This document shows positions 1 through 64,000 of a stretch of DNA of 64,000 nucleotides, piece after piece. The stretch is from a virus. The DNA lies in IMG/VR virus record IMGVR_UViG_3300028146_000001, positions 1 to 64,000 of that record. One strand, given 5' to 3'. The notes under the pieces were generated by a model that was not told where the DNA came from, made no database searches, and saw only the letters and a list, made by a program, of their open reading frames with translations. Both the position numbers and the translations under genes were made by a program. Position 1 is the stretch's first letter. Every line of letters starts with the position of its first letter.

Positions 1-147
1 TTGAAATGCGTCGTCATCAAGGAGGTTTATTGCGATGACTGCACCGAAGAAGAGGCGAGAAACAATCCGTGGGAACACGTCGAAGGCGACGAAATGGAAA
101 TCGAACAGACTGATTGGGAAGTCCAGCAAGTTGAACCGAACGAATGA
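1..147 (+). CDS. Partial hypothetical acidic phage protein (5' end at window edge)
   Basis: Open from base 1 to a TGA at 145-147, 48 codons. It is acidic, with a Cys-x2-Cys pair near the start and a Trp- and Glu-rich tail. Base 1 happens to be a TTG, but there is no room to see a ribosome site, so the gene probably begins outside the window. The next gene starts inside the stop codon (ATGA), which supports reading this frame. I do not recognise the family. Confidence 0.6.
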   Translation: MKCVVIKEVYCDDCTEEEARNNPWEHVEGDEMEIEQTDWEVQQVEPNE

Positions 148-278
148 CCGCCCGCAACTTCATGGAGGATATGCCGATGCAAGCGTTTTGGAAGTTCCTG
201 TTCGCGTTGATCTGTGCAATCGAGGGAGAAGAGGAGATCGAGGAGCGGCCCCGATCCCCGCCGTCTGTGTTGCCTTGA
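144..278 (+). CDS. Small hypothetical protein with one hydrophobic segment
   Basis: A 44-codon frame whose ATG overlaps the preceding TGA, the usual spacing in this operon. After a short N-terminus there is a hydrophobic stretch (roughly residues 14-27) and then an acidic run, so it could be a single-pass membrane microprotein. A strong terminator follows 16 bp after the stop, making this the last gene of its transcript. An in-frame ATG a few codons downstream is preceded by GGAGG-like sequence and is an alternative start. Confidence 0.5.
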   Translation: MTARNFMEDMPMQAFWKFLFALICAIEGEEEIEERPRSPPSVLP

Positions 279-294
279 ATTTTCGATTGGGCCT

Positions 295-325
295 GCCTCC
301 CGTTGCGTTGACGGGAGGCTTTTTT
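295..325 (+). terminator. Rho-independent terminator
   Basis: A 9-bp perfect stem (295-303 with 311-319) with a 7-nt loop, followed directly by six T residues (320-325). It ends the transcript of the two preceding genes and isolates the RNA unit that starts near 364. Confidence 0.9.
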
Positions 326-327
326 AT

Positions 328-355
328 TTGCTTTTCCGATTTCACGTTGTAGACT
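328..355 (+). promoter_or_regulatory. Candidate promoter of pseudoknot RNA 1
   Basis: TTGCTT (328-333) and TAGACT (350-355) are 16 bp apart. The hexamers are moderate, but the layout matches the better promoter at 60180-60208: both place the first base of a stable stem 9 bases after the -10 box, and both have ATCGT between. The match between the two copies is the main support. Confidence 0.5.
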
Positions 356-363
356 CTATCGTG

Positions 364-459
364 TCCGTGCGATTTCCAACCGAACACTCGATACTCCCAG
401 ACTTCGCGGCATCCATCTCTCGCACGGATCGGAGCATACACCGCGAGTCTGGGATTTTT
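364..459 (+). ncRNA. Predicted pseudoknotted RNA, copy 1
   Basis: Two strong stems cross. Stem A pairs 364-372 with 420-428 (9 bp, perfect). Stem B pairs 395-409 with 441-454 (14 bp, one bulged T at 404). The 5' arm of B lies in the loop of A and the 3' arm of A lies in the loop of B, an H-type pseudoknot topology. Stem B is followed by T5 (455-459), so it can act as an intrinsic terminator. The first loop carries CCAACCGAACAC (376-387), which recurs in the RNA at 60217-60307. It may be a free small RNA or a conditional leader for the gene starting at 470 or 494. I recognise no known RNA family. Confidence 0.55.
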
Positions 460-469
460 GGAATGAACA

Positions 470-892
470 ATGAAATCACTGAAAGAACAAATCATGGGTA
501 AATGTCGCCACTTCAACGGCTTGATGAATAAAGCCTGCGAAGTTGGCGTTAAATACGACGACGTTTGCACGCCATGCACAGACGGAGTTGGCAAGAATAT
601 ACCCTGTTTATTCAAAGGGGATGCCACTTGCGAAAAACGCCAAGTTGTCACGGAAGACGAGGCCGACGCTGAGATTGAGGAACACAAGAAGCGTTTCGCC
701 CGCGTTGGCATCGCTCGCAAGGCTATCGTCGATCATCTCGGCGGTCCTTGGAAGAAAGGAACGGCTGGCGCTGGCGGAAAGATTCCTTGCCCGAACTGCC
801 AAACCGGAACGCTGGCATTTAGCCGAGCCGGTAGCAATGGACACATTAACGCTGCTTGTAGCACAACTGATTGCGTTTCTTGGATGGAGTAA
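470..892 (+). CDS. Conserved phage hypothetical with Cys/His motifs
   Basis: 140 residues from 470; an ATG at 494, directly before the Cys-Arg-His-Phe-Asn-Gly motif, may be the true start because similar phage proteins begin there. The N-terminal half resembles the common phage pattern of C-x-H-F-N-G followed by spaced cysteines. The C-terminal third has a second metal-site candidate (CPNC near residue 106 and CSTTDC near 130), like a topoisomerase-type zinc ribbon. It is the first gene after the RNA element at 364-459 and runs into the ParB-like gene 5 bp later. Function unknown; nucleic-acid binding is likely. Confidence 0.8.
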   Translation: MKSLKEQIMGKCRHFNGLMNKACEVGVKYDDVCTPCTDGVGKNIPCLFKGDATCEKRQVVTEDEADAEIEEHKKRFARVGIARKAIVDHLGGPWKKGTAGAGGKIPCPNCQTGTLAFSRAGSNGHINAACSTTDCVSWME

Positions 893-897
893 TTGTC

Positions 898-1902
898 ATG
901 GCAGACTGGCGATCTTTGCAGCGTCACCCGCTATCGGCGGAATACGCCGACATGACAGGACCGGAGTTCTACGGCTTTTGCCTCGACCTTAAAGCCACCG
1001 GATTCCTTCCTGACCGTCCAATCGTCCTTCACGAAGGCATGATAATTGACGGTTGGCAACGCAAAAGAGCCTGTATGGATACGGCAATTGAGCCAGAATT
1101 TACCACGCTTGCGGAAGGAATCGACCCAGAAGCCTACGTCCGAGCCGTCAATGATCGTCGCCGTCACGAATCAAAGGAAGATCGGCAGGCCCGCCAAGAA
1201 CGTGTTGAAAAACGCCGAAGTCGAGTTGCCGAGTCAAGAGTTGAAGGCAAGAGCATCCGAACGATTGCCGAAGAAGAAAAAGTAAGCACAAACACGGTGT
1301 TGAAGGATATTGAAAAACTTGGTGTTGCAGGTGAGACACCTGACGGGAAAGTGATCGGCAAAGACGGCAGAAAGCAGTCCTCAACCAAGCCGAAAGTCCT
1401 GTGCCGACATTGTGAGCATCGAAAACAGATGGCCCGCCCTCTCATCGAAGATTGCCCCGATTGTGCCGCGCTTCGCAAAGTTCTGACGCCGCCGAAGTCC
1501 AAGCCGAAGGCAAAAATCGAGCCGGAAGAGAACGGCAAGCCGATCACGGACGACGCGGGAGTTATTGTCCCGATCCGGTTGATACCCGTGTTCAAGAGCC
1601 TTGAAGCGTTCAAAGAGGCCGAGCGGTTGCTGAATGCGACTAGCAAGGCGTTCAAGGTGATCGAAGAGGGGCCGTGTAAGGATGTTAAGCCGGTCGCGGG
1701 ATCGCAGCACTACCGGAAATTCTTCCCTACTTTCAAGTCTGCGAGGGAAAGATTGAAGGCCATGCGTCCGAGCCTTATCTGTCCCGATTGCGAAGGGGAA
1801 GGATGCCGGAATTGTGGCGAGGCCAAGAACGCCGAGCAGGACATTGACGGCAAGGGATGGTTGACGGTGGAAGAGGCGGCGTTGAAAACCAGTAGCACAT
1901 AA
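898..1902 (+). CDS. ParB-N-like DNA-binding protein with HTH and zinc ribbons
   Basis: 334 residues from the ATG at 898. Residues 40-95 match the ParB/Sulfiredoxin-like N-terminal fold, including the hydrophobic-E-G-x-I-x-DGW-x-R core (DGWQR at 51-55) and a basic RRRH patch (87-90). A helix-turn-helix candidate spans about 114-145. Two CxxC pairs (169-172, 186-189) form a zinc ribbon, and a DnaJ-like CPDCEGEGC-x2-C cluster lies near 305-317. The combination suggests a sequence-specific DNA-binding regulator or partition-like factor rather than a classical ParB. A second, more typical ParB is at 61108. Confidence 0.75.
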   Translation: MADWRSLQRHPLSAEYADMTGPEFYGFCLDLKATGFLPDRPIVLHEGMIIDGWQRKRACMDTAIEPEFTTLAEGIDPEAYVRAVNDRRRHESKEDRQARQERVEKRRSRVAESRVEGKSIRTIAEEEKVSTNTVLKDIEKLGVAGETPDGKVIGKDGRKQSSTKPKVLCRHCEHRKQMARPLIEDCPDCAALRKVLTPPKSKPKAKIEPEENGKPITDDAGVIVPIRLIPVFKSLEAFKEAERLLNATSKAFKVIEEGPCKDVKPVAGSQHYRKFFPTFKSARERLKAMRPSLICPDCEGEGCRNCGEAKNAEQDIDGKGWLTVEEAALKTSST

Positions 1903-1941
1903 CAGATATTAGCGGACGCTCAAAGTAAAGGTTGACCTAAA

Positions 1942-2394
1942 TTGCGTGAGTTGAAGGCCGTACCAATGACGATCAAGAAGGCGAACAAGATCATCGCCGC
2001 TTGGCATCGCACGCACAAGCCGATTCAGGGAGGTTTATTTGCTCTGGCCGTCGCTCGCGTTTCCGATGGTGAAGTGTGCGGAGTGGCGATCATCGGCAGA
2101 CCATGCAGGAAGTTGGACAACGGCAAAGTCGCAGAGGCCACAATAGTAGCAACAGACGGGACGCGCAATGCTTGCTCGAAACTGTACGCGATGGCGAGAC
2201 GGATAACCGGCATCATGGGTTACGAAGAATTCACGACGTTGACCTTGCCGAGTGAAGGCGGCGCTTCGCTGCGTGGAGCTGGATTGTTCGATCCGCTTCT
2301 GTGTGGCGGGGGCGATTGGAATGTTCCGAGCCGTCCGCGAAAAGACAAAGGCGTGTCGAAGGAAAAGAAGCATAGGTACACGGCAAAGCTGTGA
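1942..2394 (+). CDS. XF1762-family protein
   Basis: 150 residues from a TTG start. The N-terminus (MREL-x-AVPMT, then a WHRTHKP box), the central GVAIIGRP segment and the DGTRNACSKLY-x2-ARR motif are the hallmarks of the XF1762 family, common in phages and prophages. These proteins are often compared with GNAT acyltransferases, but no substrate is known. The TTG is chosen because the family starts at this conserved residue; an AAAGG lies about 10 nt upstream. A further in-frame ATG lies 8 codons in. Confidence 0.85.
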   Translation: MRELKAVPMTIKKANKIIAAWHRTHKPIQGGLFALAVARVSDGEVCGVAIIGRPCRKLDNGKVAEATIVATDGTRNACSKLYAMARRITGIMGYEEFTTLTLPSEGGASLRGAGLFDPLLCGGGDWNVPSRPRKDKGVSKEKKHRYTAKL

Positions 2395-2403
2395 GGAAAG
2401 GCG

Positions 2404-2796
2404 ATGAAACAAACTAGCTGCAAACTCTGTGGCAAGACGTTCGTGCGCAACAACGGCATGTGGTTCACAACCTGCAACTGCGCGAAAGACAGGCCAGCCG
2501 AACTTGAGGCCGCGCAACCCACGACGAAACGCGGCTATGAGAAGCCAAAGCAGGCTGGTTTCTATTGGGCGCTCTGGATCAAGAAAGCTAGGGGTACGCA
2601 CGAAGAAAATGAGGGTTTGAGCGGGCAATGGGAGATCGTCGAGGTGTGGGAGAACTTTACAGGCGAGCCATGCGAAGCCGATGCGGACGAAAAATTCGGC
2701 GTCTCGGTTGTTGGCGTTCGTGAAACGCAATGGCTCAACAACTTCGTGTGGGGTTTTGGACCAATCGAGCAAAAAGAGTCACCGCAGACAACGTAA
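2404..2796 (+). CDS. Conserved phage hypothetical with N-terminal zinc ribbon
   Basis: 130 residues; GGAAAGGCG lies just upstream of the ATG. The N-terminus holds C-x2-C and C-x-C pairs (residues 6-9 and 24-26), a likely small zinc site. The rest is a Trp-rich domain (YWALW at about 55, EIVEVWEN at about 77, NFVWGFGP near the end), a layout seen in many phage early-region proteins without assigned function. It starts 7 bp after the XF1762 gene. Confidence 0.8.
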   Translation: MKQTSCKLCGKTFVRNNGMWFTTCNCAKDRPAELEAAQPTTKRGYEKPKQAGFYWALWIKKARGTHEENEGLSGQWEIVEVWENFTGEPCEADADEKFGVSVVGVRETQWLNNFVWGFGPIEQKESPQTT

Positions 2797-2833
2797 TTTA
2801 TCGCACATAACCGGCATTAGAGGACGTTGTGAA

Positions 2834-2995
2834 ATGAATATTCAATGTACCGGATGCGGAGCGTTCTTCGACGTGGAGAACTACGACTATCCGATTTATT
2901 GTCCGAAGTGCCAGGATTACGGGGAATGGGAAGAAGAAGGCCGCGACCTATCCGCAGATATTAAAGACCTTGACGATCACGAATTGCCTTTTTGA
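2834..2995 (+). CDS. Zinc-ribbon microprotein
   Basis: 53 residues with two CxxC pairs (CTGC at 5-8, CPKC at 22-25) spaced as in a rubredoxin-type zinc ribbon, then an acidic tail. The ATG follows the previous stop by 37 bp. The compact metal site suggests nucleic-acid or protein binding; no specific function can be given. Confidence 0.7.
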   Translation: MNIQCTGCGAFFDVENYDYPIYCPKCQDYGEWEEEGRDLSADIKDLDDHELPF

Positions 2996-3016
2996 TTTAC
3001 CTCACGGAGAACTATT

Positions 3017-3475
3017 GTGGCAAAACCGAAAGAAGAATCATTGCTCGATCTGCCGGTTCAATTCGGCGGAACTTCCAGCGGAAAGAAAACTGTCCGCGTC
3101 GGCATCACCGTGGATCGGGAGCATTTGAAACTCCCCAAAGCCGATTCAACGCTCTGTGACCGCCGCCTTACCGTGACCATCTTCGCCAACGCTCAAGGCG
3201 ATCAACCAGGGCAGAAGCGTTTGCCAGGGATGGAAGATGACCTTGAACTTACTGGCGTTGCTGACGTGAAAGCGTTTTCGGTCCACTCAACAACCATCAC
3301 GTTCGGGCTGACTTTCAACCGCGCGGAGGTCCGCAAAGCGACCGCGAAAAAAGGCGTGCAATTCTCCGACTTCTCCGCGCGGGAAGGGCGGTTGATGATC
3401 GCAGATGTTTCCGACATTCCTGAACCGGAAAAGAGCGAACCCGAAGAGGAACCGACCGATGGCGACGAAGAGTAA
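3017..3475 (+). CDS. Conserved phage hypothetical
   Basis: 152 residues from a GTG preceded by CGGAG. The body alternates beta-like strands (GKKTVRVGITVDRE, RLTVTIFANAQ, STTITFGLTFN) and ends in a strongly acidic tail, so it could be a beta-sandwich single-strand-binding-like or scaffold protein. I recall related proteins in phage early regions but none with a known role. It overlaps the next gene by 17 bp. Confidence 0.75.
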   Translation: MAKPKEESLLDLPVQFGGTSSGKKTVRVGITVDREHLKLPKADSTLCDRRLTVTIFANAQGDQPGQKRLPGMEDDLELTGVADVKAFSVHSTTITFGLTFNRAEVRKATAKKGVQFSDFSAREGRLMIADVSDIPEPEKSEPEEEPTDGDEE

Positions 3476-3809
3476 CATGGTCATGTGCTTCGTCTGCCCA
3501 GGAGCGCCAGCGCGAAAAATCTGTGTTGTCAATCATCGGGAGTCTGGGAAGTGCAAGCGTCCCCATGAAGTTCCTGCCGACGCTCTTTGGAGCGGAGAAT
3601 ATCCGGTTGATGAGTTCCGCGATCTTGTTAATGACGTGAAACACCACCGCAAAGAGAACCGGAACGCTCTCCGTCGCTGGCAGACAAAGCACGCGAAGTT
3701 GCTCCGCATGAAAACCGCTCCCGCTTTCTCCGCGTTCAAACAGAAGGCTCTCGACGATCACGTTCGAGATAAACCGAAATTCAGCTTCAAACCGCGAAGG
3801 GCAGTTTAA
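3459..3809 (+). CDS. Hypothetical basic protein with N-terminal Cys motif
   Basis: 116 residues from the ATG at 3459, preceded by GAGGAACCGACCG. A C-x2-C pair sits near residues 9-12 and another Cys lies a short distance on, followed by a long basic helical region (Lys/Arg/His-rich, about residues 50-116). It overlaps the end of the preceding gene and shares TAATG with the next, indicating translational coupling. Function unknown; nucleic-acid binding plausible. Confidence 0.7.
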   Translation: MATKSNMVMCFVCPGAPARKICVVNHRESGKCKRPHEVPADALWSGEYPVDEFRDLVNDVKHHRKENRNALRRWQTKHAKLLRMKTAPAFSAFKQKALDDHVRDKPKFSFKPRRAV

Positions 3810-4027
3810 TGGCCTCCATCTGCAAATCATGCCGAGCGCCGATCAAGTGGATTCAGATGGCGAAAAGCGGCAAGAAGAATCCTCTCGACGTGCAACCGAC
3901 GCCGGATGGAAACGTCGCGATTGGCGGCGACGGCTTGGGATACATCGTCAACGACATGAACCGCAAACCGCCGTTATACAAATCGCATTTTGCAACTTGT
4001 CCGAACGCCCAGCAGCATAAGAAGTAA
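3809..4027 (+). CDS. Conserved phage zinc-binding microprotein
   Basis: 72 residues, start codon overlapping the previous stop. The pattern C-x2-C-xAPIKW, a Lys-Ser-Gly-Lys-Lys-xPLD box and a C-terminal SHFATCPNA motif is a widespread small phage protein in early regions. The two Cys at the front and the C-terminal His/Cys probably hold one zinc ion. Function unknown. Confidence 0.8.
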   Translation: MASICKSCRAPIKWIQMAKSGKKNPLDVQPTPDGNVAIGGDGLGYIVNDMNRKPPLYKSHFATCPNAQQHKK

Positions 4028-4056
4028 CCACCCATAACCCCATGAAGGAGAAACCA

Positions 4057-4251
4057 GTGGCAGCGAAAACGGAAACCGCCGATCCAAACACACCAGCAAA
4101 GCCGCTCTCGATATTCGACCGGCACAGCGCCAAAACAAATCTCATGAACCGGATAATGCGGGCCTTGAAAGACGCTCCGGACGATGAAACACGTCAGGCG
4201 TTGATTGACGAAGTTGCCGCCTTTAACAAGTTCAAACCAAAAGAAAGTTAA
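4057..4251 (+). CDS. Small helical hypothetical
   Basis: 64 residues from a GTG with AAGGAGA 5-11 nt upstream. An ATG at 4042 in the same frame overlaps that ribosome site and is less likely to be used. The predicted product is mostly helical, with a basic first half and an acidic middle. It sits 3 bp before the homing endonuclease gene. Confidence 0.65.
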   Translation: MAAKTETADPNTPAKPLSIFDRHSAKTNLMNRIMRALKDAPDDETRQALIDEVAAFNKFKPKES

Positions 4252-4254
4252 ACG

Positions 4255-4887
4255 ATGAGCGAAACAATTCAATACCGTGGCATCAAGGACTTCCCAGGCT
4301 ATCGCATCGGCGATGATGGTAGCGTTTGGACTTGCAGACTCACATTCACTTCATTGCAAGGTCAAAACGCTCCGTCGTTTGCATGGATAAAAATGTCTCT
4401 TCCAGTCAGGGAGGATGGGTACGTATACGTCACACTCTATCGAGCGAGCAGGAAGTTTACTCGCTATGTCCATCGCCTTGTCCTTGAATCTTTCGTCGGC
4501 CCGTGTCCAGAAGGAATGGAGGCGTGCCATTATCCAGACAAAACCAGAAGCAATAACCGTCTGAGGAATCTCCGGTGGGATACGAGGCCAGAAAATCACA
4601 AGGATAGGTTCAGGGACATGACGCCGATAATTAATAAACGATGTCCACGTTGCGGATTCGTGAAGAAAAGGAGTCTTTTCGGATCGACCAGCAAAAATTA
4701 TGCTGGCGTTCCGGTTTGGTGTAATGATTGCGTTTGCAGCGAAAATCGCGTTCAGTACGCGAAACGAAGATGCTTGAAGGCGATGCAGAGCCTTCCCGAC
4801 GATGCCGCGCGGGACCGCGTTCTTCAATTCATCAACAGCAAATGGCAGACAAAGCCGAGTGAGCCGCAGATTGGCAAACCGGCGTGA
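4255..4887 (+). CDS. Free-standing HNH homing endonuclease (NUMOD4/HNH)
   Basis: 210 residues. Residues 5-30 match a NUMOD4-like segment (W/Y-x-x-I-x-GYRIGDDGSVW). Residues about 74-120 contain the HNH_3-type core: HRLVLESFVG, EACHYPD, then N-x2-NLRWDTRPEN. A C-terminal zinc ribbon (CPRC and CNDC) may help DNA binding. Such genes move by cutting alleles that lack them. It has its own frame between short hypothetical genes and lies just before a tRNA, a common insertion neighbourhood. Confidence 0.9.
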   Translation: MSETIQYRGIKDFPGYRIGDDGSVWTCRLTFTSLQGQNAPSFAWIKMSLPVREDGYVYVTLYRASRKFTRYVHRLVLESFVGPCPEGMEACHYPDKTRSNNRLRNLRWDTRPENHKDRFRDMTPIINKRCPRCGFVKKRSLFGSTSKNYAGVPVWCNDCVCSENRVQYAKRRCLKAMQSLPDDAARDRVLQFINSKWQTKPSEPQIGKPA

Positions 4888-4895
4888 TCGTCCAT

Positions 4896-4942
4896 CTCGC
4901 CAGCCGTGGGGGACCACGGGCCTTGTGGCAGGATGGGGCGAG
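4896..4942 (+). other. Structured leader upstream of the tRNA
   Basis: CTCGCC (4896-4901) can pair with GGCGAG (4937-4942), enclosing a tight hairpin CCGTGG-GGGA-CCACGG (4904-4919) with a GNRA-type tetraloop. It fills most of the 61-bp gap between the endonuclease gene and the tRNA. It might guide tRNA 5' processing or be part of an insertion footprint. Confidence 0.4.
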
Positions 4943-4948
4943 TGGTTT

Positions 4949-5021
4949 GCGGGTATAGCTCAAATGGCAAGAGCGCTGGCCTTCCAAGTCAGACGTGGCG
5001 GTTCGAGTCCGCTTACCCGCA
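4949..5021 (+). tRNA. tRNA-Gly (anticodon TCC)
   Basis: A complete cloverleaf. The acceptor stem pairs GCGGGTA (4949-4955) with TACCCGC (5014-5020), discriminator A at 5021. There is a D arm with GCTC/GAGC, an anticodon stem CTGGC/GTCAG with loop CTTCCAA (anticodon TCC at 4983-4985), a 4-nt variable loop and a T arm with loop TTCGAGT. CCA is not encoded. It reads GGA and could supplement host decoding of phage genes. Confidence 0.95.
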
Positions 5022-5038
5022 TTTCTCAGGAGTCGCCG

Positions 5039-5482
5039 ATGGCTTTCACCGATTCAGGTTATAAGGACTGGAAACGCGGTCATTGCACACTCGTTTGCAT
5101 CCATCACGCAGACTACGATGCGATGCTCGATAGGATGCAACCGGAGTTCCGCAAGCTCAACGCCACGGTTGAAGAGTTGGATGAAGCGAGTCTTTGGTTA
5201 TGGGAGCATCCCGACGAGCTATCCCGATCTTGGGGGGAGCATGGTGGGTTGATCCGCTTGGCGATCTGGCGAAGGCGAAAAGAATTGAAAGCCGCCGCCG
5301 AACGCAAGGCACGGTGGGAAGGAAACTCGCAACAGGCTCATGTCCTCTCGATGAAACTTGGCGTTCCCGAAGCGGAACGATCCTGCCCGAAGTGTTTGAA
5401 GCCAACGCCGGTATCGAAGCTAACCCGAAATTGGTGTGATACCTGTTGTGCGGAGTTTGATCTAATCAAAAAGAAAGGGTAA
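5039..5482 (+). CDS. Hypothetical protein with C-terminal zinc site
   Basis: 147 residues starting 18 bp after the tRNA; CAGGAG lies upstream of the ATG. The N-terminal two thirds look helical and Trp-rich. The C-terminal part holds C-x2-C ... C-x2-CC, a four-cysteine zinc ribbon candidate. No family recognised. Confidence 0.75.
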   Translation: MAFTDSGYKDWKRGHCTLVCIHHADYDAMLDRMQPEFRKLNATVEELDEASLWLWEHPDELSRSWGEHGGLIRLAIWRRRKELKAAAERKARWEGNSQQAHVLSMKLGVPEAERSCPKCLKPTPVSKLTRNWCDTCCAEFDLIKKKG

Positions 5483-5485
5483 ATC

Positions 5486-5740
5486 ATGGGCTTTCAGAAA
5501 GATTCAACTGGCGAACGGCACAAAAATCAACCGGACGGGCATCGGCATCTTTTCAATGTGATTGACGAGAACGACGAATTTGAAGCTCGTCAACAATTGG
5601 TGAAGATATTCGGAGCAAAGAAAGGATTCGCCGCCACATTGGTTCGAGGCTATCGAAAAGGCATCGACGTTCCAGGGAAAGGTTGGAGATATTTCAGCAA
5701 CGGATTCACAGCTTTTCTGCCGGTCAATTTCAGGGAGTGA
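5486..5740 (+). CDS. Hypothetical phage protein
   Basis: 84 residues beginning 3 bp after the previous stop, with AAAGGG upstream. The product is charged, with an aromatic C-terminus (GWRYFSNGFTAFLPVNF). No motif or family recognised; position inside the packed early operon supports it being real. Confidence 0.7.
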   Translation: MGFQKDSTGERHKNQPDGHRHLFNVIDENDEFEARQQLVKIFGAKKGFAATLVRGYRKGIDVPGKGWRYFSNGFTAFLPVNFRE

Positions 5741-5742
5741 GC

Positions 5743-6162
5743 ATGAAAATTACCAAGGAAGACAACGCGGCTTTGCACTACGAATTGATCCACTCTCTGA
5801 AATGTGGATGGTGCAACAAGCCGACGCCGCAAGGATGCGATCCGGCTCACCTGATCGGAAACGCAGCGGGAGGTTCTTTCCTGCGCTGCAACATGATTGC
5901 GATATGCCGGAATTGCCACAGCACCAGCCACAACGCCAACAGCGGGAATCAGCAGCATCCGAATCCGAAAGACTTGTTGAAGAAGGTGGCTCAACGGGAA
6001 AAGGTATCGCCGGAACAAATTCGCGCGATCGTGTGGTTCATCAGCCGCCTCGATAAGCACGATTCACGCGAGCGTATCGAGGAGAAGATCGACAATTGGG
6101 AAGCGGGGCAGATGGTGAAGTGGATCGTGCGTCGAGAGTTGGTTGAAGCTGGAAAACTTTAG
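5743..6162 (+). CDS. HNH-like nuclease / NinG-like zinc protein
   Basis: 139 residues from the ATG at 5743, 2 bp after the preceding stop. Residues 20-65 show C-x2-C, then DPAHLIG with a catalytic-type His, an N of the RCNMIAIC segment, and C-x2-CH-xTSHN: the order of an HNH/treble-clef fold. The rest is helical and charged. It could nick or cut DNA structures during recombination, alongside RusA in the same operon. Enzyme activity is inferred. Confidence 0.7.
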   Translation: MKITKEDNAALHYELIHSLKCGWCNKPTPQGCDPAHLIGNAAGGSFLRCNMIAICRNCHSTSHNANSGNQQHPNPKDLLKKVAQREKVSPEQIRAIVWFISRLDKHDSRERIEEKIDNWEAGQMVKWIVRRELVEAGKL

Positions 6163-6172
6163 GAGAAGCCAC

Positions 6173-6445
6173 ATGCGTGTTGAGTTTTACGGCGTTGCCG
6201 ACATGCTTTCGCAAGAGACGACAAAAATTATTGCCAGTCAGCGCAAAGACCTTGCGCCGTCTATCGCAAAGATATGGGACGACGGCATGATACCGTCTTT
6301 GGCTCTCCACACCGCTTCCCTAGCGACCGGCGATCCGACCAAGATTCCAATGTCCTGCCGTCATATCATAGCGGCGCTCGCCAACCACGCGATGATGCTG
6401 ATTTGCCGTGAGATTGCCGAGAAAGATCAAGCGGAAGCGAATTAG
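6173..6445 (+). CDS. Small hypothetical protein
   Basis: 90 residues from the ATG at 6173, with AGGAGAAG ideally placed upstream. Contains a mildly hydrophobic helical C-terminal half (SCRHIIAALANHAMMLICREIAEK). No recognised domain. Confidence 0.7.
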   Translation: MRVEFYGVADMLSQETTKIIASQRKDLAPSIAKIWDDGMIPSLALHTASLATGDPTKIPMSCRHIIAALANHAMMLICREIAEKDQAEAN

Positions 6446-6454
6446 GAGCCTGTC

Positions 6455-6724
6455 ATGAGCGATTGCCCAGGCCGGTTTAAGTGTCACGGTCCCGCGTCAT
6501 GGTGTGACAAATGCGGCGACGTAGACCTTATCTGTGATGATCCAAAGTGCGACATCCACTTACGCACGATGGAGTTAGTCATCATGGAAGCGACTGCCGC
6601 AAAGAAAATGGACGAAGCGCATGCAGCCTACAGGGAAGCATCGAAAGAATGGGCAGAGGCATCGGCCAAATTGACCCGATTCAAAACCGGAAACGTGGTG
6701 ATGGTCGCGAGGAATCAGCCGTGA
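6455..6724 (+). CDS. Cys-rich N-terminus plus coiled-coil hypothetical
   Basis: 89 residues; AGGAG upstream of the ATG. The first 30 residues hold six Cys and His residues arranged as two C-x2-C-like pairs, a probable zinc knuckle. The remainder is an Ala/Glu/Lys helix that could form a coiled coil. The next gene starts inside its stop codon (GTGA). Confidence 0.7.
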   Translation: MSDCPGRFKCHGPASWCDKCGDVDLICDDPKCDIHLRTMELVIMEATAAKKMDEAHAAYREASKEWAEASAKLTRFKTGNVVMVARNQP

Positions 6725-7014
6725 GTGAGCAATGGTCCCGTGATGCCGCCGAAGCGATGAAAGATCATTTCTGCCCGCCAGGAATGACGCCGGTTATGTT
6801 CAACTGCCAAGGATGCGGCTTGAAGAACGAAGTCGTCAACGTCGAAGCCAGAAAGACCAACGAAGACATCGTTAAGTGGATGAAGAAAGTGACCAGCGCG
6901 GTCAATATCCGGCACACGATGAAGTCAATGAGTTGCACAAGTACAAAGTGCGACCTAGTTATTCCGCTTCCGAAGGACGGCAATTTTATTGGTGCAGAAC
7001 AAGGTGGAAAATGA
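6721..7014 (+). CDS. Hypothetical zinc-ribbon protein
   Basis: 97 residues from a GTG that overlaps the previous TGA, and itself overlapped (ATGA) by the next ATG. C-x2-C near residue 30 and a second Cys pair near 80 suggest a zinc ribbon split by a helical insert. No named family. Confidence 0.7.
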   Translation: MSEQWSRDAAEAMKDHFCPPGMTPVMFNCQGCGLKNEVVNVEARKTNEDIVKWMKKVTSAVNIRHTMKSMSCTSTKCDLVIPLPKDGNFIGAEQGGK

Positions 7015-7304
7015 GCCGTTCCTGCCGATGGGTCGAGGCCGACAAGGTTCTCCTGATAACTCAGGACGGGAAAGTGACTCCATACACCGTTACCGAACTA
7101 GAAACAGATGACCGCGTTGCCAAGCCAGCGTTCCGGTTGCACAAGACGAATGGAACTTTCTATGACGTTCACGGCGATAAATATGGAGTTCATTGCACCT
7201 GTGCGGATTCGGTGTATCGATCAAGATTGTGCAAACACGGGGCGGCATTAATCGCCGTCAAACTTATATCACGGGATCAACATGAAAGCCAAAAAGAAAG
7301 CTAA
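7011..7304 (+). CDS. SWIM zinc-finger protein
   Basis: 97 residues; ATG overlaps the preceding stop. Residues about 62-80 hold C-T-C followed after ten residues by C-K-H, the C-x-C-xn-C-x-H signature of SWIM zinc fingers. The N-terminal half is beta-rich. SWIM domains bind DNA or proteins; here the domain is nearly alone, so an adaptor or DNA-binding role is likely. Confidence 0.75.
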   Translation: MSRSCRWVEADKVLLITQDGKVTPYTVTELETDDRVAKPAFRLHKTNGTFYDVHGDKYGVHCTCADSVYRSRLCKHGAALIAVKLISRDQHESQKES

Positions 7305-7494
7305 TCGGCACAACCCGTTCACTGTTGATATCATCTACGCTTTTCTTGATGTTACCGATGGCATGAAGCCGCACGACTATTTTTCGCACATGGGCGGAAC
7401 GAAGGAACGGGCCGATGAAGTCAGTCGAATTCGAGCAGAGGCGTTTGAGATGTTCGGTAAAGCATGGCTTAATTCCAAGGGAGAAAATTCATGA
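7282..7494 (+). CDS. Small hypothetical protein
   Basis: 70 residues starting 22 bp inside the previous gene; the next ATG overlaps its stop codon. Basic N-terminus, then a helical segment rich in Glu and Arg. No family recognised; tight coupling on both sides argues that it is translated. Confidence 0.6.
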   Translation: MKAKKKANRHNPFTVDIIYAFLDVTDGMKPHDYFSHMGGTKERADEVSRIRAEAFEMFGKAWLNSKGENS

Positions 7495-7691
7495 AGAACA
7501 GCAAGAAGAGAACGCTTCTACGTGAGGCAGGGTGGAGGTTATTTGGACGTGACGGATACTTCATGATCCACGACCGATTCGCGCCCACAGCCGTTCGGTT
7601 GATGATTGCATGGAAAATCTACATGGCCGAAACTGAACGTCGCCGAGAAGAAAACGCCAAGTGGGGAAAGCAGCATGTCTCTATTTCCTGA
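7491..7691 (+). CDS. Small basic hypothetical protein
   Basis: 66 residues with ATGA overlap at the start; the resolvase gene begins before its end. The GGAGG near 7531 lies inside the frame and is not its ribosome site. Strongly basic, no recognised domain. Confidence 0.6.
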   Translation: MKNSKKRTLLREAGWRLFGRDGYFMIHDRFAPTAVRLMIAWKIYMAETERRREENAKWGKQHVSIS

Positions 7692-8121
7692 AATGTCCGA
7701 GGCGATCAAGTTCTTCGTGACAGGCGAACCAATCGCCCAGCCACGACAAAGGCACGCTTACCGGAACGGGATTGTTATGTCGTACATCCCCCAGGATCAT
7801 CCGATATGGGCATTCAAGCAAGCGGTTCAGTTGATGGCAAAGTTGGCGTACAATGGGAAGCCGCTCGAAGGCCCGCTTCGCGTCAGCCTGTTGTTTCTGA
7901 TGCCGAGGCCAGGGAGATTGATATGGAAGACGCGACCGATGCCGCGCGTGTGGCAACCAGCAAAGCCCGACGCTGACAATATGGCCAAGGCTGTTATGGA
8001 TTCGCTCAATAAGCATTTGTGGGCCGACGATGCGCAGATTGTTGACCTTCATGCCGTAAAGATGTACGCCTCTAGCGACGAGTCCCCAGGCGTTGAGGTA
8101 ATGGTTCAGGAGCTTGTTTGA
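7675..8121 (+). CDS. rusA: RusA-family Holliday junction resolvase
   Basis: 148 residues from the ATG at 7675. The N-terminal beta strand with the FFVTGEPIAQPRQR motif and the central block KPDADN-x4-VMDSLN followed by WADDAQI are diagnostic of RusA, including the three acidic residues that coordinate magnesium. RusA dimers cut four-way junctions, clearing recombination or replication intermediates before packaging. It would act on products of the ERF and YqaJ proteins encoded at the right end. Confidence 0.92.
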   Translation: MSLFPEMSEAIKFFVTGEPIAQPRQRHAYRNGIVMSYIPQDHPIWAFKQAVQLMAKLAYNGKPLEGPLRVSLLFLMPRPGRLIWKTRPMPRVWQPAKPDADNMAKAVMDSLNKHLWADDAQIVDLHAVKMYASSDESPGVEVMVQELV

Positions 8122-8345
8122 TTCAAATGAGAAAAGCAAAATCGGTAATCAAACAAATATTACGCGAGAAAACGGTTGTTGATTTGCAGATCGAGTTGCA
8201 GGCATCCTATCAACAGCTTGCGTACCTATGGGAATCGACCGGCTCTTGCCCGTGCGGAGCAAGAAAAGAATCTCCCAGCACTCACCCGCATGTTATTTCC
8301 TGCCCGACAGCTAAAGCGGTTCTCTTCATGAAAGGCAAAGAATAA
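8118..8345 (+). CDS. Small hypothetical with Cys pair
   Basis: 75 residues from a TTG overlapping the RusA stop; AGGAG at 8106-8110 is correctly spaced for the TTG, whereas the ATG at 8127 is too far away. A helical N-terminus precedes C-x-C (CPCG) and HPHVISC, which could form a Cys/His metal site. Function unknown. Confidence 0.6.
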   Translation: MIQMRKAKSVIKQILREKTVVDLQIELQASYQQLAYLWESTGSCPCGARKESPSTHPHVISCPTAKAVLFMKGKE

Positions 8346-8473
8346 TGGCTAATCCGTGGATCGTCTTAATTTCCGCGCTTGACCAAGATCAGGCCCACGC
8401 CGATGAGTGGTGGAGGAGTGCGAGCATAGAAGAAAAGATACTCGTCTGGTTGGTGATGCAAAGAGACTGCTAA
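8345..8473 (+). CDS. 42-residue microprotein
   Basis: The ATG overlaps the previous TAA (TAATG). The product is short, acidic and Trp-rich (PWIVL, EWWRS, ILVWLVM) and ends in Cys. It is supported by coupling and by filling an otherwise empty gap; no homology known to me. Confidence 0.5.
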   Translation: MANPWIVLISALDQDQAHADEWWRSASIEEKILVWLVMQRDC

Positions 8474-8500
8474 ACACATGAAGAAGAAATAATATCCCGC

Positions 8501-8572
8501 ATGGCCCAGAACGAGTTTCTTAGATTGGCGGTAAAGAACGAAATACCAGAGGCCAGCGATGAGGTATTGTAG
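8501..8572 (+). CDS. Possible 23-residue leader peptide
   Basis: An ATG frame that ends 14 bp inside the next gene. The arrangement could couple translation to the gene at 8559. There is no convincing ribosome site, so this is only a possibility. Confidence 0.2.
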   Translation: MAQNEFLRLAVKNEIPEASDEVL

Positions 8573-8804
8573 TTCTTGCGGCTGTCCTCGACTGGATACA
8601 TCGCTCGATCCGTGTCCCGAATGTGGAGATTGGCAATTCTCAATCGTGCCGCAGATTCAACATCAAGGTTGGCTTGAAAGAGGCGGCAAACCAGTGGAAC
8701 TTGTGCAAGGGGAGTTATTCAATGTCCCGACCTCGACCAAGACACCGCAACCGTCGCCGCAGACGGGAGATCAACGAACACCACAACCCGATAAAGCGGG
8801 ATGA
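8559..8804 (+). CDS. Zinc-ribbon protein
   Basis: 81 residues. C-x2-C at 4-7 and C-x2-C at 19-22 give a textbook zinc ribbon at the N-terminus, followed by a low-complexity Pro/Thr/Gln tail. The tail is the part that overlaps the next gene by 83 bp in another frame, so the overlap may have shaped its composition. Confidence 0.65.
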   Translation: MRYCSSCGCPRLDTSLDPCPECGDWQFSIVPQIQHQGWLERGGKPVELVQGELFNVPTSTKTPQPSPQTGDQRTPQPDKAG

Positions 8805-8913
8805 ATTGGTAACGCTGGTATGTACCGGATGCTACAAAACCTGTTTCGCCAAGGGGAACCTGGAAGATCGGACGTGTAACCGATGCCAAAGTCCGATGGT
8901 GGAGGCAAGATGA
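8722..8913 (+). CDS. Arg-rich zinc-ribbon protein overlapping the previous gene
   Basis: 63 residues from the ATG at 8722 with GGGGAG about 8 nt upstream. An Arg/His-rich N-terminus (residues 1-25) precedes a C-x2-C ... C-x2-C zinc ribbon. The first 83 bp are shared with the upstream gene. The basic arm plus zinc ribbon suggests nucleic-acid binding. Confidence 0.6.
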   Translation: MSRPRPRHRNRRRRREINEHHNPIKRDELVTLVCTGCYKTCFAKGNLEDRTCNRCQSPMVEAR

Positions 8914-9164
8914 TGCCTCAGAGAAGATTTTGTTCTTTGTGCGATATTTTCTTGCTCGATCCGAGCGAGAAGAATGTGTGTCCGACGTGCCTTGAGCGAG
9001 TGGCGATTGATCCGGTTGTGCAATACGTGAATTGCCCACGATGCGGAAGGTTTCAACCAGACGATGATGTTTTTGAGTGTAATTTTTGTTGGATGACAAT
9101 TTGTTCTGGGTGCTGCTACGACGAACACAATCAAGACGTATGCTACGATGACGAAGAATATTAG
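8913..9164 (+). CDS. Cys-rich double zinc-finger protein
   Basis: 83 residues. Of the two adjacent ATGs (8910, 8913) the second is 7 nt from GGAGG (8901-8905). It has five C-x2-C-type pairs arranged like two treble-clef or RING-like sites and a very acidic C-terminus. It may be an RNA- or protein-binding module; no named family recognised. Confidence 0.7.
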   Translation: MPQRRFCSLCDIFLLDPSEKNVCPTCLERVAIDPVVQYVNCPRCGRFQPDDDVFECNFCWMTICSGCCYDEHNQDVCYDDEEY

Positions 9165-9172
9165 AGGCAAGG

Positions 9173-9454
9173 ATGGCTGAAATTCAGATCAAGGTAATAA
9201 CCCGCGTCAGCGAGCGTTGTATCTGGGTCCGCCTCGAAGAAGGCGACATGCCCGAACTTATGATGCCACGCTGCATGATCCGGCACGGCGAATGGCTCTC
9301 GGAAGGCGAGCGTGACTTGATCTTGGACGTGTCCACTATGTTGTACGCGGAGATTAAGGAAGTCATCCGGCGAGCCAAGGTAACGGAAGGGAAAAAAGCG
9401 GTCCAACTTCAAAGGGAAGTTTGGGACGAAAACAAAAGGAGAGCGGGACAGTGA
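9173..9454 (+). CDS. Conserved phage hypothetical
   Basis: 93 residues, ATG 8 bp after the previous stop with GAGGCAAGG upstream. Predicted N-terminal beta hairpin (IQIKVITRVSERCIWVRL) then a helical acidic/basic C-terminus. GTGA overlap links it to the next gene. Confidence 0.65.
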   Translation: MAEIQIKVITRVSERCIWVRLEEGDMPELMMPRCMIRHGEWLSEGERDLILDVSTMLYAEIKEVIRRAKVTEGKKAVQLQREVWDENKRRAGQ

Positions 9455-9657
9455 TTGACAGCAAACAATACGAAGTCCGTTTGGCAAAGCAGAGCGGCGG
9501 TAAGGCTGGCAAAGGCCGAAACAAAACCTCAACGGTCCAAGTCCTTTACCGTTCCTGCATCGTGAAGTTGTTTCGATTTGATTTGGATGAGACTGGTTCG
9601 TTTCGCAAAGCATGGGATAAGGCCAAACAGTACGTCAAAGATCGGAGCAAGCCGTGA
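9451..9657 (+). CDS. Small basic hypothetical
   Basis: 68 residues from a GTG overlapping the previous stop. Lys-rich, with a short helical C-terminus. GTGA coupling on both ends. No family recognised. Confidence 0.6.
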   Translation: MIDSKQYEVRLAKQSGGKAGKGRNKTSTVQVLYRSCIVKLFRFDLDETGSFRKAWDKAKQYVKDRSKP

Positions 9658-9878
9658 ACCTCCACATCTACCCAGCCAACTATAACGAAGCGTGCTACAC
9701 ATGCCCATGTTTGCCGTTCCCACACGCGAACCACGTTTACAAGCGAAGAGGGCTAGGCTTTTTGCATTGTACTTGGTGCAACAAAAGAGTTGTCGCGGTT
9801 TCGGCTGGACAAGATGAGCCGTTCGCTATATGTCCTGTTTGCGGAAGTACAGATTGTATTCCAGGCCCAATTTCGTAA
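9654..9878 (+). CDS. Zinc-ribbon protein
   Basis: 74 residues from a GTG overlapping the previous stop. It contains CYTCPC near residue 14, C-x2-C near 40 and C-x2-C near 61, enough for one or two zinc sites. Probably a nucleic-acid-binding microprotein. Confidence 0.65.
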   Translation: MNLHIYPANYNEACYTCPCLPFPHANHVYKRRGLGFLHCTWCNKRVVAVSAGQDEPFAICPVCGSTDCIPGPIS

Positions 9879-9895
9879 GCAAAGGAGTATTGAAC

Positions 9896-9952
9896 ATGGA
9901 CGACCAAGAATTTCCGTGGCCCATCGAAATCGGCGAGAATGGGGGAGCGTAG
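9896..9952 (+). CDS. Putative 18-residue peptide
   Basis: An ATG with a strong AAAGGAG ribosome site 8 nt upstream opens an 18-codon acidic frame that ends 2 bp before the next start. The good ribosome site is the only strong evidence. It may be a leader peptide that delivers ribosomes to the next gene. Confidence 0.4.
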   Translation: MDDQEFPWPIEIGENGGA

Positions 9953-9954
9953 CA

Positions 9955-10287
9955 ATGCCGCTAATCACTCGCGCAGAAGCCGTAGCCCGCGTCAAACAGC
10001 TTCCCAGCCAACACCGCCGCATAGCTTGGGCGCTATCCTGGGATTACCCCGACATCGAGATTGCCGAAGTCGCCCTAATCCCCCTTGCCGCCGTGCGTGA
10101 GCATATCGCTACCATTTGCCAAGTTCTCCAATGCGATGAACGCGGCATCGGGTTGGTAATGGCATTGGGAGAGGGTATCAGAACGCCAGAATTTCAGGAG
10201 TGGCCCATGCACCGCACACCGCCGCAGATGAAGAAACCGATTGGCAACGAAGGCATATTGAATGGCCCGCAAATCCCCCCAGCTTGA
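9955..10287 (+). CDS. Hypothetical protein, possible sigma-like HTH
   Basis: 110 residues from the ATG at 9955 with GGGGGAG upstream. Residues 10-55 resemble a region-4-type helix-turn-helix (ARVKQLP-x3-RRIAWALS ... IEIAEVALIPLAAVREHIATI). It could be a small DNA-binding regulator, but the match is by eye only. The C-terminus overlaps the next gene by 26 bp. Confidence 0.55.
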   Translation: MPLITRAEAVARVKQLPSQHRRIAWALSWDYPDIEIAEVALIPLAAVREHIATICQVLQCDERGIGLVMALGEGIRTPEFQEWPMHRTPPQMKKPIGNEGILNGPQIPPA

Positions 10288-10942
10288 AGTTTGCGATTTC
10301 CCCCGATGCGGCAGGCCAAAGCACGCTTACGGTCTATGCGTCGGTCACGTCTACCAGCGAAGCGCCGGAATAGAGCTTCACCCGATCCGCAAGAAGAAGA
10401 TTCCGCTAGGGGCCGTTTGCACGTTTGAGGGATGCGGTAGAAAACAACACTCAAAAGGATTGTGCATCGGTCACGTCGCACAACGACGAACTGGTAAGGC
10501 TCTATCGCCACTCAAAGAAAAGAAAATCCGCGACGGTGGATGGCAAGAAACTCCATGCAAATCTGAAAAATATCCCGACCTGAACTTGATTCATGAGGTA
10601 ATGTTTGATTGGATCATCGACTTTTTTCTGTACCAAGGCGTAATGCCGTCAATCGAGGAAGTGTCGGTTGCTATGGGATGCCAAGAGACGAGTCAGGCAC
10701 GCGACATAGTAAACCGGCTTTTCAGACTGCGATACCTTACTCCACATGGAAGTAGAAAAGAGGGAGCGATCAAGGCATTCGGGACCAAATACAAACAGCC
10801 GATCATGCGAGTTCTGTTCGAGAAAATATATTTCGGCCCGATGCCGAGACGGTTGACCGCGAAACAGGCTATGCAGATCGGGAGCGACTTGTACTACCTT
10901 GGGAAAGAATTACACAGGAGGCAGTATCGTGGCAACAGCTAA
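10262..10942 (+). CDS. Tandem Cys/His-repeat protein with C-terminal winged helix
   Basis: 226 residues. Two copies, about 42 residues apart, of the motif C-x4-CGR-x5-GLC-x-GH-x2-QR (residues 11-36 and 53-78) form small zinc knuckles of a type often found beside HNH or AP2 DNA-binding proteins. The C-terminal half (about 105-165) looks like a LexA-type winged helix (PSIEEVSVAMG, then NRLFRLRYL). It is probably a DNA-binding regulator of the left operon. Confidence 0.65.
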   Translation: MARKSPQLEVCDFPRCGRPKHAYGLCVGHVYQRSAGIELHPIRKKKIPLGAVCTFEGCGRKQHSKGLCIGHVAQRRTGKALSPLKEKKIRDGGWQETPCKSEKYPDLNLIHEVMFDWIIDFFLYQGVMPSIEEVSVAMGCQETSQARDIVNRLFRLRYLTPHGSRKEGAIKAFGTKYKQPIMRVLFEKIYFGPMPRRLTAKQAMQIGSDLYYLGKELHRRQYRGNS

Positions 10943-11369
10943 ACCGGAGATGAAAATGGACTGCGTTTTGAAACAAGCCGTTGACCGGATTCGTAAAGTC
11001 GATGCCGCCGCAAACTGGCAGGCTGTCACCGACCTTTACCCGAACGAATACCTTACTGATGGCGACGACGGCGTTACCGCAGGTATCGACTCTGATTGCA
11101 GCTTAATAAAGACGGCTTACATGGCCGAACATCCAGCCGATGACGATGAACTTGCCGGTAAAGCATGGCTTGTGAAGTCCGGTTTTGAACCCGATCCAAC
11201 GCGAAGCACTTACGGATTCGTGCTTGGTTGCGTGCTTGTGACGTTCACAGGAACTTCTTTTCTTCACGTCGAGTTAAGGGAAGATACGTTCGACGTTACG
11301 CGAACGCCAACACGCGGCGACGTTCGCCGTCTTTGCAAGGAATTGAGAATTGACACGTTCAAAGGATAA
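10929..11369 (+). CDS. Hypothetical protein ending the left operon
   Basis: 146 residues from a GTG 8 nt after AGGAGG (10916-10921). A mixed alpha/beta product with no recognised motif. Its stop abuts the stop of the converging minus-strand gene with no gap, so no intrinsic terminator fits between the two operons. Confidence 0.7.
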   Translation: MATAKPEMKMDCVLKQAVDRIRKVDAAANWQAVTDLYPNEYLTDGDDGVTAGIDSDCSLIKTAYMAEHPADDDELAGKAWLVKSGFEPDPTRSTYGFVLGCVLVTFTGTSFLHVELREDTFDVTRTPTRGDVRRLCKELRIDTFKG

Positions 11370-14300
11370 TCACTTCGGAAGTTTATTGTGTTGCGCCTGT
11401 TGATACAGAGTCAGCAGCGCCAACTCCTCTTGACTGAGTTGCCCGCGATTCGCTTGCGGAACATAAACATCGGTAAAGCTGCGAACCGCTGGATTTCTCC
11501 GCAGCAAGTTCTCCGCGAACTGTTCGACCGCGACCCGCCGAGCCTGTTCAGGATTCACGTTCGTAGTCCGTGCGCCAAGAAGCAGCCGCAGCGCGGACGG
11601 TATTCCCTGATCGACCGGATTCGCCAAGCCTTGATACGCCGTCTGACCCGACGTGACCGCGCGAGCAAGCGGAGAGGCGTTCAACAACTGGTTTCCCAAT
11701 GTCCCGACCGGAAGCGGATAATTGGAAGGAAGTTCTTGCAAGTTGTACGATGACCGACCCATCGCAGTTTCAATCGGCAGGCGAAGAAGCGGATTCAACT
11801 GACTCAGCGCTCCACGGGCGGGACTAATCAGATTCGTCAAGTCTTCTTGAGGCAGACCGACCGTGTTTAGATAGCGTTGCTTTCCGTCCTCAGTCTGACC
11901 GGCAGGGATCGCGTACCCGCTTCTCGTTACATCCTCTGGGACCATTTGATTGTGACCTTGCATCTCGTTCATGAGTCGCATGGTCTGTGCCATCCGTCCA
12001 CCTGGATTCGTGGCGATTTCTCCGACCATTTGCGGCATCGACTGTCTGGTATAACTGTAGAAAGGCATGATCCGGCGCATCACGTCCCGCTCGAAATTCG
12101 ATAAGTTCCCAAAATCATAGTGTGCCTCGATCACCTTCTTGTAAGCCGCAAGCGGATTAAACCCGCGCTCGCTGGCGTCGATGTACGTTGCCAACCGCTG
12201 TAGCTCCTCAAGGTGATTCTGCGTCGTCTGCATTACGCCGGTCGGCAGGAACTTGCTTTCGGTGTTCCCTGCCACGCCACGGACGTTCAAGGGGTTGCTC
12301 CGACTCTCCCAAGAAAACGGGTTTAGGTCCGCCGCCGTGGGGATGTGCTTAGAAAGTGATTCGCCCAGGCCGAGCGGCTTTGCTCCAATCACCGGCTGAT
12401 CGTGTGTGACCGTCCGCAGAAGCGGATTTTGCCCCGCCGCTTCGACCGCTTGATACTTCTTCGTGTCCATCAAGTTCGTTTGATAAATCTCCCGCCATAG
12501 TTGCTTGGTCGCTTCTTCGTCGGTCATGCCACGGAAACGCGGGATACGGTCGGCAATGCCTTCGAGTGTTCCACCGGCCCGCAGTTCTTGAGCCTTGGCA
12601 AGAGGAGAGAAAGCCGACCCGCCTCCCGTAAACCGCTTGTAGGCGTCCGAGAGCGTGTTGCGCATCACCGTTGCCGGATACGAAGTCTGTCCCGCTTTGG
12701 TCAAGTTGGTTATCGAATCGAGCGCTGATAGGATCGGCTTCAATCCTTCGGGAGCCTTGGCATCGGACGGCTTCAAGAATCCCATCAACTTTGCCGCGTT
12801 CTTTTCTGATACGGTAAGTTCGCCGAGTTCCTTAACTCCGATAGCTTCCGCAGCGAGAACGGGATTCAAGCCAACCTTCTCGACTAGATCGGCAACAGGC
12901 ACAGAGCCTACCGTGGGAGTTCTTTCGACAATCTTTGGCAGCAGATTGAAAGCTGATTCAGCGGCCCCTCGACGGCCAGCTTCGGTAAGCCCCTTGTGTT
13001 CCAGCATGGCGAGTGGGTGATGACCGAACCATCCACCGGATTCCTGGATAGATGGAATGTCAAGATTCTTGTGCCAACTGGCCAGCCCTTCGGCTTGCTT
13101 GAATTTGTCATCCAAGAATTTGAAACGGTCGGCCATTTCAGCGCGAGACATAGGCTCCAAGGATTTAATCGCACCGGATTCTTTTGGCGACATCACCCAG
13201 ACGAGAGAGGTTTTCTTGCCATTGTTTATGTCGGCCTGCACGCGATGATGACCGTCTACAATGTCGTAGCCGCCGTCCTTGTTCATCTCAACAAACGGCC
13301 GATCTTTCTGGTAGCTTTGCTGGTACTTGGCAATTACTTCGTCATGCTTGGCGGCTGGGCTAAGTTCGGAGATCGGCACTTCTTTCAACTCGTACATATT
13401 TTTGTCAGCGCCACGCCCGCTTACCTTTGCCCCGACCGGATAAGTTCCTTCCTCTCCTATCAAGGGAAATTGCCCAGCAGGTTTGGCTTCGCTTGCCGAC
13501 GCTGCAACGCGAAGATTGTCCAACTCGCGGAGATTCTTTTTGTACGCTGCATTGGCCGCTTTAACTTCCATCTCGCCCGCCGCAATTGCTTGCGGATCGG
13601 GATTAACAAATTCAGTTTTCAATCGGCGAAGATTTGCCTTTGCAGTATCGAGACGGTTGTAAGCGGCGTTCGCCTCTGTCTCTCCTATCGTGGCCAGTTC
13701 CCTTGCCGTCTTCGGAGCCTCAGCAGTCGCGACCTTATTCAAACTACCAACCGCTTCGCTTTCTACCTTGATCCGGTCTAGCTGACTCTTGAGTGCCTTG
13801 TGGGTTGCTTCGTCTTCCGCCGTCATGCCAAGGACGTTCTCCCTAATCCACTTGGCGGCAGCATCCGGCTTCATGTCCTGCAACTCAGCCTTCTTGGATA
13901 ACGAGTTTATGGACATTTGACCCGGCGCATCGCCTTCCGCGAATAGATTGCCCATCAGCTTGCCGCTTGCACCTTGTTCTTTCGGCAAGAAGTTCTCGAC
14001 CTTGTTTTGCGTTGTTTGAAGGAATGCGTATCCCTTTGCGGTCTTCGCTTTGTCTGCAAGACCAGCCGCTATGTTCTTTTCGAGAATATCGGCGTATTGC
14101 TTGCGGGCCATTTCCGCCAACTGAACACCGCCGTCGCCGAGTTTTTCTTTGGCAGCGTTGAACACGGCCAACTGATCGGGATGGATAGTTCCAGCTTCGA
14201 CGAGCGGGGCGCGTTCGATGTAGTTCAATAACTCTGGACCCATCTTCCGGCTTGCTGCAACGTGTTCCGGCCCCCACGTTTTGCCAAGCTGATGCTCGAT

Positions 14301-15209
14301 TAGATTCTGCGAAAATTCACCGATAGGAGTGTACGCTTTGCGAGCTTCGTTTGCCGCCGTCAAAGACCGTTCCGCATTAGCAATCGCTTCCGGCTGAAAG
14401 ATCGGATCGGCAAACCCTGCCGCCTTGCGGTCGAACAAAGCCCGAGCGCCGCGAGCGATGGGAGATAGTTGATCGGACAAGAAATTGCCAACCGGAGCAG
14501 CCCCAGGAATCATTCCAACGGCGTTAGAAATGGCCCGCCCAGGTCCGGTAAGGTCGAAAGTCGTTCCAATGTCCGTGAACGGGACGTGGAAGCCCAGATG
14601 GCCGCCCAGGCGTTGCCCAGCCACTTCCGCCGCCGACGTTGCTTTGCCGGTAAGCTGGGTAAGATGTTCAGCCAAAGCGGTTGCTTCGGGAGAACCAGCC
14701 GCTAAACCCGCTATACGCCCCGCTGTGCCACCGATGTTTTTAGGCAGGACATTAGCCATTTGCGCGGCTTTGCCGAGCTTGGTAAGCGAGCCAGCCCCCA
14801 AGGTGAGATAGGTAGCCGGATCGGTAAGAACGTCCAAACCGAACCCGCCGATGCCTTCCGGCGAGAAAAACGACGTATCCTTATTACCGCCAAGGAGATC
14901 GGACCCGTGAACCTCATTTTCAGGGTTGGTGATGCCCAACGTGTCGGAAAACGGGATGATCGAGGCAAGTTCTTCGGGACGCCCGCCGAGCAGACCACGA
15001 ATGGCCCGCCCGCCGAGTGCCTTGGACATGGACCCGCCGAGCCAACCGAGGCCATGCAGAGCGCCCGAGCCGATGCGCGACAGGAGCGAGTCCTGTTCTT
15101 CGGGAGTCAATGGAGAAACGGCAGTTGGCCGAGGAGCAGGCGTACCGGCTCCAAACGGATCGCCGAAAGGATTCGGCATCACGAAAGGGTTGTCAAGTGG
15201 AAGTGCCAT
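11370..15209 (-). CDS. Large internal virion / ejection protein candidate with embedded ParB/Srx-like domain
   Basis: 1279 residues, the largest gene and the last of the virion operon. An N-terminal Gly/Ala-rich amphipathic region (about 40-180) could contact membranes. Long helical stretches follow. Around residues 605-675 there is a ParB/sulfiredoxin-like segment (PISELSPAAKHDEV then DGHHRVQAD). A C-terminal motif near 1060-1110 (YDFGNLSNFERDVMRRIMPF then YTRQSMPQM) is shared with large structural proteins of short-tailed phages. Position and size fit a protein packaged in the head and ejected with DNA, but this is inferred. Confidence 0.65.
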   Translation of the reverse strand: MALPLDNPFVMPNPFGDPFGAGTPAPRPTAVSPLTPEEQDSLLSRIGSGALHGLGWLGGSMSKALGGRAIRGLLGGRPEELASIIPFSDTLGITNPENEVHGSDLLGGNKDTSFFSPEGIGGFGLDVLTDPATYLTLGAGSLTKLGKAAQMANVLPKNIGGTAGRIAGLAAGSPEATALAEHLTQLTGKATSAAEVAGQRLGGHLGFHVPFTDIGTTFDLTGPGRAISNAVGMIPGAAPVGNFLSDQLSPIARGARALFDRKAAGFADPIFQPEAIANAERSLTAANEARKAYTPIGEFSQNLIEHQLGKTWGPEHVAASRKMGPELLNYIERAPLVEAGTIHPDQLAVFNAAKEKLGDGGVQLAEMARKQYADILEKNIAAGLADKAKTAKGYAFLQTTQNKVENFLPKEQGASGKLMGNLFAEGDAPGQMSINSLSKKAELQDMKPDAAAKWIRENVLGMTAEDEATHKALKSQLDRIKVESEAVGSLNKVATAEAPKTARELATIGETEANAAYNRLDTAKANLRRLKTEFVNPDPQAIAAGEMEVKAANAAYKKNLRELDNLRVAASASEAKPAGQFPLIGEEGTYPVGAKVSGRGADKNMYELKEVPISELSPAAKHDEVIAKYQQSYQKDRPFVEMNKDGGYDIVDGHHRVQADINNGKKTSLVWVMSPKESGAIKSLEPMSRAEMADRFKFLDDKFKQAEGLASWHKNLDIPSIQESGGWFGHHPLAMLEHKGLTEAGRRGAAESAFNLLPKIVERTPTVGSVPVADLVEKVGLNPVLAAEAIGVKELGELTVSEKNAAKLMGFLKPSDAKAPEGLKPILSALDSITNLTKAGQTSYPATVMRNTLSDAYKRFTGGGSAFSPLAKAQELRAGGTLEGIADRIPRFRGMTDEEATKQLWREIYQTNLMDTKKYQAVEAAGQNPLLRTVTHDQPVIGAKPLGLGESLSKHIPTAADLNPFSWESRSNPLNVRGVAGNTESKFLPTGVMQTTQNHLEELQRLATYIDASERGFNPLAAYKKVIEAHYDFGNLSNFERDVMRRIMPFYSYTRQSMPQMVGEIATNPGGRMAQTMRLMNEMQGHNQMVPEDVTRSGYAIPAGQTEDGKQRYLNTVGLPQEDLTNLISPARGALSQLNPLLRLPIETAMGRSSYNLQELPSNYPLPVGTLGNQLLNASPLARAVTSGQTAYQGLANPVDQGIPSALRLLLGARTTNVNPEQARRVAVEQFAENLLRRNPAVRSFTDVYVPQANRGQLSQEELALLTLYQQAQHNKLPK

Positions 15210-15212
15210 TGT

Positions 15213-16799
15213 TTATCTCGTCCCACGAACATCTCGAAGCCAATTCATCCCAGCAGCGCCGCCAGCGCCAAGAGGAGTATAGCCAAGTATGCCCATGTTG
15301 GGGGATGGGCGATTGCCAGATATGCGGTTAAGCCGCTGAATTTGTCGAATCGTTTGCTGACGCTGAACGTCGGAGGAAAGAGGATTTCCCGTAATCGGAT
15401 TTGTGAAATAGGTTTGATTTAGCCACGCATTCAACGCCTGTTGACCGCCAGGAACTTCTTCCGTAAGGCGGCTTTGAATCGCGGGGAAGTTGGCGCGAAG
15501 ATGTTCGTCATTGGGGATCGCCGCCAAGATGTTCGTGATCGCATCCCCCGCCGTCGCTCCCTCAATCGGCATACGCTGGCCGGTCTGAGGATTGCGCGGG
15601 AAAGACGATAGGCCAGATTCAAACGCGGCATCAATCGCCGCTTGCGCATCGTTCATACTGGTTTGTTGCGGACGGGGAACTTCACCGCGACCGACACCGG
15701 CAAGCGGATTGCCGCCGCCAGGACCGCGCGGACCCTGATTGCCCGTCAAGAATTGCGGAGGAGCCATGCCTTGCGACTGCAACTGCCGTACCCGCGTTTG
15801 GTGCGGAGTCCCAGGCGGGAAAGCGTTGTATGCCTGATTGTAAAACGAATCGTACCGAGCTTCCGGCCCGTACCGTTCATTCTCCCGCGTCCGGTTCAGC
15901 GCATCGCTTGCCGCGTTCTGGACAGACCCAGGAACGATGTTGCCGTTGGCGTCTCGATAGCCGAGGCCAGCCGCGTTTTGCAGTTGAACACGACCAAGAA
16001 TGTTCGTCCCAGGCACGCCCAATTCCTGAATGCCTTGCAACCGCTGTTCTTCCATTCGCCCGCCTTGTTGCAAGAGAGCCGGAAGCATTCGCTGGAATTG
16101 GTTGTTGACGCTCAACGGAGTATCCCACACCCGCCGCGACAATTCAGGGTGAGCATCCATGTATCGGTTATTGGCGTCGGCGTCGGCTTGTATTCTGGCG
16201 CGAACCGAGTCCAAGAAATTAGACTGCCGACCTTCCGCGTTATCCGGCAGAAGATCGAAGTTCGAGCCGTGCCGCAGCATCATCCCCGCAGGAATCGGAG
16301 CGTGTTCCCATGTGCTAGGATCGCTGGCAGTCGGTTGACGATACCGCATGTAATTTCCAAGCGGAGTAGCGTTGCCTTGAGCGACAGGCGGGGAAGACCC
16401 TGGAAACCCAGGAAGCGGAACAGCGCCAAGCTGCATCGTCGCATTGGGATCACCTTGACCGAGAATGTTCGCCGCCACCAAAGGGGAAGCCGGATAGCGA
16501 GCGTCAAGTTCACGCGGGCCGACAGTCGAACCATCCCACGGGCGAGCAGTTGAAGTCGGAGCCGCTTCCCCCATTCCACGCGCGATCGGATTGGGACCGC
16601 CAACCAGACGTTCGCCGCCGAAACCGATGGGCGTACCTTCGCCTCTTGCAGCGGGAGCATTTGGACCAACAGGCGGATTCATGGATCGTGGCGTGTTGAT
16701 CCACTCTTGCATCCGTCGAGCTTCTTCAATCCGCTGGTCATTCGTGCCAAAGCGGGAAATGTTAAGTGGGTCGCTCAACCAATCGAGAGGTCCGGCCAT
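15213..16799 (-). CDS. Structural protein, low-complexity (Gly/Pro/Gln/Asn-rich)
   Basis: 528 residues, ending 3 bp before the large internal-protein gene. The sequence is unusually rich in Gly, Pro, Asn and Gln and largely free of hydrophobic clusters, as in internal or tail-tip proteins that travel through the portal. No domain recognised. Probably a partner of the 1279-residue protein. Confidence 0.65.
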   Translation of the reverse strand: MAGPLDWLSDPLNISRFGTNDQRIEEARRMQEWINTPRSMNPPVGPNAPAARGEGTPIGFGGERLVGGPNPIARGMGEAAPTSTARPWDGSTVGPRELDARYPASPLVAANILGQGDPNATMQLGAVPLPGFPGSSPPVAQGNATPLGNYMRYRQPTASDPSTWEHAPIPAGMMLRHGSNFDLLPDNAEGRQSNFLDSVRARIQADADANNRYMDAHPELSRRVWDTPLSVNNQFQRMLPALLQQGGRMEEQRLQGIQELGVPGTNILGRVQLQNAAGLGYRDANGNIVPGSVQNAASDALNRTRENERYGPEARYDSFYNQAYNAFPPGTPHQTRVRQLQSQGMAPPQFLTGNQGPRGPGGGNPLAGVGRGEVPRPQQTSMNDAQAAIDAAFESGLSSFPRNPQTGQRMPIEGATAGDAITNILAAIPNDEHLRANFPAIQSRLTEEVPGGQQALNAWLNQTYFTNPITGNPLSSDVQRQQTIRQIQRLNRISGNRPSPNMGILGYTPLGAGGAAGMNWLRDVRGTR

Positions 16800-16818
16800 G
16801 TTCTATCTCCGTGGCAAA

Positions 16819-17487
16819 TTACACTAAACCTGACAGCGCTCCGAGCAAACTACCGTAAGCTCCCCAAATTGGCGTCCTTCTTTGGATGTCCTCACGCTGC
16901 CGGTTCGCAAATTGAGTTTCGCGAGCGCCCTGGGTAGCCAAAAGATTTTGCGCGTTGCCAGTTGCCGCTTGAAGTCGGATGTCACGTTCGTTCCCCGTGT
17001 TCGTCGCAAGGTTCGAGGCCATCGTCTGCCCGTGCAGCGCGGCCAAGAGCGGGGAGTTAGCGCCGAATCCCTGTCCTGCCGTCGTTGCCGTTTGGCCTTG
17101 CATTTGCGTTGCCGCCGACTGATCGTTTCCAGACCGAGCCGCGTTTACCTGTTGCTGGATTTGTTGCGGATTCAAAACGCCGCCCACGGTAATCTCAGGC
17201 GACATTCCCGACTGTCCCCCAGGCCGAGCCATATTGCTTTGCAGATTTCCCATCTGGCCAGTGAGCCAAGGGAAAATTGCATTGAACCGCTGTTGCTTGA
17301 AGGCGTTCGCTTCCGTCGCCGGTTGAATGGCAATCTGCGCATCGGCCAATCCTTTGCCGCGAAGCTGCCGGTCGTATTCATTCTTCGCGGTAAGATCGGG
17401 GTCAACCGAATAGTTCGTGCCGAAGTTGAGCGAGGTATTCCCGCCCATCGTTATGCCAGCGTTCGACCAAGGATTTGCAACTGCCAT
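16819..17487 (-). CDS. Structural protein, Gln/Asn-rich
   Basis: 222 residues. Asn/Gln/Ala-rich and probably helical, with one short hydrophobic C-terminus (GAYGSLLGALSGLV). GGGAGG sits 6 nt upstream of the ATG but lies in a hairpin arm (17494-17528). Third of the three distal genes that may form the ejected internal proteins. Confidence 0.65.
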   Translation of the reverse strand: MAVANPWSNAGITMGGNTSLNFGTNYSVDPDLTAKNEYDRQLRGKGLADAQIAIQPATEANAFKQQRFNAIFPWLTGQMGNLQSNMARPGGQSGMSPEITVGGVLNPQQIQQQVNAARSGNDQSAATQMQGQTATTAGQGFGANSPLLAALHGQTMASNLATNTGNERDIRLQAATGNAQNLLATQGARETQFANRQREDIQRRTPIWGAYGSLLGALSGLV

Positions 17488-17493
17488 AGGAAA

Positions 17494-17528
17494 CCTCCCT
17501 TTGGGGTATTGTCGCGAGGACAGGGAGG
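17494..17528 (-). promoter_or_regulatory. Hairpin sequestering a ribosome-binding site
   Basis: AGGGAGG (minus strand, 17494-17500) is the Shine-Dalgarno of the gene starting at 17487 and pairs perfectly with CCTCCCT (17522-17528) across a 21-nt loop. Translation of that gene may depend on opening this hairpin. Confidence 0.45.
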
Positions 17529-17544
17529 ATTGTCAAAGTGAAAA

Positions 17545-18267
17545 TCACGGGGCCGAATAAAGCCCGAAGATGCGAATGAACTTCTCGGACGGATTCCAGT
17601 CCACCGGATACCCGATACCTCCGTAGGTATGAAACACCGATCCCCTCAAGTCGATGCTGCCAAACGCCAAGTAGTCTGGGTTGTTCAGCCACGACCGATC
17701 ACCGGATACCGACGTTGTTGTAGTGAATGGCGCAAGATCATCGTCGGTCCAAGTTATCTCCTGAACAACTACTTTGACGATGCCGCGCGGAATCTTCGGA
17801 TACGTCCGCGTGTACATCGCCAAGTCTGAATAAACTTCAATGTGACCAAACGTAACACCTGCTTGCGGATTAGACCATTCCCAAAACGCGGAAGTAACCG
17901 CGTCCCCAGGCCCAGGGAAATAAGGCGAAGACCCAGCGGCAAGCGATGACGTACTGTAGGGGAACGCGCTAATCACCGAATTTGCCGCATCAAAAAGAAG
18001 ATACCCCATCGGGTAAATATCGCCGTCATAGGGAGGCGTGCCATCAGGGTAGACGTTGACTGACAATCGCTTTCCCTGTTCGGCAATGATCGAGTCGCCA
18101 GGAATGCTTGCGGGATTATTCGAGCCGCTTGAACAAAACAAATTTGGATCGAGAGCAAGAATTGCATCGCGAGCATTTCTTATCGTCTCGGTAAGACCGA
18201 TCACACACCCAGGAAACATGAGCGTTGGATCGTAAGCGGTAATAACATCGGTGATAGATCGTGTCAT
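17545..18267 (-). CDS. Hypothetical structural protein
   Basis: 240 residues from the ATG at 18267, which overlaps the upstream stop (ATGA). Mostly beta, with many aromatic and Gly/Ser residues, as in tail or appendage proteins. No named domain. Lies between the nozzle and the presumed internal proteins. Confidence 0.7.
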   Translation of the reverse strand: MTRSITDVITAYDPTLMFPGCVIGLTETIRNARDAILALDPNLFCSSGSNNPASIPGDSIIAEQGKRLSVNVYPDGTPPYDGDIYPMGYLLFDAANSVISAFPYSTSSLAAGSSPYFPGPGDAVTSAFWEWSNPQAGVTFGHIEVYSDLAMYTRTYPKIPRGIVKVVVQEITWTDDDLAPFTTTTSVSGDRSWLNNPDYLAFGSIDLRGSVFHTYGGIGYPVDWNPSEKFIRIFGLYSAP

Positions 18268-18794
18268 ACAAAAACCGGAACTTGCATGGAATAGGAATTG
18301 CCGTTCTTCGTAACGATTGCCCACGTCCCAGCCGGAATCGTTTCCGACGAGTCGATTTGCAATTGCTCCACGTTTACCGTTATCGCTGCGCCAGCGCTGC
18401 CGTTCGGATAAACGGTGCAAAGGTAACTGCTACCGCCTCCCGACACAACTTGCCCAGGCATCGACGAGGACGACACCGATTTCTTTGGGGGAGGCTGATT
18501 CTCCGCGTCGGACGTAAGTTCGCCCGTCGAAGGGTTGATCGAGATATTGAACACGTCGCCATTGCCACGGTTAAATCTGGCGAAAGGAACGGTTGCATCA
18601 GGCCCGAAGTCGGATAACTGTAGAGGAGCGGGAGCGCCGTTTCCGGTTGTGGCTTTGACTTGACCGGACGGGATTTCTTGGAATAGAGACGGGAGAAGCG
18701 CTACGATTTCCTGAGCGAATGAGTCCACGTCATCGCCCCACGGACCCCTGCCCATCAACCGGCCTAATTCGGATTGGTCTGTTTGAAGTGGCAT
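18264..18794 (-). CDS. Hypothetical tail-associated protein
   Basis: 176 residues from the ATG at 18794, sharing TAATG with the nozzle gene. Helical N-terminus, then a Ser/Gly linker and a beta-rich C-terminus (SYLCTVYPNGS, GTWAIVTKNGNSYSMQVPVF). The C-terminal repeat of short strands is common in phage structural proteins. Function unknown. Confidence 0.7.
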   Translation of the reverse strand: MPLQTDQSELGRLMGRGPWGDDVDSFAQEIVALLPSLFQEIPSGQVKATTGNGAPAPLQLSDFGPDATVPFARFNRGNGDVFNISINPSTGELTSDAENQPPPKKSVSSSSMPGQVVSGGGSSYLCTVYPNGSAGAAITVNVEQLQIDSSETIPAGTWAIVTKNGNSYSMQVPVFV

Positions 18795-21082
18795 TATTGA
18801 CCCCCGCCGCCATCGGTCGGAACAAAACCTTCCCAGAGCCACTGATAGAGCTTGATCTGATCGGCATTCGAGAAACCTTGCAACTCGAACTGACGATACG
18901 TGGCCCCTTGAATGAAGTAGTCTTTCCCTTGCGGCTGTTCTCTTTGTAGCCAGCCGCCTTTCTTTGTCAGATCGAGCATCAGATCGCCGCTTCCCTTAAC
19001 CGACTCAATTCCACCGCCCGCTTCGGACTTTTGATCGGCTTGCTGAATATCGGGAGTGTCGGAAAAGTCGGTAAAGAAGCGGAGGTCCGCCGTCGCCGGT
19101 TGCTTGAGCGGTTCAAACAGCATTTCAAACCGGCGCTGCATCATCTTTTCGGACGGAGCCATGCGGAGCCAAGAAGATCGGTACGTCCAACCGACACCGC
19201 CAAGCTGATACACCGACGACGTATCCGGCAGAATGTTCCAAGGCCGGTCAATCGCAAGATCGGTCCCATCTACTCCGATAATCCTTCGGACTTGTCCCTT
19301 GCCGGTTCCTTTGGTGATTGCGACGGCGGCATTGAGGATGCCCGTTGCTGGAAACGAAGCCAAAGTATCCCCCAGCGAATACGCCGCAGCATCCGTGACG
19401 ATCCCTTGCACGGTGTATCCCTTGTCAGTTCGCGCGACATCAAGCGTGCCGCTCCACGCCGCAAAGACTCTGGCATGTTGACCACCATAGTAGTTCTGAG
19501 GATTTCCGTTGAAGCCGTTGATGTAACCGGAGCAAGAACCCCCGATTGGGAAGGGGTATTCTTCTATCCAAAAACGCTGCAAACGATGTTGGTAAGCGAT
19601 AGCATGACGCGGGTATCGGTTTCCGTCCAGACAAACAAACCACCGCATCACTTCCCGCGAGCGGTCAAGCATCGAATGGAAGTTTTCCTTCCACCGCCAG
19701 TTGATATTCGCGTCAATGCCCTCCCGCTCTTGCCGGAACAAAGACGACACCTGTAGCGAAATCGGCTCGCTTCGCGAGTTCAGGTCGAACTTGTGAACGC
19801 CCAACTCGTCGAGCATGTACGCCGACTGTTCGAGGATGATCCAAGATCGCGGATTCACCGCCCCGCGTTCGCTGACGAGATACCTTCCCCCATCCGTGGC
19901 AGGGTCTTTGGAGAACGTGATCTTGTGGATGTGCTTCTTTTCCACCACGAAGATAAACGAGCCAAGCTGCATCGGCCCGACCAATTCATCTCCCGTTTCC
20001 GGCATCGACAAGCCGTTAGTCGCTGGCCACGATTGAGGTTGACCGGCCATCGTATACGCGACGACGCGGCGATAAGCGGGAGGCGGCTTGATCGCATAGA
20101 AGTTGAACAGGCTTGTCGAGTCCGCGTAGTTCTCGGTCAAAAGCAACGTCTGCGCCGTGGCGTTCACGGATGCGATTTCATAAACGCGGGTCGCTCCATC
20201 GACGTAAAGGAACCGCGTTCGCATGGTCGATTTCCAAGCCGTCCCCGCTCCCACAACGGTTTTCGAGCCGAACGTCACCGAGCAAGCGCCGATGTTGTAT
20301 TCGAGGATGCCGCAGGCAAACATCCGGTCAAGCTGTTGAGCCACCGCTTTGTAGTAATTGAGCGGTTTAGCATGGGAGTTCGCGAAAGGCTGTTGGTCCG
20401 AGTCCAGAATCGGGACCGCTTCTCTTGCTTGAAGCAAACTGTCTATGCGGGAAGAAGAGAAGGTCGATCCGGTCAAATTCGTCGTATCCACGTCCACGTA
20501 GAATACCGTCGCTTGACCGTCCGTGTTGCGGAGGATTTGCCGACGTGCCACCTTCGCTTCGGTCGGAACCTGCACGTTCGAGTAGTTGATCGTCGCGATG
20601 CCGCTGATCCATGTTCCGCCCCCGTTGTAATCGTCGGTCCCGTGGGAATTGTCCAAGGAAAAATGATTGGCGTCTACCGCCGTTATCTGCCACGTATTGT
20701 TCGCGGAAGTATTCCCGCCGACGCCGCTGATCTTGACATACGCCCCCGTGGGGAGGCCATGAGCCGCCGAGGTTATCACAATCGGAGAAGCATTGGTCGC
20801 CGCCGTAATGGTCCCCGTACTTCCAGAAGCGGTCAACGCGGCAGAGATCGGAGAGAGATCGGACACGACCAAACCGGCAGAATCGACGAAGCGGAGATAT
20901 GCGTAGTAAGTGCCGACTATTGCGCCATTGCCGACGCCTGCCATTGTCACCGCGACCGTGGGAGGATCAATTCCAATAGGAACGAAGTCGGGACCAAGAC
21001 CATCCCACATCACAGGATCGTCAATGCCGTTGAAGGCGAACAACGCCCCAGAATCTTGCTCCTGACACATGCTTTCTATCAT
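18794..21082 (-). CDS. Tail nozzle / tail tubular protein B-like
   Basis: 762 residues of beta-rich sequence typical of the T7 gp12-type propeller nozzle found next to gp11-type adaptors. Residues about 90-158 form an E1-FCCH-like module (ITAATNASPIVITSAAHGL ... VDANHFSLD). Near residue 265 is a GSKTVVGAGTAW module of a type also seen in the adaptor protein. The protein starts abruptly (the FAFNG and WDG motif is at residues 16-28); relatives I recall have an extra N-terminal segment before this. The C-terminus ends in a short Gly run. Confidence 0.75.
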   Translation of the reverse strand: MIESMCQEQDSGALFAFNGIDDPVMWDGLGPDFVPIGIDPPTVAVTMAGVGNGAIVGTYYAYLRFVDSAGLVVSDLSPISAALTASGSTGTITAATNASPIVITSAAHGLPTGAYVKISGVGGNTSANNTWQITAVDANHFSLDNSHGTDDYNGGGTWISGIATINYSNVQVPTEAKVARRQILRNTDGQATVFYVDVDTTNLTGSTFSSSRIDSLLQAREAVPILDSDQQPFANSHAKPLNYYKAVAQQLDRMFACGILEYNIGACSVTFGSKTVVGAGTAWKSTMRTRFLYVDGATRVYEIASVNATAQTLLLTENYADSTSLFNFYAIKPPPAYRRVVAYTMAGQPQSWPATNGLSMPETGDELVGPMQLGSFIFVVEKKHIHKITFSKDPATDGGRYLVSERGAVNPRSWIILEQSAYMLDELGVHKFDLNSRSEPISLQVSSLFRQEREGIDANINWRWKENFHSMLDRSREVMRWFVCLDGNRYPRHAIAYQHRLQRFWIEEYPFPIGGSCSGYINGFNGNPQNYYGGQHARVFAAWSGTLDVARTDKGYTVQGIVTDAAAYSLGDTLASFPATGILNAAVAITKGTGKGQVRRIIGVDGTDLAIDRPWNILPDTSSVYQLGGVGWTYRSSWLRMAPSEKMMQRRFEMLFEPLKQPATADLRFFTDFSDTPDIQQADQKSEAGGGIESVKGSGDLMLDLTKKGGWLQREQPQGKDYFIQGATYRQFELQGFSNADQIKLYQWLWEGFVPTDGGGGQ

Positions 21083-21159
21083 TTTGGAAAATCTTTCCCA
21101 AAAACAGAAAATTCGCCGTATTACATGAAAGGCGTGTAACGCTTCTGCGTATATGTCTG

Positions 21160-21268
21160 TAGCGGAGCAAGATTCGTCGAAGCTAACCGCAATGTTGTCA
21201 AGCCTTGCCCAGAGGAATCAACCACACGGCGCTTCCCGAACAAGGTCGCCTCGAATCTTGCTCCGCTA
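21160..21268. repeat. 17-bp perfect inverted repeat flanking a 75-bp spacer
   Basis: TAGCGGAGCAAGATTCG at 21160-21176 is exactly complementary to 21252-21268. The right arm covers the stop codon of the small gene ending at 21266, and the element lies in the 183-bp gap upstream of the nozzle start. It may be an RNA hairpin, an insertion scar or a recombination site. Confidence 0.7.
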
Positions 21269-21475
21269 TTTTCCTGCCCCGTTGCTCAACGGGAAGGTGA
21301 CAATTCCTTTTTCAATAAGCATCTTGGCCAGCGCTGGTATCTTTGCGGGCTTTTCTTTCGGTGGGCGTTTGCCTTTTCTCTTTGGCTTGGCCGATTCTCC
21401 TTGGTTGATTTGCTGCCCCGCCTTGAACGCAAACGCCCCAGGCCAAGGATCGTAGATCGGATGAAGGAATTTCAT
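21266..21475 (-). CDS. Small basic hypothetical protein
   Basis: 69 residues, Lys/Pro-rich in the middle (KPKRKGKRPPKEKPAK), so likely to bind nucleic acid or an acidic partner. It lies between the LamG-type protein and the nozzle. Its stop codon is inside the inverted repeat at 21252-21268. Confidence 0.6.
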   Translation of the reverse strand: MKFLHPIYDPWPGAFAFKAGQQINQGESAKPKRKGKRPPKEKPAKIPALAKMLIEKGIVTFPLSNGAGK

Positions 21476-21481
21476 GGTTTC

Positions 21482-22483
21482 TCACTTCGTTGTAAACGCA
21501 AGCTCTCTTCCTGTCTCAATCACCACCGCTCCATTCGAGGACGTTTGCACAACCGGCGAATCACCGCCAATCGCCAACCCCCCAGACGTGGTGAACGTGA
21601 ACGTCGAATGAACCGTTGTCCCATTGCCACCCAGCGCTAAACCGCCGCTTGTCGTATATCGGTAGTTCGCCGCCGCCACCGTCTGATCGCCACCCAGAGC
21701 CAAGCCACCGCTGGTTGTCAGATGGTACGCCGCCGAAACTATTGTAGCCGATCCACCCAGAGCCAAGCCGCCACTCGTTGTCCAGTTGTATGCGGTCGCT
21801 GCCGTGGTTTGATCCCCACCCAACGCCAAACCACCATCGCTCGATTGAAAGTAGGACGTGTTGATAACCGCCGAATGATTCGTGATGACCGGCCCGATTT
21901 GCCCCGCGTCCCCCGTGGAGAGGGAAGAGTAAAAGATGATCGCCGCATTCTGAATCGAAGTCGCGAGCGTGCCGGTCCCAACCGCAAACGCTTCTGCCGC
22001 CGTCAAGGTGACGTTCCACACGGTAAGTTCAGCCATCGAGCCATCGTCGAAGCCGGAAGCCCCATCCGAATAGGCCAGCGCCGTTACCGTGGGAGCCACG
22101 TTCGGAGGATTGGTCCCCGTCGCCGTCGAGTTCAAGATGCCGTTCAAGTAAACCGATAGCGTTGTCCCATCCCACGTAACGCAGAAATGCAGCCACGTAT
22201 TCGCGGGAGGCGTGCCGACAATTTGAGCGCGGCAAGCGCCGCCAGCGCCTTGAAGATGAACGAACGATTGAAACACCGCTGCGTTTGGATGATCCCAGGT
22301 CATGCCAATATCTTGCGTTGAGCCGCCGCCCGCATCAAGGCCCATCGGGTTTGTCGTACCGCCTGAATTGTTCGGTACGTGAGTGGCCTTGTACCAAAAG
22401 CTGTACGAATACGAGCCGACCGGAATTGAGATAGTTGCAGCCGTCGCGAGATAGTGAGCGATGCCATCGCCGGTAGCAGACAT
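21482..22483 (-). CDS. LamG-like lectin protein with five SGGLALGG repeats
   Basis: 333 residues; AAGGAG upstream. Residues 1-180 have the layout of a concanavalin/LamG domain (SYSFWYKA, WLHFCVTWDGTTLSVYLNG, DGSMAELTVWN), which binds glycans or proteins. From about 213 on there are five near-identical units of roughly 21 residues built on SGGLA(L/I)GG followed by a Thr/Ala-rich strand. The repeats could form a beta-solenoid stalk. A host-surface-binding appendage is the best guess. Confidence 0.8.
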   Translation of the reverse strand: MSATGDGIAHYLATAATISIPVGSYSYSFWYKATHVPNNSGGTTNPMGLDAGGGSTQDIGMTWDHPNAAVFQSFVHLQGAGGACRAQIVGTPPANTWLHFCVTWDGTTLSVYLNGILNSTATGTNPPNVAPTVTALAYSDGASGFDDGSMAELTVWNVTLTAAEAFAVGTGTLATSIQNAAIIFYSSLSTGDAGQIGPVITNHSAVINTSYFQSSDGGLALGGDQTTAATAYNWTTSGGLALGGSATIVSAAYHLTTSGGLALGGDQTVAAANYRYTTSGGLALGGNGTTVHSTFTFTTSGGLAIGGDSPVVQTSSNGAVVIETGRELAFTTK

Positions 22484-22486
22484 GGG

Positions 22487-22708
22487 CTACTCCTTGGCGA
22501 TGTAGATTGGTTCTGGAAGATCGTCAACGGAAATGAGATCATCGGCGGACGCATGGCGTTTCAAGATTCCGCGTTGACGTAGCTCCTCAATGAGCTTAAT
22601 GCTGTTGGTCAAACTTTCTACCCGTTCACTAGCCCGCTCGCGAAAAAAATTTCGCATCGTGCCGTCAACTAACTCTGTCCAGGTAGGTTTCTTTTCGTTG
22701 GTGTCCAT
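22487..22708 (-). CDS. Small helical hypothetical
   Basis: 73 residues, predicted helical in the first 50 and acidic at the end. Three bases separate it from the LamG-like gene. No family recognised; may be a chaperone for an appendage protein. Confidence 0.6.
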   Translation of the reverse strand: MDTNEKKPTWTELVDGTMRNFFRERASERVESLTNSIKLIEELRQRGILKRHASADDLISVDDLPEPIYIAKE

Positions 22709-22749
22709 GCAAACATTATGCGCAACGAAACGGAGAAGTGCAAGCCGCT

Positions 22750-23067
22750 CTATTGCTTGAGCGCCATATCCAAGAGAACATCAGGAATGCCTGCAATTCG
22801 TTTTTGCGGCAAGTCCTGATGATCGGTGACAGGAACGAGATTGGGTTGATCGGGAGAAACTTCCACATTGAACGCCGTGCCATGCAGCAGCATGACGAGA
22901 TTGTTCCCGTCAGGATCGACAACGTGAATCAGATCGGGCTTCGCGGCGAAAGGCCCATCGGCCTTTTGGCCGAACGTGAAGATGCCGACCGTCCGACCGT
23001 CCTTGGCGTGCATTGCGCCGGGAAAGTCGCCGTCGAACTTGACCCATTGACCATTCCGCAGTTTCAT
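22750..23067 (-). CDS. Hypothetical structural-region protein
   Basis: 105 residues with AAGGG upstream. Short beta strands with DGR and DGNN turns (GRTVGIFTFGQK, LIHVVDPDGNNLVML) suggest a compact beta domain. No named family. Confidence 0.65.
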   Translation of the reverse strand: MKLRNGQWVKFDGDFPGAMHAKDGRTVGIFTFGQKADGPFAAKPDLIHVVDPDGNNLVMLLHGTAFNVEVSPDQPNLVPVTDHQDLPQKRIAGIPDVLLDMALKQ

Positions 23068-23076
23068 AAGTTGCCC

Positions 23077-23517
23077 TTATATGTGCGTAAATTGCAGTTT
23101 TGGTGTCACGGTTATCGAGTCCCCCGCTCCGGTCAGTCCGACCAGAGGCTTGCCAGCGCCGAACGCCTGAGACGCGAAGCAAATACCAGCCGTGGGAGCG
23201 GCGTAATACACCCCGTAAACCGTTTGGTCGCTTCCCGTGGCCGATGCCGTGTAGGTCGCATTGGTCCCGTAGGTTGAAAAACCGATATTGCTGGAAGTCG
23301 TCGGCACAGCCCACGTTCCTGCCGACTGAGAACTTGTCAGCGTTACCGAGGCGTAGCCGGTGAAGTCGGCAATCGTGTACGTTGCCAAAACGTCTGTTTC
23401 AGCAGGCGTGATATTGTTCTTGAACAGCCGCAAAGACATATCCTCTGACCCCGCATTGGAGTAGAGGACTCTTTTAGCTGCCCATATTTTTCCTTCATTC
23501 GGAATCATGAGTGACAT
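23077..23517 (-). CDS. Beta-rich structural protein
   Basis: 146 residues starting MSLMIPNEGKIW. The layout (LRLFKNNITP, then alternating Thr/Ser-rich strands ending in ITVTPKLQF) is common in phage tail or decoration proteins of environmental phages. No function assigned. Confidence 0.7.
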   Translation of the reverse strand: MSLMIPNEGKIWAAKRVLYSNAGSEDMSLRLFKNNITPAETDVLATYTIADFTGYASVTLTSSQSAGTWAVPTTSSNIGFSTYGTNATYTASATGSDQTVYGVYYAAPTAGICFASQAFGAGKPLVGLTGAGDSITVTPKLQFTHI

Positions 23518-23518
23518 A

Positions 23519-23944
23519 TCAGTTCACCTTTGGATTCTTTCCCTTGAGGAGCAAACCAGATTCAACCTGGAAAACAATATGGTCCGCCGATGGGTTATGA
23601 AGATAAATCATAGCGAGAACTTGGCCTTTTGGATCGCCGCCCGCCATAATTTCCAGCGTCCGACTCACGATGAACGCTTGGCCGGAAACAAGGTATACCA
23701 TCTCGACCGAATGAGTTCCCACGGAGAAACCAATCCCCAGCAACAGCCGCGAGCAGAATAATCCTATCGCCACTCCCGCTTTCTCCACAATCGGCATCAG
23801 GCCCGTGTAGACCACAGCATTATCCGAGGACCGACGAATCTTGATCGTGGGGACCGCATCGGGAAGTGTTGGCGTGCGGGAAGCATCGACGCAATTCAAG
23901 TACACGTCGAGCCACGTCCCAAGTTGTTGACGACCGAGAAACAT
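23519..23944 (-). CDS. Hypothetical structural protein
   Basis: 141 residues, sharing TAATG with the large fibre-like gene upstream. A beta-sandwich-like pattern (YLNCVDASRTPTLPDAVPTI ... HSVEMVYLVSGQ) resembles small immunoglobulin-like tail proteins. Function unknown. Confidence 0.65.
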   Translation of the reverse strand: MFLGRQQLGTWLDVYLNCVDASRTPTLPDAVPTIKIRRSSDNAVVYTGLMPIVEKAGVAIGLFCSRLLLGIGFSVGTHSVEMVYLVSGQAFIVSRTLEIMAGGDPKGQVLAMIYLHNPSADHIVFQVESGLLLKGKNPKVN

Positions 23945-26493
23945 TATTGAGTACCATTAACTTTCAAACCGCAAAACGAATTAGCTACAGGAGTCCCAGG
24001 TTGCAATGGTCCGGTCGATATGTCGCCTCGAAGGTCAACATTAAGAGGCTGACCGCTTCCAAAGAACCCCCACCTTCGACCGATGTTTGACGTTAGCCTT
24101 CCCGTGTTGCTAAACGCCTGTTGAATCTCAAGGTAATTGATGCCCGACACTCCGTGCGCTATGCCCGTGTCCATCGACATCGTATCAATTTCCAAGTAGC
24201 CCAAGCCGCCGTCGATTTCCACATTTCCGCCAGGAGTCGGGGAAGAATTGTTGCTTCGCGTAGCCCATATCCGGCCAAACGAACTTACCGCTTCGATTTG
24301 AACTTTTCCAGCCGCCGCAGCGCCAGCCGAAAAGCTGTAACTGGCATTGATACTTGGGATGTTTCTCTCGATCTGAACACCAGACTGGAAATCATCAGGA
24401 TCAACGTAATAATGCCGCCATGCACCGCATGTTCCAATTGCAGGATTCATTCTCTCCCAAAGAACCGGAAGATCGTCACTATGCAAGGCATCGTTGACAA
24501 GCCAAAACGCTGACACGTCGGCAATATAATCCGTGTACGGCAGTCGGTTGAATTGATTGCAGACAAGGCGAAGATTCGGATAGTTGGCGGCGATGCCATC
24601 GAATACCGGAACGATAGTGCAAACGTATAAGTAAAGCCGATCATCCGACCTTACCGTGGAATCGGCATTCCATGACTCACCGACAACTTTCAAGTTGACC
24701 CTTCCGTTTACCGTGGTCAACTGATGACCTCTCTGCGCCCCGCCCAATTCACCATTCGTTCTTGCCGTGGCGCTCCACCAATTCAGGTAGAACAACTGAG
24801 GAACAACGGTAGCGGGGTTTGAGTACACCGGAACATGAAGGAAAATGTCGGCTGGAACGCCCCATCGAACCGTGCTTTGAGCGCTCATATCCCCAGACGT
24901 ATATTGGAACGGGATCGGCGATGGAGCGTCCAGTTGCAAGAAACTTGGCGGGCCACTTATCGCCCCATTGGTCGGCAGAACCTTTACGTTCCGGTAGCCG
25001 CCGGAAACAACGTCGATGCAGTACAAGGTAACTCTGGAATCAGACGCCAGCACGCCAGGAAGATCGGCAGGCACAAAGTAAAGCCGGTTTCCGCTCCCCA
25101 AACTATCCGTCGAATTTTGAAACGCAATCGGATTAACGCTGACTCTTCCTTGATTGATCGGCGGACCTGCGCTCGTCGAAAGCAGAACTTGATCCGTCTG
25201 CGAAATCATCGCCGTGTTGATTTGCCCAGCCGGTTCGCCAGGAGGATTCGGATTGCCTGGAAACGTATAGGCGACTGGCAAATTGAAGGGGGGAGCTTCT
25301 TGCGCGATCGGCGTCTCGTTCACCCTTACCGTCACCGGAAGCGGCGTGTTCTGTATGATCGGGCCAAGAGCGCCGGAAGATGCAACCGTTCTTGTCGTCG
25401 AAATATTCCACGCTTGCGCAAGAGACTGTTCGGCGGTATCCGCTTTGGGAGGACCAAGAATTCCCGTTGGACCTGAAAGCGGAACGCCCGTCGCAACCAC
25501 GCCAGGAAGCGGACCAACGAGCGGGCCAGCCACATGATATGAAACATCAGCGCCGCCAGGATCGAGGCTTAGAAACGATCCGTCCGCATTGCCGTACCCG
25601 ACATCGGTTCTCACAATCGCGTTGGAATTTGCATTGTAAAAACCAATGCCAGCTTCCAGCAAAACGCCAGCAGACTTGATCCCATAGTAAACTTGAGCGC
25701 CGTCAGGGATCGAACTTTGCTTTTGATCGTTAAGAACCAAATCGCTCAAGCCGGAAGAATAAGTCGAACTCGTTCCGGTTGTTGGCGCTGACGGAAGAAT
25801 CGGATGCAAGACGGTGAACTTTCCGCCGCTAATGTACACTCCGTTTCCCGCCACCGGAATACTGAACGTATCGGCGGTTAGCTTGGTGATCGGGTTGGCC
25901 GGTATCGCAGCCGTCCCATTCGCCGCCGTGTTTCCCAAAACGCCGCTGATGACAACAACATCACCCGTTGAAAGTCCATGAGCAACAGACGTAATAACGA
26001 TGGGGTTGGCGTTCGTGGCATCCGTGATCTGCGAACCGGAAACAACAACAAAGGTTCCCCCAGACGTGTACGAGTGATTCCCCGTCGAGCCGACCAACGA
26101 AAATCGGTTCGCATCAACCACCGCGACAACCCACGTTCCATTCGCCGCCGTGTTCCCGACGATGCCGGTAATGGAAACGCTCATGCCACTGGTAAGACCG
26201 TGACTTGCCGACGTAACGACAATCGGAGAAGCATTCGATGCCGCCGTGATAACTCCCGTAGCCATCGAGGTAGAAGACCACGTTCCGCCCGACAAGTAAG
26301 CGCCGGACCCAGCAGCGACAATCGAAAAGTTGTTGGCGTCCACAACGGTAATGATCCAAGTTCCGTTGGCGATGGTCGGACCAACGACACCGCTAATGAC
26401 CACAGTGTTTCCCGTCGAAAGACCATGCAAGGCCGACGTGAAAATCTGGATGCCGCTGCCGTAGGTCATGTTTGAGATCGAACCAGTCGCCAT
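23944..26493 (-). CDS. Large appendage protein with three E1-FCCH-like modules
   Basis: 849 residues from the ATG at 26493, 7 nt after AAGGAG. The first 220 residues are three tandem modules of about 70 residues with the core IVVTSASHGL ... VSITGIVGNTAANGTW ... VDANxFS, the pattern assigned in phage proteins to the E1-FCCH fold. The remaining 620 residues are beta-rich and end in a Cys-containing C-terminus. Likely a tail fibre or head appendage; receptor binding is inferred. Confidence 0.75.
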   Translation of the reverse strand: MATGSISNMTYGSGIQIFTSALHGLSTGNTVVISGVVGPTIANGTWIITVVDANNFSIVAAGSGAYLSGGTWSSTSMATGVITAASNASPIVVTSASHGLTSGMSVSITGIVGNTAANGTWVVAVVDANRFSLVGSTGNHSYTSGGTFVVVSGSQITDATNANPIVITSVAHGLSTGDVVVISGVLGNTAANGTAAIPANPITKLTADTFSIPVAGNGVYISGGKFTVLHPILPSAPTTGTSSTYSSGLSDLVLNDQKQSSIPDGAQVYYGIKSAGVLLEAGIGFYNANSNAIVRTDVGYGNADGSFLSLDPGGADVSYHVAGPLVGPLPGVVATGVPLSGPTGILGPPKADTAEQSLAQAWNISTTRTVASSGALGPIIQNTPLPVTVRVNETPIAQEAPPFNLPVAYTFPGNPNPPGEPAGQINTAMISQTDQVLLSTSAGPPINQGRVSVNPIAFQNSTDSLGSGNRLYFVPADLPGVLASDSRVTLYCIDVVSGGYRNVKVLPTNGAISGPPSFLQLDAPSPIPFQYTSGDMSAQSTVRWGVPADIFLHVPVYSNPATVVPQLFYLNWWSATARTNGELGGAQRGHQLTTVNGRVNLKVVGESWNADSTVRSDDRLYLYVCTIVPVFDGIAANYPNLRLVCNQFNRLPYTDYIADVSAFWLVNDALHSDDLPVLWERMNPAIGTCGAWRHYYVDPDDFQSGVQIERNIPSINASYSFSAGAAAAGKVQIEAVSSFGRIWATRSNNSSPTPGGNVEIDGGLGYLEIDTMSMDTGIAHGVSGINYLEIQQAFSNTGRLTSNIGRRWGFFGSGQPLNVDLRGDISTGPLQPGTPVANSFCGLKVNGTQ

Positions 26494-26503
26494 CACAGAC
26501 TCC

Positions 26504-27016
26504 TTAGATAACCCCGAAGCGATACGTTTGCTCCCACGCCACACCGCTTATCGTAGCAATGCAGAGGACATCGTACCACTGACCTTGCGCATAGCCGCCG
26601 CCTTCCGTGGGCGTCAAACTGACCGTGTAGTATCCCGTGGTATTCCACGTCCCGCCCGAAGTCCACGCCCCGTTGCCGGTCGATCCGGTCAAAGAGAACG
26701 TATCCGCCGTCAGAACAATGATCGTAAACGTCCCGTTGGCCCCCGTGTTGCCAAGCGCCCCCGTGATCGTGACCTTCATTCCCGTGGTCAATCCATGACT
26801 GGCCGAGGTAATGACGATGGGAGCGGTATTCGACGCCCCCGTTACCGATCCGGTTTCTTTGAACGTGAGAGAGCCGGTCCCGCCCGATAGCAAACCGGCG
26901 TTACCGTAGACTCGATATGTCGGCGTAACCGATGACTGGATGGGAACTTGAGATGAATCAACGGTGAGAACCGGAAAGGTCATGGCATCACCAATCGGTA
27001 CGAATCCTACGAACAT
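26504..27016 (-). CDS. Appendage protein with one E1-FCCH-like module
   Basis: 170 residues; GAGGATT lies upstream of the ATG at 27016. Residues 56-124 are one module of the same type as in the next gene (IVITSASHGLTTGMKVTITG). It lies directly upstream of the three-module gene, so the two may have arisen by module duplication. Confidence 0.75.
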   Translation of the reverse strand: MFVGFVPIGDAMTFPVLTVDSSQVPIQSSVTPTYRVYGNAGLLSGGTGSLTFKETGSVTGASNTAPIVITSASHGLTTGMKVTITGALGNTGANGTFTIIVLTADTFSLTGSTGNGAWTSGGTWNTTGYYTVSLTPTEGGGYAQGQWYDVLCIATISGVAWEQTYRFGVI

Positions 27017-27030
27017 AGCGAATCCTCAAA

Positions 27031-27057
27031 TTCAGGTGTGTGGGGTGTACACCTGAA
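27031..27057. repeat. GGTGTACACC-N4-ACACC motif, copy A
   Basis: A 9-bp inverted repeat (27031-27039 with 27049-27057) containing GGTGTACACC (27044-27053). Read on the minus strand it gives GGTGTACACC, CCAC, ACACC, matching copies at 50930-50955 and 54990-55015. Here it is intergenic, upstream of the gene that starts at 27016. Confidence 0.6.
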
Positions 27058-27060
27058 AAC

Positions 27061-27237
27061 TCAATCCGAGAAAGTAACCTCGACCATTCCGAGACGAACC
27101 CGCATCTCGCCTTCAACGAGACAGCAAAGATTCCGCTGATCTTCCGCCGCCCCAGAATCCAAGTCGCGGGGGTCTTGATTGGTCATGATCCCAGGAAAAT
27201 CAACCGCCGCTACTACCGGCGTTGCTGGACGTGGCAT
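27061..27237 (-). CDS. 58-residue hypothetical protein
   Basis: ATG at 27237, 3 bp after the upstream stop, TGA at 27061-27063. Pro/Val-rich N-terminus then an acidic middle. The frame exactly fills the gap between two genes with typical spacing, which supports it. Confidence 0.6.
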   Translation of the reverse strand: MPRPATPVVAAVDFPGIMTNQDPRDLDSGAAEDQRNLCCLVEGEMRVRLGMVEVTFSD

Positions 27238-27240
27238 AAA

Positions 27241-27444
27241 TCACCCGTGTTTTTGGAAAAACCTTTTTGCCTGCATCAACCGAAACGCTTTGTTGTTGAA
27301 CTGTTCGTTCCTCAGTTTTTCCTTGGCTTTCTTTTGCCGATCCCTGAACGACTTCGGTTTCTCTTCTGACTCAGACGCAATGGTGCAGGTGTAGGTCTGC
27401 GAACATATCGAAAGCGCCCACAACTGAAAATCATTCAAGCCCAT
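27241..27444 (-). CDS. Small hypothetical protein
   Basis: 67 residues starting 1 bp after the adaptor stop. A short hydrophobic N-terminus precedes a Lys/Arg/Glu-rich helix. No family recognised. Confidence 0.6.
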   Translation of the reverse strand: MGLNDFQLWALSICSQTYTCTIASESEEKPKSFRDRQKKAKEKLRNEQFNNKAFRLMQAKRFFQKHG

Positions 27445-27445
27445 A

Positions 27446-28630
27446 CTACGCTCCCTTTGGTGGACCGACAGGCATGTTAGCTATCCGCAGCGGATTCGGC
27501 CCGCCGCCAAACGTCGAACGCGGCTCATCGTTGCGCTGATCGGCTTCCATCGCATCGACAAGCGCCCGCTGGTATTCCTTTAACTCGTAATCCTCTGGTT
27601 TGATCCGGCGAACAATTCGAGCTTGCTTCTCGCACTCACGCAAGAAATAAGTCATCATTGCCCCCATCTCCAAATCCACGGGATCGGAGATTGAGAACGG
27701 AACGGCGGTTAAGTCTACTCCCGTCACCTGATCTATTTCAAGCGAGGTTGCCGATGTCCAGCCGGTAACGGTTCGTTGCACAAAGAAGGGGTCGCTTCCC
27801 GATTGCCCCGTGGGGACGTTCCCGTTGGGCGTACCGGCGAACCGCATCACGCAGCCGACCATATCCGCCGTCCACAAGGTTGACGTGCCGGTAACGGTTG
27901 TGCTGGCCGATGTCACCGTGGCTTTGCCGGTCTGATACGAGACAACCGGAGATGCCCCGTGCATCGACAACGCCCGCGACTGACGGCGGTAAGAGTAGTC
28001 CATCGTATAGGCGTTGTCCGGCGCTGGATACATGAAGATCGACAGCGAGCCGTACCTTCGAGGGTCGCCTTGAATGCAATAGGAATGCGGAAACGCGGGA
28101 GAGATATTCAGCGATTGCTGCCGGTAGAAATCGTTCGGCGTCAAACACACCAACCGCCGACCGTAGCCCAGCGCAAAGATTTCTCCCATGTCGGCGAAGT
28201 CCACCGGCAAAGGATACGTCTCTTGCGAGAGCATGTAGACCGTGGAGGCAATGTCCTCTTGAGAAGCCGTTGCCGATTGAAGCTGAACGACGGAGTTTGA
28301 TACCCGCTTGGCAATCGGCCAAACCACGTTGCCGATTCGGATAGTCCCGTCTGCCGCCCATGAAGGCCACGTCCCGCCTGTCAAGGTTACTTGCCGTGGA
28401 ATCGCTCCGCTGGTAGCGAGATAAGCAATTGTTCCATCTTGGTACGCGGGAGAAGTGACAATGCGACCGCGCTTGAAAAAGCACTTCCATTGGCGCTTGG
28501 AGTGCATGTCATTGACGGCCATCTGAATTGCGCGGCGAGCAAAGCGTTCAGTTTGAGCGGTAGCGTCAGCGCCGAGATAGTCTATGACGTGCGAGAGAAC
28601 ATCGGCGTAGGACATTAAACTTGTTTGCAT
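27446..28630 (-). CDS. Tail adaptor / gp11-like tail tubular protein A
   Basis: 394 residues. The helical N-terminus (SYADVLSHVIDYLG ... RRAIQMAVNDMHSKRQWKCFFK) and the middle segment with PADFADMGEIFALGYG-like sequence and a YPAPDNAYTMDYSYRR strand match portal-proximal adaptor proteins of short-tailed phages. Near residues 230-310 there is an inserted module (ATVTSASTTVTGTSTLW). A C-terminal helical part is rich in Glu and Arg. It would link portal and nozzle. Confidence 0.75.
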   Translation of the reverse strand: MQTSLMSYADVLSHVIDYLGADATAQTERFARRAIQMAVNDMHSKRQWKCFFKRGRIVTSPAYQDGTIAYLATSGAIPRQVTLTGGTWPSWAADGTIRIGNVVWPIAKRVSNSVVQLQSATASQEDIASTVYMLSQETYPLPVDFADMGEIFALGYGRRLVCLTPNDFYRQQSLNISPAFPHSYCIQGDPRRYGSLSIFMYPAPDNAYTMDYSYRRQSRALSMHGASPVVSYQTGKATVTSASTTVTGTSTLWTADMVGCVMRFAGTPNGNVPTGQSGSDPFFVQRTVTGWTSATSLEIDQVTGVDLTAVPFSISDPVDLEMGAMMTYFLRECEKQARIVRRIKPEDYELKEYQRALVDAMEADQRNDEPRSTFGGGPNPLRIANMPVGPPKGA

Positions 28631-28728
28631 AACACAATCCGCCCCGTCCGAAGGTCGATTCCGGTAAATCTTCCTACCCTGAGAATTGTATTAGCTGCTA
28701 CACTCGTCGCGCCTTTTTCGTTGCTCAT
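28615..28728 (-). CDS. Possible 37-residue overlapping gene
   Basis: An ATG at 28728 opens a 37-codon frame that overlaps the end of the Trp-repeat gene by 38 bp and the start of the adaptor by 16 bp. The product (ILRVGRFTGIDLRTGRIVLC core) reads like a real small beta protein. It covers an otherwise unexplained 60-bp gap. The ribosome site is weak. Confidence 0.4.
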   Translation of the reverse strand: MSNEKGATSVAANTILRVGRFTGIDLRTGRIVLCKQV

Positions 28729-30448
28729 CGTCTTCTTCGGAACTGGCTTCTCGTCCATCGCTATCATCTCCGCGTTCGCGCTTGGCATCGGTTGTATCGG
28801 AACTGGAAACGGTTCCATCAGATTCATCCCCACGCATCGGCTGTACGTCCGCTTGGCCGACGTTGATAAACCACTGGCTGTCATCGTCTATTCCGCCAGC
28901 GTAAGTAACCGTCTCGTCGTTTCGTGCAACGGATGTTCCTGTTTCATCCGAACTTGCGGCGACGATTGTATTATGATCTACGTTCTCGATGTAGGCAAAC
29001 GAAAAGTCGTTTGCAAGGTCCGTGGTAGCGGTCTGATCGCTGCTTTCGGGTCGGTAGGGACACGGGACCGGAGTCGGAACAGTCGGAACAAAGTTGAAGA
29101 TGAAGCTCTCAAATCCAGTCAGCTTTTTTGTCGTCAAAGGCGGCTGATCGACCGGCATCCACCAATCGAACGATACCGGAACTTCTTGGAATTGAAACGC
29201 AAAGTATCCCTCATTCGAGCGCCGAACAGAGAGCGGACTACACGATTCCATCAGCCAATCCATGATCGACGATTCGAGAAACACAAACTGAGATTGCGTG
29301 CTGACGACGGACCGAGAGACTACCGGAACGGGAAATTCCATCATCCACGATAGGTCGGCTTCGATAATTACCAACGAAACGTCTTGGGCAAGTAAATTCA
29401 CCAATCGAATCGGAGCGCCTAGTTCAACAAACCAATCCATCGTCAGCGTGCCAGGAGTCCACGCCGCCACATCAGCTATCCACCCTTCGGGATGCCTTCT
29501 AGATTTCGACGGAGGAACCTCTGTTGGCCGATGCCAAGAGTTCAGCGGAGGTTCGATATGTTGCGGTTCGAGCGTCGTCACAAACCACGTATGGGCTACT
29601 CTCTGTTTTGGCCATGCCTGCCCCAGCACCGGACCCCACTTATCCAACGTCAAAGTATCCGGCGTCCATGCAGCAACATCGGCAGTCCAGCCTTCCGGTC
29701 CCCTGCGCGGTTTTGCTGGCGGAATTTCAGTTGGACGCATCCACGATTGGCTTGGCGGTTCAATAAATTCAGGCTCAAGAACCGTGACAAACAGAGTGTG
29801 GGCAACTCTTGATTTCGGCCACGCCATGCCAAGAATCGGCTCCCACTTATCCAACGTGAGCGTATCGGGCGTCCAGGCGGCAACGTCCGCAACCCATCCG
29901 AGCGGGCTTCTCCGTGCGTTTATTTGCGGCGTGTTCGTTGGCCTGTGCCAGCTTTCCAGATCGGGAACAACGAACAGTGACGGCTCAAGAGGATAACTGA
30001 ATATCCCTTCGGGATTTCTCTTGGCCTTATCGGGAGGCGTTCCGGTTGGCCGATGCCAACTCTCTAGCGCAGGCTCAATAATAAGGGACGGTTCGAGTGG
30101 AGCAACATCGCCGCCTAATGATTCGGTGTCCCGTGGCTTTTTGTTGGGCGGAACTTGCAGCGGTTGGAACCACGACAAGGCGGGAGGTTGAAGGATAAGA
30201 CTTGGTTCAAGGGTAGACGTGAACTGCCCGATTCGCGCTTGTTGACGCGGCAGCATCGGGACTTGAAGCGGCTGAAACCACTTATCAACAAGAATGACTT
30301 CGCCAAAAGACGTTAAGCGAGGTTCAACGAAGTAAAGAAATCTTGGTTGCGCTTTTGGAAGGACTGGAACGGATGCCGGTTGAAACCACTTATCGACGGT
30401 GACTTGTTCTATCAGCGGTTTGGCGAGTTCTTGGTATTGAAAGAGCAA
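28691..30448 (-). CDS. Trp-repeat solenoid-like protein
   Basis: 585 residues made of about 13 units of 30-38 residues, each centred on a Trp in a W-(F/H/M)-x-P context (Trp near 21, 57, 93, 131, 167, 202, 236, 271, 305, 339, 368, 398, 429), followed by Pro-x-x-P and a short strand with LEPS. Two units of about 69 residues (near 182-250 and 251-319) are almost identical. The last 120 residues are Asp/Glu/Ser-rich and unstructured. Similar repeats occur in uncharacterised environmental phage proteins. A structural role is likely. Confidence 0.7.
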   Translation of the reverse strand: MLFQYQELAKPLIEQVTVDKWFQPASVPVLPKAQPRFLYFVEPRLTSFGEVILVDKWFQPLQVPMLPRQQARIGQFTSTLEPSLILQPPALSWFQPLQVPPNKKPRDTESLGGDVAPLEPSLIIEPALESWHRPTGTPPDKAKRNPEGIFSYPLEPSLFVVPDLESWHRPTNTPQINARRSPLGWVADVAAWTPDTLTLDKWEPILGMAWPKSRVAHTLFVTVLEPEFIEPPSQSWMRPTEIPPAKPRRGPEGWTADVAAWTPDTLTLDKWGPVLGQAWPKQRVAHTWFVTTLEPQHIEPPLNSWHRPTEVPPSKSRRHPEGWIADVAAWTPGTLTMDWFVELGAPIRLVNLLAQDVSLVIIEADLSWMMEFPVPVVSRSVVSTQSQFVFLESSIMDWLMESCSPLSVRRSNEGYFAFQFQEVPVSFDWWMPVDQPPLTTKKLTGFESFIFNFVPTVPTPVPCPYRPESSDQTATTDLANDFSFAYIENVDHNTIVAASSDETGTSVARNDETVTYAGGIDDDSQWFINVGQADVQPMRGDESDGTVSSSDTTDAKRERGDDSDGREASSEEDDEQRKRRDECSS

Positions 30449-30456
30449 GAGTCACC

Positions 30457-30795
30457 TTACCCGATCTTCGGCACGCTCACCACCACTGGCCTGAATGTCG
30501 GATCGCGGCCTTTCTCCATGTTCTCAAGATATTGCTCGACCGGAACGCACGCCGCGCAACTCGGACCACATACCGGACCATTACAATTCATGCACCAACC
30601 GCGAACCTTCCTGCCCTGATCTTCCCGCTGCTTTGCTTCGGCAGTCGTCAACATTTCGGTTATCAATCTTTTCGGCTTGCTGACAAAATGACCGCCGCAA
30701 TGAACGCATTGGTGAGTGACGAGTTCAAGGACCGGCTTATCGGCGTTTGGGTCGGTGTAGATGATACGGCCAAAATCGGTTGTGTTCAGACTCAC
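30457..30795 (-). CDS. Zinc-binding structural-region protein
   Basis: 112 residues, start coupled to the previous stop (ATGA). C-x2-CGGHF at about 30 and the motif GWCMNCNGPVCGPSC-x2-C near 70-85 form two Cys-rich sites. The pattern is widespread in phages between capsid and tail genes. Function unknown. Confidence 0.75.
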   Translation of the reverse strand: MSLNTTDFGRIIYTDPNADKPVLELVTHQCVHCGGHFVSKPKRLITEMLTTAEAKQREDQGRKVRGWCMNCNGPVCGPSCAACVPVEQYLENMEKGRDPTFRPVVVSVPKIG

Positions 30796-31043
30796 TTTTT
30801 TATCTCGTATGCCAGCAGCGTATTTTCGTGCTTGTTTAGCTTTTCTTTTGAGAGCGATCCCAATGTATCTTCCACTTCAACGCTGTTCGTCCAGATCGCC
30901 GCGAACTTTCCACTCGCCAACTGACCAGCGGCGAAATCACCTTCGCAGCAAAAAACCTCGACAAACACGATTTCCGAACGCTTCACTCCATTGGGAAGGT
31001 TCGGAATATCTGCGACACGTCGATTGATTTCGGCAACATCCAT
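30792..31043 (-). CDS. Hypothetical structural-region protein
   Basis: 83 residues from the ATG at 31043; a TTG two codons upstream is better spaced to GAGGA and could be used instead. A central strand pair (EIVFVEVFCCEGDF, GKFAAIWTNSVEV) suggests a small beta domain. No family recognised. Confidence 0.65.
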   Translation of the reverse strand: MDVAEINRRVADIPNLPNGVKRSEIVFVEVFCCEGDFAAGQLASGKFAAIWTNSVEVEDTLGSLSKEKLNKHENTLLAYEIKK

Positions 31044-31049
31044 CGGCAA

Positions 31050-31514
31050 TCATTCCTCAAAGAATACAGTCGCACCATAGGCTTGCGTGCTGGTAGACGT
31101 AACCGTTTTCAGACCGGCCCCGTTGTTCTGTGTTGCCGTCATCAGCAATTCGTAACCCGGCGCTGCAACCCAACGAAAGGTAGCGCGTTGGTTAAGCTGA
31201 AACGCCAACAACTGCTTTGCCGCCGTGTAGGTCGGTTCGCCAGAGAAAACGCCAAGGCCGGAATCGCAATCGCCCGCAGGCCCGCCAGGATCAAGATTGT
31301 TCGGGATCAAGCCCGATCCTTCCGTGCCAACGGCGGTAGTCCGGTTCAACAGAAAATCGGCGGCTTGATCGGCGGGAGTCGCAACCGAGCCGACGATCAA
31401 ATCGCTTATTCGTCCTCGATTGGTCGGAGTCGCCGCAGAGTGGAAAATATTGATGATCGTTTTGTCCGTGCCGCTCGCGACCGACGCAACCCGCGTTGAG
31501 AATTTTTCCGCCAT
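31050..31514 (-). CDS. Beta-rich structural protein
   Basis: 154 residues. Thr/Ser/Ala-rich with an FFEE terminus and conserved-looking PNNLDPGGPAG and TFRWVAAPGYEL segments of a kind common in short head or tail proteins. Function unknown. Confidence 0.7.
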   Translation of the reverse strand: MAEKFSTRVASVASGTDKTIINIFHSAATPTNRGRISDLIVGSVATPADQAADFLLNRTTAVGTEGSGLIPNNLDPGGPAGDCDSGLGVFSGEPTYTAAKQLLAFQLNQRATFRWVAAPGYELLMTATQNNGAGLKTVTSTSTQAYGATVFFEE

Positions 31515-31559
31515 GACACGATTTCCTTTCGAGTAAGTTGTTCAGCCCCAGACAGTTTA

Positions 31560-31703
31560 TCAGAAACACACCCAAGGCAACACGAAAATTGAATAGGCCA
31601 CGACGTTGTAACGAGAAATGATCTGATAATTGAACACGACGAAGTTGAAATAAACTACGCTGGCGGCAACGGGAGTTTGCCCAAAAAAGACTTGAAAGTT
31701 CAT
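31560..31703 (-). CDS. 47-residue hydrophobic microprotein
   Basis: ATG at 31703 with AGGAGATAAG upstream, TGA at 31560-31562. The product is almost wholly aromatic and hydrophobic, with many Phe, Tyr and Val, and may be membrane-embedded or amyloid-like. It fills the gap between two structural genes. Confidence 0.65.
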   Translation of the reverse strand: MNFQVFFGQTPVAASVVYFNFVVFNYQIISRYNVVAYSIFVLPWVCF

Positions 31704-31713
31704 GACTTATCTC

Positions 31714-32052
31714 CTATGCCGTGGTTTCAATGGTGAAGGCTAAATCAGCCCATTCTTTCGGAGAGGTTTGGTCGATACACTGAACAAAGACTTGATCGAA
31801 GTTCATTTCCGACGCCGACAATTGAAGGTTCACCCAGATCGAACCCGTTGGATCAACCGAAGGCAGTACAGTCAAATCTCCCATCGCCGAAGGACTTCCG
31901 CCGTTGCTTGCCCCGCTTCGCTTGAAATCGCCAGCCGCAATCGTGGGAGCCGCTTTGAAAGAACCTGGATTTGCCATGTCAGCCAAGCAAATTTGCACGG
32001 CGAACGCCTGACCCTTTTTCGGCGGATTGGAGTTTCCGTAATAGGTAGCCAT
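31714..32052 (-). CDS. Hypothetical structural protein
   Basis: 112 residues. Beta-rich with DPTGSIWVNLQLSASEMNFDQV and an Ala/Thr C-terminus, resembling small decoration or tail proteins. No named domain. Confidence 0.7.
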   Translation of the reverse strand: MATYYGNSNPPKKGQAFAVQICLADMANPGSFKAAPTIAAGDFKRSGASNGGSPSAMGDLTVLPSVDPTGSIWVNLQLSASEMNFDQVFVQCIDQTSPKEWADLAFTIETTA

Positions 32053-32061
32053 GACACTTTC

Positions 32062-33246
32062 TCAGAACGAAATAAGAGAGGCAAACCCATCGCCGCCTGT
32101 TCCACCAAGCCCACCGTTTCCCGTTGTCGTTGCCGCCGCCCGCGCTCGACCACCGCCACCGCCGCCGCCGCCACCAAAGTAGCCTAAACCTTTCAAAGCC
32201 CCACCAGCACCCGCATTCGTTGCGGACACATCGCAACCACCGCCGCCGCCGCCGCCTGCAAAACTAGATACGGCAGGAATCCCGCCAGCGCTGCCGCCGT
32301 TAGGACCGCCCGTGCCGCCTGTTGCACCATTAGGAAACCCTGCCCCTCCAAACCCACCATCGCCTTGCGCTGAATCCGCAGTAGCACCACCACCACCACC
32401 ACCACCTGACCCGCCGCAATTTGCACAATCGGCCCCTACTGTCCCCGTTGTCGCTCCGCTTCTTCCCGTTCCGCCAGCCCCGCCATTTGTGTCGCCACCA
32501 CCGCCAGCGCCAGCCGTTCCCGTTCTTGCTCCTGTGCCTTGCGTGCCACCGCTGCCAGCCCCGCCATGCCCAGCCGTCAAAGTTGATCCACCAAATCCCG
32601 TAACCGACGTGTCGCTGCCAGCGCTGCCAGCGCTGCCGTTGCCATTCGCGGCAGAAGAACCCGCTCCACCACTTCCGCCAGCCCCAACCGTTACCTGAGA
32701 CGATACAAGAGTGCTTATTAAAACCACCCTGTCTCGAAGACCACCACCACCACCGCCACCGCCGCCCGATGCTTGATTGGTCGATGTCGTTGACCTGGCC
32801 CCGCCGCCCGCCCCGCCGCCACCAGCAACCAAAGTTGCGTTCACAAACCGAGCGGGCAACACCGGATTCGTCCAAGGAACCAAAGTGTCCCCTTGGGCAT
32901 ATATCCGAATATCAATCGTGCTGAACACGACCGGCCCAGAATCGAACCCAAACATCATGGCAAACGAAGCCAGAAAACCGTATCCCTTGGGGACCGCCAG
33001 AGTTTTCCCATCGACGCGAAGCCGCTTGAAAACATCAGACCATCGCGCGGGAATGTTTTTTAATAGCCGATCAACGGTTGACCAATCGGCCAGCTTGAGA
33101 AATTCATCGTTGACAGGATCGAGAAATCCGTAGCGGAAGTCGCGGTCTGGGTTGACGTGATCGAGGATGTATTTTCCGGCAAGTTCAATGAAATCGGCTC
33201 GCGAAGCGCGGCCACTGGACATTTTGGCGATTTCTCTGGCGAACAT
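32062..33246 (-). CDS. Glycine-rich appendage protein
   Basis: 394 residues. The first 130 are helical then beta. From about 135 onward the sequence is dominated by Gly, Ala, Ser and Thr, with runs of up to nine Gly, like the glycine-rich domains of phage fibres. Such domains can form polyglycine-II sandwiches. The Gly codons make the plus strand very C-rich here. Probably a tail-tip or fibre component. Confidence 0.75.
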   Translation of the reverse strand: MFAREIAKMSSGRASRADFIELAGKYILDHVNPDRDFRYGFLDPVNDEFLKLADWSTVDRLLKNIPARWSDVFKRLRVDGKTLAVPKGYGFLASFAMMFGFDSGPVVFSTIDIRIYAQGDTLVPWTNPVLPARFVNATLVAGGGGAGGGARSTTSTNQASGGGGGGGGGLRDRVVLISTLVSSQVTVGAGGSGGAGSSAANGNGSAGSAGSDTSVTGFGGSTLTAGHGGAGSGGTQGTGARTGTAGAGGGGDTNGGAGGTGRSGATTGTVGADCANCGGSGGGGGGGATADSAQGDGGFGGAGFPNGATGGTGGPNGGSAGGIPAVSSFAGGGGGGGCDVSATNAGAGGALKGLGYFGGGGGGGGGRARAAATTTGNGGLGGTGGDGFASLISF

Positions 33247-33249
33247 AGA

Positions 33250-33837
33250 TCATCCCTTCGGTTTCTTCCATGACGGACGCAAACGGTTCTTCACCCTCTC
33301 CATCGTATCCCGAACCTCTCGGCCCGTCACCGTTTGCCCAGCCAGTTCTATCGCCGTTTCCCGCGCAACGATCTTTGGAGCCACGTCCACGTAAGGAGCG
33401 GGCGTGTCTTCGTTCCGCTTGGCTTCATCGGCCCGTTGAGCGATTACCTTCTTGGCCTGTCCAATATCGCTCACAAAGGCCCGTGGATCGCCAGGGAAGC
33501 GGGCAAGGCTTGCCTTATACACTTCGCCGCGTCCCATCTTCTTGCCATGCTTACGAGCCTCCCGCTTGTAGCGGTCGCCGATTTCCGGCTGATCTTGAAA
33601 TTGGCGGTTATTCTCCGTGCCTTCGAGGAACGCGCGATCGGTCCCCGACGTGCCAGGGGGAACACCCGCCTCAATCATCTGATTGGCTTTGCTGGCATCT
33701 TTGGAAGTGAGAATAACCCATTTCCCACCGATGGATATTCCGGTGAGAGATGGGTTTTTTGTTTTCTTCTCGACAACTTCTTCCGCTTGGTCGAGCGTCA
33801 AGCCTTGGGCGAGCAAGTATTTCATCAGGTCGATCAT
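33250..33837 (-). CDS. Hypothetical protein with basic helical body
   Basis: 195 residues from the ATG at 33837, preceded by GGAGAATCC. A helical N-terminus (LLAQGLTLDQAEEVVEK) leads to a Lys/Arg-rich body. No family recognised. Probably a minor head or internal protein. Confidence 0.65.
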   Translation of the reverse strand: MIDLMKYLLAQGLTLDQAEEVVEKKTKNPSLTGISIGGKWVILTSKDASKANQMIEAGVPPGTSGTDRAFLEGTENNRQFQDQPEIGDRYKREARKHGKKMGRGEVYKASLARFPGDPRAFVSDIGQAKKVIAQRADEAKRNEDTPAPYVDVAPKIVARETAIELAGQTVTGREVRDTMERVKNRLRPSWKKPKG

Positions 33838-33848
33838 GGATTCTCCGC

Positions 33849-35405
33849 TTACTCGATGGTCCCCTTGGACACCGATTGCATGGTCAACGCCGCGTTCGTG
33901 GTGAACTTGCATTCAAACGTGCGAGTCGTCTTCGTGGCCACGGTCGCCGTTCCAGTGATGGTGACTTGCCCGCCATCGGTCAGAGTCACCGTGCCTCCAC
34001 CTTGAGAGATCAACGTCACCAAAAACGTCATGCCGACCTGCGCGTTCGGGATGTCCGCGAACATCTGTGCCGCCGTGCGAGTGGTCAACGCAATGCCGCC
34101 AGCGCCCGCAGCGGTAGTTTGATAGAAAACGTGATTCGCACCCGTCAAAGCGCCAGCCGCCGCCGTGATCGTGGTATCCGTGGCAATCGTCGTGAACTGC
34201 GCAGCGGGTAAGTGGCAAAGCGGTTGCATCCCGATTCCGGTAATTGTAACCGTTGTCGCCGCCGTCACCTTGACCAAGAAGCGGCCAACGCTCAAAGCCG
34301 GAACCGCCGTCAAGCCAGCCAGTGTAACGCCGGTATCCGCCGCCAAAGTCTCGGTGAAAGCAACCGTGTTCTTGATCGAGAACTCGAACGCATCGCCGAC
34401 ATTGGCATTCGGCAAACCAGCGATGATGTTCGCCGCCGTATCGGTCGTATCAATGTAATCCGCCGACGCGCCAGAACGAGTGATGAGCCGACCAACGATA
34501 CCCGCAGCGGTCAGAACGCCAGCGCCAGCCGTGGTAATCGACGTGTTCGCTTCGAGCGGAGGAGTAGTCATGAGGCTGATCGAGATGCCCTGAATGGCAA
34601 CGGCGGTAACGCTCGTAACGGTCACGCGGAAGCGACCGACCGAATTTGGCGGGATGATCGTTTGGCCGCTCAAGGTCACACCAGCGCCAGCCGTGATCGT
34701 TTCATTGAAGCCGACCGTGTTCTTGACCACGAACTCGAACGTCATTCCGGCCTTCACCATCGGGATAGCCGCGACAATGGCAACCGCCGTATCCGTGGCA
34801 TCCGAGTAAGCCGCCGATGCCCCGCTTCGCGTGATGACACCACCAACGATCCCCGCCGCCGTCAACGTCCCAGCGCCCGCCGTCGTGATCGCGGTATTCG
34901 CCGAGATGGGAGCGGTCAGTATCACGCCACGCCAATTCCCCGTCGCCGTGGCGATGAAGATTGCAACCGCACCAGCCGGAAGCGGAACACCCGTCGCCGT
35001 GGCAATCGAGTTGATCGTATCCGTGCCGTTGCCGAAGATTTGCGCGGAATTGGCTCCGTCATTGAAGACGAAGATAACAAAGCCAGCCGCCGCCGTTGGG
35101 AGCTTGGCCGAATCTCCCGCCGTGGTAACGGTGGAAATCCGGTTAATCATCGACGTGAGAGCGATTGCAGCCGCTTGTGTTCCGCCCGCATGGGCCGTGA
35201 CCGCGTTCGACGCCTGTTCTTTGATGAGTCCGACAAGCGTTCCAACGTCGGTTGAATTGGAGCCGATTTGGTAAGCTCCGTTCTCGGAATCGAAAACGCC
35301 AGGAGTCCCAGAGGCTTCCACGGCAGCGCCGATGAGGTTAGCGGCTTCTGTACTTCCGCAAGCATTGGCCAAAGCGTGAAGTTCGACGGCGGATAATTGA
35401 GCCAT
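33849..35405 (-). CDS. Repeat-containing structural protein
   Basis: 518 residues. After a 160-residue N-terminus, a domain of about 110-120 residues occurs as two clear copies (starting near 170 and 285: AGAGTLTAAGIVGGVITRSG / AGAGVLTAAGIVGRLITRSG) and a shorter divergent third near 400. Each has a KNTV-x-F-x-ET strand and an SVGRF strand. Ala/Thr/Gly-rich and beta, it may coat the head or form a fibre. Confidence 0.75.
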   Translation of the reverse strand: MAQLSAVELHALANACGSTEAANLIGAAVEASGTPGVFDSENGAYQIGSNSTDVGTLVGLIKEQASNAVTAHAGGTQAAAIALTSMINRISTVTTAGDSAKLPTAAAGFVIFVFNDGANSAQIFGNGTDTINSIATATGVPLPAGAVAIFIATATGNWRGVILTAPISANTAITTAGAGTLTAAGIVGGVITRSGASAAYSDATDTAVAIVAAIPMVKAGMTFEFVVKNTVGFNETITAGAGVTLSGQTIIPPNSVGRFRVTVTSVTAVAIQGISISLMTTPPLEANTSITTAGAGVLTAAGIVGRLITRSGASADYIDTTDTAANIIAGLPNANVGDAFEFSIKNTVAFTETLAADTGVTLAGLTAVPALSVGRFLVKVTAATTVTITGIGMQPLCHLPAAQFTTIATDTTITAAAGALTGANHVFYQTTAAGAGGIALTTRTAAQMFADIPNAQVGMTFLVTLISQGGGTVTLTDGGQVTITGTATVATKTTRTFECKFTTNAALTMQSVSKGTIE

Positions 35406-35407
35406 TG

Positions 35408-35545
35408 TTACTTTCCTTTGTTCTTGAAGTATTCGATCTCCGCGAGCCGCTTGGCCGCTTCCTTTTTTGATTTGTAAGGGCGAGAAAGAATCTTCCGCCC
35501 ATCATGCGACTTCACCACGTAGCCGCCTTTGACTTTCGCAATCAC
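35408..35545 (-). CDS. 45-residue hypothetical protein
   Basis: GTG at 35545 with AGGAG 8 nt upstream. The product (KGGYVVKSHDGRKILS then a Lys/Glu helix) looks like a small beta-hairpin plus helix that might bind nucleic acid. An upstream in-frame ATG exists but would overlap the previous gene by 165 bp. Confidence 0.6.
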   Translation of the reverse strand: MIAKVKGGYVVKSHDGRKILSRPYKSKKEAAKRLAEIEYFKNKGK

Positions 35546-35556
35546 GGCTGGAACTC

Positions 35557-35880
35557 CTAGTACATCGGAGGCTGTCCACCGACGCCCAGCGCCATCATCA
35601 GAGAATCTTGACCGCCACCGCCGCGCGGCATCGGCTTTCCGCTTGCGCCAGCAGGCATCGGGATATTTGGACCGCCCGCCGTGTTGAATGGTTGCGGCAT
35701 CGGCTGACCGCAGCATGGACACATGCCACCTTCGCCGGATTCTTCACCCATGCCGCCCATTTGTGGGCCAGCGCCCGGAGGAGCGGGAGCCATTGCACCA
35801 CCACCGCCTTGCAGAAGCGCCATCAATTCGGGAGGAAGACCTTGTTGCGGCATTCCAGACATCGGAGGCATTTGGGACAT
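35557..35880 (-). CDS. Pro/Gly/Met-rich protein with zinc motif
   Basis: 107 residues of low complexity (Pro, Gly, Met) with one C-x-C-C-G-x-P motif (CPCCGQP) in the centre. Comparable Pro/Gly/Met-rich proteins accompany portals in other environmental phages. Possibly an intrinsically disordered head protein. Confidence 0.65.
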   Translation of the reverse strand: MSQMPPMSGMPQQGLPPELMALLQGGGGAMAPAPPGAGPQMGGMGEESGEGGMCPCCGQPMPQPFNTAGGPNIPMPAGASGKPMPRGGGGQDSLMMALGVGGQPPMY

Positions 35881-35939
35881 TGGAGGTTCCTTTCGTTACT
35901 CAGACTTTATCGTGAATGGCGGCAGAAGTCCACAAGGAA

Positions 35940-36257
35940 TCAGGATTTGAGATTCAAGATGATATTTCCGGCGACATTGGCGCGAATCTGAATCTTACCA
36001 GCGCCGAACAAAGCCGAGGGGATCGGGTAGCTTTTATCCGCCGCTACCGTCTGCGTGATTGCCGTTCCAGTTGAATCTTGAGCGGCGTAATAAGCACCGG
36101 CAGGCATGGCCACGTAGTACGTGAGGGTAACGTAAGTTTCCGCGTGCGGTATTGCGATTTCTCCCGATGCCGCGTGCGAAATGTCAATCTCAGGAGAAGC
36201 GGAAGTCGTCAGCAATGCCACCGTTTGTTCGGTTGTATAGCGAGTTTCAAAGGCCAT
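35940..36257 (-). CDS. Small beta-rich structural protein
   Basis: 105 residues, Thr/Ala/Tyr-rich with alternating strands (YVTLTYYVAMPAGAYYAAQ, IQIRANVAGNIILNL). Fits a decoration or head-fibre subunit. GGAGAG upstream of the ATG. Confidence 0.7.
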   Translation of the reverse strand: MAFETRYTTEQTVALLTTSASPEIDISHAASGEIAIPHAETYVTLTYYVAMPAGAYYAAQDSTGTAITQTVAADKSYPIPSALFGAGKIQIRANVAGNIILNLKS

Positions 36258-36302
36258 GACGCTCTCCTTTTATTTGCAACAACATACTTGACTCGTCAAT
36301 AA

Positions 36303-36578
36303 TTACGGAACCCACTCGCCTGCTGTGAGAGAGAAGTGATGCTCGCAGTGCGCCGGGTCTTTTCGCTGAATCGATGGACTTAGCGTTTTCTTGGCTTCGT
36401 CCCACGTCCATGAACTTTTTCCTAACGGTTGAAGCGGTATATGGCACTTGTCACCGCATCCATCATGAGGGCAGATAAACATGAAGCCGTCATTTTGATT
36501 GACCAGATCAAAAATACAGTAATCGCCAGCGTCTTTGACTTCTTCCTTGGTCTGTTTTCTGGTTGCGATCCTCAGCAT
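36303..36578 (-). CDS. DUF6527-family protein
   Basis: 91 residues. The motif FMFICPHDGCGD-x-CHIPL followed by W-x-WD and LSPSIQ, then C-x-HHF with GEW at the end, matches DUF6527, a zinc-binding family frequent in phages. The Cys and His residues probably coordinate metal. No biochemical function is known. Confidence 0.8.
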   Translation of the reverse strand: MLRIATRKQTKEEVKDAGDYCIFDLVNQNDGFMFICPHDGCGDKCHIPLQPLGKSSWTWDEAKKTLSPSIQRKDPAHCEHHFSLTAGEWVP

Positions 36579-36615
36579 CTTTGACCTCGTGATGAGCCAA
36601 GTATGTTATTGCCTT

Positions 36616-38766
36616 TTACTTTTTGCCGTTTGCGATTGCAGCCGCAGCTTTCTTTTTCGCTGTTTCCTGATCCATTTTTTGTTTTTCCTTCGCGTGCTTC
36701 TGGTCGAGTTTGTGCTTCTCGTCGGCGTGCCGTTGATCTTGTTTGTGAGTCGCTTCGGCCTGCATCATCTCTTGTGCAAGCGGATTCAACGTATCGGGAG
36801 CCGGTCCCTGTTCGCCGAAATCCAACCGGATCGACTTGTCCAGCCCCAACGCCAAAACGTCTTCGCCTTTCAAGCTGACCGTCACCTTCGGCGGCTCTGG
36901 GTGTGGCGGGGGCGGTTCGGGGGGCTTGGGCAGCAAGAATCCGTTCACATCAATATCGAAAGCGTTCGCCCAGAACGTGATAAGTGCGTTGTACGGTTCG
37001 ATCGCGCCGCTGGTAGCAAGTTGCGAGATCACAGGCATCATCGTTTGGAGACAATCCTTCGCGTCCTGTTGATCTTTCTGCTTGTTCGGCTTCCGTGTCG
37101 AACCGGCCTCGATGCGATATTCCAGCGAATGAAGAAGCTCCTCAATATCCGCCGTCTCGACAAATTGGGTCCACAACTGGCCGATGATCGGGCCAAATAT
37201 CTGCGCAACGTCCGCACCTTTGTAGTGCCAGCGCAACATCAGCGCCAGCTTGCGGAAAGCATCGGTCATCGCTTCTTCGACTTTTTCCGCCATGTCATCG
37301 GGGCGAACATTGACGAAGTTCTCCTTCGTCTTCGTTTCCGTTGCTGACCGATCCTGGGTCTGTTGCATCCCATACATCAACTCGGAAAGTCCGGTGCGTT
37401 TCTCGAAGGAAACTTCAAGAGTTTGAAGAACCTTGAATATCCATTCCGGCATACTTGGATGCTGAATGAAAGCAACCAATTGATCGACCGGAACTCCGAG
37501 GTTTTGGCTCAACTCGATCAATGTCAAGTCGTCGCCTTCAAGAATCTTGTCTTTTGTTTCGTCGTCCATCGACTTCGGGACAACCATAAAATCGCGAGAT
37601 CGTTTCTGCATTCCAGAAACGATAAACGAGTACAGCCAATTGATAGCCTTCAATTCACCCATCGCCGGACGAAGGTGAGACATCGGCCAGATTTGCCGAG
37701 GCACTTCATGAAACTTGAACATCGTGAACGGCCAGCCGTTCGAGCCTGGAATATCGCACCAGAACGGCGTTTCCCATTGCAGCCGCCGACGTACTTCCTG
37801 ATCGTTGTCCCAAATTTCAGGAGGAACATTGAGGAAGTAGTTGTACGAGTCGCAAACCTCGACATAGACGTATTGCCCGTACCGATCAAGTTCAGCAGCA
37901 TCCGGCGATATGCCCTTGAGCAGCCCGCCAATGCCCATCTTTGACCAGCAGCCCCAATAAACGAGTAGGTCGTTGGTCTTGCCCTGTTTACGCCGGTATT
38001 GGTCCCCAGCGGCTTCCACGGCGGCATACTGGACGTAAGATTCGTAGTTGGCTTTTAGCGTGCCGTGGGGCAGTCCATGTTGCGCCTCGACTTCCCAAAC
38101 CGGCTTAACGAAACGGCGAAAAGCGACTTTAGCATTCCGCTGAACTTCCGCGTCAGGATCGAACAAAACATTGTCGGCGGTTTCGTATTCGAGAATCGCC
38201 ATCTTCCTGCCGCCTGCCGGATTATCCATGCGAGCAAACAAGAAGCCAGCACCCTTGATTATCGTCTCGTCAATCGCCGCGCGAGAATCCGTTTTCAATC
38301 CCATCGCATCGGGCAAGTAGTTGAGCATCCCAGAAAGTAGAATCGCGCGAATCGCGTCCTTCTGCATCTGTTGGGAAAGTTGCTGCATGATCGGCTGAAC
38401 TTGTGCCTGAATATTAGGGTCGTTGGGATCGCCGAATAATTCCGGTGGAAGTTGCGGAGCCGTCCGAGCGTTTACCTTGCAAGAGGGGTTTTTGTGGTAG
38501 AGATTCGGGCCGAATAGCTGGACAAGTTCAGCCGCCTTGTTGATGGTAAGGCAGATATTTGGCCGAGATACATTTCTCTTACCGACGTAAAGAAAGTCGC
38601 CGCGCTGAGGAGAGTCGGACATGCCGTACAAAAAGTCATACGGTCCATTAAAGAACCGCATACACTCGTCGGCATCGGCTTGAAACTCCCGCTTGGACTT
38701 GATCGCTAACTCGACCAAATGTTTCCAAGCGGTTCGGCAAGCCAGAAATGCAGCGTCGGCGCTCAT
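36616..38766 (-). CDS. Portal protein
   Basis: 716 residues, a common size for portals of short-tailed phages. Features include an N-terminal helical region, the segment RPNICLTINKAAELVQLFGPN, a central beta-rich wing and a long helical stem (about 460-580), followed by a Pro-rich linker and a charged coiled coil of Lys/Gln/His/Asp heptads at the end. It forms the dodecameric ring through which terminase drives DNA. It lies 1.6 kb downstream of the terminase genes. Confidence 0.85.
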   Translation of the reverse strand: MSADAAFLACRTAWKHLVELAIKSKREFQADADECMRFFNGPYDFLYGMSDSPQRGDFLYVGKRNVSRPNICLTINKAAELVQLFGPNLYHKNPSCKVNARTAPQLPPELFGDPNDPNIQAQVQPIMQQLSQQMQKDAIRAILLSGMLNYLPDAMGLKTDSRAAIDETIIKGAGFLFARMDNPAGGRKMAILEYETADNVLFDPDAEVQRNAKVAFRRFVKPVWEVEAQHGLPHGTLKANYESYVQYAAVEAAGDQYRRKQGKTNDLLVYWGCWSKMGIGGLLKGISPDAAELDRYGQYVYVEVCDSYNYFLNVPPEIWDNDQEVRRRLQWETPFWCDIPGSNGWPFTMFKFHEVPRQIWPMSHLRPAMGELKAINWLYSFIVSGMQKRSRDFMVVPKSMDDETKDKILEGDDLTLIELSQNLGVPVDQLVAFIQHPSMPEWIFKVLQTLEVSFEKRTGLSELMYGMQQTQDRSATETKTKENFVNVRPDDMAEKVEEAMTDAFRKLALMLRWHYKGADVAQIFGPIIGQLWTQFVETADIEELLHSLEYRIEAGSTRKPNKQKDQQDAKDCLQTMMPVISQLATSGAIEPYNALITFWANAFDIDVNGFLLPKPPEPPPPHPEPPKVTVSLKGEDVLALGLDKSIRLDFGEQGPAPDTLNPLAQEMMQAEATHKQDQRHADEKHKLDQKHAKEKQKMDQETAKKKAAAAIANGKK

Positions 38767-38795
38767 TGACTATCCCTTGAGGAAGAACGGAACGC

Positions 38796-39083
38796 TTACG
38801 ACTTCGGAGCGGGCTTGCTGACTGGACTTTTCAGATTGACCGCTTCGGGGACGAACGTCGCCTTTTGCAGAATACCGCCAGCGACTTCCTTTGCACCAAT
38901 CGCCGGTTCCAACGGATTGAACCACCAGCATTCGATTTCCGCTTCCTTCGCGAGCGTTGGAGGCGAAGTGTTCGACGCCGCAACCGCAGGGCAGACCTTC
39001 ACAACGGTCATAGCGGGACCGCCAGAGTTGAGCATGACAACATCGCCAACTTGCGGTTCATAAACATCTTTCTTATCGGACAT
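38796..39083 (-). CDS. DUF2158-like protein
   Basis: 95 residues from the ATG at 39083. The core VGDVVMLNSGGPAMTVVKV followed by ECWWF is the DUF2158 signature, a small beta fold common in phages and bacteria. Function unknown. Confidence 0.75.
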   Translation of the reverse strand: MSDKKDVYEPQVGDVVMLNSGGPAMTVVKVCPAVAASNTSPPTLAKEAEIECWWFNPLEPAIGAKEVAGGILQKATFVPEAVNLKSPVSKPAPKS

Positions 39084-39126
39084 GATGAAACTCCTACAGG
39101 GCGAACGGCTGGAAGAATAAAACGCT

Positions 39127-39231
39127 TTACTTTCCGCCCTTCGGTGGCGTGAATTTAACGAACCGAACAGGAAGGACAACGCCTCCCTTGACATAGACTT
39201 CGCGGACGCGAACCATTTTGACTTTTTCCAT
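39127..39231 (-). CDS. 34-residue basic microprotein
   Basis: ATG at 39231 with a perfect GGAGG 7 nt upstream and TAA at 39127-39129. Strongly basic with Val-rich strands (VRVREVYVKGGVVLPVRF). The ideal ribosome site makes this a credible gene despite its size. Confidence 0.65.
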   Translation of the reverse strand: MEKVKMVRVREVYVKGGVVLPVRFVKFTPPKGGK

Positions 39232-39267
39232 GATAAAACCTCCTTAAGTGATACAAACGCGGGGAAA

Positions 39268-39621
39268 TCAAACGCTTGGTTTGGTGGATGCTTCGAGCAT
39301 CAAATCGCTGACGTAGACTTCCACGCGGCGAAGGCGTTTGCTTTCTTCGGTGTAATCCCACGCCCCTTGCTGATTCAGTTCCCCATCCGTGGCGTGCGGG
39401 TCGCTGACATGGCGAACGCCGAAAATCTGCTTCTTGCCGCCGTTGGGAGCATGAACGGCAACGTCAACCGTTCTATCTCCGACCGCAGTAACAAAGCCCG
39501 CGTAAGGCGAGGTTGTTTCGTGGCCGTCGAGATACCAGAGAACCGGCATACAAATGGTCGCTTCCGGCATCTTGTACGTGGCCGAATTTCGCTTCGCTTC
39601 TTGGGTCATGGTCGCTGACAT
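39268..39621 (-). CDS. Hypothetical phage protein
   Basis: 117 residues. Beta-rich middle (VLWYLDGHETTSPYAGFVTAV, TVDVAVHAPNG) with HV-SDPHA, of a type found between portal and terminase genes in other phages. Function unknown. Confidence 0.7.
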   Translation of the reverse strand: MSATMTQEAKRNSATYKMPEATICMPVLWYLDGHETTSPYAGFVTAVGDRTVDVAVHAPNGGKKQIFGVRHVSDPHATDGELNQQGAWDYTEESKRLRRVEVYVSDLMLEASTKPSV

Positions 39622-39625
39622 GGTG

Positions 39626-40339
39626 TTACTCTCCTTGGGTAAGGTTTCTCAACAGATCGTACAAGGCCGCTTGCGTGTTCGGAGCAAGTTGCCTTTTCAA
39701 TTCCCTCAGACCGGCTATTTTCGCTTCATAGTCGGCGATTTGCAAGTCAATTACCTGATCGAAGCCGGTCGCTGGCTTCGTGACGACGACGGTTTGAGCG
39801 TATCCGCTTGTGGCGACGTGACCGTTTGTCGCTGGTTTTTTTGCCATTGATTCGTACAAATTTTGGGCGACAACATCAATATCAACGGCTTTCGGCTTCA
39901 CTTCGGGAGGCGGGACCGGCTTGGATTGCTCGATCTTCCGCAGCGCCCAACCGACGCACTCACGTTCGATGTCCAGAAGATCGCCGTCAAGCGACTTCAC
40001 CGCGTTTCCCCAGAGCCGCGCGATCGAGGCCCATGCAATTCTTTCTTCCGTCGTCTGGGTCGCGTACTGCGAACCCATGTATCCGGCGATTTTGTTGGCG
40101 AACTCATCGAGTGCCACGTCTTGTTTGATCGCCGCCGCGTGTTCGATAAAGTTGATCGCCCACGAAGCGACCTTTTCCCACAAGCCCCTATCGGTTTGCT
40201 CCCACGCGGCATCAGCGGGAATCCCCAGAGCAGCGGAGAGGACATTGAAAGCGGATCGGGCCAACATCAGCCCATCGAACCGGCTCTTGATTGCAGTCCC
40301 GCGAAGTTCCTCAACGGTCAACGGTGTCAGTTCGCTCAT
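39626..40339 (-). CDS. Hypothetical protein between terminase and portal
   Basis: 237 residues, ATGA overlap with the terminase stop. Largely helical, with a coiled-coil-like end (YEAKIAGLRELKRQLAP). No domain recognised; location suggests a packaging or portal accessory role. Confidence 0.65.
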   Translation of the reverse strand: MSELTPLTVEELRGTAIKSRFDGLMLARSAFNVLSAALGIPADAAWEQTDRGLWEKVASWAINFIEHAAAIKQDVALDEFANKIAGYMGSQYATQTTEERIAWASIARLWGNAVKSLDGDLLDIERECVGWALRKIEQSKPVPPPEVKPKAVDIDVVAQNLYESMAKKPATNGHVATSGYAQTVVVTKPATGFDQVIDLQIADYEAKIAGLRELKRQLAPNTQAALYDLLRNLTQGE

Positions 40340-42024
40340 TTTTCCAGTCTCCCAGGTCCGAGCATCATGGATTGCCCAGAGCCATCTTTTTGCGCCCGTT
40401 CTTTTTGTCGTTTACGCCATGCCCCGATTGCCCCGCCGATCAAAGCGGGGTCTTTCTTCGGAGCAACCCAGATTGGATTGTACTGCACAAGATAGCGAAG
40501 ATTGTCCATTAAATGATCGTTCTTGCTGTCCGGCTTGTCAATGAACATCGTCCGGCCATCGGCCCCTTTGATTTTTTTGTTGCGGTAATGCCGGATTTCT
40601 TTCTTGAAATTTTCCAGTGTCCGAAACACACGGAGCTTCGGGAAACCATCCTGCCGAGTCCGCAGCCACAACCGAACCGCACCGATGCCCGCCATCTCGT
40701 TATCGTTGCCAGGGATGAACTCAAACCCTGTCTCAATCGACTTTACTTTGTTGATTCTCAGTTGTTCACTGTATTGCTCAACTACCTTCTGACCAGCGCC
40801 CATGTCCCGATGCCGAGCCGCCCGCATGTCGATCAAGAACGCTTGGTACGTCTGCTTGCCTTGCTTTCGAGCCATTTCTAACCCGAAAATCGCTGCATTG
40901 CAGTTCTTGATGTAAAGCTCATCGTAGAGATATGCGAAGTCGCCCTTCTCAAGCGGCGGAATAGCCATGAACAAAACCGCGCAAGTCTGCGTCCCAGGGT
41001 CAATCGCCAAGTAGCGCGTCCAATTGAGCGGAACATCGAACGCATCGACTTCGTGAACCCGTGGCGAGTATTCGGGATAAACGCTTCCTGAAAGGATCGC
41101 AAATTCACCACCGATACGAACGCGGTAGCTCTCTTCATCTTCGGCGAACTTTTCCTTGACCACTTCCCGCTTCGCTTCGGTCAAATGCTTGTTGTCGTCG
41201 ATGGTGCAAAAGAACTCTTCGATGGTGCGTTGTTTGGTTGGGTCTTTCCGCTTATCTTCGCCGGTCCACTTTCCGGCAATCCAGACGCCGCCTTGTGCCA
41301 GCGCCCGTTCGTGGAGCGAGTAGAGCCGTTCCGTTCCAGTCTGAGGCGTTGCCGACCAAATGAACCGGCCCGCCTTGTCGATCAAACGGGCAGCGATTTC
41401 GCTGTACCACTCTCGGTCAACAACTTCCTCGTCAAACCAGCCAAGGTCAATCGTTGTTCCTCTTGGCGGCTTACTGTTGGACGAGTAGAAATGAATCCGC
41501 CAGCCATTTGTTAATCCGACCGATTTTGGAATGCCTTCTCTTTTTGATTCCCACGAAATATCTTTCACAAACCGCTTCGGGATCAATGGCGTAGACGGCT
41601 TTGCTTCTCTCTCACGGTCAGCATCTTGCGGATTTTCTGGATTAAAAGACCGCCATTCGTGCGTTTCCAGATCGCGGATCATTTGAAAAGCGCCCGGCTT
41701 GAACAGTTTCGCGTACATGACCTGCGCGATTTGATCGTTGTCCTGTGTGACACAATAGCAAACTCCGTTTTCCTTCGGATACCTGCCGAGCGGGTCTTGT
41801 CCTGTGCAAGCCCGCGCTACTTCCGAGGCCGCTTCGAGCGTTTTGCCGGATCGGTTGGCTCCTCGAATAATCCGTTCTACCGCCATACTCTCGCGAAATG
41901 CCTGTTGAAACGGTAAAGGCTTGAGCAACCGCAGACCTTCGATCTTACGAAGTGCGAGTTTGTTGAGAACACGCCGCAACTCAATGTCGGTCGCGTCGAT
42001 AGGTCCGTGATTAGATGCAGACAT
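40336..42024 (-). CDS. terL: Terminase large subunit
   Basis: 562 residues. The ATPase half has Walker A GANRSGKT (55-62), Walker B IDLGWFDEE (192-200) and the coupling motif FIWSATPQ (about 218). The nuclease half has the RNase H-type first strand YLAIDPGTQ (about 333) and a C-terminal DNLRYLVQY segment near 505. It pumps DNA into the prohead and cuts concatemers. The gene overlaps the candidate small subunit by 14 bp. Confidence 0.95.
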   Translation of the reverse strand: MSASNHGPIDATDIELRRVLNKLALRKIEGLRLLKPLPFQQAFRESMAVERIIRGANRSGKTLEAASEVARACTGQDPLGRYPKENGVCYCVTQDNDQIAQVMYAKLFKPGAFQMIRDLETHEWRSFNPENPQDADREREAKPSTPLIPKRFVKDISWESKREGIPKSVGLTNGWRIHFYSSNSKPPRGTTIDLGWFDEEVVDREWYSEIAARLIDKAGRFIWSATPQTGTERLYSLHERALAQGGVWIAGKWTGEDKRKDPTKQRTIEEFFCTIDDNKHLTEAKREVVKEKFAEDEESYRVRIGGEFAILSGSVYPEYSPRVHEVDAFDVPLNWTRYLAIDPGTQTCAVLFMAIPPLEKGDFAYLYDELYIKNCNAAIFGLEMARKQGKQTYQAFLIDMRAARHRDMGAGQKVVEQYSEQLRINKVKSIETGFEFIPGNDNEMAGIGAVRLWLRTRQDGFPKLRVFRTLENFKKEIRHYRNKKIKGADGRTMFIDKPDSKNDHLMDNLRYLVQYNPIWVAPKKDPALIGGAIGAWRKRQKERAQKDGSGQSMMLGPGRLEK

Positions 42025-42439
42025 GATCTATCCAATCTTGGATCGGCAAGCCAACAATACCGGACTTCTGCGCAAGCTGAATGGCTATCTTCTCCAAGTC
42101 CTCATCGCTCGATGCGTCCAAATCGGTAGCGCCCCGCTTGGCATCGGCTCGCTTGAACAGGTCCGTCATGATGTCCAGCAAACGGGCTTGTTCCGCCGAT
42201 CCTACCCGCGTCATGCCGTAAGCGCCCATGATCGTTTGCACAAATCCGGCAGCGCCGCCGACTTGAGTGTAAAACTCAAGGGCGATTTCCTCAATGTCAA
42301 CGGGGGAGTCTTTTGCGGAAAGAACGCGGGTTATCTTGTTTGAAATAGAATCGGTTGCGGTCGAGACGAATGGTGGAGTAGTCCTTGCGGAGTCTTTCCG
42401 TGGCTTCTTCGGCTTCGGTGGAGCTTTTGGAAGAGTCAT
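42011..42439 (-). CDS. terS: Candidate terminase small subunit
   Basis: 142 residues from the ATG at 42439, coupled to the upstream stop (ATGA) and overlapping the large subunit. The N-terminus is Pro/Lys-rich; the rest is helical and acidic, compatible with an oligomeric DNA-recognition subunit. The assignment rests on position and size; no HTH is obvious by eye. Confidence 0.55.
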   Translation of the reverse strand: MTLPKAPPKPKKPRKDSARTTPPFVSTATDSISNKITRVLSAKDSPVDIEEIALEFYTQVGGAAGFVQTIMGAYGMTRVGSAEQARLLDIMTDLFKRADAKRGATDLDASSDEDLEKIAIQLAQKSGIVGLPIQDWIDHVCI

Positions 42440-42903
42440 TGCACGGTTCCCGTGGCTAAAACTGCCGCCGCCCGCCGATGCCCAATTCCAACCCATCGCG
42501 ATTTGCTGGCGGGATAGTACACCATTCCAGTGTACTCTTCGCCCGTATGGAGCGTCAATGTGCATGTCGCCAGCATCGGTTTCGCCACACCCAGAATCAC
42601 CCGCTCAGTCGGAAGCGAAATGTGCAACTGATTCATCTTCTCGTCATGCCCAAACTGGATACACGGTTGAACCATGTGGTTGATGACGAGCGTAGGCTTG
42701 ATCTCGAAATCTGGGAATGTCAGCGTAGACCCATCAGGCATCGTCGCCTTGCCAACGCCGATTTCCTTAGCACATTCCCAGATGTTCGGTCGAAAACGCT
42801 GAATGAGAAAAACATCCATTTCTGGACAAAACGCGCTGATCTTGATTGGCTGTGCATGAGCCACGGACGAAATGAAAACAAGGATGAAAGGAGAGCGTAT
42901 CAT
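42436..42903 (-). CDS. Secreted or periplasmic hypothetical protein
   Basis: 155 residues from the ATG at 42903 with GGAG 6 nt upstream. A clear signal peptide (residues 1-16, hydrophobic, ending in AHAQ) suggests export. Four Cys could form disulphides. A terminator-like hairpin lies just upstream of the ribosome site. Function unknown; a role in lysis or host interaction is possible. Confidence 0.7.
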   Translation of the reverse strand: MIRSPFILVFISSVAHAQPIKISAFCPEMDVFLIQRFRPNIWECAKEIGVGKATMPDGSTLTFPDFEIKPTLVINHMVQPCIQFGHDEKMNQLHISLPTERVILGVAKPMLATCTLTLHTGEEYTGMVYYPASKSRWVGIGHRRAAAVLATGTVQ

Positions 42904-42913
42904 CGGGAACTCC

Positions 42914-42951
42914 AAATAAAATCGGGGAGGCCCAGGATAGGAACCTCCCCG
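42914..42951 (-). terminator. Terminator-like hairpin (minus)
   Basis: CGGGGAGG (42923-42930) pairs with CCTCCCCG (42944-42951); on the minus strand it is followed by ATTTTATTT. It ends the transcript of the gene at 42980-43375 and also lies directly upstream of the next ribosome site. Confidence 0.75.
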
Positions 42952-42979
42952 CGCGTTCCACTGACAACATGACAGTGGC

Positions 42980-43375
42980 TTACCTTCGACGCCGAATCAA
43001 CCCGATCCGGCCCGAACTGGAACAACTTCCGCTTGAGCAAGCGCCAGAACTCGCAGACGAATTTGCCACCGACGACCATGAAGCTGAACTTGTCGGCGAA
43101 ATCGGCAAATTCGCAGCGCCAGTCGTCAGCGTCGAGCCGTCCGCGAGAACCGTAGTCGTTCGCGTCGGAGCGGGCAGAGGAGTGGCGAGTTTCACCGAAC
43201 GGCTGTCGATCTTGGCGGCGATCAATTCGATGCTGTCCATGATTCGCTGATAATCGCTTTCCAGCTTCGCGAGGCGAGCCTTGTCGGACTGGCCGGTATC
43301 ACTGACTTGATTCTGTGCGCTGGCAACGACCGCGAACGCAAACAAACAGAACAGAGCCAAAGAAAACTTTCGCAT
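42980..43375 (-). CDS. Small secreted hypothetical protein
   Basis: 131 residues from the ATG at 43375, with GGAGG upstream. Residues 1-20 form a classical signal peptide ending VVASAQ. A coiled-coil-like stretch follows (about 28-55), then a Ser/Ala-rich region and a GACSSGSCSSSG tail ending in a run of Arg. Such Cys/Ser tails occur in exported planctomycete proteins, which is suggestive only. Confidence 0.7.
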   Translation of the reverse strand: MRKFSLALFCLFAFAVVASAQNQVSDTGQSDKARLAKLESDYQRIMDSIELIAAKIDSRSVKLATPLPAPTRTTTVLADGSTLTTGAANLPISPTSSASWSSVANSSASSGACSSGSCSSSGRIGLIRRRR

Positions 43376-43391
43376 AACGAACCTCCGTGAG

Positions 43392-43427
43392 AAAAAAATG
43401 GAACCGCGTGCTGCGCTCACTGGTTCC
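43392..43427 (-). terminator. Terminator-like hairpin (minus)
   Basis: GGAACC/GGTTCC arms at 43400-43405 and 43422-43427 with inner GCG/CGC pairing; seven T residues follow on the minus strand (43392-43398). It lies 17 bp upstream of the next start codon. Confidence 0.75.
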
Positions 43428-43467
43428 GTTGCTTTTAGCAGGGCCGCAGCGTCCACAACAGTTTGTA

Positions 43468-43692
43468 TCACTTTCCCATCAACGCATTGATGAGTGCTTG
43501 AACCGCCGTCATGATAGCAACCGGATCACCCGTCTTCAAGGCGGCGAATACCTGCATCAACGCCATGAACACGACGATGAAATTCACCGCGTATAGCGGC
43601 GTTGACTGTTCGGTTGCCGTCTCGGTCGGCAATTCGATCTGAACCGTTACCGGCTTTACGTCAACCGGACTGCCTTGTGCATTTACCCACAT
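43468..43692 (-). CDS. Small membrane protein, holin candidate
   Basis: 74 residues from the ATG at 43692 with AAGGA upstream. One hydrophobic segment (about 34-53, YAVNFIVVFMALMQVFAAL) and a second weaker helix at the C-terminus. The neighbourhood is full of membrane proteins, so a holin or spanin-like role is possible but unproven. Confidence 0.6.
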   Translation of the reverse strand: MWVNAQGSPVDVKPVTVQIELPTETATEQSTPLYAVNFIVVFMALMQVFAALKTGDPVAIMTAVQALINALMGK

Positions 43693-43732
43693 GATGTTAT
43701 TTCCTTTTGCAAGTTTGGAGTGATGGTGAAAC

Positions 43733-44971
43733 TTACCGCTTCGGAATCGCTTTGAGGCCACGCATGGCGTCGATCTGCCGTTGAAGGCTATCGAGAGAAC
43801 TTGGCAGCACAAGCAAGTAATCCCCTGCCGGTGCGTCCTGAGACAACAGGATTCTTAACCCACCAGGACCAGGAGGCGGGGGAGGAGTGCTACCGACCGT
43901 GGCGAGACAAGTCCCCGTTCCCGTTTTTCCGGTCGAATCGACGGCGGTAACAGTTGCCGTGTACGTCCCAGCTACCTTGTAACTATGCGATGCCGACGCA
44001 TCTTGAGCGCCGTCCCCGTAATCGAACAGGAAAATGTACGGCGACGTTCCACCGCTGGCAATCGGAGAGAATTTAACAGGCACGCCGACGCCGCCCGTCA
44101 CGTTCGGCATATTGACCGTGACATTCGCGGGAGGAGGCGGGGGAGGCGGCGGTTGAAGTCCGGTAGTCGTTGGCGTTCGCAGCCACGCCTCGACACAGGT
44201 ATTCATCAACCACTTATGATCGACGACCCCGATTGTTTTCCAAGTATAGAGAAAGTACCCGTTCGCAGGAGCGCCGGAAGGAGTCGCAACGCCAAGAGCC
44301 TTGAACAGTTCCGCAGTCGGACCAAATCCACCAAGGGAAACACAATGATCGGTGTTAGGAAATGACCGGCCACCAAAGGCATACCAGCCGCTTTGATTAC
44401 CAGCGCCGGAAGGAAGGGCATCGGCGTCGATTGCGATTGAAACCGGACCCTGCGCTATCGCTGATTGCAACGTCGCTTCGTTCGAGTAATCGACGGTTGA
44501 AGATTTTCCGGCCTTGCGCAAAACGCCGTTTTCATCCTTGATCCCATCGTCCTGCATGTACTCGATAACTGAGAGAAGGTCAGCGCCATTGAGAACCCCG
44601 TGGTTTCTCGCCCATGTGATCGTTTCCGCTTCGGTCACGAATATTTCCGGCATTCCAAGAAATGTCGAGTAATCCGCGATTGCAAACACGCTCTCCGACG
44701 TGACACAGCAGCCGAACTGATTGTTGCCCCAATAACTCAATCGTGGCGGGACGGTCAATACCTTGGAAGGAGTTGTCGCGGCCCGATGGATGGAAACCTT
44801 GCCGCTCTTGATTGCCGCGATTATTTTCGGGAACGGGGTTGCCTTGGCTCCCCGATAAAACTTCGGTGGATTCTTTGGGGCGTCCTGATCTTGGTCTTGC
44901 GCCGGGACCGAGGCCAACGTAAACGCCGAAAGCAACACCGCCCCCAGCAACAAGAATCGGTTCCATTTCAT
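43733..44971 (-). CDS. Exported papain-like cysteine peptidase with PKD domain
   Basis: 412 residues from the ATG at 44971. Signal peptide 1-24. The middle has the papain order: WGNNQFGCC (Cys88 or 89), GPVSIAID, then NTDHC (His209) and YFLYTWK ... WLMNT. A Pro-rich linker leads to a PKD domain (about 285-365: SPYIFLFDYGDG, HSYKVAGTYTATVTAVD). PKD modules usually mediate binding outside the cell. Activity could remodel envelope proteins or act in lysis or entry. It may be a host-derived gene. Confidence 0.75.
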   Translation of the reverse strand: MKWNRFLLLGAVLLSAFTLASVPAQDQDQDAPKNPPKFYRGAKATPFPKIIAAIKSGKVSIHRAATTPSKVLTVPPRLSYWGNNQFGCCVTSESVFAIADYSTFLGMPEIFVTEAETITWARNHGVLNGADLLSVIEYMQDDGIKDENGVLRKAGKSSTVDYSNEATLQSAIAQGPVSIAIDADALPSGAGNQSGWYAFGGRSFPNTDHCVSLGGFGPTAELFKALGVATPSGAPANGYFLYTWKTIGVVDHKWLMNTCVEAWLRTPTTTGLQPPPPPPPPANVTVNMPNVTGGVGVPVKFSPIASGGTSPYIFLFDYGDGAQDASASHSYKVAGTYTATVTAVDSTGKTGTGTCLATVGSTPPPPPGPGGLRILLSQDAPAGDYLLVLPSSLDSLQRQIDAMRGLKAIPKR

Positions 44972-44978
44972 GAGCAAT

Positions 44979-45179
44979 TCACCTTTCGTTTGTTGAATGT
45001 GTTTGTTCTCCGAACAATTCCGCCACCTTGAGCAAAGCCTGTTTGTCCGCTTCGCTCAATTCTTCCCACGTCATTTTCCCACGAACCCATCTTACTAACA
45101 ACCGGCGAACGTGGACCGAAAGCCAAACCGGAATGGCAATGAAATCTGACGTGTCCGATAGTTCGTTGGGATTGGGCAT
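44979..45179 (-). CDS. Small hypothetical protein
   Basis: 66 residues; helical with an amphipathic middle (IPVWLSVHVRRLLVRWVRG) and an acidic end. It lies between two membrane or exported gene products and may associate with membranes. Confidence 0.6.
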   Translation of the reverse strand: MPNPNELSDTSDFIAIPVWLSVHVRRLLVRWVRGKMTWEELSEADKQALLKVAELFGEQTHSTNER

Positions 45180-45191
45180 GTGTCGCTCACA

Positions 45192-45404
45192 TCATCGGTG
45201 GCTGTCGATCATCTCTTGCAACTCACTCTGTTCTTTCTTTTCGTTGTCTTTCTGTTCCTTAATTTTCTCGACCTTGAGCATGTTCATAAGGATAGATTGC
45301 AGCACAAGATACGTCGCAATGTCCATCTTTCCAACCATAGCAAAAAAGGTTGCTGCGACAAAACTGAGTACCGCGCAAATTGAGTAGTGGTCGGCGTTGC
45401 TCAT
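45192..45404 (-). CDS. Membrane protein, holin-like
   Basis: 70 residues with two hydrophobic segments (about 8-24 and 28-43) and a Lys/Glu-rich tail, a size and topology typical of small holins. The start is preceded by AAGGG. A terminator-like hairpin with a U-run is 24 nt upstream. Confidence 0.6.
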   Translation of the reverse strand: MSNADHYSICAVLSFVAATFFAMVGKMDIATYLVLQSILMNMLKVEKIKEQKDNEKKEQSELQEMIDSHR

Positions 45405-45427
45405 GGCAATACCCTTGAGTTTAATTG

Positions 45428-45453
45428 AAAAACGGGAACCGCTCAGTTCTCCC
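45428..45453 (-). terminator. Weak terminator-like hairpin (minus)
   Basis: GGGAAC (45434-45439) pairs with GTTCTCCC (45446-45453) with a two-base bulge; five T residues follow on the minus strand. It lies just upstream of the gene starting at 45404. Confidence 0.45.
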
Positions 45454-45561
45454 TCATTGGCCGAGACGGTTCACAGAGGCGGGCATTCTTGCGTCCTCTG
45501 CTTTATTAATCGAAAAGATAGCACACAAAACGGACATGAGTTTGGAAAATGCGGAAAAATT

Positions 45562-45759
45562 TTACATTCTGCCTGGACCGTGCTGAACGACGAATCCAAA
45601 CAACTCCCACCCAACAAGGAAAAACAGGACAAACAAAAGAAACGTCCAGCCGCCGAAGATCGGGCGGCGATAAGCTCCGTCATTCGGGTATACGACGACT
45701 CCGAATCCGAAGATCGCCCACAGAATCATCAACATCCAGAAGATCATTGAGATTGGCAC
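45562..45759 (-). CDS. Two-pass membrane protein
   Basis: 65 residues from a GTG at 45759 (an in-frame ATG is at 45747). Two strong hydrophobic helices (about 4-24 and 37-57) flank a short polar loop. May be another lysis or membrane-protection protein. Confidence 0.65.
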   Translation of the reverse strand: MPISMIFWMLMILWAIFGFGVVVYPNDGAYRRPIFGGWTFLLFVLFFLVGWELFGFVVQHGPGRM

Positions 45760-45772
45760 GTTGCATCGCCTT

Positions 45773-45928
45773 TCAAATGTGACCCATGAACAAAAGGAAG
45801 AGAAGGACTATCAACAGCAGCGTTCCTATTCCGATTCCTCCATGTCCGAGGCCGGAATTGTCGTTGTAATATCCGCCGCTTCCAACTCCGAACATCAAGA
45901 TTATGAGGATTATCAGAACCAGAAGCAT
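45773..45928 (-). CDS. DUF3309-like small membrane protein
   Basis: 51 residues from the ATG at 45928. Two hydrophobic segments separated by a Gly/Tyr/Asn-rich loop (GSGGYYNDNSGLGHGGIG), the pattern of DUF3309 proteins, which are tiny bacterial membrane proteins of unknown function. Its presence suggests capture from a bacterial genome. Confidence 0.65.
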   Translation of the reverse strand: MLLVLIILIILMFGVGSGGYYNDNSGLGHGGIGIGTLLLIVLLFLLFMGHI

Positions 45929-45994
45929 GTTGCACCTTGAGGTAAAAACTGGCGGCATCCCGTGAAAGCGATGCCGCCAGCGGCGAAGGGTGAA

Positions 45995-46366
45995 TCACGG
46001 AGTAACGGGAAGAGGCGGGGGCGTCAGTGCATCGAGAGCTTCGAGTTTATCGGAAACCGCTTGAGCCTTGGCCTCGATGCCGTCGAGCAACGCTTGATCG
46101 GCGGGAGTGATCTGGCCTTGCGAATTTTGCAGAGCCGTGATTTGATCCTTGAGCGACTTCACATCGTCGGTCAGGCCGGAAACAGCCGCGTCAACTTTGT
46201 CATTGTGGACTTTCATTTTGTCCGCGAAATCGGAAATGGCGCTCATCAGTTTTTCTCCTTGGGTTTTCAGTTCCCGCAAAAGGTGCATCATCTCATTATC
46301 ACCGTGATAATGAACGTGAACCTCGATCTTGACTTCCTTCAAGTGCTTAAAGACTTCTTCGAGCAT
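45995..46366 (-). CDS. Coiled-coil structural protein
   Basis: 123 residues. A His/Glu-rich N-terminus (VKIEVHVHYHG) precedes a long heptad region (about 40-110) with MSAISDFADKMKVHNDKVDAAVSGL, a pattern found in many phages in structural regions. The tail is Pro-rich. It may be an attachment or spike coiled coil. Confidence 0.7.
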   Translation of the reverse strand: MLEEVFKHLKEVKIEVHVHYHGDNEMMHLLRELKTQGEKLMSAISDFADKMKVHNDKVDAAVSGLTDDVKSLKDQITALQNSQGQITPADQALLDGIEAKAQAVSDKLEALDALTPPPLPVTP

Positions 46367-46389
46367 GGGGAGCCTCCACAGAAATTGTA

Positions 46390-46797
46390 TCAGTCGTGGG
46401 GCAAAGGTGGCAATTCTTCCATCGGAGCCGCCTTTCTTGCTGGCAATCCAAGGCTCAAAGTAGCGGCAACAAGTCGCGCTCGCATCGTCTGCAAATCCGC
46501 CGAATCTTGCTGCGTTTGAGTGGTTGGAGAATTATGTTCTGGAACTACAGCAGCCACAATCGAAGGACTCGGCATCCCTGTTCCAATCTGCCTTTCCGAA
46601 CGAATTGTTTCCAGATTCTTGATAGCCTCGTCCGCCATTTCTCGGTAACTATCTCTTTGGCTCTGCATCGACTTAACTTGATCGTCTTTCGATTGCATCA
46701 GTTGCGAGTGAAGTTTGTAAACAGCCGCCACCAATAAACTGCCAAGCGCCCCGATGACGACAACGGCTTCCGTTGATAGCGAAATGTCGGCGAACAT
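46390..46797 (-). CDS. Membrane-anchored hypothetical
   Basis: 135 residues from the ATG at 46797, with AGGAG upstream. An N-terminal transmembrane helix (about 11-28) leads to a coiled-coil-like region and a Pro/Ala-rich C-terminus: a type II topology resembling inner-membrane spanins. No direct evidence for lysis function. Confidence 0.65.
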   Translation of the reverse strand: MFADISLSTEAVVVIGALGSLLVAAVYKLHSQLMQSKDDQVKSMQSQRDSYREMADEAIKNLETIRSERQIGTGMPSPSIVAAVVPEHNSPTTQTQQDSADLQTMRARLVAATLSLGLPARKAAPMEELPPLPHD

Positions 46798-46812
46798 CAA
46801 GGCTCCTGAACG

Positions 46813-47289
46813 TCATGATCCTGCATTCGGATTTTCGTCCGGTCCAAGCGGCCTTCGCAAACTACCTTGCTGACGAAGCGGGCAGTTCTCGGCATCACAT
46901 CGCTTCGCCATAATGTCGCGGATTAACTTTTGCACCCGCGTTTGCTGTTGCACGTCGGCTTTCAATTCGCCGGTCTGAAAAATGGTCGCTTCCTGTTGTT
47001 GGGCCACGTTGCCGACGTTTTCCGCCATCACTTCAAGCGCCTTGGCAAATCGATTCGCCCTTGCCGTGTCCGCGTCCCGCGTTTCTTTGGCTCCCTGCAA
47101 AACCAGCGCCATCAGCGTTGAATGGTTCTCGTCCATCTTCTTGAAAATGGCGGGCAAGCCCCAGAGCATATGATAGCCGAGAATTGCCAGAGCGCCGCCG
47201 TTTAACAAGATCGGCCCCCATGACGGATCGGGAGTGGCTTGACCGAAAATCACTCCAACCGCGATGCTGGCAAAGAAAAGCGACTTCAT
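46813..47289 (-). CDS. Membrane protein with periplasmic coiled coil
   Basis: 158 residues. Residues 1-16 and about 28-50 are hydrophobic, followed by a helical region and a Cys-containing motif (RCDAENCPLR). It may be a spanin or holin partner of the preceding gene. Confidence 0.6.
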   Translation of the reverse strand: MKSLFFASIAVGVIFGQATPDPSWGPILLNGGALAILGYHMLWGLPAIFKKMDENHSTLMALVLQGAKETRDADTARANRFAKALEVMAENVGNVAQQQEATIFQTGELKADVQQQTRVQKLIRDIMAKRCDAENCPLRQQGSLRRPLGPDENPNAGS

Positions 47290-47300
47290 GGGGTCCGTCC

Positions 47301-47735
47301 TTATTCAACAATAACCTTGATTAATTCGTCCATTTTCTTGTCGGAATCTTCTTTCTCCTGTTTGACTTTGGCCAGTTCGACCGCGTTCCTCAAAAGAGCC
47401 GCCGTTACATCGGATTTCGCGATAACGCAATTCACTCCGCACGATGCCGCCTTGGTCATCAACTTATCATCGACCGAAACTCCCGTCACTACCAGAGTGG
47501 GAATACGAGAAGACACCAATGCGAATGATTCTAACGTATTCTCGGGATTTTGACTATCAGGAAGAAGCAAATCCAAGATAGCAAGGTCGGGCTTTTCGCT
47601 CTCCGCTTTCTCGATGCCGAGTTGAAGTGTGGCAACGACAATGAACTCTGTCTTCTGTTCGGGCCATACGCTTTCGAGTTGTGCTTGGCGAAGTTGAGCG
47701 CACGTTTCCGAGTCCTCGATAATGAGTATTTTCAC
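47301..47735 (-). CDS. CheY-like response regulator receiver domain
   Basis: 144 residues from a GTG at 47735, with GGGGATG upstream. All receiver landmarks are present: Glu7/Asp8, phospho-acceptor Asp55 in the LAILDLLLPDS loop, Thr84 (LVVTG) and Lys107 (VIAKSD). There is no output domain; a 25-residue charged helix follows. It would accept phosphate from a host kinase and could signal by protein contact or act as a decoy. Terminators on both sides of the 47736-48083 gap indicate its own transcription unit. Confidence 0.8.
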   Translation of the reverse strand: MKILIIEDSETCAQLRQAQLESVWPEQKTEFIVVATLQLGIEKAESEKPDLAILDLLLPDSQNPENTLESFALVSSRIPTLVVTGVSVDDKLMTKAASCGVNCVIAKSDVTAALLRNAVELAKVKQEKEDSDKKMDELIKVIVE

Positions 47736-47801
47736 ATCACATCCCCTTTCCAAACCCCCTTGTTGGCTGATCGTATCATACGGAATTTTGTGCGGAAACG
47801 A

Positions 47802-47839
47802 AAAAACTCCCGCAAGCCATAGGTGAGACTTGCGGGAGC
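47802..47839 (-). terminator. Rho-independent terminator (minus)
   Basis: A 10-bp perfect stem, CTCCCGCAAG (47808-47817) with 47830-47839, followed on the minus strand by six T residues (47802-47807). Confidence 0.9.
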
Positions 47840-47864
47840 AGCACCGACACCGACATTCAGGAGT
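47802..47864 (-). ncRNA. Candidate short RNA between consensus promoter and terminator
   Basis: The minus-strand promoter at 47871-47899 would start a transcript near 47864 that reaches the strong terminator after only about 62 nt and contains no open frame. A hairpin without U-run lies at 47887-47913 over the -35 region. It is either a small RNA or an attenuated leader for the response-regulator gene at 47735. Together with the terminator at 48013-48051 these elements account for the 348-bp gap 47736-48083. Confidence 0.45.
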
Positions 47865-47870
47865 ACCAGA

Positions 47871-47899
47871 CTCTACCACGGAAGACGCGGGCGTGTCAA
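47871..47899 (-). promoter_or_regulatory. Consensus-like promoter (minus)
   Basis: On the minus strand TTGACA (47894-47899), a 17-bp spacer and TAGAGT (47871-47876). The -35 is perfect. The hairpin GCGGGCGT/ACGCCCGC (47887-47913) covers it. Confidence 0.65.
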
Positions 47900-48012
47900 A
47901 TGAAAACGCCCGCATCCGGCACAAACCGGAGCGGACGCTGACGAGAGGCGGCAACTATACCTCGTAGCTGCAACCAACCGAAGGAAATCTATCACACATT
48001 CCGCCAAAGTCA

Positions 48013-48051
48013 AAATAAAAACAGCGGATTGACCCTTGCGAGCCAATCCGC
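48013..48051 (-). terminator. Rho-independent terminator (minus)
   Basis: GCGGATTG (48024-48031) pairs with 48044-48051; on the minus strand TGTTTTTATTTT follows. It ends the scaffold-capsid-decoration transcript. Confidence 0.85.
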
Positions 48052-48083
48052 CGCCCATGAAAGACACCGACCGAAACCTTGCT

Positions 48084-48671
48084 TTAACGGTGAATCACTT
48101 CGATAACGAAATCAGTGTTGATCGCCGCCACCGCCGTTACCGCGCGGCCAATCGTGCCGAACACCTGATTGAACGTCGCAGCACCAGCCGCTACCGTGGG
48201 GTCTTGGCCGATGACCTTCCCATCCGTGGACGGGATGACGTATTCGCCAATTGCCACCGTGGTATCGCCTGCCGCCGCCGAAGTCACCTTCGCGCAGCCA
48301 TCGACGACGACGTAGAAAAGATCATTCGCAGCCACGCCCGCAGCCGGAAGGAACTCGTCAATCGGAAATCCGTGTTCTCCGACCGTTTCGGCGTAACCGG
48401 AAACCTGACCGCGTTCCTCATACGCCGTGCCGTCCAGCTTCATCTTCGCGATGCGCTTTGGCAGCAAAGCCCCACCGGACAAATTCCGCACCACGCGGAC
48501 GCGGACCATGCCGGTTGACCGATCCGGCTTCGTCTCGTCGGACGAACCCCAATCCTTGTCGGGGAAAGTGTATTCCTTACCCTCGAATCCTGCCCCGTCC
48601 GTTGCCGACACGGGGGAGCCGCCGAACCGCGTGAATCCCCGATCAAACGGCGGCGTTTCTTGATAAGCCAT
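48084..48671 (-). CDS. Capsid decoration-like protein
   Basis: 195 residues encoded directly downstream of the major capsid protein. It has a polar N-terminus followed by a beta-rich Ala/Val/Thr-rich body (GVAANDLFYVVVDG, VIPSTDGKVIG, FNQVFGTIGRAV), the usual layout of capsid cement proteins that bind expanded heads. Identification is by position and composition. Confidence 0.65.
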   Translation of the reverse strand: MAYQETPPFDRGFTRFGGSPVSATDGAGFEGKEYTFPDKDWGSSDETKPDRSTGMVRVRVVRNLSGGALLPKRIAKMKLDGTAYEERGQVSGYAETVGEHGFPIDEFLPAAGVAANDLFYVVVDGCAKVTSAAAGDTTVAIGEYVIPSTDGKVIGQDPTVAAGAATFNQVFGTIGRAVTAVAAINTDFVIEVIHR

Positions 48672-48717
48672 TGTTGAAACTCCTTGAAAACCTTGGAATG
48701 AAGAAAAACCGCCGCTC

Positions 48718-49818
48718 TTACGTGATCGCTTTGAACTTGAGGAAGTTGCGAATCGTCTCGAACTTCAAGTTGGCCGTGATCGTCGCCCAGAACCGCCACA
48801 CTTGGCTTGCAGGGTCCAAATCCGGCCCCTTCACGTCGATCAACTCCGCGTCAAGCGACACCAGTTCCAGAGCGTTCATGCACCACCCGTAGCCGACACC
48901 GCCAGGAACGCCGAATTCCCAAGTAATGTCAGTACCATCGAAATTGATGATGTCCTTGAAGCCGAGCTTCACCGCACCGCTCGAATCCCCAGGCCCAACC
49001 GGAATGCGCTCTTCCGTCTGGAACAAGGACACGAACTGCCGATACATTTCCCGTTCGTGGATCACGATGTCAATTGCCTTGTCCTTGTCGTCGTTGCGCC
49101 GACACGCCATCAGACCATAGCGGGTCGCGTCGAGACAGGTATTCGGCCAAGTCTTCGTCGCTTGGGGCCAGTTGGCGTTCGTGTAGTCCACCACGATTGG
49201 CGACCAGAAATCGTAAGTCGCCGAGCCGGTCCCATCCGGCCATGTGGTCGCGCCCCACGAACCACCGTAAGCGCCCAGCGCGGTAGACAGACCGGCGTAG
49301 GCATCGTTGGGAGCGCCGACCTTGCCCGTGCCGCCGATCGCGCCGCTGACCGACATGAACGATTCGATGCCGTGGAACTTGAGTTGGTTTCCGGCAGCGT
49401 TGCCGTCCACGTACATCTCAGGTCCGAGCTTTTGACCAATATCCTCCATGATCCATTTGGCCTTATTCGCCCAGATGTCAACCAAGGCTTCCACGCCACG
49501 GTTCTTCTTGCGGTCCAGATCGTGCATACCTTCGGGCATCGAATAACCGCGCCACGGCAGCACGGCTTTCTTGTGCCGGTTGACCGGCGCGAAGGTGAGG
49601 ACCGATGAATCGTCGAATCCTTGCAGATCGTTTTGCAAGAAGCGGACTTGCCATTGCATGTCGTCGCTTGCGCCCGATCCCGCACCGCTCGCGTTGAACG
49701 TGATAAGGCCGCGCGATTCCAGCATGGCCAACAGTAAACGCTTGCGTAAGACGGCAGGCGTTTCCCCCCTGATGTACTTCGTGATGGTCGTATTGACCAA
49801 GCCTGCCCAATTCGACAT
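48718..49818 (-). CDS. Major capsid protein
   Basis: 366 residues, expected size for an HK97-type capsid subunit without a long delta domain. The N-terminal helix and TPAVLRKRLLLAMLESRGL segment, the RKAVLPWRGYSMPEGMHDLDRKKNRG-like E-loop/spine region and the C-terminal KFETIRNFLKFK strand fit this fold. It lies between the scaffold and decoration genes. The plus strand is C-rich here. Confidence 0.85.
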   Translation of the reverse strand: MSNWAGLVNTTITKYIRGETPAVLRKRLLLAMLESRGLITFNASGAGSGASDDMQWQVRFLQNDLQGFDDSSVLTFAPVNRHKKAVLPWRGYSMPEGMHDLDRKKNRGVEALVDIWANKAKWIMEDIGQKLGPEMYVDGNAAGNQLKFHGIESFMSVSGAIGGTGKVGAPNDAYAGLSTALGAYGGSWGATTWPDGTGSATYDFWSPIVVDYTNANWPQATKTWPNTCLDATRYGLMACRRNDDKDKAIDIVIHEREMYRQFVSLFQTEERIPVGPGDSSGAVKLGFKDIINFDGTDITWEFGVPGGVGYGWCMNALELVSLDAELIDVKGPDLDPASQVWRFWATITANLKFETIRNFLKFKAIT

Positions 49819-49853
49819 GATTCATCTCCTTGAAGATTTGGTTCCCTGAACCC

Positions 49854-51098
49854 TTATTGGTTGATGGTTTCGTTCGTTAGCCCAGCTTCCTTGAACGCTT
49901 TGAGCAGTTGCGACCGCAGATTCTTGGAAGTGATCGGCTTCTCCGCGTTCGGCGGTCCCTTGGCAGTCGGAGTCGCCGGATTCTTCTTGTCCAAGAACGC
50001 ATCGTTGGCCGCTTGTTGCGGGTCTTTCGCGGGAGCCGCAGCAGCAGGAGCCACCCGCTTGCCGTTCAATAACTCGCTGACTTGCTGTGAAGTCATCGAA
50101 CCGGCAGCGACTTGTTGCAGCGCCCAGGTCGAATAGTCCCGTTGAATCTGCGCGTAGGCAAGCTGTTCGATTTCTTGCTGGTTCTGATAGCCGCGCTGCT
50201 GTTGGGCCGCGCGAACGCTCTCCGCGTAATTCTTGAACCGTTCACCCCACGGCGAAAGTTTCTCGACCGTCACCCACTGGCCGCTTGTCGGGTCGATGAT
50301 TTGACTGGTAACGGGATTCCCAGTCGCATCGACTTCAAACAGCCATTCGCGGTTGCGGTCAATGAACGTCGAAGCGTTTTGGCGGGCCGACGTGCTTTCC
50401 ATGTATTTCGCCAACGTCTCTTCGGCGATTGCCCGAGCGCGGGCTTCCATTTGCTCTTGCATCGGAGCCATGAACTCGAACGGATTGGACAGCAACTTCT
50501 CCGCTTGCTCGCGGCGGAACTGTTCGTACTGCTGAATCTTCATGACCACATCGGGCGGAGCGCCGGGCGCTGGCATCAGATTCCCGTTGGCGTCCTTCAC
50601 GACCTGTTGCAACCACGCCTGATTGTATTCGGGCGGTTGCCACGACTTCTTCCACCACGGGTCATTCGGTTGGCCAGCGGCAGGAGCCACCGGAGCGGCG
50701 GGAGCGGCTTGCTGTTGTTGCCGCCAAGCGTTGTAGTCCTTGGCCTGTGCGAGATACGCCTGAACGTGCGGCAGAAGATGCCGGACTTGCTCGAATGCCT
50801 GCCGTTCGGCGTGAATCCGTTTCAAGTTCGCAATCGTTTCCGGTTCGTCCTTGCCAACGGGCAGACCAGCGCCCTTCAAGTTTTCCAGCCACGACGGAGC
50901 CGCAGGCGTCGTCGGAGTCGCGGGCGTTTCTGGGTGTACACCCTGCACACCTGGGCTGGAAGGCGCTGGCGTCGATGGAATAGAAGGCGTTGCATCGGCG
51001 GGAGGAGTTGCGGGAGCCGATGGAGTTGCAGGAGCCGCAGCCGCAGCGCCGTCATCGGCGGCGAAGTTAGCAAACTCCGCGTACAAATTTCTTTTCAT
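49854..51098 (-). CDS. Capsid scaffolding protein candidate
   Basis: 414 residues. Acidic and Ala/Pro/Thr-rich at the N-terminus, then a long Gln/Glu/Arg helical middle (about 130-310) with several coiled-coil stretches, and a basic C-terminus, all typical of scaffolds. First gene of the virion operon, 54 bp after its promoter region. A copy of the GGTGTACACC motif lies inside the coding sequence (50930-50955). Confidence 0.75.
   Translation of the reverse strand: MKRNLYAEFANFAADDGAAAAAPATPSAPATPPADATPSIPSTPAPSSPGVQGVHPETPATPTTPAAPSWLENLKGAGLPVGKDEPETIANLKRIHAERQAFEQVRHLLPHVQAYLAQAKDYNAWRQQQQAAPAAPVAPAAGQPNDPWWKKSWQPPEYNQAWLQQVVKDANGNLMPAPGAPPDVVMKIQQYEQFRREQAEKLLSNPFEFMAPMQEQMEARARAIAEETLAKYMESTSARQNASTFIDRNREWLFEVDATGNPVTSQIIDPTSGQWVTVEKLSPWGERFKNYAESVRAAQQQRGYQNQQEIEQLAYAQIQRDYSTWALQQVAAGSMTSQQVSELLNGKRVAPAAAAPAKDPQQAANDAFLDKKNPATPTAKGPPNAEKPITSKNLRSQLLKAFKEAGLTNETINQ
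50930..50955. repeat. GGTGTACACC-N4-ACACC motif, copy B
   Basis: GGGTGTACACCC (50932-50943) is a perfect 12-bp palindrome, followed by TG-C-ACACCTG. It lies inside the scaffold gene, where it encodes part of a Pro/Thr linker, so the sequence may be kept for DNA recognition rather than for protein. Confidence 0.6.
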
Positions 51099-51109
51099 TT
51101 TTCACGTCC

Positions 51110-51152
51110 TTACTTGACAATCGGTGTTTCATGGGAACACTACTGCAAGTAA
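51110..51152 (-). promoter_or_regulatory. Nested leader hairpin of the virion transcript
   Basis: CTTACTTG (51110-51117) pairs with CAAGTAAG (51145-51152), enclosing GTGTT/AACAC (about 51125-51139). Its 5' arm overlaps the predicted start site near 51145, so the mRNA would begin in a stable stem-loop that could slow 5' decay. Confidence 0.5.
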
Positions 51153-51180
51153 GCCTATCGGGGAAAAGAAGAAAATTCAA
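51152..51180 (-). promoter_or_regulatory. Promoter of the virion operon
   Basis: On the minus strand TTGAAT (51175-51180), a 17-bp spacer and TAGGCT (51152-51157), followed by T. Same pattern as the early promoter at 55400-55428. It faces the plus-strand regulator gene at 51259. Confidence 0.7.
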
Positions 51181-51258
51181 ATAATATTATTTGCTTTCTC
51201 TCGATTTGTCATTCTGGAAAATAATTTGCAAAACTGTAAACGTGTGCAATACTCGATC

Positions 51259-51552
51259 ATGCACAAGAAAATGTCACCATCTGAGATCGCCACGTACATT
51301 CGAGAGCGAACGTATTTGATGTGCGAAATGAACCGCGTTGCCTACTGGATCAAGTTCAATGATAGGAGCGTCGTCATCAACATCTACCGCACCATCGCCT
51401 TGAAACAAGAGTTGGTCCGCGTTCATTGCCAGACCGCGATTGATTGGCGAGAACTAATGCACGCCAAGTTCGACATGGCAACGTGGCGTCTTTACGAAGT
51501 CATTAAGGAGCTTACCATTGCAGTACGCAACCAAACCGGCATCCCCAATTGA
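51259..51552 (+). CDS. Small regulator-region protein
   Basis: 97 residues from the ATG at 51259. Mostly helical and basic with several Tyr and Trp. There is no Shine-Dalgarno, and a promoter-like pair (TTGCAA 51226-51231, AATACT 51248-51253) would start RNA almost at the ATG, so a leaderless mRNA is possible. No family recognised. It is followed by an HTH-like gene whose frame overlaps its end, so the two probably act together at the divergent promoters. Confidence 0.55.
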   Translation: MHKKMSPSEIATYIRERTYLMCEMNRVAYWIKFNDRSVVINIYRTIALKQELVRVHCQTAIDWRELMHAKFDMATWRLYEVIKELTIAVRNQTGIPN

Positions 51553-51817
51553 AGTCCTCTTGAACGTCTCTTTGACCGACGCCGAGATCACCGACTACCG
51601 CTGCCGATTCGAGACGCTAACGCCCGCCGAGCGGAACCTTGCTGTCGTTGTCGCACACGGTTTTACTTGCTACACCGGCTCAGAACGACTCGGCATCTCC
51701 GTTCCGAAATTCTTCCGCACCATAAAATTCGTGCTGGCGAAATTGGATTGTTCGCGGGATGAATTGCCCAAGATCGTGTTCGCGGCGTTGGGGTTGTTGA
51801 TCGAGCATTCGATGTGA
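51518..51817 (+). CDS. HTH regulator, sigma-4/LuxR-like
   Basis: 99 residues from a TTG with AAGGAG 7 nt upstream. Residues about 32-80 (LTPAERNLAVVVAHGFTCYTG then ISVPKFFRTIKFVLAKL) resemble a region-4 or LuxR-type helix-turn-helix. It lies in front of the late operon and may switch late or early transcription. Confidence 0.6.
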   Translation: MQYATKPASPIEVLLNVSLTDAEITDYRCRFETLTPAERNLAVVVAHGFTCYTGSERLGISVPKFFRTIKFVLAKLDCSRDELPKIVFAALGLLIEHSM

Positions 51818-51821
51818 AAAG

Positions 51822-51853
51822 AAAAACCGCGTAGGAACACGATCCCTACGCGG
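51822..51853 (-). terminator. Rho-independent terminator (minus)
   Basis: CCGCGTAGG (51827-51835) pairs perfectly with 51845-51853; five T residues follow on the minus strand (51822-51826). It ends the minus-strand transcript coming from 51912; its position just past the plus-strand stop means it may also slow the plus transcript. Confidence 0.85.
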
Positions 51854-51911
51854 CGGAACAGGAAGAGAGAAGGCATAGACAACTTACACTTCACCGGCTA
51901 ATTCGGCAACT

Positions 51912-52301
51912 TCACTTCCGCAAATGTTCAGCCGATCCGTTCATCAACTTATCCTCAAAATCATACTGCGCGGTATCGGCCCATTGCCAACTGCCGCGCA
52001 TCTCTCCGTTCTCAAGGATCGCGTATTGGCCATCGGCGATTCTTCCTTCGGGGAAGTTGATCCACGTCAGCCGAGCCGACTTGCCATCGGCAGAGATCAC
52101 ACCGTCTGCCACCCACGATTGATTTCCGCTGATCGTAAACTTGCGAACCTCTTGATCGAGCTTGCCGAATTGACAACTTGAAATCAGAATTGGAATTTTG
52201 TCTTTCTTGTCGATGGTGCGGTCAGGCGGAAAAGCCGAGATGAATCCGAGAATGATGGTGAGTCCGAGGCCAACGAGAACCGCTTGCAGATAGGATCGCA
52301 T
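51912..52301 (-). CDS. Membrane-anchored hypothetical
   Basis: 129 residues; GGAGGGTGAC upstream. One N-terminal hydrophobic helix (about 5-24) then a beta-rich outer domain with NQSWVADGVIS and GSWQWADTAQY. May be an exported or membrane-tethered superinfection or host-interaction factor; no family recognised. Confidence 0.65.
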   Translation of the reverse strand: MRSYLQAVLVGLGLTIILGFISAFPPDRTIDKKDKIPILISSCQFGKLDQEVRKFTISGNQSWVADGVISADGKSARLTWINFPEGRIADGQYAILENGEMRGSWQWADTAQYDFEDKLMNGSAEHLRK

Positions 52302-52302
52302 G

Positions 52303-52659
52303 TCACCCTCCTTGTTCGCTCCCCCATTTATTTTCCCATTCTACACCAAGAGTCAGCGCCGACCACCAAACCCTGCCGATGGACCAGCGCCCATCTTTCT
52401 TCCAAGCCTTGTCCTTTCGATCAACGCCGGAACAGCCAAGTTTCTTTCTCGCTTTTTTGAAATACTGCTGGCACAACTCAAAGGATATTCCAAGTTCGTC
52501 CATCGTTTCAAGAAGCGTTCGGCCCATCATGGCCAGTTCGATGACTTGATATTCGCGGGGTCGAAGTGAGCGGACCAAGGAAAGGCATTCGCGCGGATCG
52601 TTGTTGAAAATGTTTTGATCGAGAAGTTCAAGTTCCGCTTGCCTTTTCAGCTTTCTCAT
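52303..52659 (-). CDS. HTH regulator, sigma-4/LuxR-like
   Basis: 118 residues from the ATG at 52659, with GGAG upstream. The middle (LRPREYQVIELAMMGRTLLETMDEL then FELCQQYFKKARKKLG) is a region-4/LuxR-type helix-turn-helix, similar in layout to that of the gene at 51518. The basic C-terminus is Trp-rich. Likely DNA-binding regulator. Confidence 0.6.
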   Translation of the reverse strand: MRKLKRQAELELLDQNIFNNDPRECLSLVRSLRPREYQVIELAMMGRTLLETMDELGISFELCQQYFKKARKKLGCSGVDRKDKAWKKDGRWSIGRVWWSALTLGVEWENKWGSEQGG

Positions 52660-52813
52660 CAATCGACTCCGCGATACAAGCCGCCGCCATAAAACCGGCC
52701 TGCCAAGCCTTCTCAATCATCAACATCGTGTCAGGCGATGCAGGGCAAAGGACAGCTTTATCAAGAAGCCACCGTTCTTCACACAATTTGATCCAGTCTT
52801 TTTGATCGTTCAT
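52628..52813 (-). CDS. Small hypothetical protein
   Basis: 61 residues with AGGAGAAAAA upstream of the ATG. Helical, Trp/Cys-containing. It overlaps the next gene by 32 bp and is coupled to the previous one (ATGA). No family recognised. Confidence 0.6.
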   Translation of the reverse strand: MNDQKDWIKLCEERWLLDKAVLCPASPDTMLMIEKAWQAGFMAAACIAESIDEKAEKASGT

Positions 52814-53337
52814 TTTTTCTCCTGAAACTCGGCGTCCTCAATGTTCTCGTCTTCCGGTTTCGGCTTTTCGTAACCAAGAGCCAACGTCGGCATCTGCCCG
52901 TCCCGAACGGACGGCAACACCTTCTCGATGATCCAATCCCCCATGACCTGATCGTTCGGCATCAAGATAAAAGCCAAAAACTCTTTTTCAATCGAGGAGA
53001 TGCCGCACTCCACCGCTTCCAGTTTCGCCTTGATGACCAACAGCAAAGCCCGCCAGCGGGAGCGCAGTTCTTGTTCGTAGGCACGCTGGCGCTGCAACTC
53101 ACTCATCGACACATCGCGGCCACGGGTTTTCTTGTGCGTGAACCGTTTTTCGTTACGAGCCGGAAACGGCAACACGAACCGAATAAACAATTCTCGAATG
53201 CGGAACATCACCATCGCCGCGTCCGCTCTCCAACCGGAATGAAACTCAGACGCCCCATATTTGCGAAGCGTCTCTTCGATCTCCGCGCGAGAGCGTTCGA
53301 CGGGGACCGTGGTAGATTCGGCAAAACGCGGCATCAT
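52810..53337 (-). CDS. Conserved mobile-element hypothetical protein
   Basis: 175 residues. The N-terminus (MPRFAESTTVPVERSRAEIE then LRKYGASEF) and the later RELFIRFVLPFP block are the hallmark of a conserved phage and mobile-element family with no assigned function. Acidic tail. Confidence 0.75.
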   Translation of the reverse strand: MMPRFAESTTVPVERSRAEIEETLRKYGASEFHSGWRADAAMVMFRIRELFIRFVLPFPARNEKRFTHKKTRGRDVSMSELQRQRAYEQELRSRWRALLLVIKAKLEAVECGISSIEKEFLAFILMPNDQVMGDWIIEKVLPSVRDGQMPTLALGYEKPKPEDENIEDAEFQEKK

Positions 53338-53489
53338 TCATCCTCTTCGGTGTCTTCAAGCTCCACTTCACGACGCAAACGATCCCTGATCCAGTCCGAT
53401 AACTTCATCTGTGCAACGGCGGCGGCTTCTTCCCAAAGCTCCTTCTCTTCACTCGGAACGCGAATGGTTATTGTGGCGTCGTTGCGCAT
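53334..53489 (-). CDS. Ribbon-helix-helix (CopG/ParD-like) regulator
   Basis: 51 residues from the ATG at 53489 (TGATG with the upstream stop). The strand DATITIRVP followed by two helices (EKELWEEAAAVAQM, LSDWIRDRLRR) is a ribbon-helix-helix DNA-binding fold. Such proteins repress their own operons or act as antitoxins; no toxin was recognised next to it. A slightly longer form from 53495 is possible. Confidence 0.65.
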   Translation of the reverse strand: MRNDATITIRVPSEEKELWEEAAAVAQMKLSDWIRDRLRREVELEDTEEDE

Positions 53490-53821
53490 CACCATATCCC
53501 CGATGGAGCCTGAACCGTCATCCCCAACAACGCATAATAAACCGCGCTGCACCGCTCACACTGGCCAAACCGCACGCGGAGAAGTCGAGAACCGCAGAAC
53601 CACTCTTGAGCGTCGATCATGTGAACGCGGCAGAATATAGAAGACACCGGAATCTTCGCTGGCCACTGAAAGCAATCGAACTTCGGCGAGCATTGGCCGC
53701 AAACCACATCCTGCCACGGCAAGTTTGCAAGGTACGTCACGCACTCAAACGAAGTCGGTTGCCATAGACAGGACTTCGTGATCGCCTTCTCGATGTCGCG
53801 TATTTCTAGAGCGTCGGGCAT
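53489..53821 (-). CDS. Hypothetical Cys-rich protein
   Basis: 110 residues with several Cys (VCGQC, FCRVH, CERC), likely a zinc-binding protein. Stop overlaps the start of the ribbon-helix-helix gene. No family recognised. Confidence 0.65.
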   Translation of the reverse strand: MPDALEIRDIEKAITKSCLWQPTSFECVTYLANLPWQDVVCGQCSPKFDCFQWPAKIPVSSIFCRVHMIDAQEWFCGSRLLRVRFGQCERCSAVYYALLGMTVQAPSGIW

Positions 53822-53822
53822 C

Positions 53823-54041
53823 TTATTTTCTCTTCACCGGAACTAGCGCCTTGGCACGCATACCATCGAGCCATTGCTGAACTTCACGGTCAGCCAATAA
53901 GGTTCGCAGAGCAACCCAATCGAAGTCGTGGCTGTCCTCGCCGGAACCTTCTTCGGCGTGAACGATGATCGAACCAAGTTTGCAGAGCAATCCAACGGGA
54001 GGATTGAAAACATCAACCATCTCACGAACTTTCTTGGTCAT
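53823..54041 (-). CDS. Conserved phage hypothetical
   Basis: 72 residues. The N-terminus (KVREMVDVFNPPVGLLCKLGSI) and the WLDGM motif follow a pattern common to small phage proteins in regulatory regions. Function unknown. Confidence 0.65.
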   Translation of the reverse strand: MTKKVREMVDVFNPPVGLLCKLGSIIVHAEEGSGEDSHDFDWVALRTLLADREVQQWLDGMRAKALVPVKRK

Positions 54042-54300
54042 CGCGTTCCTTTGTGGTTGGTAAATGTCGAACGGCTCTGGCCGGACTTGAGTACCGGCTA
54101 TGAGAATGCTTGGGAAACAAATAAAACCCGCGTTCTCCCCGTGCGTCTTTGTTTTTTGCTTGAGTCAAGTCGCCCAGGTTCTTGTACGGCCAACGGCACT
54201 TTCTGCCTGTATCACCCGCTGGAATGGTTACACAGCGTAGAGAAAGGTCAAGCGTGTCCTTCCACGCCGCAGAGCCGTTCGACAAAGACAACCATACCAC
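54022..54300 (-). CDS. Doubtful hypothetical protein
   Basis: 92 codons from a GTG at 54300, with no good ribosome site and a candidate promoter (TTGTCT, 17 bp, TATGGT) lying across its start. The middle (DTGRKCRWPYKNLGDLTQ) looks protein-like. If untranslated, 54042-54394 is the leader of the minus-strand block. Confidence 0.25.
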   Translation of the reverse strand: MVWLSLSNGSAAWKDTLDLSLRCVTIPAGDTGRKCRWPYKNLGDLTQAKNKDARGERGFYLFPKHSHSRYSSPARAVRHLPTTKERDDQESS

Positions 54301-54394
54301 CGGAATGCGTGTAAGACAAATCGAACTTGGAATTTTTCCGCGAAGTGATCTTGCCGAAACGCCAGCGAGCGGATTATGATAACGCCCGTCTGAA

Positions 54395-54437
54395 ATAGAA
54401 AGTGCCAGCGCTTCCGACGAAAGAACGCGCTGGCACT
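54395..54437 (-). terminator. Strong terminator (minus)
   Basis: An 11-bp perfect stem (54401-54411 with 54427-54437) followed on the minus strand by TTCTATTTC. It would stop transcripts coming leftward out of the non-coding region. Confidence 0.75.
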
Positions 54438-54520
54438 AAATATCATCCGGCGAAGTCAATTCTATCAACACTTCTGCCGGTCCGTCAACCCCTCGACGAC
54501 ATAGCGGACCAATTTTCCGC

Positions 54521-54887
54521 AAACCCGAACTTACCCTCGGCGTCCAGGCCCAGCGGCCCGATGTCGTAAAAGGGACCGCCAAAGCGCGGCGCAATCCACG
54601 CCCAGAACCGCGCAAACCCGTCCCGCGACCGGCCCCGTGGCCTCGATCTAAGTCCAAACCGAACTAAAACGACCGCTTCGGCGTTTTCTACAGACCGGCA
54701 AAGACTCGATTCTGACCCGAAAAGTCGCCATAAACCCGAAACACCGGACAACGCCTACGGACCATCCGAACCGCCACAGATTCGCTCGCCTATATATCAA
54801 GAGTGAATCCAAACCTCCTTCGCTGCCGCGCAGCGGCCCAGTGGAGTACCACCAAACTTCAAACACTTTCATCCAAACCGTTTGAAC
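54521..54887. repeat. Iteron-like AAACC(C)G repeats
   Basis: AAACCCGAAC at 54521-54530, AAACCCG at 54614-54620, AAACCGAAC at 54656-54664, AAACCCGAAAC at 54733-54743 and AAACCGTTTGAAC at 54875-54887, all in the same orientation within 370 bp. The spacing is irregular, so chance in a C/A-rich stretch is not excluded. Confidence 0.35.
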
Positions 54888-54989
54888 ATCGCCGCCGATC
54901 CTAACCCCTATCGCCAAAATCCCCTCAAAATACCTCCAAAACCGGCAATCCAAGCTACCAGCCACCCCCATTCACCATCCAACCGGTTT

Positions 54990-55015
54990 CCCAGGTGTAC
55001 ACCCCATACACCCAC
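54990..55015. repeat. GGTGTACACC-N4-ACACC motif, copy C
   Basis: GGTGTACACC (54994-55003), CCAT, ACACCC. Same design as at 27031 and 50930. A related but looser CAGGTGTATTAGGTACAC lies about 280 bp further on. Confidence 0.6.
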
Positions 55016-55097
55016 TTTTAACCAACATTAACCGCCTCTCATCTTCGACGCAAACCGTTAGCCTGTAAGACAAAAGATCGAAAGTGTAAAAAATTGG

Positions 55098-55157
55098 GAG
55101 GGAGGTACGTAACTCTACTATTCTCCACGACGGGGGCCGTACCCTGGGCCTGCCTCC
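55098..55157 (+). other. Nested hairpin region
   Basis: GGTACG (55104-55109) pairs with CGTACC (55138-55143) inside a second GGAGG/CCTCC pairing (about 55098-55102 and 55153-55157). No U-run follows. Possibly a structured origin or leader element. Confidence 0.4.
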
Positions 55158-55239
55158 TATTACACCCGATTCCCCTTCATTTCCTGCCACATTGACAGCC
55201 TACGCTCACGCTCACGAATCGCACCAATGATAACGCCTC

Positions 55240-55268
55240 TTTACACTGTAAACCATTTACACTGTAAA
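55240..55268. promoter_or_regulatory. Tandem palindromic operator candidate
   Basis: Two copies of TTTACACTGTAAA (55240-55252 and 55256-55268), each a palindrome around one central base, with centres 16 bp apart. They lie about 130 bp upstream of the early promoter. TTTACACT recurs near 56550, and a looser TTTGCA-AAAC-TGTAAA is at 51225-51240 before the regulator at 51259. Confidence 0.6.
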
Positions 55269-55399
55269 CAAGGGGACAATTAACCCAGGTGTATTAGGTA
55301 CACAGTCAAGTCAATCTCCATTAAACACGATAAAAACAAGGAACAAACAACAATCAAACAACTCGGCATGAGGATTGCAAAGTATTTTTCGGAATAAAT

Positions 55400-55428
55400 T
55401 TGCATTCTCAAAATCAGTGACCTAGGCT
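55400..55428 (+). promoter_or_regulatory. Promoter of the early operon
   Basis: TTGCAT (55400-55405), 17-bp spacer, TAGGCT (55423-55428) and T. It matches the virion-operon promoter at 51152-51180 and lies 43 bp before the first early gene. Confidence 0.7.
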
Positions 55429-55470
55429 TTGTTAGATTCAGGAACGATCAACACAGAGGATAGCAGCATC

Positions 55471-55611
55471 ATGTTGGAGCGAAACGAGTTATGGCGAGTG
55501 GTTGTGATGATTTCCGATTCAACCTGCCTCTCTCCAGTCCAATTGTGCGTTATCGTACTCGCAATCGTGTTGACTGCGAGCTATGCGACCTACTTTCGAG
55601 TATTCGGTTGA
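55471..55611 (+). CDS. Small single-pass membrane protein
   Basis: 46 residues from the ATG at 55471 with GAGGA about 10 nt upstream. A hydrophobic helix (about 25-42) dominates. First gene of the early operon, so possibly a host-takeover or superinfection-exclusion peptide. Confidence 0.55.
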   Translation: MLERNELWRVVVMISDSTCLSPVQLCVIVLAIVLTASYATYFRVFG

Positions 55612-55679
55612 AAGTCTGTCTATTCGCCTGTGTTGGTGAGTAGAGTTATTACCGGATTCCCTTTTTTGGAGAATGACCA

Positions 55680-55943
55680 ATGCGACCGTATGACGAGTTA
55701 GACGCGATGGAGATTGCCAATTGTGCGGAATGTCGCGCGGCACACGAACAAATAAACGCCGATCAAAGGATATTCGCGCTCTTGCGGGGATCTCTTGAGT
55801 ACGCCGAGACATGCGCGGCCGGTGGTGATACGCATGGGATTCTTGCGGCGTTATCGGACATGCGGCGTAAACTTGGAATGCCAGCTATCGACGGGGAAAG
55901 CGAATCGTGGACGGTTGCCGAATTGCTGGCGCATGCGGGTTAA
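55680..55943 (+). CDS. Hypothetical early protein
   Basis: 87 residues, TTGGAGAAT upstream. Helical with C-x2-C near residue 15. No family recognised. Confidence 0.65.
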   Translation: MRPYDELDAMEIANCAECRAAHEQINADQRIFALLRGSLEYAETCAAGGDTHGILAALSDMRRKLGMPAIDGESESWTVAELLAHAG

Positions 55944-55987
55944 TTGTGTCGATGTGGAATCAGGGACCATTCAATAGGGGAATGACC

Positions 55988-56476
55988 ATGAAGACAGCAG
56001 AACGATGGGCCTACAATGGCGATGTGAATTTGGAATACGGTGGCGCATTCATCGACCTATCAACGTGGGACGATGGGTATTGCTCCGCAGTTCGCGTTAC
56101 CGATTTGGACAGCGCTTGCGGCTTTACCGGCGCTTGCATGATCGAACATATCGTCATCCTTGGAACGGACAACAGCAAACGGATCAAAGACGCGCTGCGC
56201 TGTATTGGTGGAATCGAATCGCTCGGCATTCGGAATTGGAAATTTACCGGCGCGTCCGATGTGAAACAATGCATTCGCCACGCCATTGCAGACGCGCTGA
56301 TGTGCTATGGTTCGTTTGATCCAGATGATTCGTGGGATTCGTACCAGTCATTCCACACCGAGATTGTGCAGATGGAGCAAGATGGGCCTATGGTTTTCGA
56401 CGGTTGGAAAGCTGACAAGCGCTTGCACAATACTGACCTACGCGAATACGTGGAATCGGTTCACTTGCGGGATTGA
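55988..56476 (+). CDS. Hypothetical early protein
   Basis: 162 residues from the ATG at 55988, preceded by GGGGAATGACC. Mixed alpha/beta, acidic and aromatic-rich, with several Cys. No family recognised. A 94-bp gap follows, with hairpins but no gene. Confidence 0.7.
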   Translation: MKTAERWAYNGDVNLEYGGAFIDLSTWDDGYCSAVRVTDLDSACGFTGACMIEHIVILGTDNSKRIKDALRCIGGIESLGIRNWKFTGASDVKQCIRHAIADALMCYGSFDPDDSWDSYQSFHTEIVQMEQDGPMVFDGWKADKRLHNTDLREYVESVHLRD

Positions 56477-56570
56477 CCAGTCCAGCGCGATCGGTAGGCC
56501 GATCATTGCGGTTCAAGCCCGCATTCGCGCTTTTGTTTCGAGATACCTTTACACTTTGAGAGGGGAAACG

Positions 56571-56993
56571 ATGACTACCGACATTGACATGGATGCAACC
56601 TATCGCGTGAAAGGTTGGCCAGAGGTTGCGGTCAGAATCCACGGATACCCGAAAATCTGGGAACCGTATCGCACACTGATTACCGTCTGCGAGCGCTGCG
56701 AGCATACACTGTACGAAACATTCCAGAATAGCGGAGTATGGATTAGCGCGGATTGTGGATGTGAAATGTGTGACGATGAAAATCAGCCTCATGAGCCGCG
56801 CGAGGTCGAGGTCGATACCGACGAAGGGGAAGAAATCGACGATACCGAATGCGGTGACGTTCTAGTTGTCATGGTTGGCGATGATGCCAAGCATCGGGTA
56901 TCGGTGGATGATCTCATTCCCTTGGATGATCTCGACTACTGTGCGGAATGCGGACAAATCGGCTGTGGACACGATGGGAAAGACCGTTCGTAG
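56571..56993 (+). CDS. Acidic zinc-binding hypothetical
   Basis: 140 residues from the ATG at 56571, with AGAGGGGAAACG upstream. A C-x2-C pair (about 44) with CGCEMC (about 64) and a terminal C-x2-C-x4-C-x-H (about 126-134) make two metal sites separated by a very acidic stretch. Could mimic DNA or bind a regulator. Confidence 0.65.
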   Translation: MTTDIDMDATYRVKGWPEVAVRIHGYPKIWEPYRTLITVCERCEHTLYETFQNSGVWISADCGCEMCDDENQPHEPREVEVDTDEGEEIDDTECGDVLVVMVGDDAKHRVSVDDLIPLDDLDYCAECGQIGCGHDGKDRS

Positions 56994-57080
56994 CTCCCAG
57001 CTATGCCGTTTAGAGCCACAGGGATAGCTCAACGTGGGCTATTCCACACACCGGAACGCAACCACGAAGAGAGAAACGCA

Positions 57081-57317
57081 ATGAAACTAGCAATCGGGGA
57101 ACGTGTCGCATATTCCGTTCAATTCCTTAAATCAATCGGCATGTCTCATTCCGACATGGCGCACGGACGCGGGAAAGTTACCGGACTGAAAGAACTATCC
57201 AAGGAATGCGTATTGGCTGAAATCGAATGGGAGAAATCAGCCGATCTACCCGCGCGGGTAAACGTCAAGAATCTTGCCAAGGTTGGCGCGAATCGTCGTT
57301 TCGCAAATTGCGACTAA
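57081..57317 (+). CDS. Conserved small phage protein
   Basis: 78 residues from the ATG at 57081. A beta-barrel-like pattern (GERVAYSVQFLKSIGMSHSD ... GKVTGL ... VNVKNLAKV) found in many phages in early operons. Function unknown. Confidence 0.75.
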   Translation: MKLAIGERVAYSVQFLKSIGMSHSDMAHGRGKVTGLKELSKECVLAEIEWEKSADLPARVNVKNLAKVGANRRFANCD

Positions 57318-57333
57318 CTCAAGGGGACCACGA

Positions 57334-57423
57334 ATGAACCACGTTACCGCCTCCTGCGGTCATCCGACTATTGCAGTAGGCTTTGAGGGGAGTTTAGCGC
57401 GTCAACGCTGCCTCGGGATTTGA
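57334..57423 (+). CDS. 29-residue Cys/His microprotein
   Basis: ATG at 57334 after AAGGGGACCACGA. It has CGH and a later Cys near the end, a pattern of tiny zinc proteins in phages. Short, so only moderately supported. Confidence 0.45.
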
Positions 57424-57451
57424 ACCACTAACACGAAAGGTAGGTGTATCG

Positions 57452-58108
57452 GTGCAACCATTGACAGAGGCTTATCGGCCTACCACGTTTGACGACGTGA
57501 CCGGACAAGATGAAGTAGTCCGCAAGCTACGCGCGATCGGCAAACGTGGCTACGGTGGCAAGGCGCTATGGCTGTCGGGAGGTTCCGGTCAAGGAAAAAC
57601 TACCTGCGCTCGAATCATCGCCGCCGAAGTCGCTGGACCACTGGCAACGCAAGAAGAGAACGCGCGGGACATTGACCTGGATTACGTCCGCGAGATGGAA
57701 CGCACCTGGAACACCACGGTCATTCCGTCACCTGGGAGCGACAAAACCGGCAGGGCATACATTTTCAATGAGGCCCACAATCTCCGCGCCTCAGTCTGCG
57801 AACGGCTCTTGACCACGTTGGAAGCGATACCGGCTCATTGCGTAGTCCTCTTCACCACGACCACGGAAGAGAATAAGGGACTATTCGAGGGATACGACAA
57901 TTCTCCCGCGTTCATGTCCCGTTGTTTGTTGCTCAAGCTGGCAAGGCGCGACCTATCAACCGCATTTGCCGAACGTGCCGCGATGATTGCGGACAAAGAG
58001 GGATTGAACGGCAAGCCAATAGAAGCGTATATCGGACTGGCGAAAGAACACCGGAACAATCTCAGGGCCATGTTGCAAGCTATCGAAGCTGGTGCAATGC
58101 TCGATTAA
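57452..58108 (+). CDS. AAA+ clamp-loader-like ATPase
   Basis: 218 residues from a GTG with AAAGGTAGG upstream. N-terminal YRP-x3[11 protein letters not shown] box, Walker [10 protein letters not shown] (43-51), a Walker B-like YIFNEAH (103-109, with Asn before the catalytic Glu), sensor-1 Thr run (135-138) and an SRC arginine finger (156-158). This is the order of DnaX-type clamp loaders. At 218 residues it has only the AAA+ core and a short lid, so it probably works with host subunits or as a homo-oligomer in phage replication. Confidence 0.85.
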
Positions 58109-58181
58109 AACCACGGACTTGACAGCGAACTAAGTATGAGGCAGAGTTTTCCATCTATCACCACGACGGGAGTAATGAACC

Positions 58182-58679
58182 ATGACGACGACACAGACGA
58201 AGCAAGAGATTGTTACCGAGAAACGCGCCGAGTACATGGCGGGAAAGATGACGCACCAAGCCTATTACGAATGGCTAAGCGATTTCATCGGGATCGGGTA
58301 CAGCTTGATTCCGTTTACTGCCGAGAAAGTCGCGGCCAGCACTGACCAGCACTTGAACGACCTACCCTTGGCGAACTGGGACCGAATGGATTACGCGGTT
58401 CGCCGACACGCTACCGGCCTGTCATGGTCCCTGAGTGATACCGTTTGCTGCCTCAAGGCATTGGCACGCAAAAGGCAGAGGCAATCTGCCGACGCGATTA
58501 TCACTGACCCCTACATTGCCATGCGGCCTATCCGCGTTACATTCGCCAACGGCAACACCATCGACACGAACATCAACGGCACACGCGCCAGCATCGAAAA
58601 ATATTACGTCGGCAACTGGTTCAACCTCGGTACGGTCGATGATGACATGCAGCAGGCCGTATCGGTCGAGTTCAAATAA
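58182..58679 (+). CDS. Conserved phage hypothetical
   Basis: 165 residues. The pattern EYMAGKMTHQAYYEWL, NDLPLANWD and LSWSLSDTVCCLKALARK belongs to a family I recall from phage early regions, without known function. The C-terminal half is beta-rich (RVTFANGNTIDTNINGT). Confidence 0.75.
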   Translation: MTTTQTKQEIVTEKRAEYMAGKMTHQAYYEWLSDFIGIGYSLIPFTAEKVAASTDQHLNDLPLANWDRMDYAVRRHATGLSWSLSDTVCCLKALARKRQRQSADAIITDPYIAMRPIRVTFANGNTIDTNINGTRASIEKYYVGNWFNLGTVDDDMQQAVSVEFK

Positions 58680-58759
58680 CGCAGAGCAACCCCGCAAGGG
58701 GTTAATGCGGCCCGCATGTTGCGGCCTGTTGCAAGCCAGGGGACCACGGAGAACCGACG

Positions 58760-59014
58760 ATGGACGACAACCTTTACGAAGAGTGCAAGGCGCTTGGCAT
58801 CCCGATCAACAACCATTCGAGCGACCTTTACATTCCGGTCACGCCGGAAACAACGGCGCTAATCCGCAAGCACGGCCACAGGGCCACCACGTTCAAGAAT
58901 CAGGTAGAAGGCGGCATATGGTACGATGTGCCTTTTGCCTATCTGCCGTTCTGGAAAGCATCGGGAGAAGAGGCAAGCGTAATTATGATCGACGAAACCG
59001 GAGCTATCGTATAG
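58760..59014 (+). CDS. Small hypothetical early protein
   Basis: 84 residues; the ATG is preceded by GGAGAACCGACG, the recurring leader of this region. Mixed alpha/beta. A hairpin AACCCC-GCAA-GGGGTT (58688-58703) lies in the 80-bp gap upstream. No family recognised. Confidence 0.65.
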   Translation: MDDNLYEECKALGIPINNHSSDLYIPVTPETTALIRKHGHRATTFKNQVEGGIWYDVPFAYLPFWKASGEEASVIMIDETGAIV

Positions 59015-59052
59015 CTCGGACCCCAATGACACTGAACCGGAGGGAATGAACG

Positions 59053-59292
59053 ATGGCAACGACGCGGAAGAAACGAACCGCACCAAAGCCAGCACAGTTT
59101 AGCGAACTTGTGTTGAACGCCGCCCAAAACAAAACGCTGGACAATATTCTGTCCGGCATCTGCCAGCAGGCCCACAAACATGAAGTTCAACACTGGCTTG
59201 ACGCCAAGGGAACCGACGAAGAGAAATTACGCCGCATTTTATTCGCGGCACGCGAGGCTTTGCATCTGATCCGCAAACCGGAGGACCATTGA
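59053..59292 (+). CDS. Small helical early protein
   Basis: 79 residues with GGAGG upstream. Basic N-terminus, then a helical body. The next gene is coupled by TGATG. No family recognised. Confidence 0.65.
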   Translation: MATTRKKRTAPKPAQFSELVLNAAQNKTLDNILSGICQQAHKHEVQHWLDAKGTDEEKLRRILFAAREALHLIRKPEDH

Positions 59293-59681
59293 TGAAGACG
59301 TATCTTGACGCCAACGAAGTTACCAAACAAATAACCAAGCCGTGCGAGGACTGCCCATTCCGTCGCGTAGCTCTCGCCGGTTGGCTTGCCGATCAAACGC
59401 CAGCAGAGTATTGCCAGATGGCACACTCAGACGATTTGATCCAGTGCCATACCAAGAAATTCGAGGACGGGGACCACGTTCAATGTGCAGGAGCCGCGAT
59501 CTATCGGGCAAACGTGGCCAAGCGTTGCGATCCGCCGAATCTGACTTTACCAAAAGACCCGCAAGCCGTGTTCTCTACTCCGCTGGAATTTGTCGAGCAT
59601 CACAGCCGGAAGAAGATCACGCCGAGCAAGTTCCGAAAGTTGATGCTTGCCGCCTTTCAAAAGCGGATGGAATCCTATTAA
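59292..59681 (+). CDS. DUF6283-family protein
   Basis: 129 residues from the ATG at 59292. The motif PCEDCPFRRVALAGWL then P-x-EYCQMAH and QCHTKKF is the DUF6283 signature, with four conserved Cys/His that probably hold zinc. Common in phages; role unknown. Confidence 0.85.
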   Translation: MKTYLDANEVTKQITKPCEDCPFRRVALAGWLADQTPAEYCQMAHSDDLIQCHTKKFEDGDHVQCAGAAIYRANVAKRCDPPNLTLPKDPQAVFSTPLEFVEHHSRKKITPSKFRKLMLAAFQKRMESY

Positions 59682-59703
59682 CCAAACCCCAGGAGAATGA
59701 ACG

Positions 59704-59889
59704 ATGACCGGAAAACAGTTGCTAGACCACCTGCAAGAGTTGACCGCAACGCAATTAAAGTTGCCGGTCTACATCGAAACCGAGTTTGCTACCGTGAGCG
59801 AAGGCGGCTCCGACGAATACCACGACATTGAGGAATTGGTCACTTCAATCGAGTGGAACCAGAAGGCAATTACCATCAAGGCCAAGTAA
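59704..59889 (+). CDS. Small acidic early protein
   Basis: 61 residues after the leader cassette CCAAACCCCAGGAG (59682-59695). The fold looks like a helix followed by a beta sheet (LPVYIETEF, AITIKA), a pattern common in phage microproteins. No family recognised. Confidence 0.7.
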   Translation: MTGKQLLDHLQELTATQLKLPVYIETEFATVSEGGSDEYHDIEELVTSIEWNQKAITIKAK

Positions 59890-59911
59890 CCAAACCCCAG
59901 GAGTACCGACC

Positions 59912-60178
59912 ATGCGAAAGACCATCGACGACCTTATCCGCGAAGTCAACCAGCTTGAACCTTGGGAAGCCGACATGCGGAAAGACATCCATCTCCGCGA
60001 ACAGCGCGAGCGCCACGCCAACAAGGGTATCCGAGTGGTGAGGGGGAAGGTTCTACCGCTTGCGGGCTATCAGATGCCACCGGAAGCGGCTGAGACGCGG
60101 GAAATCGTGTTCTCGGACCTCTCGCAAGAGCAACGCCATTCGATCCGCCAGATTGCGGAAGAACCCGACGACGAATAA
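59912..60178 (+). CDS. Small hypothetical early protein
   Basis: 88 residues from the ATG at 59912, again with CCAAACCCCAGGAG (59890-59903) upstream. Helical and charged throughout. Ends one base before the promoter at 60180. Confidence 0.65.
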   Translation: MRKTIDDLIREVNQLEPWEADMRKDIHLREQRERHANKGIRVVRGKVLPLAGYQMPPEAAETREIVFSDLSQEQRHSIRQIAEEPDDE

Positions 60179-60179
60179 T

Positions 60180-60208
60180 TTGACAAGGCCGGATTCGTGG
60201 GCAATAGT
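60180..60208 (+). promoter_or_regulatory. Consensus-like promoter of pseudoknot RNA 2
   Basis: TTGACA (60180-60185), 17-bp spacer, AATAGT (60203-60208). It begins 2 bp after the previous stop and places the RNA 5' end at the first base of stem A (60217). Confidence 0.65.
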
Positions 60209-60216
60209 AGATCGTT

Positions 60217-60307
60217 CGGCCACGGTAATGCCAACCAACACACCCCCAACCCGATCAGCAATTCTTACCGTGGCCGGAAAAGAACCTGAGACGGTTGGGG
60301 ATTTTTT
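60217..60307 (+). ncRNA. Predicted pseudoknotted RNA, copy 2
   Basis: Stem A pairs 60217-60228 with 60265-60276 (12 bp, perfect). Stem B pairs 60244-60251 with 60293-60300 (8 bp). The stems cross as in copy 1. The first loop contains CCAACCAACAC (60231-60241), matching copy 1 except for one G. Stem B is followed by A and T6 (60302-60307). The matching promoter geometry, topology, loop motif and terminator point to one RNA family used twice. It may be a free small RNA or a switch for the gene at 60319. Confidence 0.6.
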
Positions 60308-60318
60308 CATGGTGCAGA

Positions 60319-60600
60319 ATGGCAACCAAATGGACAAACCACCCAGGCGTTTTGTATCTCGAAATGGAAGTCAATTTTCTTTCGAGCGGATACTACGATG
60401 CCGGTCAAACATGCGGCCCGCCCGAAAGTTGCTACCCGCCAGAAGGTGAGGACGAACGCACGCTGGATACCATCAAGATCGGCGACAAAGAATTGCCGAA
60501 GGAACTGGCGGAAAAGCTGTTCGAGTTTTTGCAAGCGGACGTTGACGCGGTTGAAATGGAAACGCCGGAATACGAGCCGCTTGAAGACGACTATATGTAA
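60319..60600 (+). CDS. Small acidic early protein
   Basis: 93 residues from the ATG at 60319; an ATG at 60361 is an alternative, and neither has a good ribosome site. The C-terminal half is acidic (LPKELAEKLFEFLQADV). It is the first gene after RNA copy 2, so its expression may depend on read-through. Confidence 0.6.
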   Translation: MATKWTNHPGVLYLEMEVNFLSSGYYDAGQTCGPPESCYPPEGEDERTLDTIKIGDKELPKELAEKLFEFLQADVDAVEMETPEYEPLEDDYM

Positions 60601-60627
60601 TCCCCAAACCCCACGGAGAAAACGACG

Positions 60628-61074
60628 ATGGACACCAACCAGACCGAACCGACCGTAGAGCAGCAACCGGAGCCGACGCCAGAGAACCCGAACAAAGCGA
60701 TGATTGCCGAGCTTCGAGCGATGGCCGACTTCATGGAAACTCACCCGCAGATGGGAGAGTTCTACGGCAACTTGACGCTACTGATACCGTGCAAAGACAA
60801 GACGGACCTGATCGAGCGAATCAAGGGAGCGGGAAAGTTGCACAAGAAGGCAGTCGGCGATTATTTCGATGTCAACAAATGGTTCGGGGATCACGTCCGC
60901 ATCGAGTGGTACTTGAAGCGTGATCTGGTTTGCGAGCGCATCGTTGACCAGCGAGTAGTTCCCGCCGAGCCGGAAAAGATCATTCCCGAACAGATCATCC
61001 CCGCGAAGCCGGAACGTGTCATTGAAGAAGTCAGTTGGAAATGTCCCGAATCGCTTTTGGCCGAGGCACGCTGA
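60628..61074 (+). CDS. Conserved phage hypothetical
   Basis: 148 residues after the cassette CCAAACCCCACGGAG (60604-60618). The pattern AELRAMADFMETHPQ, GDYFDVNKWFGDHV, KRDLVCERIV and a terminal WKCPESLLAEAR is a phage family seen beside recombination genes. Function unknown. Confidence 0.75.
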   Translation: MDTNQTEPTVEQQPEPTPENPNKAMIAELRAMADFMETHPQMGEFYGNLTLLIPCKDKTDLIERIKGAGKLHKKAVGDYFDVNKWFGDHVRIEWYLKRDLVCERIVDQRVVPAEPEKIIPEQIIPAKPERVIEEVSWKCPESLLAEAR

Positions 61075-61107
61075 ACTACCATTTACCACCATGAAGGAGA
61101 TACCACC

Positions 61108-61905
61108 GTGGCAAAAGAACTGGCCGATTCCCGCGCGAAAGTTTACCTCATCCCCGTCAGGTCAATCACCAGCAACACGAACCCGCGTCAAGCGTTGTCG
61201 GCATCGCTGGACGCCCAAGGGTGGACCGTGTTTCACGGCGATCAACCCATCTGGCCGCTCGCTACCAGCGACAACCCAGAGGAGCGGGCGCAATACGTGA
61301 AGCTGATCCAAGACTTCGACCCCGAAATCGTGGCGATGGCGAACACGATGCTAACCCAGGGGCAGCTTCAAGCTGTGGAAGTCCGCGAAGGCGGTTCCAA
61401 GAGCGGCGATCATTCCTACACGCTTTCTTTCGGTTGTCGGCGCTGTTTGGCGATCCTCTACAATTGGTGTTTGCTCGGCAAGCCCAAGGAGCCGGTCGTC
61501 AACGCCACGATGATAAAGGGCAACGAAGGCCAGCTATTGCAGCGGGCTATCGTGGAGAACATTCGGAAGCAGCCCAACGCAATCGAGGAAGCCAAGACGA
61601 TCAAAATGCTCATCAACAACGGGCAGAGCAAGGAAGAAGTCGCAACCGAACTTGGCTTTACGACGAAGACCTTGGGGAACCGGCTCAAGTTGTTGGGCCT
61701 GCCGCCCGAACAGCAAAAGAAGATCGAAGCGGGCAAGCTGACCGCGACCAAGGCTCTAGCCGAAAAGAACGGCACGCCAGCAAAGACCACCAAGCCCATG
61801 CGGACCCGCAAGGAAGTAACGGCGGCGATGGAAGAATTTCCCGAATCCAGGCCCGAGCGCAAGGTGTTGGAGTGGATGCTTGGGATGCGGGAGAAGATTG
61901 CGTAA
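61108..61905 (+). CDS. ParB-like protein
   Basis: 265 residues from a GTG with AAGGAGA upstream. The N-terminal half has the ParB fold (VRSITSNTNPRQALS, QGQLQAVEVR, FGCRRCLAI) and the middle has the INNGQSKEEVATELGFTTKTLGNRLKLL helix-turn-helix. ParB proteins bind centromere-like sites and some have CTPase activity. Candidate target sites are the GGTGTACACC motifs. No ParA was seen in the window. Confidence 0.85.
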   Translation: MAKELADSRAKVYLIPVRSITSNTNPRQALSASLDAQGWTVFHGDQPIWPLATSDNPEERAQYVKLIQDFDPEIVAMANTMLTQGQLQAVEVREGGSKSGDHSYTLSFGCRRCLAILYNWCLLGKPKEPVVNATMIKGNEGQLLQRAIVENIRKQPNAIEEAKTIKMLINNGQSKEEVATELGFTTKTLGNRLKLLGLPPEQQKKIEAGKLTATKALAEKNGTPAKTTKPMRTRKEVTAAMEEFPESRPERKVLEWMLGMREKIA

Positions 61906-61921
61906 CCAACGGAGATCGACG

Positions 61922-62254
61922 ATGCAAGTAAAGTTGTTTGAAGTCCGCGACCGTGGCACGTTTATTCCCGTCATGGCAACCTTCTTTCAAGGCGGCGAAT
62001 CTCCGCTGTTGCGTGCCGCTGGCTACGGAACCTTTCAGGATTACGTTATCCTGACGAAGTTGACGGGCGGCGAATGCAACGCCAGCTACGATCCGTACGA
62101 TTGGCCCACGAATCCGCGAACCATGCGCGAGGCTCATCTGTTCATCGAGAAATCGAATTGGGGCGATCTGCAAGACGGGCAGGTGATTGACGTGGAATTT
62201 GTGCTTGGCGAAACCACTGTTTGCAAGACGAGCGAATTGGAGAACTACCAATGA
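61922..62254 (+). CDS. Conserved phage hypothetical
   Basis: 110 residues from the ATG at 61922, with CGGAGATCGACG upstream. The segment EVRDRGTFIPVMATFFQ and the LLRAAGYG motif are found in phages near recombination genes. The next gene overlaps by ATGA. Confidence 0.75.
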   Translation: MQVKLFEVRDRGTFIPVMATFFQGGESPLLRAAGYGTFQDYVILTKLTGGECNASYDPYDWPTNPRTMREAHLFIEKSNWGDLQDGQVIDVEFVLGETTVCKTSELENYQ

Positions 62255-62421
62255 CGACAGCCATTGACTACCTGAAATCAGCGTTGACTTCGTTGAAGCG
62301 AGGCAAGCACGCGCCAGACAACGAAGACGCAGCCAACATAATGGCCGACGCTATTGACGACGCCTTTGACGAAGTAGAGAAGGCGCTGGCCGTGATCGAA
62401 GAAGTCAAAGACAAACTTTAA
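62251..62421 (+). CDS. Small helical protein
   Basis: 56 residues, coupled to the previous stop. Acidic, helical. Lies immediately upstream of the ERF gene and may be an accessory. Confidence 0.65.
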   Translation: MTTAIDYLKSALTSLKRGKHAPDNEDAANIMADAIDDAFDEVEKALAVIEEVKDKL

Positions 62422-62435
62422 CACCGGAGATTGTA

Positions 62436-63461
62436 ATGTCCGATCAACTGACCATGAAAGAAATCCTGCGAAATACGGCGTCGGACGGATGCGCGGCAGA
62501 GCCGCAAGCCGCCGATCAAACGCCGGTTGTCCAGGTTCCCCAGGGAGAGCCGAGCGTTTTTTCGATCATCTCCCAACACGCCAGCAACCCGAACTTCGAC
62601 GTGGAAAAACTCAAAAGCCTGATTGAGTTGAAGGAACGGATGGACGAACGCGAGGCGGAAAAAGCGTACTCCGCAGCAATGTCCGAATGTCAAAAGGAAA
62701 TGCCCGTCGTGGTACGCGATGCCACCAACAATGAAACCGGCAAGGGATACGCCCGAATCGAGGCTATTCAAACCGTAGCCAAACCGATCTACTCAAGGCA
62801 CGGATTCTCTCTTTCGTTCACCGACGAGAAGGCCGACAAGGAAGGGCAATACCACGTAGCTTGCGAATGCCGCCACCGGCAAGGCCACGCGATGAAGCAC
62901 ACACTTTACAACGTGCCTATCGACATGACCGGCCCGAAGGGAGGAGCCAACAAAACAGCGATTCAGGGTATGGTATCGTCGCTCTCCTACGCCCGCCGCG
63001 TCCTCTTGTGCATGGTGTTCAATATCACCGTTGCCGATCAAGACGACGACGGACAGGGAACGAGCCTGTTGACTGGCGATCAAATCGCCGAAGTCAACAC
63101 GCTCTTGGAAAATTCGACGCTGAGCCTCAAGGGAATCTTGAAGTGGCTTGGCGCTGAATCCCTTGACCGCGTTAAGGCCAGCGACTTCGTGAAGCTGACG
63201 ACGGAGTTGAAGCGGAAGCAGAAGCCGACCGAACAGCCCGATCCTGCTCTCGTCGCGTTGTTGCAAGCGTGGCAAGGCAAACTCGACGCCCAGCCGAGCA
63301 TCGACGACGTAAACAAGAAATTCCTACCGGAGATCAAGAAGATCGAACCCAAGGAAAGCCGCGTTGCCGTCTTCAATCTAATCAAGGAACGATTCGCCCC
63401 TCTCGGATTCGTGTTCGATGACACCGCCAAGAAATTCGTTATCGAAGGAGCCAACCCATGA
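62436..63461 (+). CDS. erf: ERF-family single-strand annealing protein
   Basis: 341 residues. The core block (AEKAYSAAMSECQKEMPVV ... GKGYARIEAIQTVAKPI ... GFSLSFT ... GGANKTAIQGMVSSLSYARRVLLCMVF) is that of ERF annealing proteins, which coat resected DNA and pair complementary strands. The C-terminus is Lys-rich. ATGA coupling to the downstream exonuclease indicates a joint recombination module. Confidence 0.92.
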   Translation: MSDQLTMKEILRNTASDGCAAEPQAADQTPVVQVPQGEPSVFSIISQHASNPNFDVEKLKSLIELKERMDEREAEKAYSAAMSECQKEMPVVVRDATNNETGKGYARIEAIQTVAKPIYSRHGFSLSFTDEKADKEGQYHVACECRHRQGHAMKHTLYNVPIDMTGPKGGANKTAIQGMVSSLSYARRVLLCMVFNITVADQDDDGQGTSLLTGDQIAEVNTLLENSTLSLKGILKWLGAESLDRVKASDFVKLTTELKRKQKPTEQPDPALVALLQAWQGKLDAQPSIDDVNKKFLPEIKKIEPKESRVAVFNLIKERFAPLGFVFDDTAKKFVIEGANP

Positions 63462-64000
63462 AAGTTGAACATTGCGAACAGGGCAGCGAAGAGTGGTTTG
63501 ATCTTCACCGAGGCCGAGCTACCGCGTCTGACTTCGACAAGATCATCACGCCCAAACAGATGAAGCCCAGCGCCAGCATCGACGATCTTATCTGTCAAAA
63601 GATCGGAGAACTTGCAACGCTTGGTTCCATTATGCCGACCAGCTACATTTCTCCCGCGATGCAAAACGGGATTGCTCTCGAACCGGAAGCCCGGCGCTGG
63701 TATGAGATGGAGCGGGACGTTGAGGTTCAACAGGTCGGCATCTGCATTACCGACGATGGCAGGTTTGGCGCTTCACCGGACGCTTTGATACCGGACAATA
63801 AGGGGGCGCTTGAACTAAAATGTCCACAACCGAAAACACACATTAGCTATCTCCTCGACGGCGGATTGCCGAACCAATACCGCTGTCAGGTTCACGGGGA
63901 GTTGATCGTGTGCGAAGTGGATTGGGTAGACTTCGTTTCGTACTGCCCAGGGTTAGACCCGTTTATGATCCGCGTCACTCCCGATTCATTCACCGACGCC
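63458..64000 (+). CDS. YqaJ-type exonuclease, 3' end cut by the window
   Basis: 181 codons remain open to the window end. Landmarks of the PD-(D/E)xK nuclease fold: GSEEWF and RGRATAS near the front, Glu75/77 (LEPEAR), Asp108 (ASPDALI) and Glu119-x-Lys121 (LELKC). This 5'-3' exonuclease makes the single-stranded ends used by ERF. The start ATG overlaps the ERF stop. Confidence 0.9.
   Translation, partial: MKVEHCEQGSEEWFDLHRGRATASDFDKIITPKQMKPSASIDDLICQKIGELATLGSIMPTSYISPAMQNGIALEPEARRWYEMERDVEVQQVGICITDDGRFGASPDALIPDNKGALELKCPQPKTHISYLLDGGLPNQYRCQVHGELIVCEVDWVDFVSYCPGLDPFMIRVTPDSFTDA

Follow-up and report, generated by a model that had tools for sequence, protein, structure and literature searches.

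Does the gap between an early operon terminator and the next gene of a phage genome hold an RNA gene, a switch for the gene behind it, or stems that cross by chance? The gap lies in IMG/VR record IMGVR_UViG_3300028146_000001, of which 64,000 of 65,380 bases (the window) were analyzed. A sequence-only reading had described a promoter, two interlocking stems, and a terminator at 326–469, and mentioned a second copy. Both stems, their crossing, and the T5 run were found at the same positions, and the interpretation as a whole is partly supported.

Genome and gene layout

Window positions 1–127 recur at record positions 65254–65380 as a direct terminal repeat of 127 bases, which makes it probable that the record covers a full circular genome of 65,253 bases. 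Pfam matches include a portal and an adaptor like those of phage SU10, the portal match falling under its curated cut-off. Further genes match families of large terminase, ERF annealing protein, and ParB-like protein. The phage is probably a podovirus. A rough gene finder placed early-type genes on the + strand from ~55.7 kb through the junction to ~11 kb, and most others on the − strand. A tRNA-Gly (anticodon tcc) at 4948–5022 (+) has 79–86% identity over most of its length to Pseudomonas phage and cyanophage tRNA genes.

Unit 1 fills the gap between predicted genes at 279–469. The terminator reported ahead of it is present at 295–325 (+), where an 11-pair stem (295–319, −23.7) and a T6 run close the upstream operon; it is the only strong canonical + strand terminator found in the window. 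Directly 3′ of the unit is an open reading frame at 470–892 (+), missed by the rough gene finder and kept from the ORF list. It encodes 140 aa from the ATG at 470 or 132 aa from the ATG at 494; residues 68–132 of the 132-aa form match phrog_31210, and no Pfam match was found for the product. The ParB-like gene follows at 898–1902, 0.4 kb downstream of unit 1. Unit 2 fills the gap at 60179–60318, between a gene ending at 60178 and a 93-aa gene at 60319–60600 (+) that matches phrog_14000 (E 3.5e-4). About 1.5 kb upstream of unit 2, a gap between two early genes contains a Type-P5 twister ribozyme (Rfam RF02684; 58680–58740, +) scoring 43.0 bits against a gathering score of 37.6.

Structure of the two units

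The structure of unit 1 and its T5 run occupy 356–459. Stem A pairs 363–372 with 420–429 (+) and has nine Watson-Crick pairs (364–372/420–428), or ten including the G-U pair 363/429. Stem B pairs 395–409 with 441–454 (+), as nine pairs (395–403/446–454) and five pairs (405–409/441–445) on either side of a bulged T404. Loop 1 carries the motif CCAACCGAACAC at 376–387 (+), and the T5 run at 455–459 (+) is the probable transcript end. Stem B with its U-run is terminator-like, as had been proposed. The sigma70-like promoter TTGCTT-16-TAGACT at 328–355 (+) is weak (7/12, under the scanner threshold), and calling it moderate was generous. The scanner listed 2 sites in 5 kb, where 2.6 were expected, and this promoter was not among them. 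It listed no other promoter-like site between the terminator at 295–319 and the gene at 470, so the operon beginning there probably depends on the unit 1 promoter and read-through.

Evidently the second copy is the unit at 60180–60307, whose parts stand in the same order. Its promoter, TTGACA-17-AATAGT, scores 10/12 (60180–60208, +). Stem A pairs 60217–60228 with 60265–60276 (+), the loop 1 motif CCAACCAACAC is at 60231–60241 (+), and stem B pairs 60244–60251 with 60293–60300 (+). A short inner stem C (TCAG; 60255–60258, +, with 60286–60289) lies behind a 3×3 internal loop and forms the best nested fold together with B. A T6 run at 60302–60307 (+) is the probable transcript end. The order common to both units is −35, 16–17 nt, −10, two bases, ATCGT, 5′ strand of A, loop 1, and 5′ strand of B, then 3′ strand of A, 3′ strand of B, T-run, a spacer (10 nt in unit 1 and 11 nt in unit 2), and ATG.

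Both units carry the loop motif CCAACC(G)AACAC, 2–3 bases 3′ of the 5′ strand of stem A. The pattern CCAACCN{0,2}AACAC has only two matches window-wide, both in the units, against 0.07 expected, an expectation that is post hoc since the motif was spotted by comparing the two. In a gapless alignment of the stems, both bases are changed in 6 of 9 pairs of A and in 3 of 8 pairs of B (9/17 in total), and every pair stays intact; two perfect helices yield such counts by construction, so these differences add little alone. Aligned globally, the units score better than all 500 letter shuffles. In local alignment to the entire window, whole-unit similarity is modest (ranks 22–71 of ~4,240 windows), and homology by sequence alone is unconvincing there. 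On these comparisons the units are probable, not proven, paralogs.

Folding and chance expectation

Nested folding of 356–464 gave a z score of −3.3, with 1 of 200 shuffles equally good. Nested folds permit A or B, never both. A pseudoknot energy was estimated by summing stem energies and adding a pseudoknot penalty of 9.6 kcal/mol, which is rough and leaves out loop terms. This gave −40.2 for the pseudoknot versus −32.0 for the best nested fold in unit 1, and −35.1 versus −29.9 in unit 2, an estimated advantage of 5–8 kcal/mol for the modeled pseudoknot in both. The pseudoknot topology that had been claimed is thus borne out in its crossed stems and favored by the rough energies. Loop lengths of 22, 10, and 11–12 nt (unit 1) and 15, 13, and 16 nt (unit 2) seem enough to accommodate both stems at once. 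In prefix folding, A was closed at 431 in unit 1 and at 60278 in unit 2, ahead of the 3′ half of B. The suggestion that A forms first and then delays B holds in its first part; since no base belongs to both stems, they can coexist, and A need not delay B.

An H-type scan requiring a T5 tail, run on both strands of the window, ranked 60215–60300 (−47.5) and 359–454 (−44.5) far above the third hit (−27.1). In 100 dinucleotide shuffles the best hit averaged −32.7 and never fell below −42.3; for the second best the mean was −30.1 and the minimum −37.8. Both units beat all 100. Two T5-tailed outliers of this kind mean that unit 1 is real and has a twin. When no T-run was demanded, the units still ranked 1 and 2, on the + strand; the best hits of 12 shuffles reached down to −44.4, so crossing by itself is not unusual in 64 kb of sequence. 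Interlocking stems had been called hard to get by chance, which stands for stems with a T-run and is overstated for the crossing itself.

The composite scan covered 400 sequences, namely the window and 399 loci that are a non-random phage sample. Crossed stems with a T-run at ≤ −30 numbered 165 in real sequence versus 146–170 in shuffles, which is no enrichment. Demanding an adjoining promoter at the same energy brought enrichment: at ≥ 8/12 there were 19 real cases versus 5, 2, 3, 1, 6, and 4 in six shuffles. With a promoter of ≥ 9/12 there were 7 versus 0, 0, 0, 1, 1, and 0, where the 7 include members of the CAU/AGY family described below, each counted singly. Unit 2 is inside both promoter classes and unit 1 (7/12) is outside them.

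Searches for homologs

Scans of viral and genome contigs and of the fetched phage loci turned up no further copy of unit 1 or unit 2, and no close relative of the phage was found. As single queries, P0001 and terminase found no relatives of the phage in viral_contigs. Alignment queries found terminase relatives (best five 34–44% identity; L018–L022), ERF relatives at 38–39% identity at best, and ParB-like relatives; no unit was found in the terminase-relative and ERF-relative locus sets. An 18-mer of the unit had one viral match, in a stretch that looks coding. The pattern CCAACCN{0,2}AACACN{40,70}GGGATTTTT matched 10 viral loci and a looser form at least 100; both sets were taken as chance, as was a genome_contigs scan for the motif (45 loci, 44 distinct matches, best −26.8). 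Among 80 distinct motif matches in the fetched loci and the window, the units scored −47.5 and −44.5, ahead of a third match at −33.1.

A window-wide Rfam 15 search matched neither unit at gathering score. At E ≤ 10, the unit 1 region had matches only to the 295–325 terminator and its tail, and unit 2 had one chance match. An antisense role for loop 1 was rejected, its duplexes with 90 gene-start regions being no better than those of shuffled loops (56–148 of 200 equally good). Through its motif, unit 1 loop 1 can pair before the gene at 60319, at the 3′ strand of unit 2 stem B (−12.5 kcal/mol); 113 of 200 shuffles match that value at their best site, so the pairing was not used. Such a phage RNA was not described in the titles and abstract openings of a largely open-access literature, a weak negative.

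A phage RNA family with related architecture

A scan for a promoter, crossed stems, and a T-run in 398 fetched loci (4.15 Mb) identified an RNA family with a CAU/AGY internal loop in most members. Its first carriers were several phage contigs fetched as relatives of the ParB-like gene at 898–1902. The units at L335:2851–2948, L336:2737–2834, and L343:2178–2280 are alike, and BLAST with the L336 unit added GenBank phage MW202484.1 (L401:1516–1612). In these four sequences, crossing helix A has double changes in 5 of 8 pairs and 96.9% of its cells are paired. Taking the four helices together, double changes affect 12 of 31 pairs, where shuffles give 6.4 and none of 500 reaches the real count; slid controls collapse. 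The set is small, and one of its members supplied the structure. The covariance check proposed with the earlier reading thus succeeded on phage RNAs of like architecture, homologs of the window units having not been found.

A covariance model built from these four (R1) found L364:4603–4699, L396:9194–9314, L339:5535–5635, and L386:10402–10505 (E 1e-5 to 0.008); it also gave weaker wrong-strand matches at its four training loci. A model built only from these latter four (R2) recovered the original four (E 5e-17 to 7e-12) and found L372:6138–6251, L342:6953–7077, L348:10210–10327, and L340:9379–9506 (E 2e-10 to 2e-8), with 0 wrong-strand matches and no match in 73 further loci. Of the last four, L372, L342, and L348 share the signature already found by descriptor and L340 is a near variant by eye; all are similar to L396, so the independence of the R2 matches is partial. 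The family thus has members at 12 loci. One locus that looked similar by eye (L380) was matched by neither model.

None of the ten members checked against Rfam (all except L342 and L372) reached the gathering score. A promoter-like site scoring ≥ 8/12 lies directly upstream of at least 7 of the 12 (L336, L343, L364, L339, L386, L348, and L401). Members sit after primase, nuclease, recombination, or replication genes, as judged by eye and, for L401, by searching its neighbors. In several, 250–530 nt pass before the next convincing ORF, which favors a free RNA. Searches of bacterial genomes returned 0 matches, with R1 in 299 genomes of one family and in 4 single genomes, with the R1 pattern in 300 genomes, and with R2 in 399 genomes of one order; these lacked a positive control and are uninformative.

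Several observations were made beside these searches. Directly behind the L348 pseudoknot, on a viral contig, lies a Betaproteobacteria-1 sRNA (RF02932; L348:10339–10460, +, 85.6 bits); other members also have several hundred bases free of a convincing ORF behind the unit. The deposited "hypothetical protein" gene at L401:1538–1897 (MW202484.1) shares part of the sequence of the RNA unit and probably reflects an annotation artifact. An apparently noncoding stretch at L029:6540–6900 (− strand) combines crossed stems and a T8 run with a start resembling a promoter, and has no Rfam match. Locus L235, read on the − strand, has C/G-rich repeats (ACCCCTTCGCC...) outside long ORFs at 1638–1730 and 4832–4914, two copies in one locus with very strong crossed stems and a T-run.

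The window units and the CAU/AGY family have in common the order A5′, loop, B5′ (C5′), A3′, (C3′) B3′, and U-run. Family members have a crossing A and a two-part B/C stem, and unit 2 likewise has B, a 3×3 loop, and a short inner stem. Crossing A, the two-part terminator stem, the U-run, and the adjoining promoter are all found in the window units, the promoter of unit 1 at only 7/12. However, three family features are missing from the window units: the internal loop CAU/AGY, an AUGAAG preceding B, and a hairpin that lies between C and A. They are also followed at once by a gene, whereas the family members mostly have no immediate downstream gene. Neither model matched the window at E ≤ 5, while R2 scores 42–75 bits at 8 other loci. 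With filters off, R1 gave 2.5 bits to unit 1, 7.3 bits to unit 2, and 8.4 bits to the wrong strand of unit 2. A descriptor of the CAU/AG[CU] internal loop, run on all loci and the window, had no window match; this loop is also missing in L339 and L386, although R1 finds both. Since the window units fail both models, they share the family architecture and descent is unproven. They look like a real, uncatalogued type of phage RNA.

Interpretation

The best explanation, which we hold to be somewhat probable, is a self-terminating RNA gene that would in addition meter the following gene. It retains the earlier reading of a free RNA and possible switch, as a candidate role read from the DNA. Transcription, termination, read-through, and loop recognition are what we infer from the observed parts. 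RNA polymerase would start just before stem A, which would close first; the 3′ half of B would then thread the loop of A and pair. An H-type pseudoknot would result, its second stem and U-run doubling as an intrinsic terminator. The main product would be a compact RNA of ~95 nt with the loop 1 motif exposed as its putative recognized part. Some polymerases may read through into the gene starting 10–11 nt later, and by that fraction the unit would also set the level of the operon it heads. A promoter of its own, an end at the T-run, and free-standing architectural relatives speak for such an RNA gene. Against it, B spans an interval of 31 nt (unit 1) or 41 nt (unit 2), long for an intrinsic terminator, the unit 1 promoter is weak, the two units are only modestly alike over their full sequence, no homolog of either unit was found, and a gene follows at once.

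The absence of enrichment in crossed stems with T-runs when no promoter is demanded also weighs against the RNA gene, and it is the argument for ordinary intrinsic terminators beside promoters in which the crossing of stem A is chance. This we regard as improbable, given two outliers in one window, perfect A stems of 9–12 bp in matching positions relative to the two promoters, the common loop motif, and the covarying A helix of the analogous CAU/AGY family. A further rival is a purely cis-acting leader, an attenuator or riboswitch-like element in which a protein or small molecule bound at loop 1 or the pseudoknot would choose between termination and read-through, leaving the RNA as a by-product. 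The start codon lies 10–11 nt past the T-run in both units, the terminator at 295–319 cuts off upstream transcription so that the operon at 470 seems dependent on passing unit 1, and the common motif would suit one shared ligand. However, the downstream genes match two different families, neither with an assigned function, and the architectural relatives are mostly free of an immediate downstream gene. Since A and B do not compete for bases, there is also no classical antiterminator. A purely cis-acting role is possible, if rather unlikely; a self-terminating RNA gene and a cis leader are not mutually exclusive.

Two related copies, each heading one of two consecutive + strand transcription blocks, would also fit antitermination of the HK022 put kind, where a folded RNA stays on RNA polymerase. 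Phage HK022 likewise carries two similar put RNAs of ~70 nt, downstream of PL and PR (PMC9378689). However, put consists of two stem-loops, the word "pseudoknot" being absent from the main text of that paper (PMC9378689), the unit structure ends in its own T-run, and the terminator at 295–319 is the only strong canonical one on the + strand to overcome downstream. Put-like antitermination is accordingly very improbable here.

A wider, speculative proposal we consider doubtful. Promoter-driven, pseudoknot-embedded terminator RNAs might form a broad uncatalogued phage class of several origins, in which the two paralogs would coordinate two early operons through their shared loop, stem A timing terminator folding and one CCAACC(G)AACAC-binding factor switching both. 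What the analysis contributes is a pair of defined RNAs predicted in a single phage, together with a family of 12 phage RNAs whose pseudoknot covaries and which had no Rfam match among the members tested. Pseudoknots are not represented in covariance models of the kind used, and this may be part of the reason that such RNAs stay unlisted. If the terminator truly needs the pseudoknot, the units would be a small natural model in which to study the control of termination by folding order.

Comparison with known systems

Few phage noncoding RNAs are known outside model phages. HDV-like ribozymes have P1 and P2 crossing, with P3, P1.1, P4, and a catalytic C. The units have the same order of P1 and P2; an HDV-like assignment was rejected for the predicted structures, as there is no room for P3 or P4 (linkers of 10 nt and 11–12 nt in unit 1) and no Rfam match. 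ToxI-type antitoxins are, as predicted for the units, pseudoknotted RNAs upstream of a gene, and are formed of tandem repeats accompanying an endoribonuclease gene. The units resemble such type III toxin-antitoxin RNAs in being small RNAs (PMC8860590). Unlike them, each locus has one unit and no repeat array, and the downstream proteins match no toxin family.

Fluoride, SAM-II, and HMP-PP "terminator-embedded" riboswitches are described as combining a pseudoknot and a terminator in one leader, as the units do, and a SAM-II leader is predicted to terminate and yield an sRNA (PMC11077080, PMC9373788, PMC6478431). Unlike those riboswitches, the units have no Rfam match at gathering score, and the genes behind them are phage genes without assigned function. 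Like the units, HK022 putL and putR are a related pair of short, structured RNAs close to where early phage operons begin; a terminator of their own is not described in the passages on them (PMC9378689). The predicted structure of the units departs from the two stem-loops by which put binds RNA polymerase and suppresses distant termination, and combines instead two crossed stems with a T-run.

Follow-up and report, generated by a model that had tools for sequence, protein, structure and literature searches.

Genome organization and location of the two putative leader elements

The virus record IMGVR_UViG_3300028146_000001 consists of 65,380 bases, of which bases 1-64000 form the window, the whole 64,000-nucleotide stretch of DNA analyzed here. 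Record bases 65254-65380 are an exact repeat of window positions 1-127 (127 bases), which implies that the genome is circular or permuted and 65,253 bp long; the size of this repeat also suggests an assembler k-mer overlap. Genes on the minus strand, including those encoding the terminase and portal proteins, extend from approximately 55 to 11 kb, and a second block is oriented on the plus strand from approximately 55.4 kb via the contig end to 11.37 kb. This plus-strand block encodes clamp loader, ParB-like, Erf-like, and Mom-like proteins together with HNH endonucleases, a gene content suggesting an early role.

Two regions of this early block, at 350-459 (copy 1) and 60180-60318 (copy 2), carry the same arrangement of two crossing stems ending at a T-run ahead of a gene. 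The copies had been described as independent units 60 kb apart, a distance that is an artefact of the contig cut position; on the circular map copy 1 lies 5,400 bp downstream of copy 2 on the same strand, within one early block. The preliminary description rightly placed the units near replication genes, as both copies stand in front of early or replication genes. Each copy apparently opens one early transcription unit, the two units being neighbors, and the pair is probably the product of an old duplication.

Several other features were identified in the window. A Type-P5 twister ribozyme (Rfam RF02684, 43 bits, above the gathering score) is located at 58680-58740 on the plus strand, between two early genes and approximately 1.5 kb upstream of copy 2, where it may cut the polycistronic early mRNA. 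The early block also contains a tRNA-Gly (TCC) gene (4949-5021, plus strand). Between the divergent early and late blocks, the palindrome TTTACACTGTAAA is repeated at 55239-55271 and is possibly a regulator binding site. Two large minus-strand proteins (18794-21082 and 23944-26544) match the E1_FCCH domain model (Pfam PF16190), one above and the other just below the cut-off.

Anatomy of the two copies

The features of copy 2 are as follows:

60180..60208, plus strand: promoter-like TTGACA-17-AATAGT (TTGACA 60180-60185, AATAGT 60203-60208, 17-nt spacer)
60211..60215, plus strand: ATCGT, at the same offset as in copy 1
60216..60228, plus strand: stem A 5′ arm, TCGGCCACGGTAA
60231..60241, plus strand: conserved loop, CCAACCAACAC
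60244..60251, plus strand: stem B 5′ arm, CCCCAACC
60265..60277, plus strand: stem A 3′ arm
60293..60300, plus strand: stem B 3′ arm, GGTTGGGG
60302..60307, plus strand: T6 run adjoining stem B
60319..60600, plus strand: first gene after copy 2 (93 aa, ATG 60319, without a Pfam family)

The promoter-like site begins immediately 3′ of the stop codon of the preceding gene, matches the sigma-70 consensus at 10 of 12 positions, and was the best plus-strand site in the promoter scan of 54.9-64 kb; given its distance to the -10 hexamer, ATCGT is probably where the transcript starts. Stem A consists of 12 bp (60217-60228/60265-60276), or 13 including a U-G wobble, and is crossed by the 8 bp of stem B. 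All of the elements first reported for this copy, from promoter and 8-nt interval through stem A, crossing stem B and T6 to the gene, are present. The 93-aa product of this gene has a weak match to phrog_14000.

Copy 1 follows a strong terminator and is organized in the same way:

295..325, plus strand: intrinsic terminator before copy 1 (strong, 11 bp, T6), closing the upstream unit
350..355, plus strand: -10-like TAGACT, weak as a sigma-70 site
358..362, plus strand: ATCGT
363..372, plus strand: stem A 5′ arm, GTCCGTGCGA
376..387, plus strand: conserved loop, CCAACCGAACAC
396..409, plus strand: stem B 5′ arm, CCCAGACTTCGCGG
420..429, plus strand: stem A 3′ arm
441..453, plus strand: stem B 3′ arm, CCGCGAGTCTGGG
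455..459, plus strand: T5 run adjoining stem B
470..892, plus strand: first gene after copy 1 (140 aa from ATG 470; alternative ATG 494)

Its promoter-like site, TTGCTT-16-TAGACT, has approximately 7 of 12 consensus matches by our own comparison and was absent from the promoter-scan picks. Stem A comprises 9 bp (364-372/420-428), or 10 including a G-U pair, and stem B comprises 13 bp with a single bulge. The 140-aa protein encoded downstream is cysteine-rich, and its C-terminal part matches phrog_31210. The unit that copy 1 heads also encodes a Mom-like DNA modification protein (phrog_1384; 1942-2394, plus strand), whose gene lies two genes downstream of one for a small cysteine-rich protein. 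In phage Mu, the zinc-finger protein Com controls mom at the mRNA level, and by analogy a possible link between this gene pair and Com-mom control may be worth a look.

A third copy was sought at the first early unit (55.3-55.7 kb), where a T6 run precedes the ribosome site and crossing stems are absent. The T6 run and the GGAGAATGACCAATG after it (55662-55682) resemble the T5-GGAATGAACAATG in which copy 1 ends.

Shared plan and changes in pairing

Both copies follow one order: a -10-like hexamer, 8 nt, the stem A 5′ arm, the first loop, the stem B 5′ arm, the stem A 3′ arm, the stem B 3′ arm, a single A, a run of five or six T residues (A-T5 and A-T6), and a gene that starts 10-12 nt after the U-run. 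The equal distance from the -10 hexamer to stem A, the ATCGT between them and the shared loop that had been pointed out earlier are all borne out, the interval being exactly 8 nt in both copies and the first loop carrying CCAACC(G)AACAC in each. The loop geometry is likewise similar, with spacers of 13 and 15, and 14 and 15 nt. The alignment register of the copies was taken from the shared motifs and structure, and MAFFT alignments of both copies did not recover the motif register. In this register 11 of the 18 aligned pairs are changed on both sides and none is broken, a compensatory pattern comprising 8 of 10 pairs in stem A and 3 of 8 in stem B. The covariation proposed at the outset thus stands insofar as pairing is kept despite the changed stems (11/18 pairs), but it is drawn from two paralogues only. 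Motif, spacing and structure, taken together, suggest that the copies are paralogous. A third helix, 5′ AUCG with a downstream CGAU, can be drawn in both copies, however its topological positions differ and it was dropped.

The crossing complementarity of stems A and B exceeds chance. Searching the circular genome for crossing stems with a T-run at the end of the second 3′ arm gave the two copies and one weaker match, and simulated genomes (n = 300), with thresholds a little less demanding than the strength of the weaker copy, gave an expectation of 0.017 such pseudoknots per genome. A stricter scan of real DNA, 3.83 Mb from phages and bacteria, returned three matches, the two copies and one other with a very different loop layout. 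The loop match between the copies has p = 0.004 by composition shuffle, and local alignment of the whole units has p = 0.005 when compared with shuffles and p = 0.02 when compared with random stretches of this genome. That the stems pair by coincidence in two short stretches of intergenic DNA and have no function as RNA is very improbable: the modest similarity of the sequences by themselves (p 0.005-0.02), the failure of MAFFT to find the motif register and the lack of homologues with the fold among the matches listed would fit it, however two pseudoknots, matching in geometry and position, were found against the 0.017 expected.

Search for relatives

Three gapped patterns were used for motif scans of 2.9 million viral contigs, and one for GTDB genomes. 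At least approximately 200 distinct listed sequences had ATCGT, CCAACC, and GGATTTTT in order, and none of these had both stems; the best combined stem score outside the window among the matches listed was 33, compared with 46 and 56.5 for the two copies. These motif-bearing sequences without the fold are a natural control. Further homologues with covarying stems, whose lack the preliminary description had named as evidence against its proposal, were not found in the collections scanned (for some scans, among the matches listed), and these may omit records very near this genome, so that none found differs from none existing. A whole-record motif search of 40 distant relatives gave six matches, scored on the short motif. 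With BLASTN, neither copy gave a match among phages, and copy 1 gave none among plasmids.

The Rfam 15 covariance models gave no match at the gathering score and only unrelated families below it (E up to 5), in keeping with the earlier remark that no described phage RNA was known to have this plan. The fold plan matches no catalogued RNA, and no relatives of it were found in the collections scanned (for some scans, among the matches listed). The phage itself is isolated. Relatives sought through the two downstream proteins, the Erf-like protein, the terminase, and a 1279-aa protein reached at best approximately 32% identity, and the nearest matches of the terminase share 23-27% identity with it.

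Folding and proposed function

When folding of the growing transcript was followed, stem A appeared at approximately 70 nt and stem B only once the last bases were made. Without a pseudoknot, in nested folding, the RNA can be in state A or in state B but not in both, with energies of about -21 and -34 kcal/mol in copy 1 and of -29.9 and -29.8 kcal/mol in copy 2; the minimum-energy folds favor stem B in copy 1 and stem A in copy 2, and folds of this nested kind cannot contain the two stems at once. Mutually exclusive alternative stems are the usual arrangement of an attenuator. The penalty for a pseudoknot is approximately 9-10 kcal/mol, and adding it to the separate helix energies predicts that both stems together would be favored by a few kcal/mol in each copy.

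The reading that we tentatively favor is that the copies are paralogous cis-acting 5′-leader RNAs in which stem B and the U-run form a leaky attenuator, modulated by stem A and the loop. In the model that we infer, from the transcription start and folding in the cell to attenuation and any ligand, transcription would start within or beside ATCGT, placing stem A at the extreme 5′ end. Stem A would be the first to form, keeping CCAACC(G)AACAC, rich in C and A, in an unpaired loop. Stem B would form next across this loop, and its 3′ arm would run right up to the U-run ahead of the first gene. Together, stem B and the U-run would work like an intrinsic terminator that leaks, and the level of read-through would be set by stem A or by the pseudoknot, perhaps together with a factor bound to the conserved loop. 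The position of stem B, which adjoins the U-run in both copies, points to control of transcription rather than translation, and since both stem B 3′ arms abut the U-run, control of read-through is plausible. The strong terminator just upstream of copy 1 suggests that its unit depends mainly on the leader.

Stem B followed by A-T5 or A-T6 has one trait of an intrinsic terminator, a GC-rich stem with a U-run right after it, however its loop of more than 30 nt departs from a compact hairpin with a strong U-tract. The U-tails of the two copies score 3.4 and 3.7 compared with 5.7 for the terminator at 295-319. As the U-runs are short and low-scoring and the stem B loop is long, termination may be weak. 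Counting against an attenuator are the lack of homologues among the sequences listed, the poor consensus match of the copy 1 promoter, the nested minimum-energy folds, which prefer a different stem in each copy, and the fact that no ligand or antiterminator was identified for the leaders.

A post-transcriptional leader, in which the 5′ pseudoknot controls translation of the first gene as a protein operator or protects the mRNA with its 5′ end buried in stem A, is unlikely but deserves serious weight. Stem A begins a few nucleotides from the expected 5′ end in both copies, the U-run lies just upstream of weak ribosome sites, and both copies have an upstream ATG 8-9 nt beyond the G-rich 3′ arm of stem B. 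Precedents are found in structured 5′ ends that shield mRNA from RppH and RNase E (PMC3997798), and in the gene 32 leader of phage T4, where gp32 binds a pseudoknot located 5′ of the Shine-Dalgarno sequence (PMC535899). This explanation leaves the ending of stem B at the U-run in both copies unaccounted for; moreover, the first genes encode unrelated small proteins without Pfam families, and no SSB-like product, of the kind expected of such an autoregulator, was recognized directly downstream of either copy.

That each element is instead a free-standing small RNA of approximately 100 nt, ending at the U-run and acting in trans through the conserved loop, is a slim prospect. Each has its own promoter-like site, a structured 5′ end, a terminator-like 3′ end, and a conserved loop that would be single-stranded, however the next gene begins 10-12 nt past the U-run, too tight for another promoter, and as copy 1 follows a terminator, read-through of its leader is needed for expression of its 11-kb unit. 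The preliminary suggestion of a host target reached through the shared loop found no support.

Comparison with known leader RNAs

In arrangement the units most resemble the putL/putR pair of phage HK022, with sequence compared only via BLASTN of phage records, which gave no match. Each of the two early promoters of HK022 is followed by one of these two similar RNAs, which act in cis (PMC9378689), just as the copies here, at 358-459 and 60211-60307, each follow a promoter-like site, weak in copy 1. The put RNAs bind the zinc-binding domain of the RNA polymerase beta′ subunit. They are nested two-hairpin structures of approximately 70 nt, in contrast to the crossing stems of approximately 90-95 nt with a U-run end described here. 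Antitermination of the put kind, in which the nascent leader would bind RNA polymerase and make it resistant to later terminators such as that at 295-319, seems quite unlikely. The heading of early units by two similar cis RNAs and the real terminator between the two early units speak for it, but beyond the difference in fold there would be little to read through, as only one strong plus-strand terminator was found in the early block. A further long shot is a protein-independent pseudoknot RNA that modifies RNA polymerase, put-like in function but unrelated in structure, whose CCAACC(G)AACAC loop would bind polymerase or a host factor.

The T4 gene 32 element is the closest phage leader pseudoknot found, similarly located in an mRNA leader 5′ of the ribosome site. 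It is a single element of approximately 28 nt with UUAAA repeats, located before its own gene, whereas here two copies of approximately 90-95 nt with a conserved C/A-rich loop precede unrelated genes. The preQ1 and fluoride riboswitch classes have a 5′-leader pseudoknot beside a terminator-like U-run, a combination shared with these units, but no Rfam aptamer consensus was matched and the first genes have no metabolite link. In type III toxin-antitoxin systems, the ToxI RNA is a tandem array of pseudoknot repeats before the ToxN endoribonuclease gene. The order of pseudoknot RNA, terminator, and gene is similar, however each unit here is single, and the proteins that follow match no ToxN family and no Pfam family.

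Significance

To our knowledge, few phage leader RNAs are known outside the model phages. A duplicated, structure-conserved leader at two early units, if true, would represent a testable RNA control of early transcription in an uncultured lineage, and the presence of two natural variants of one plan makes a clean assay object.
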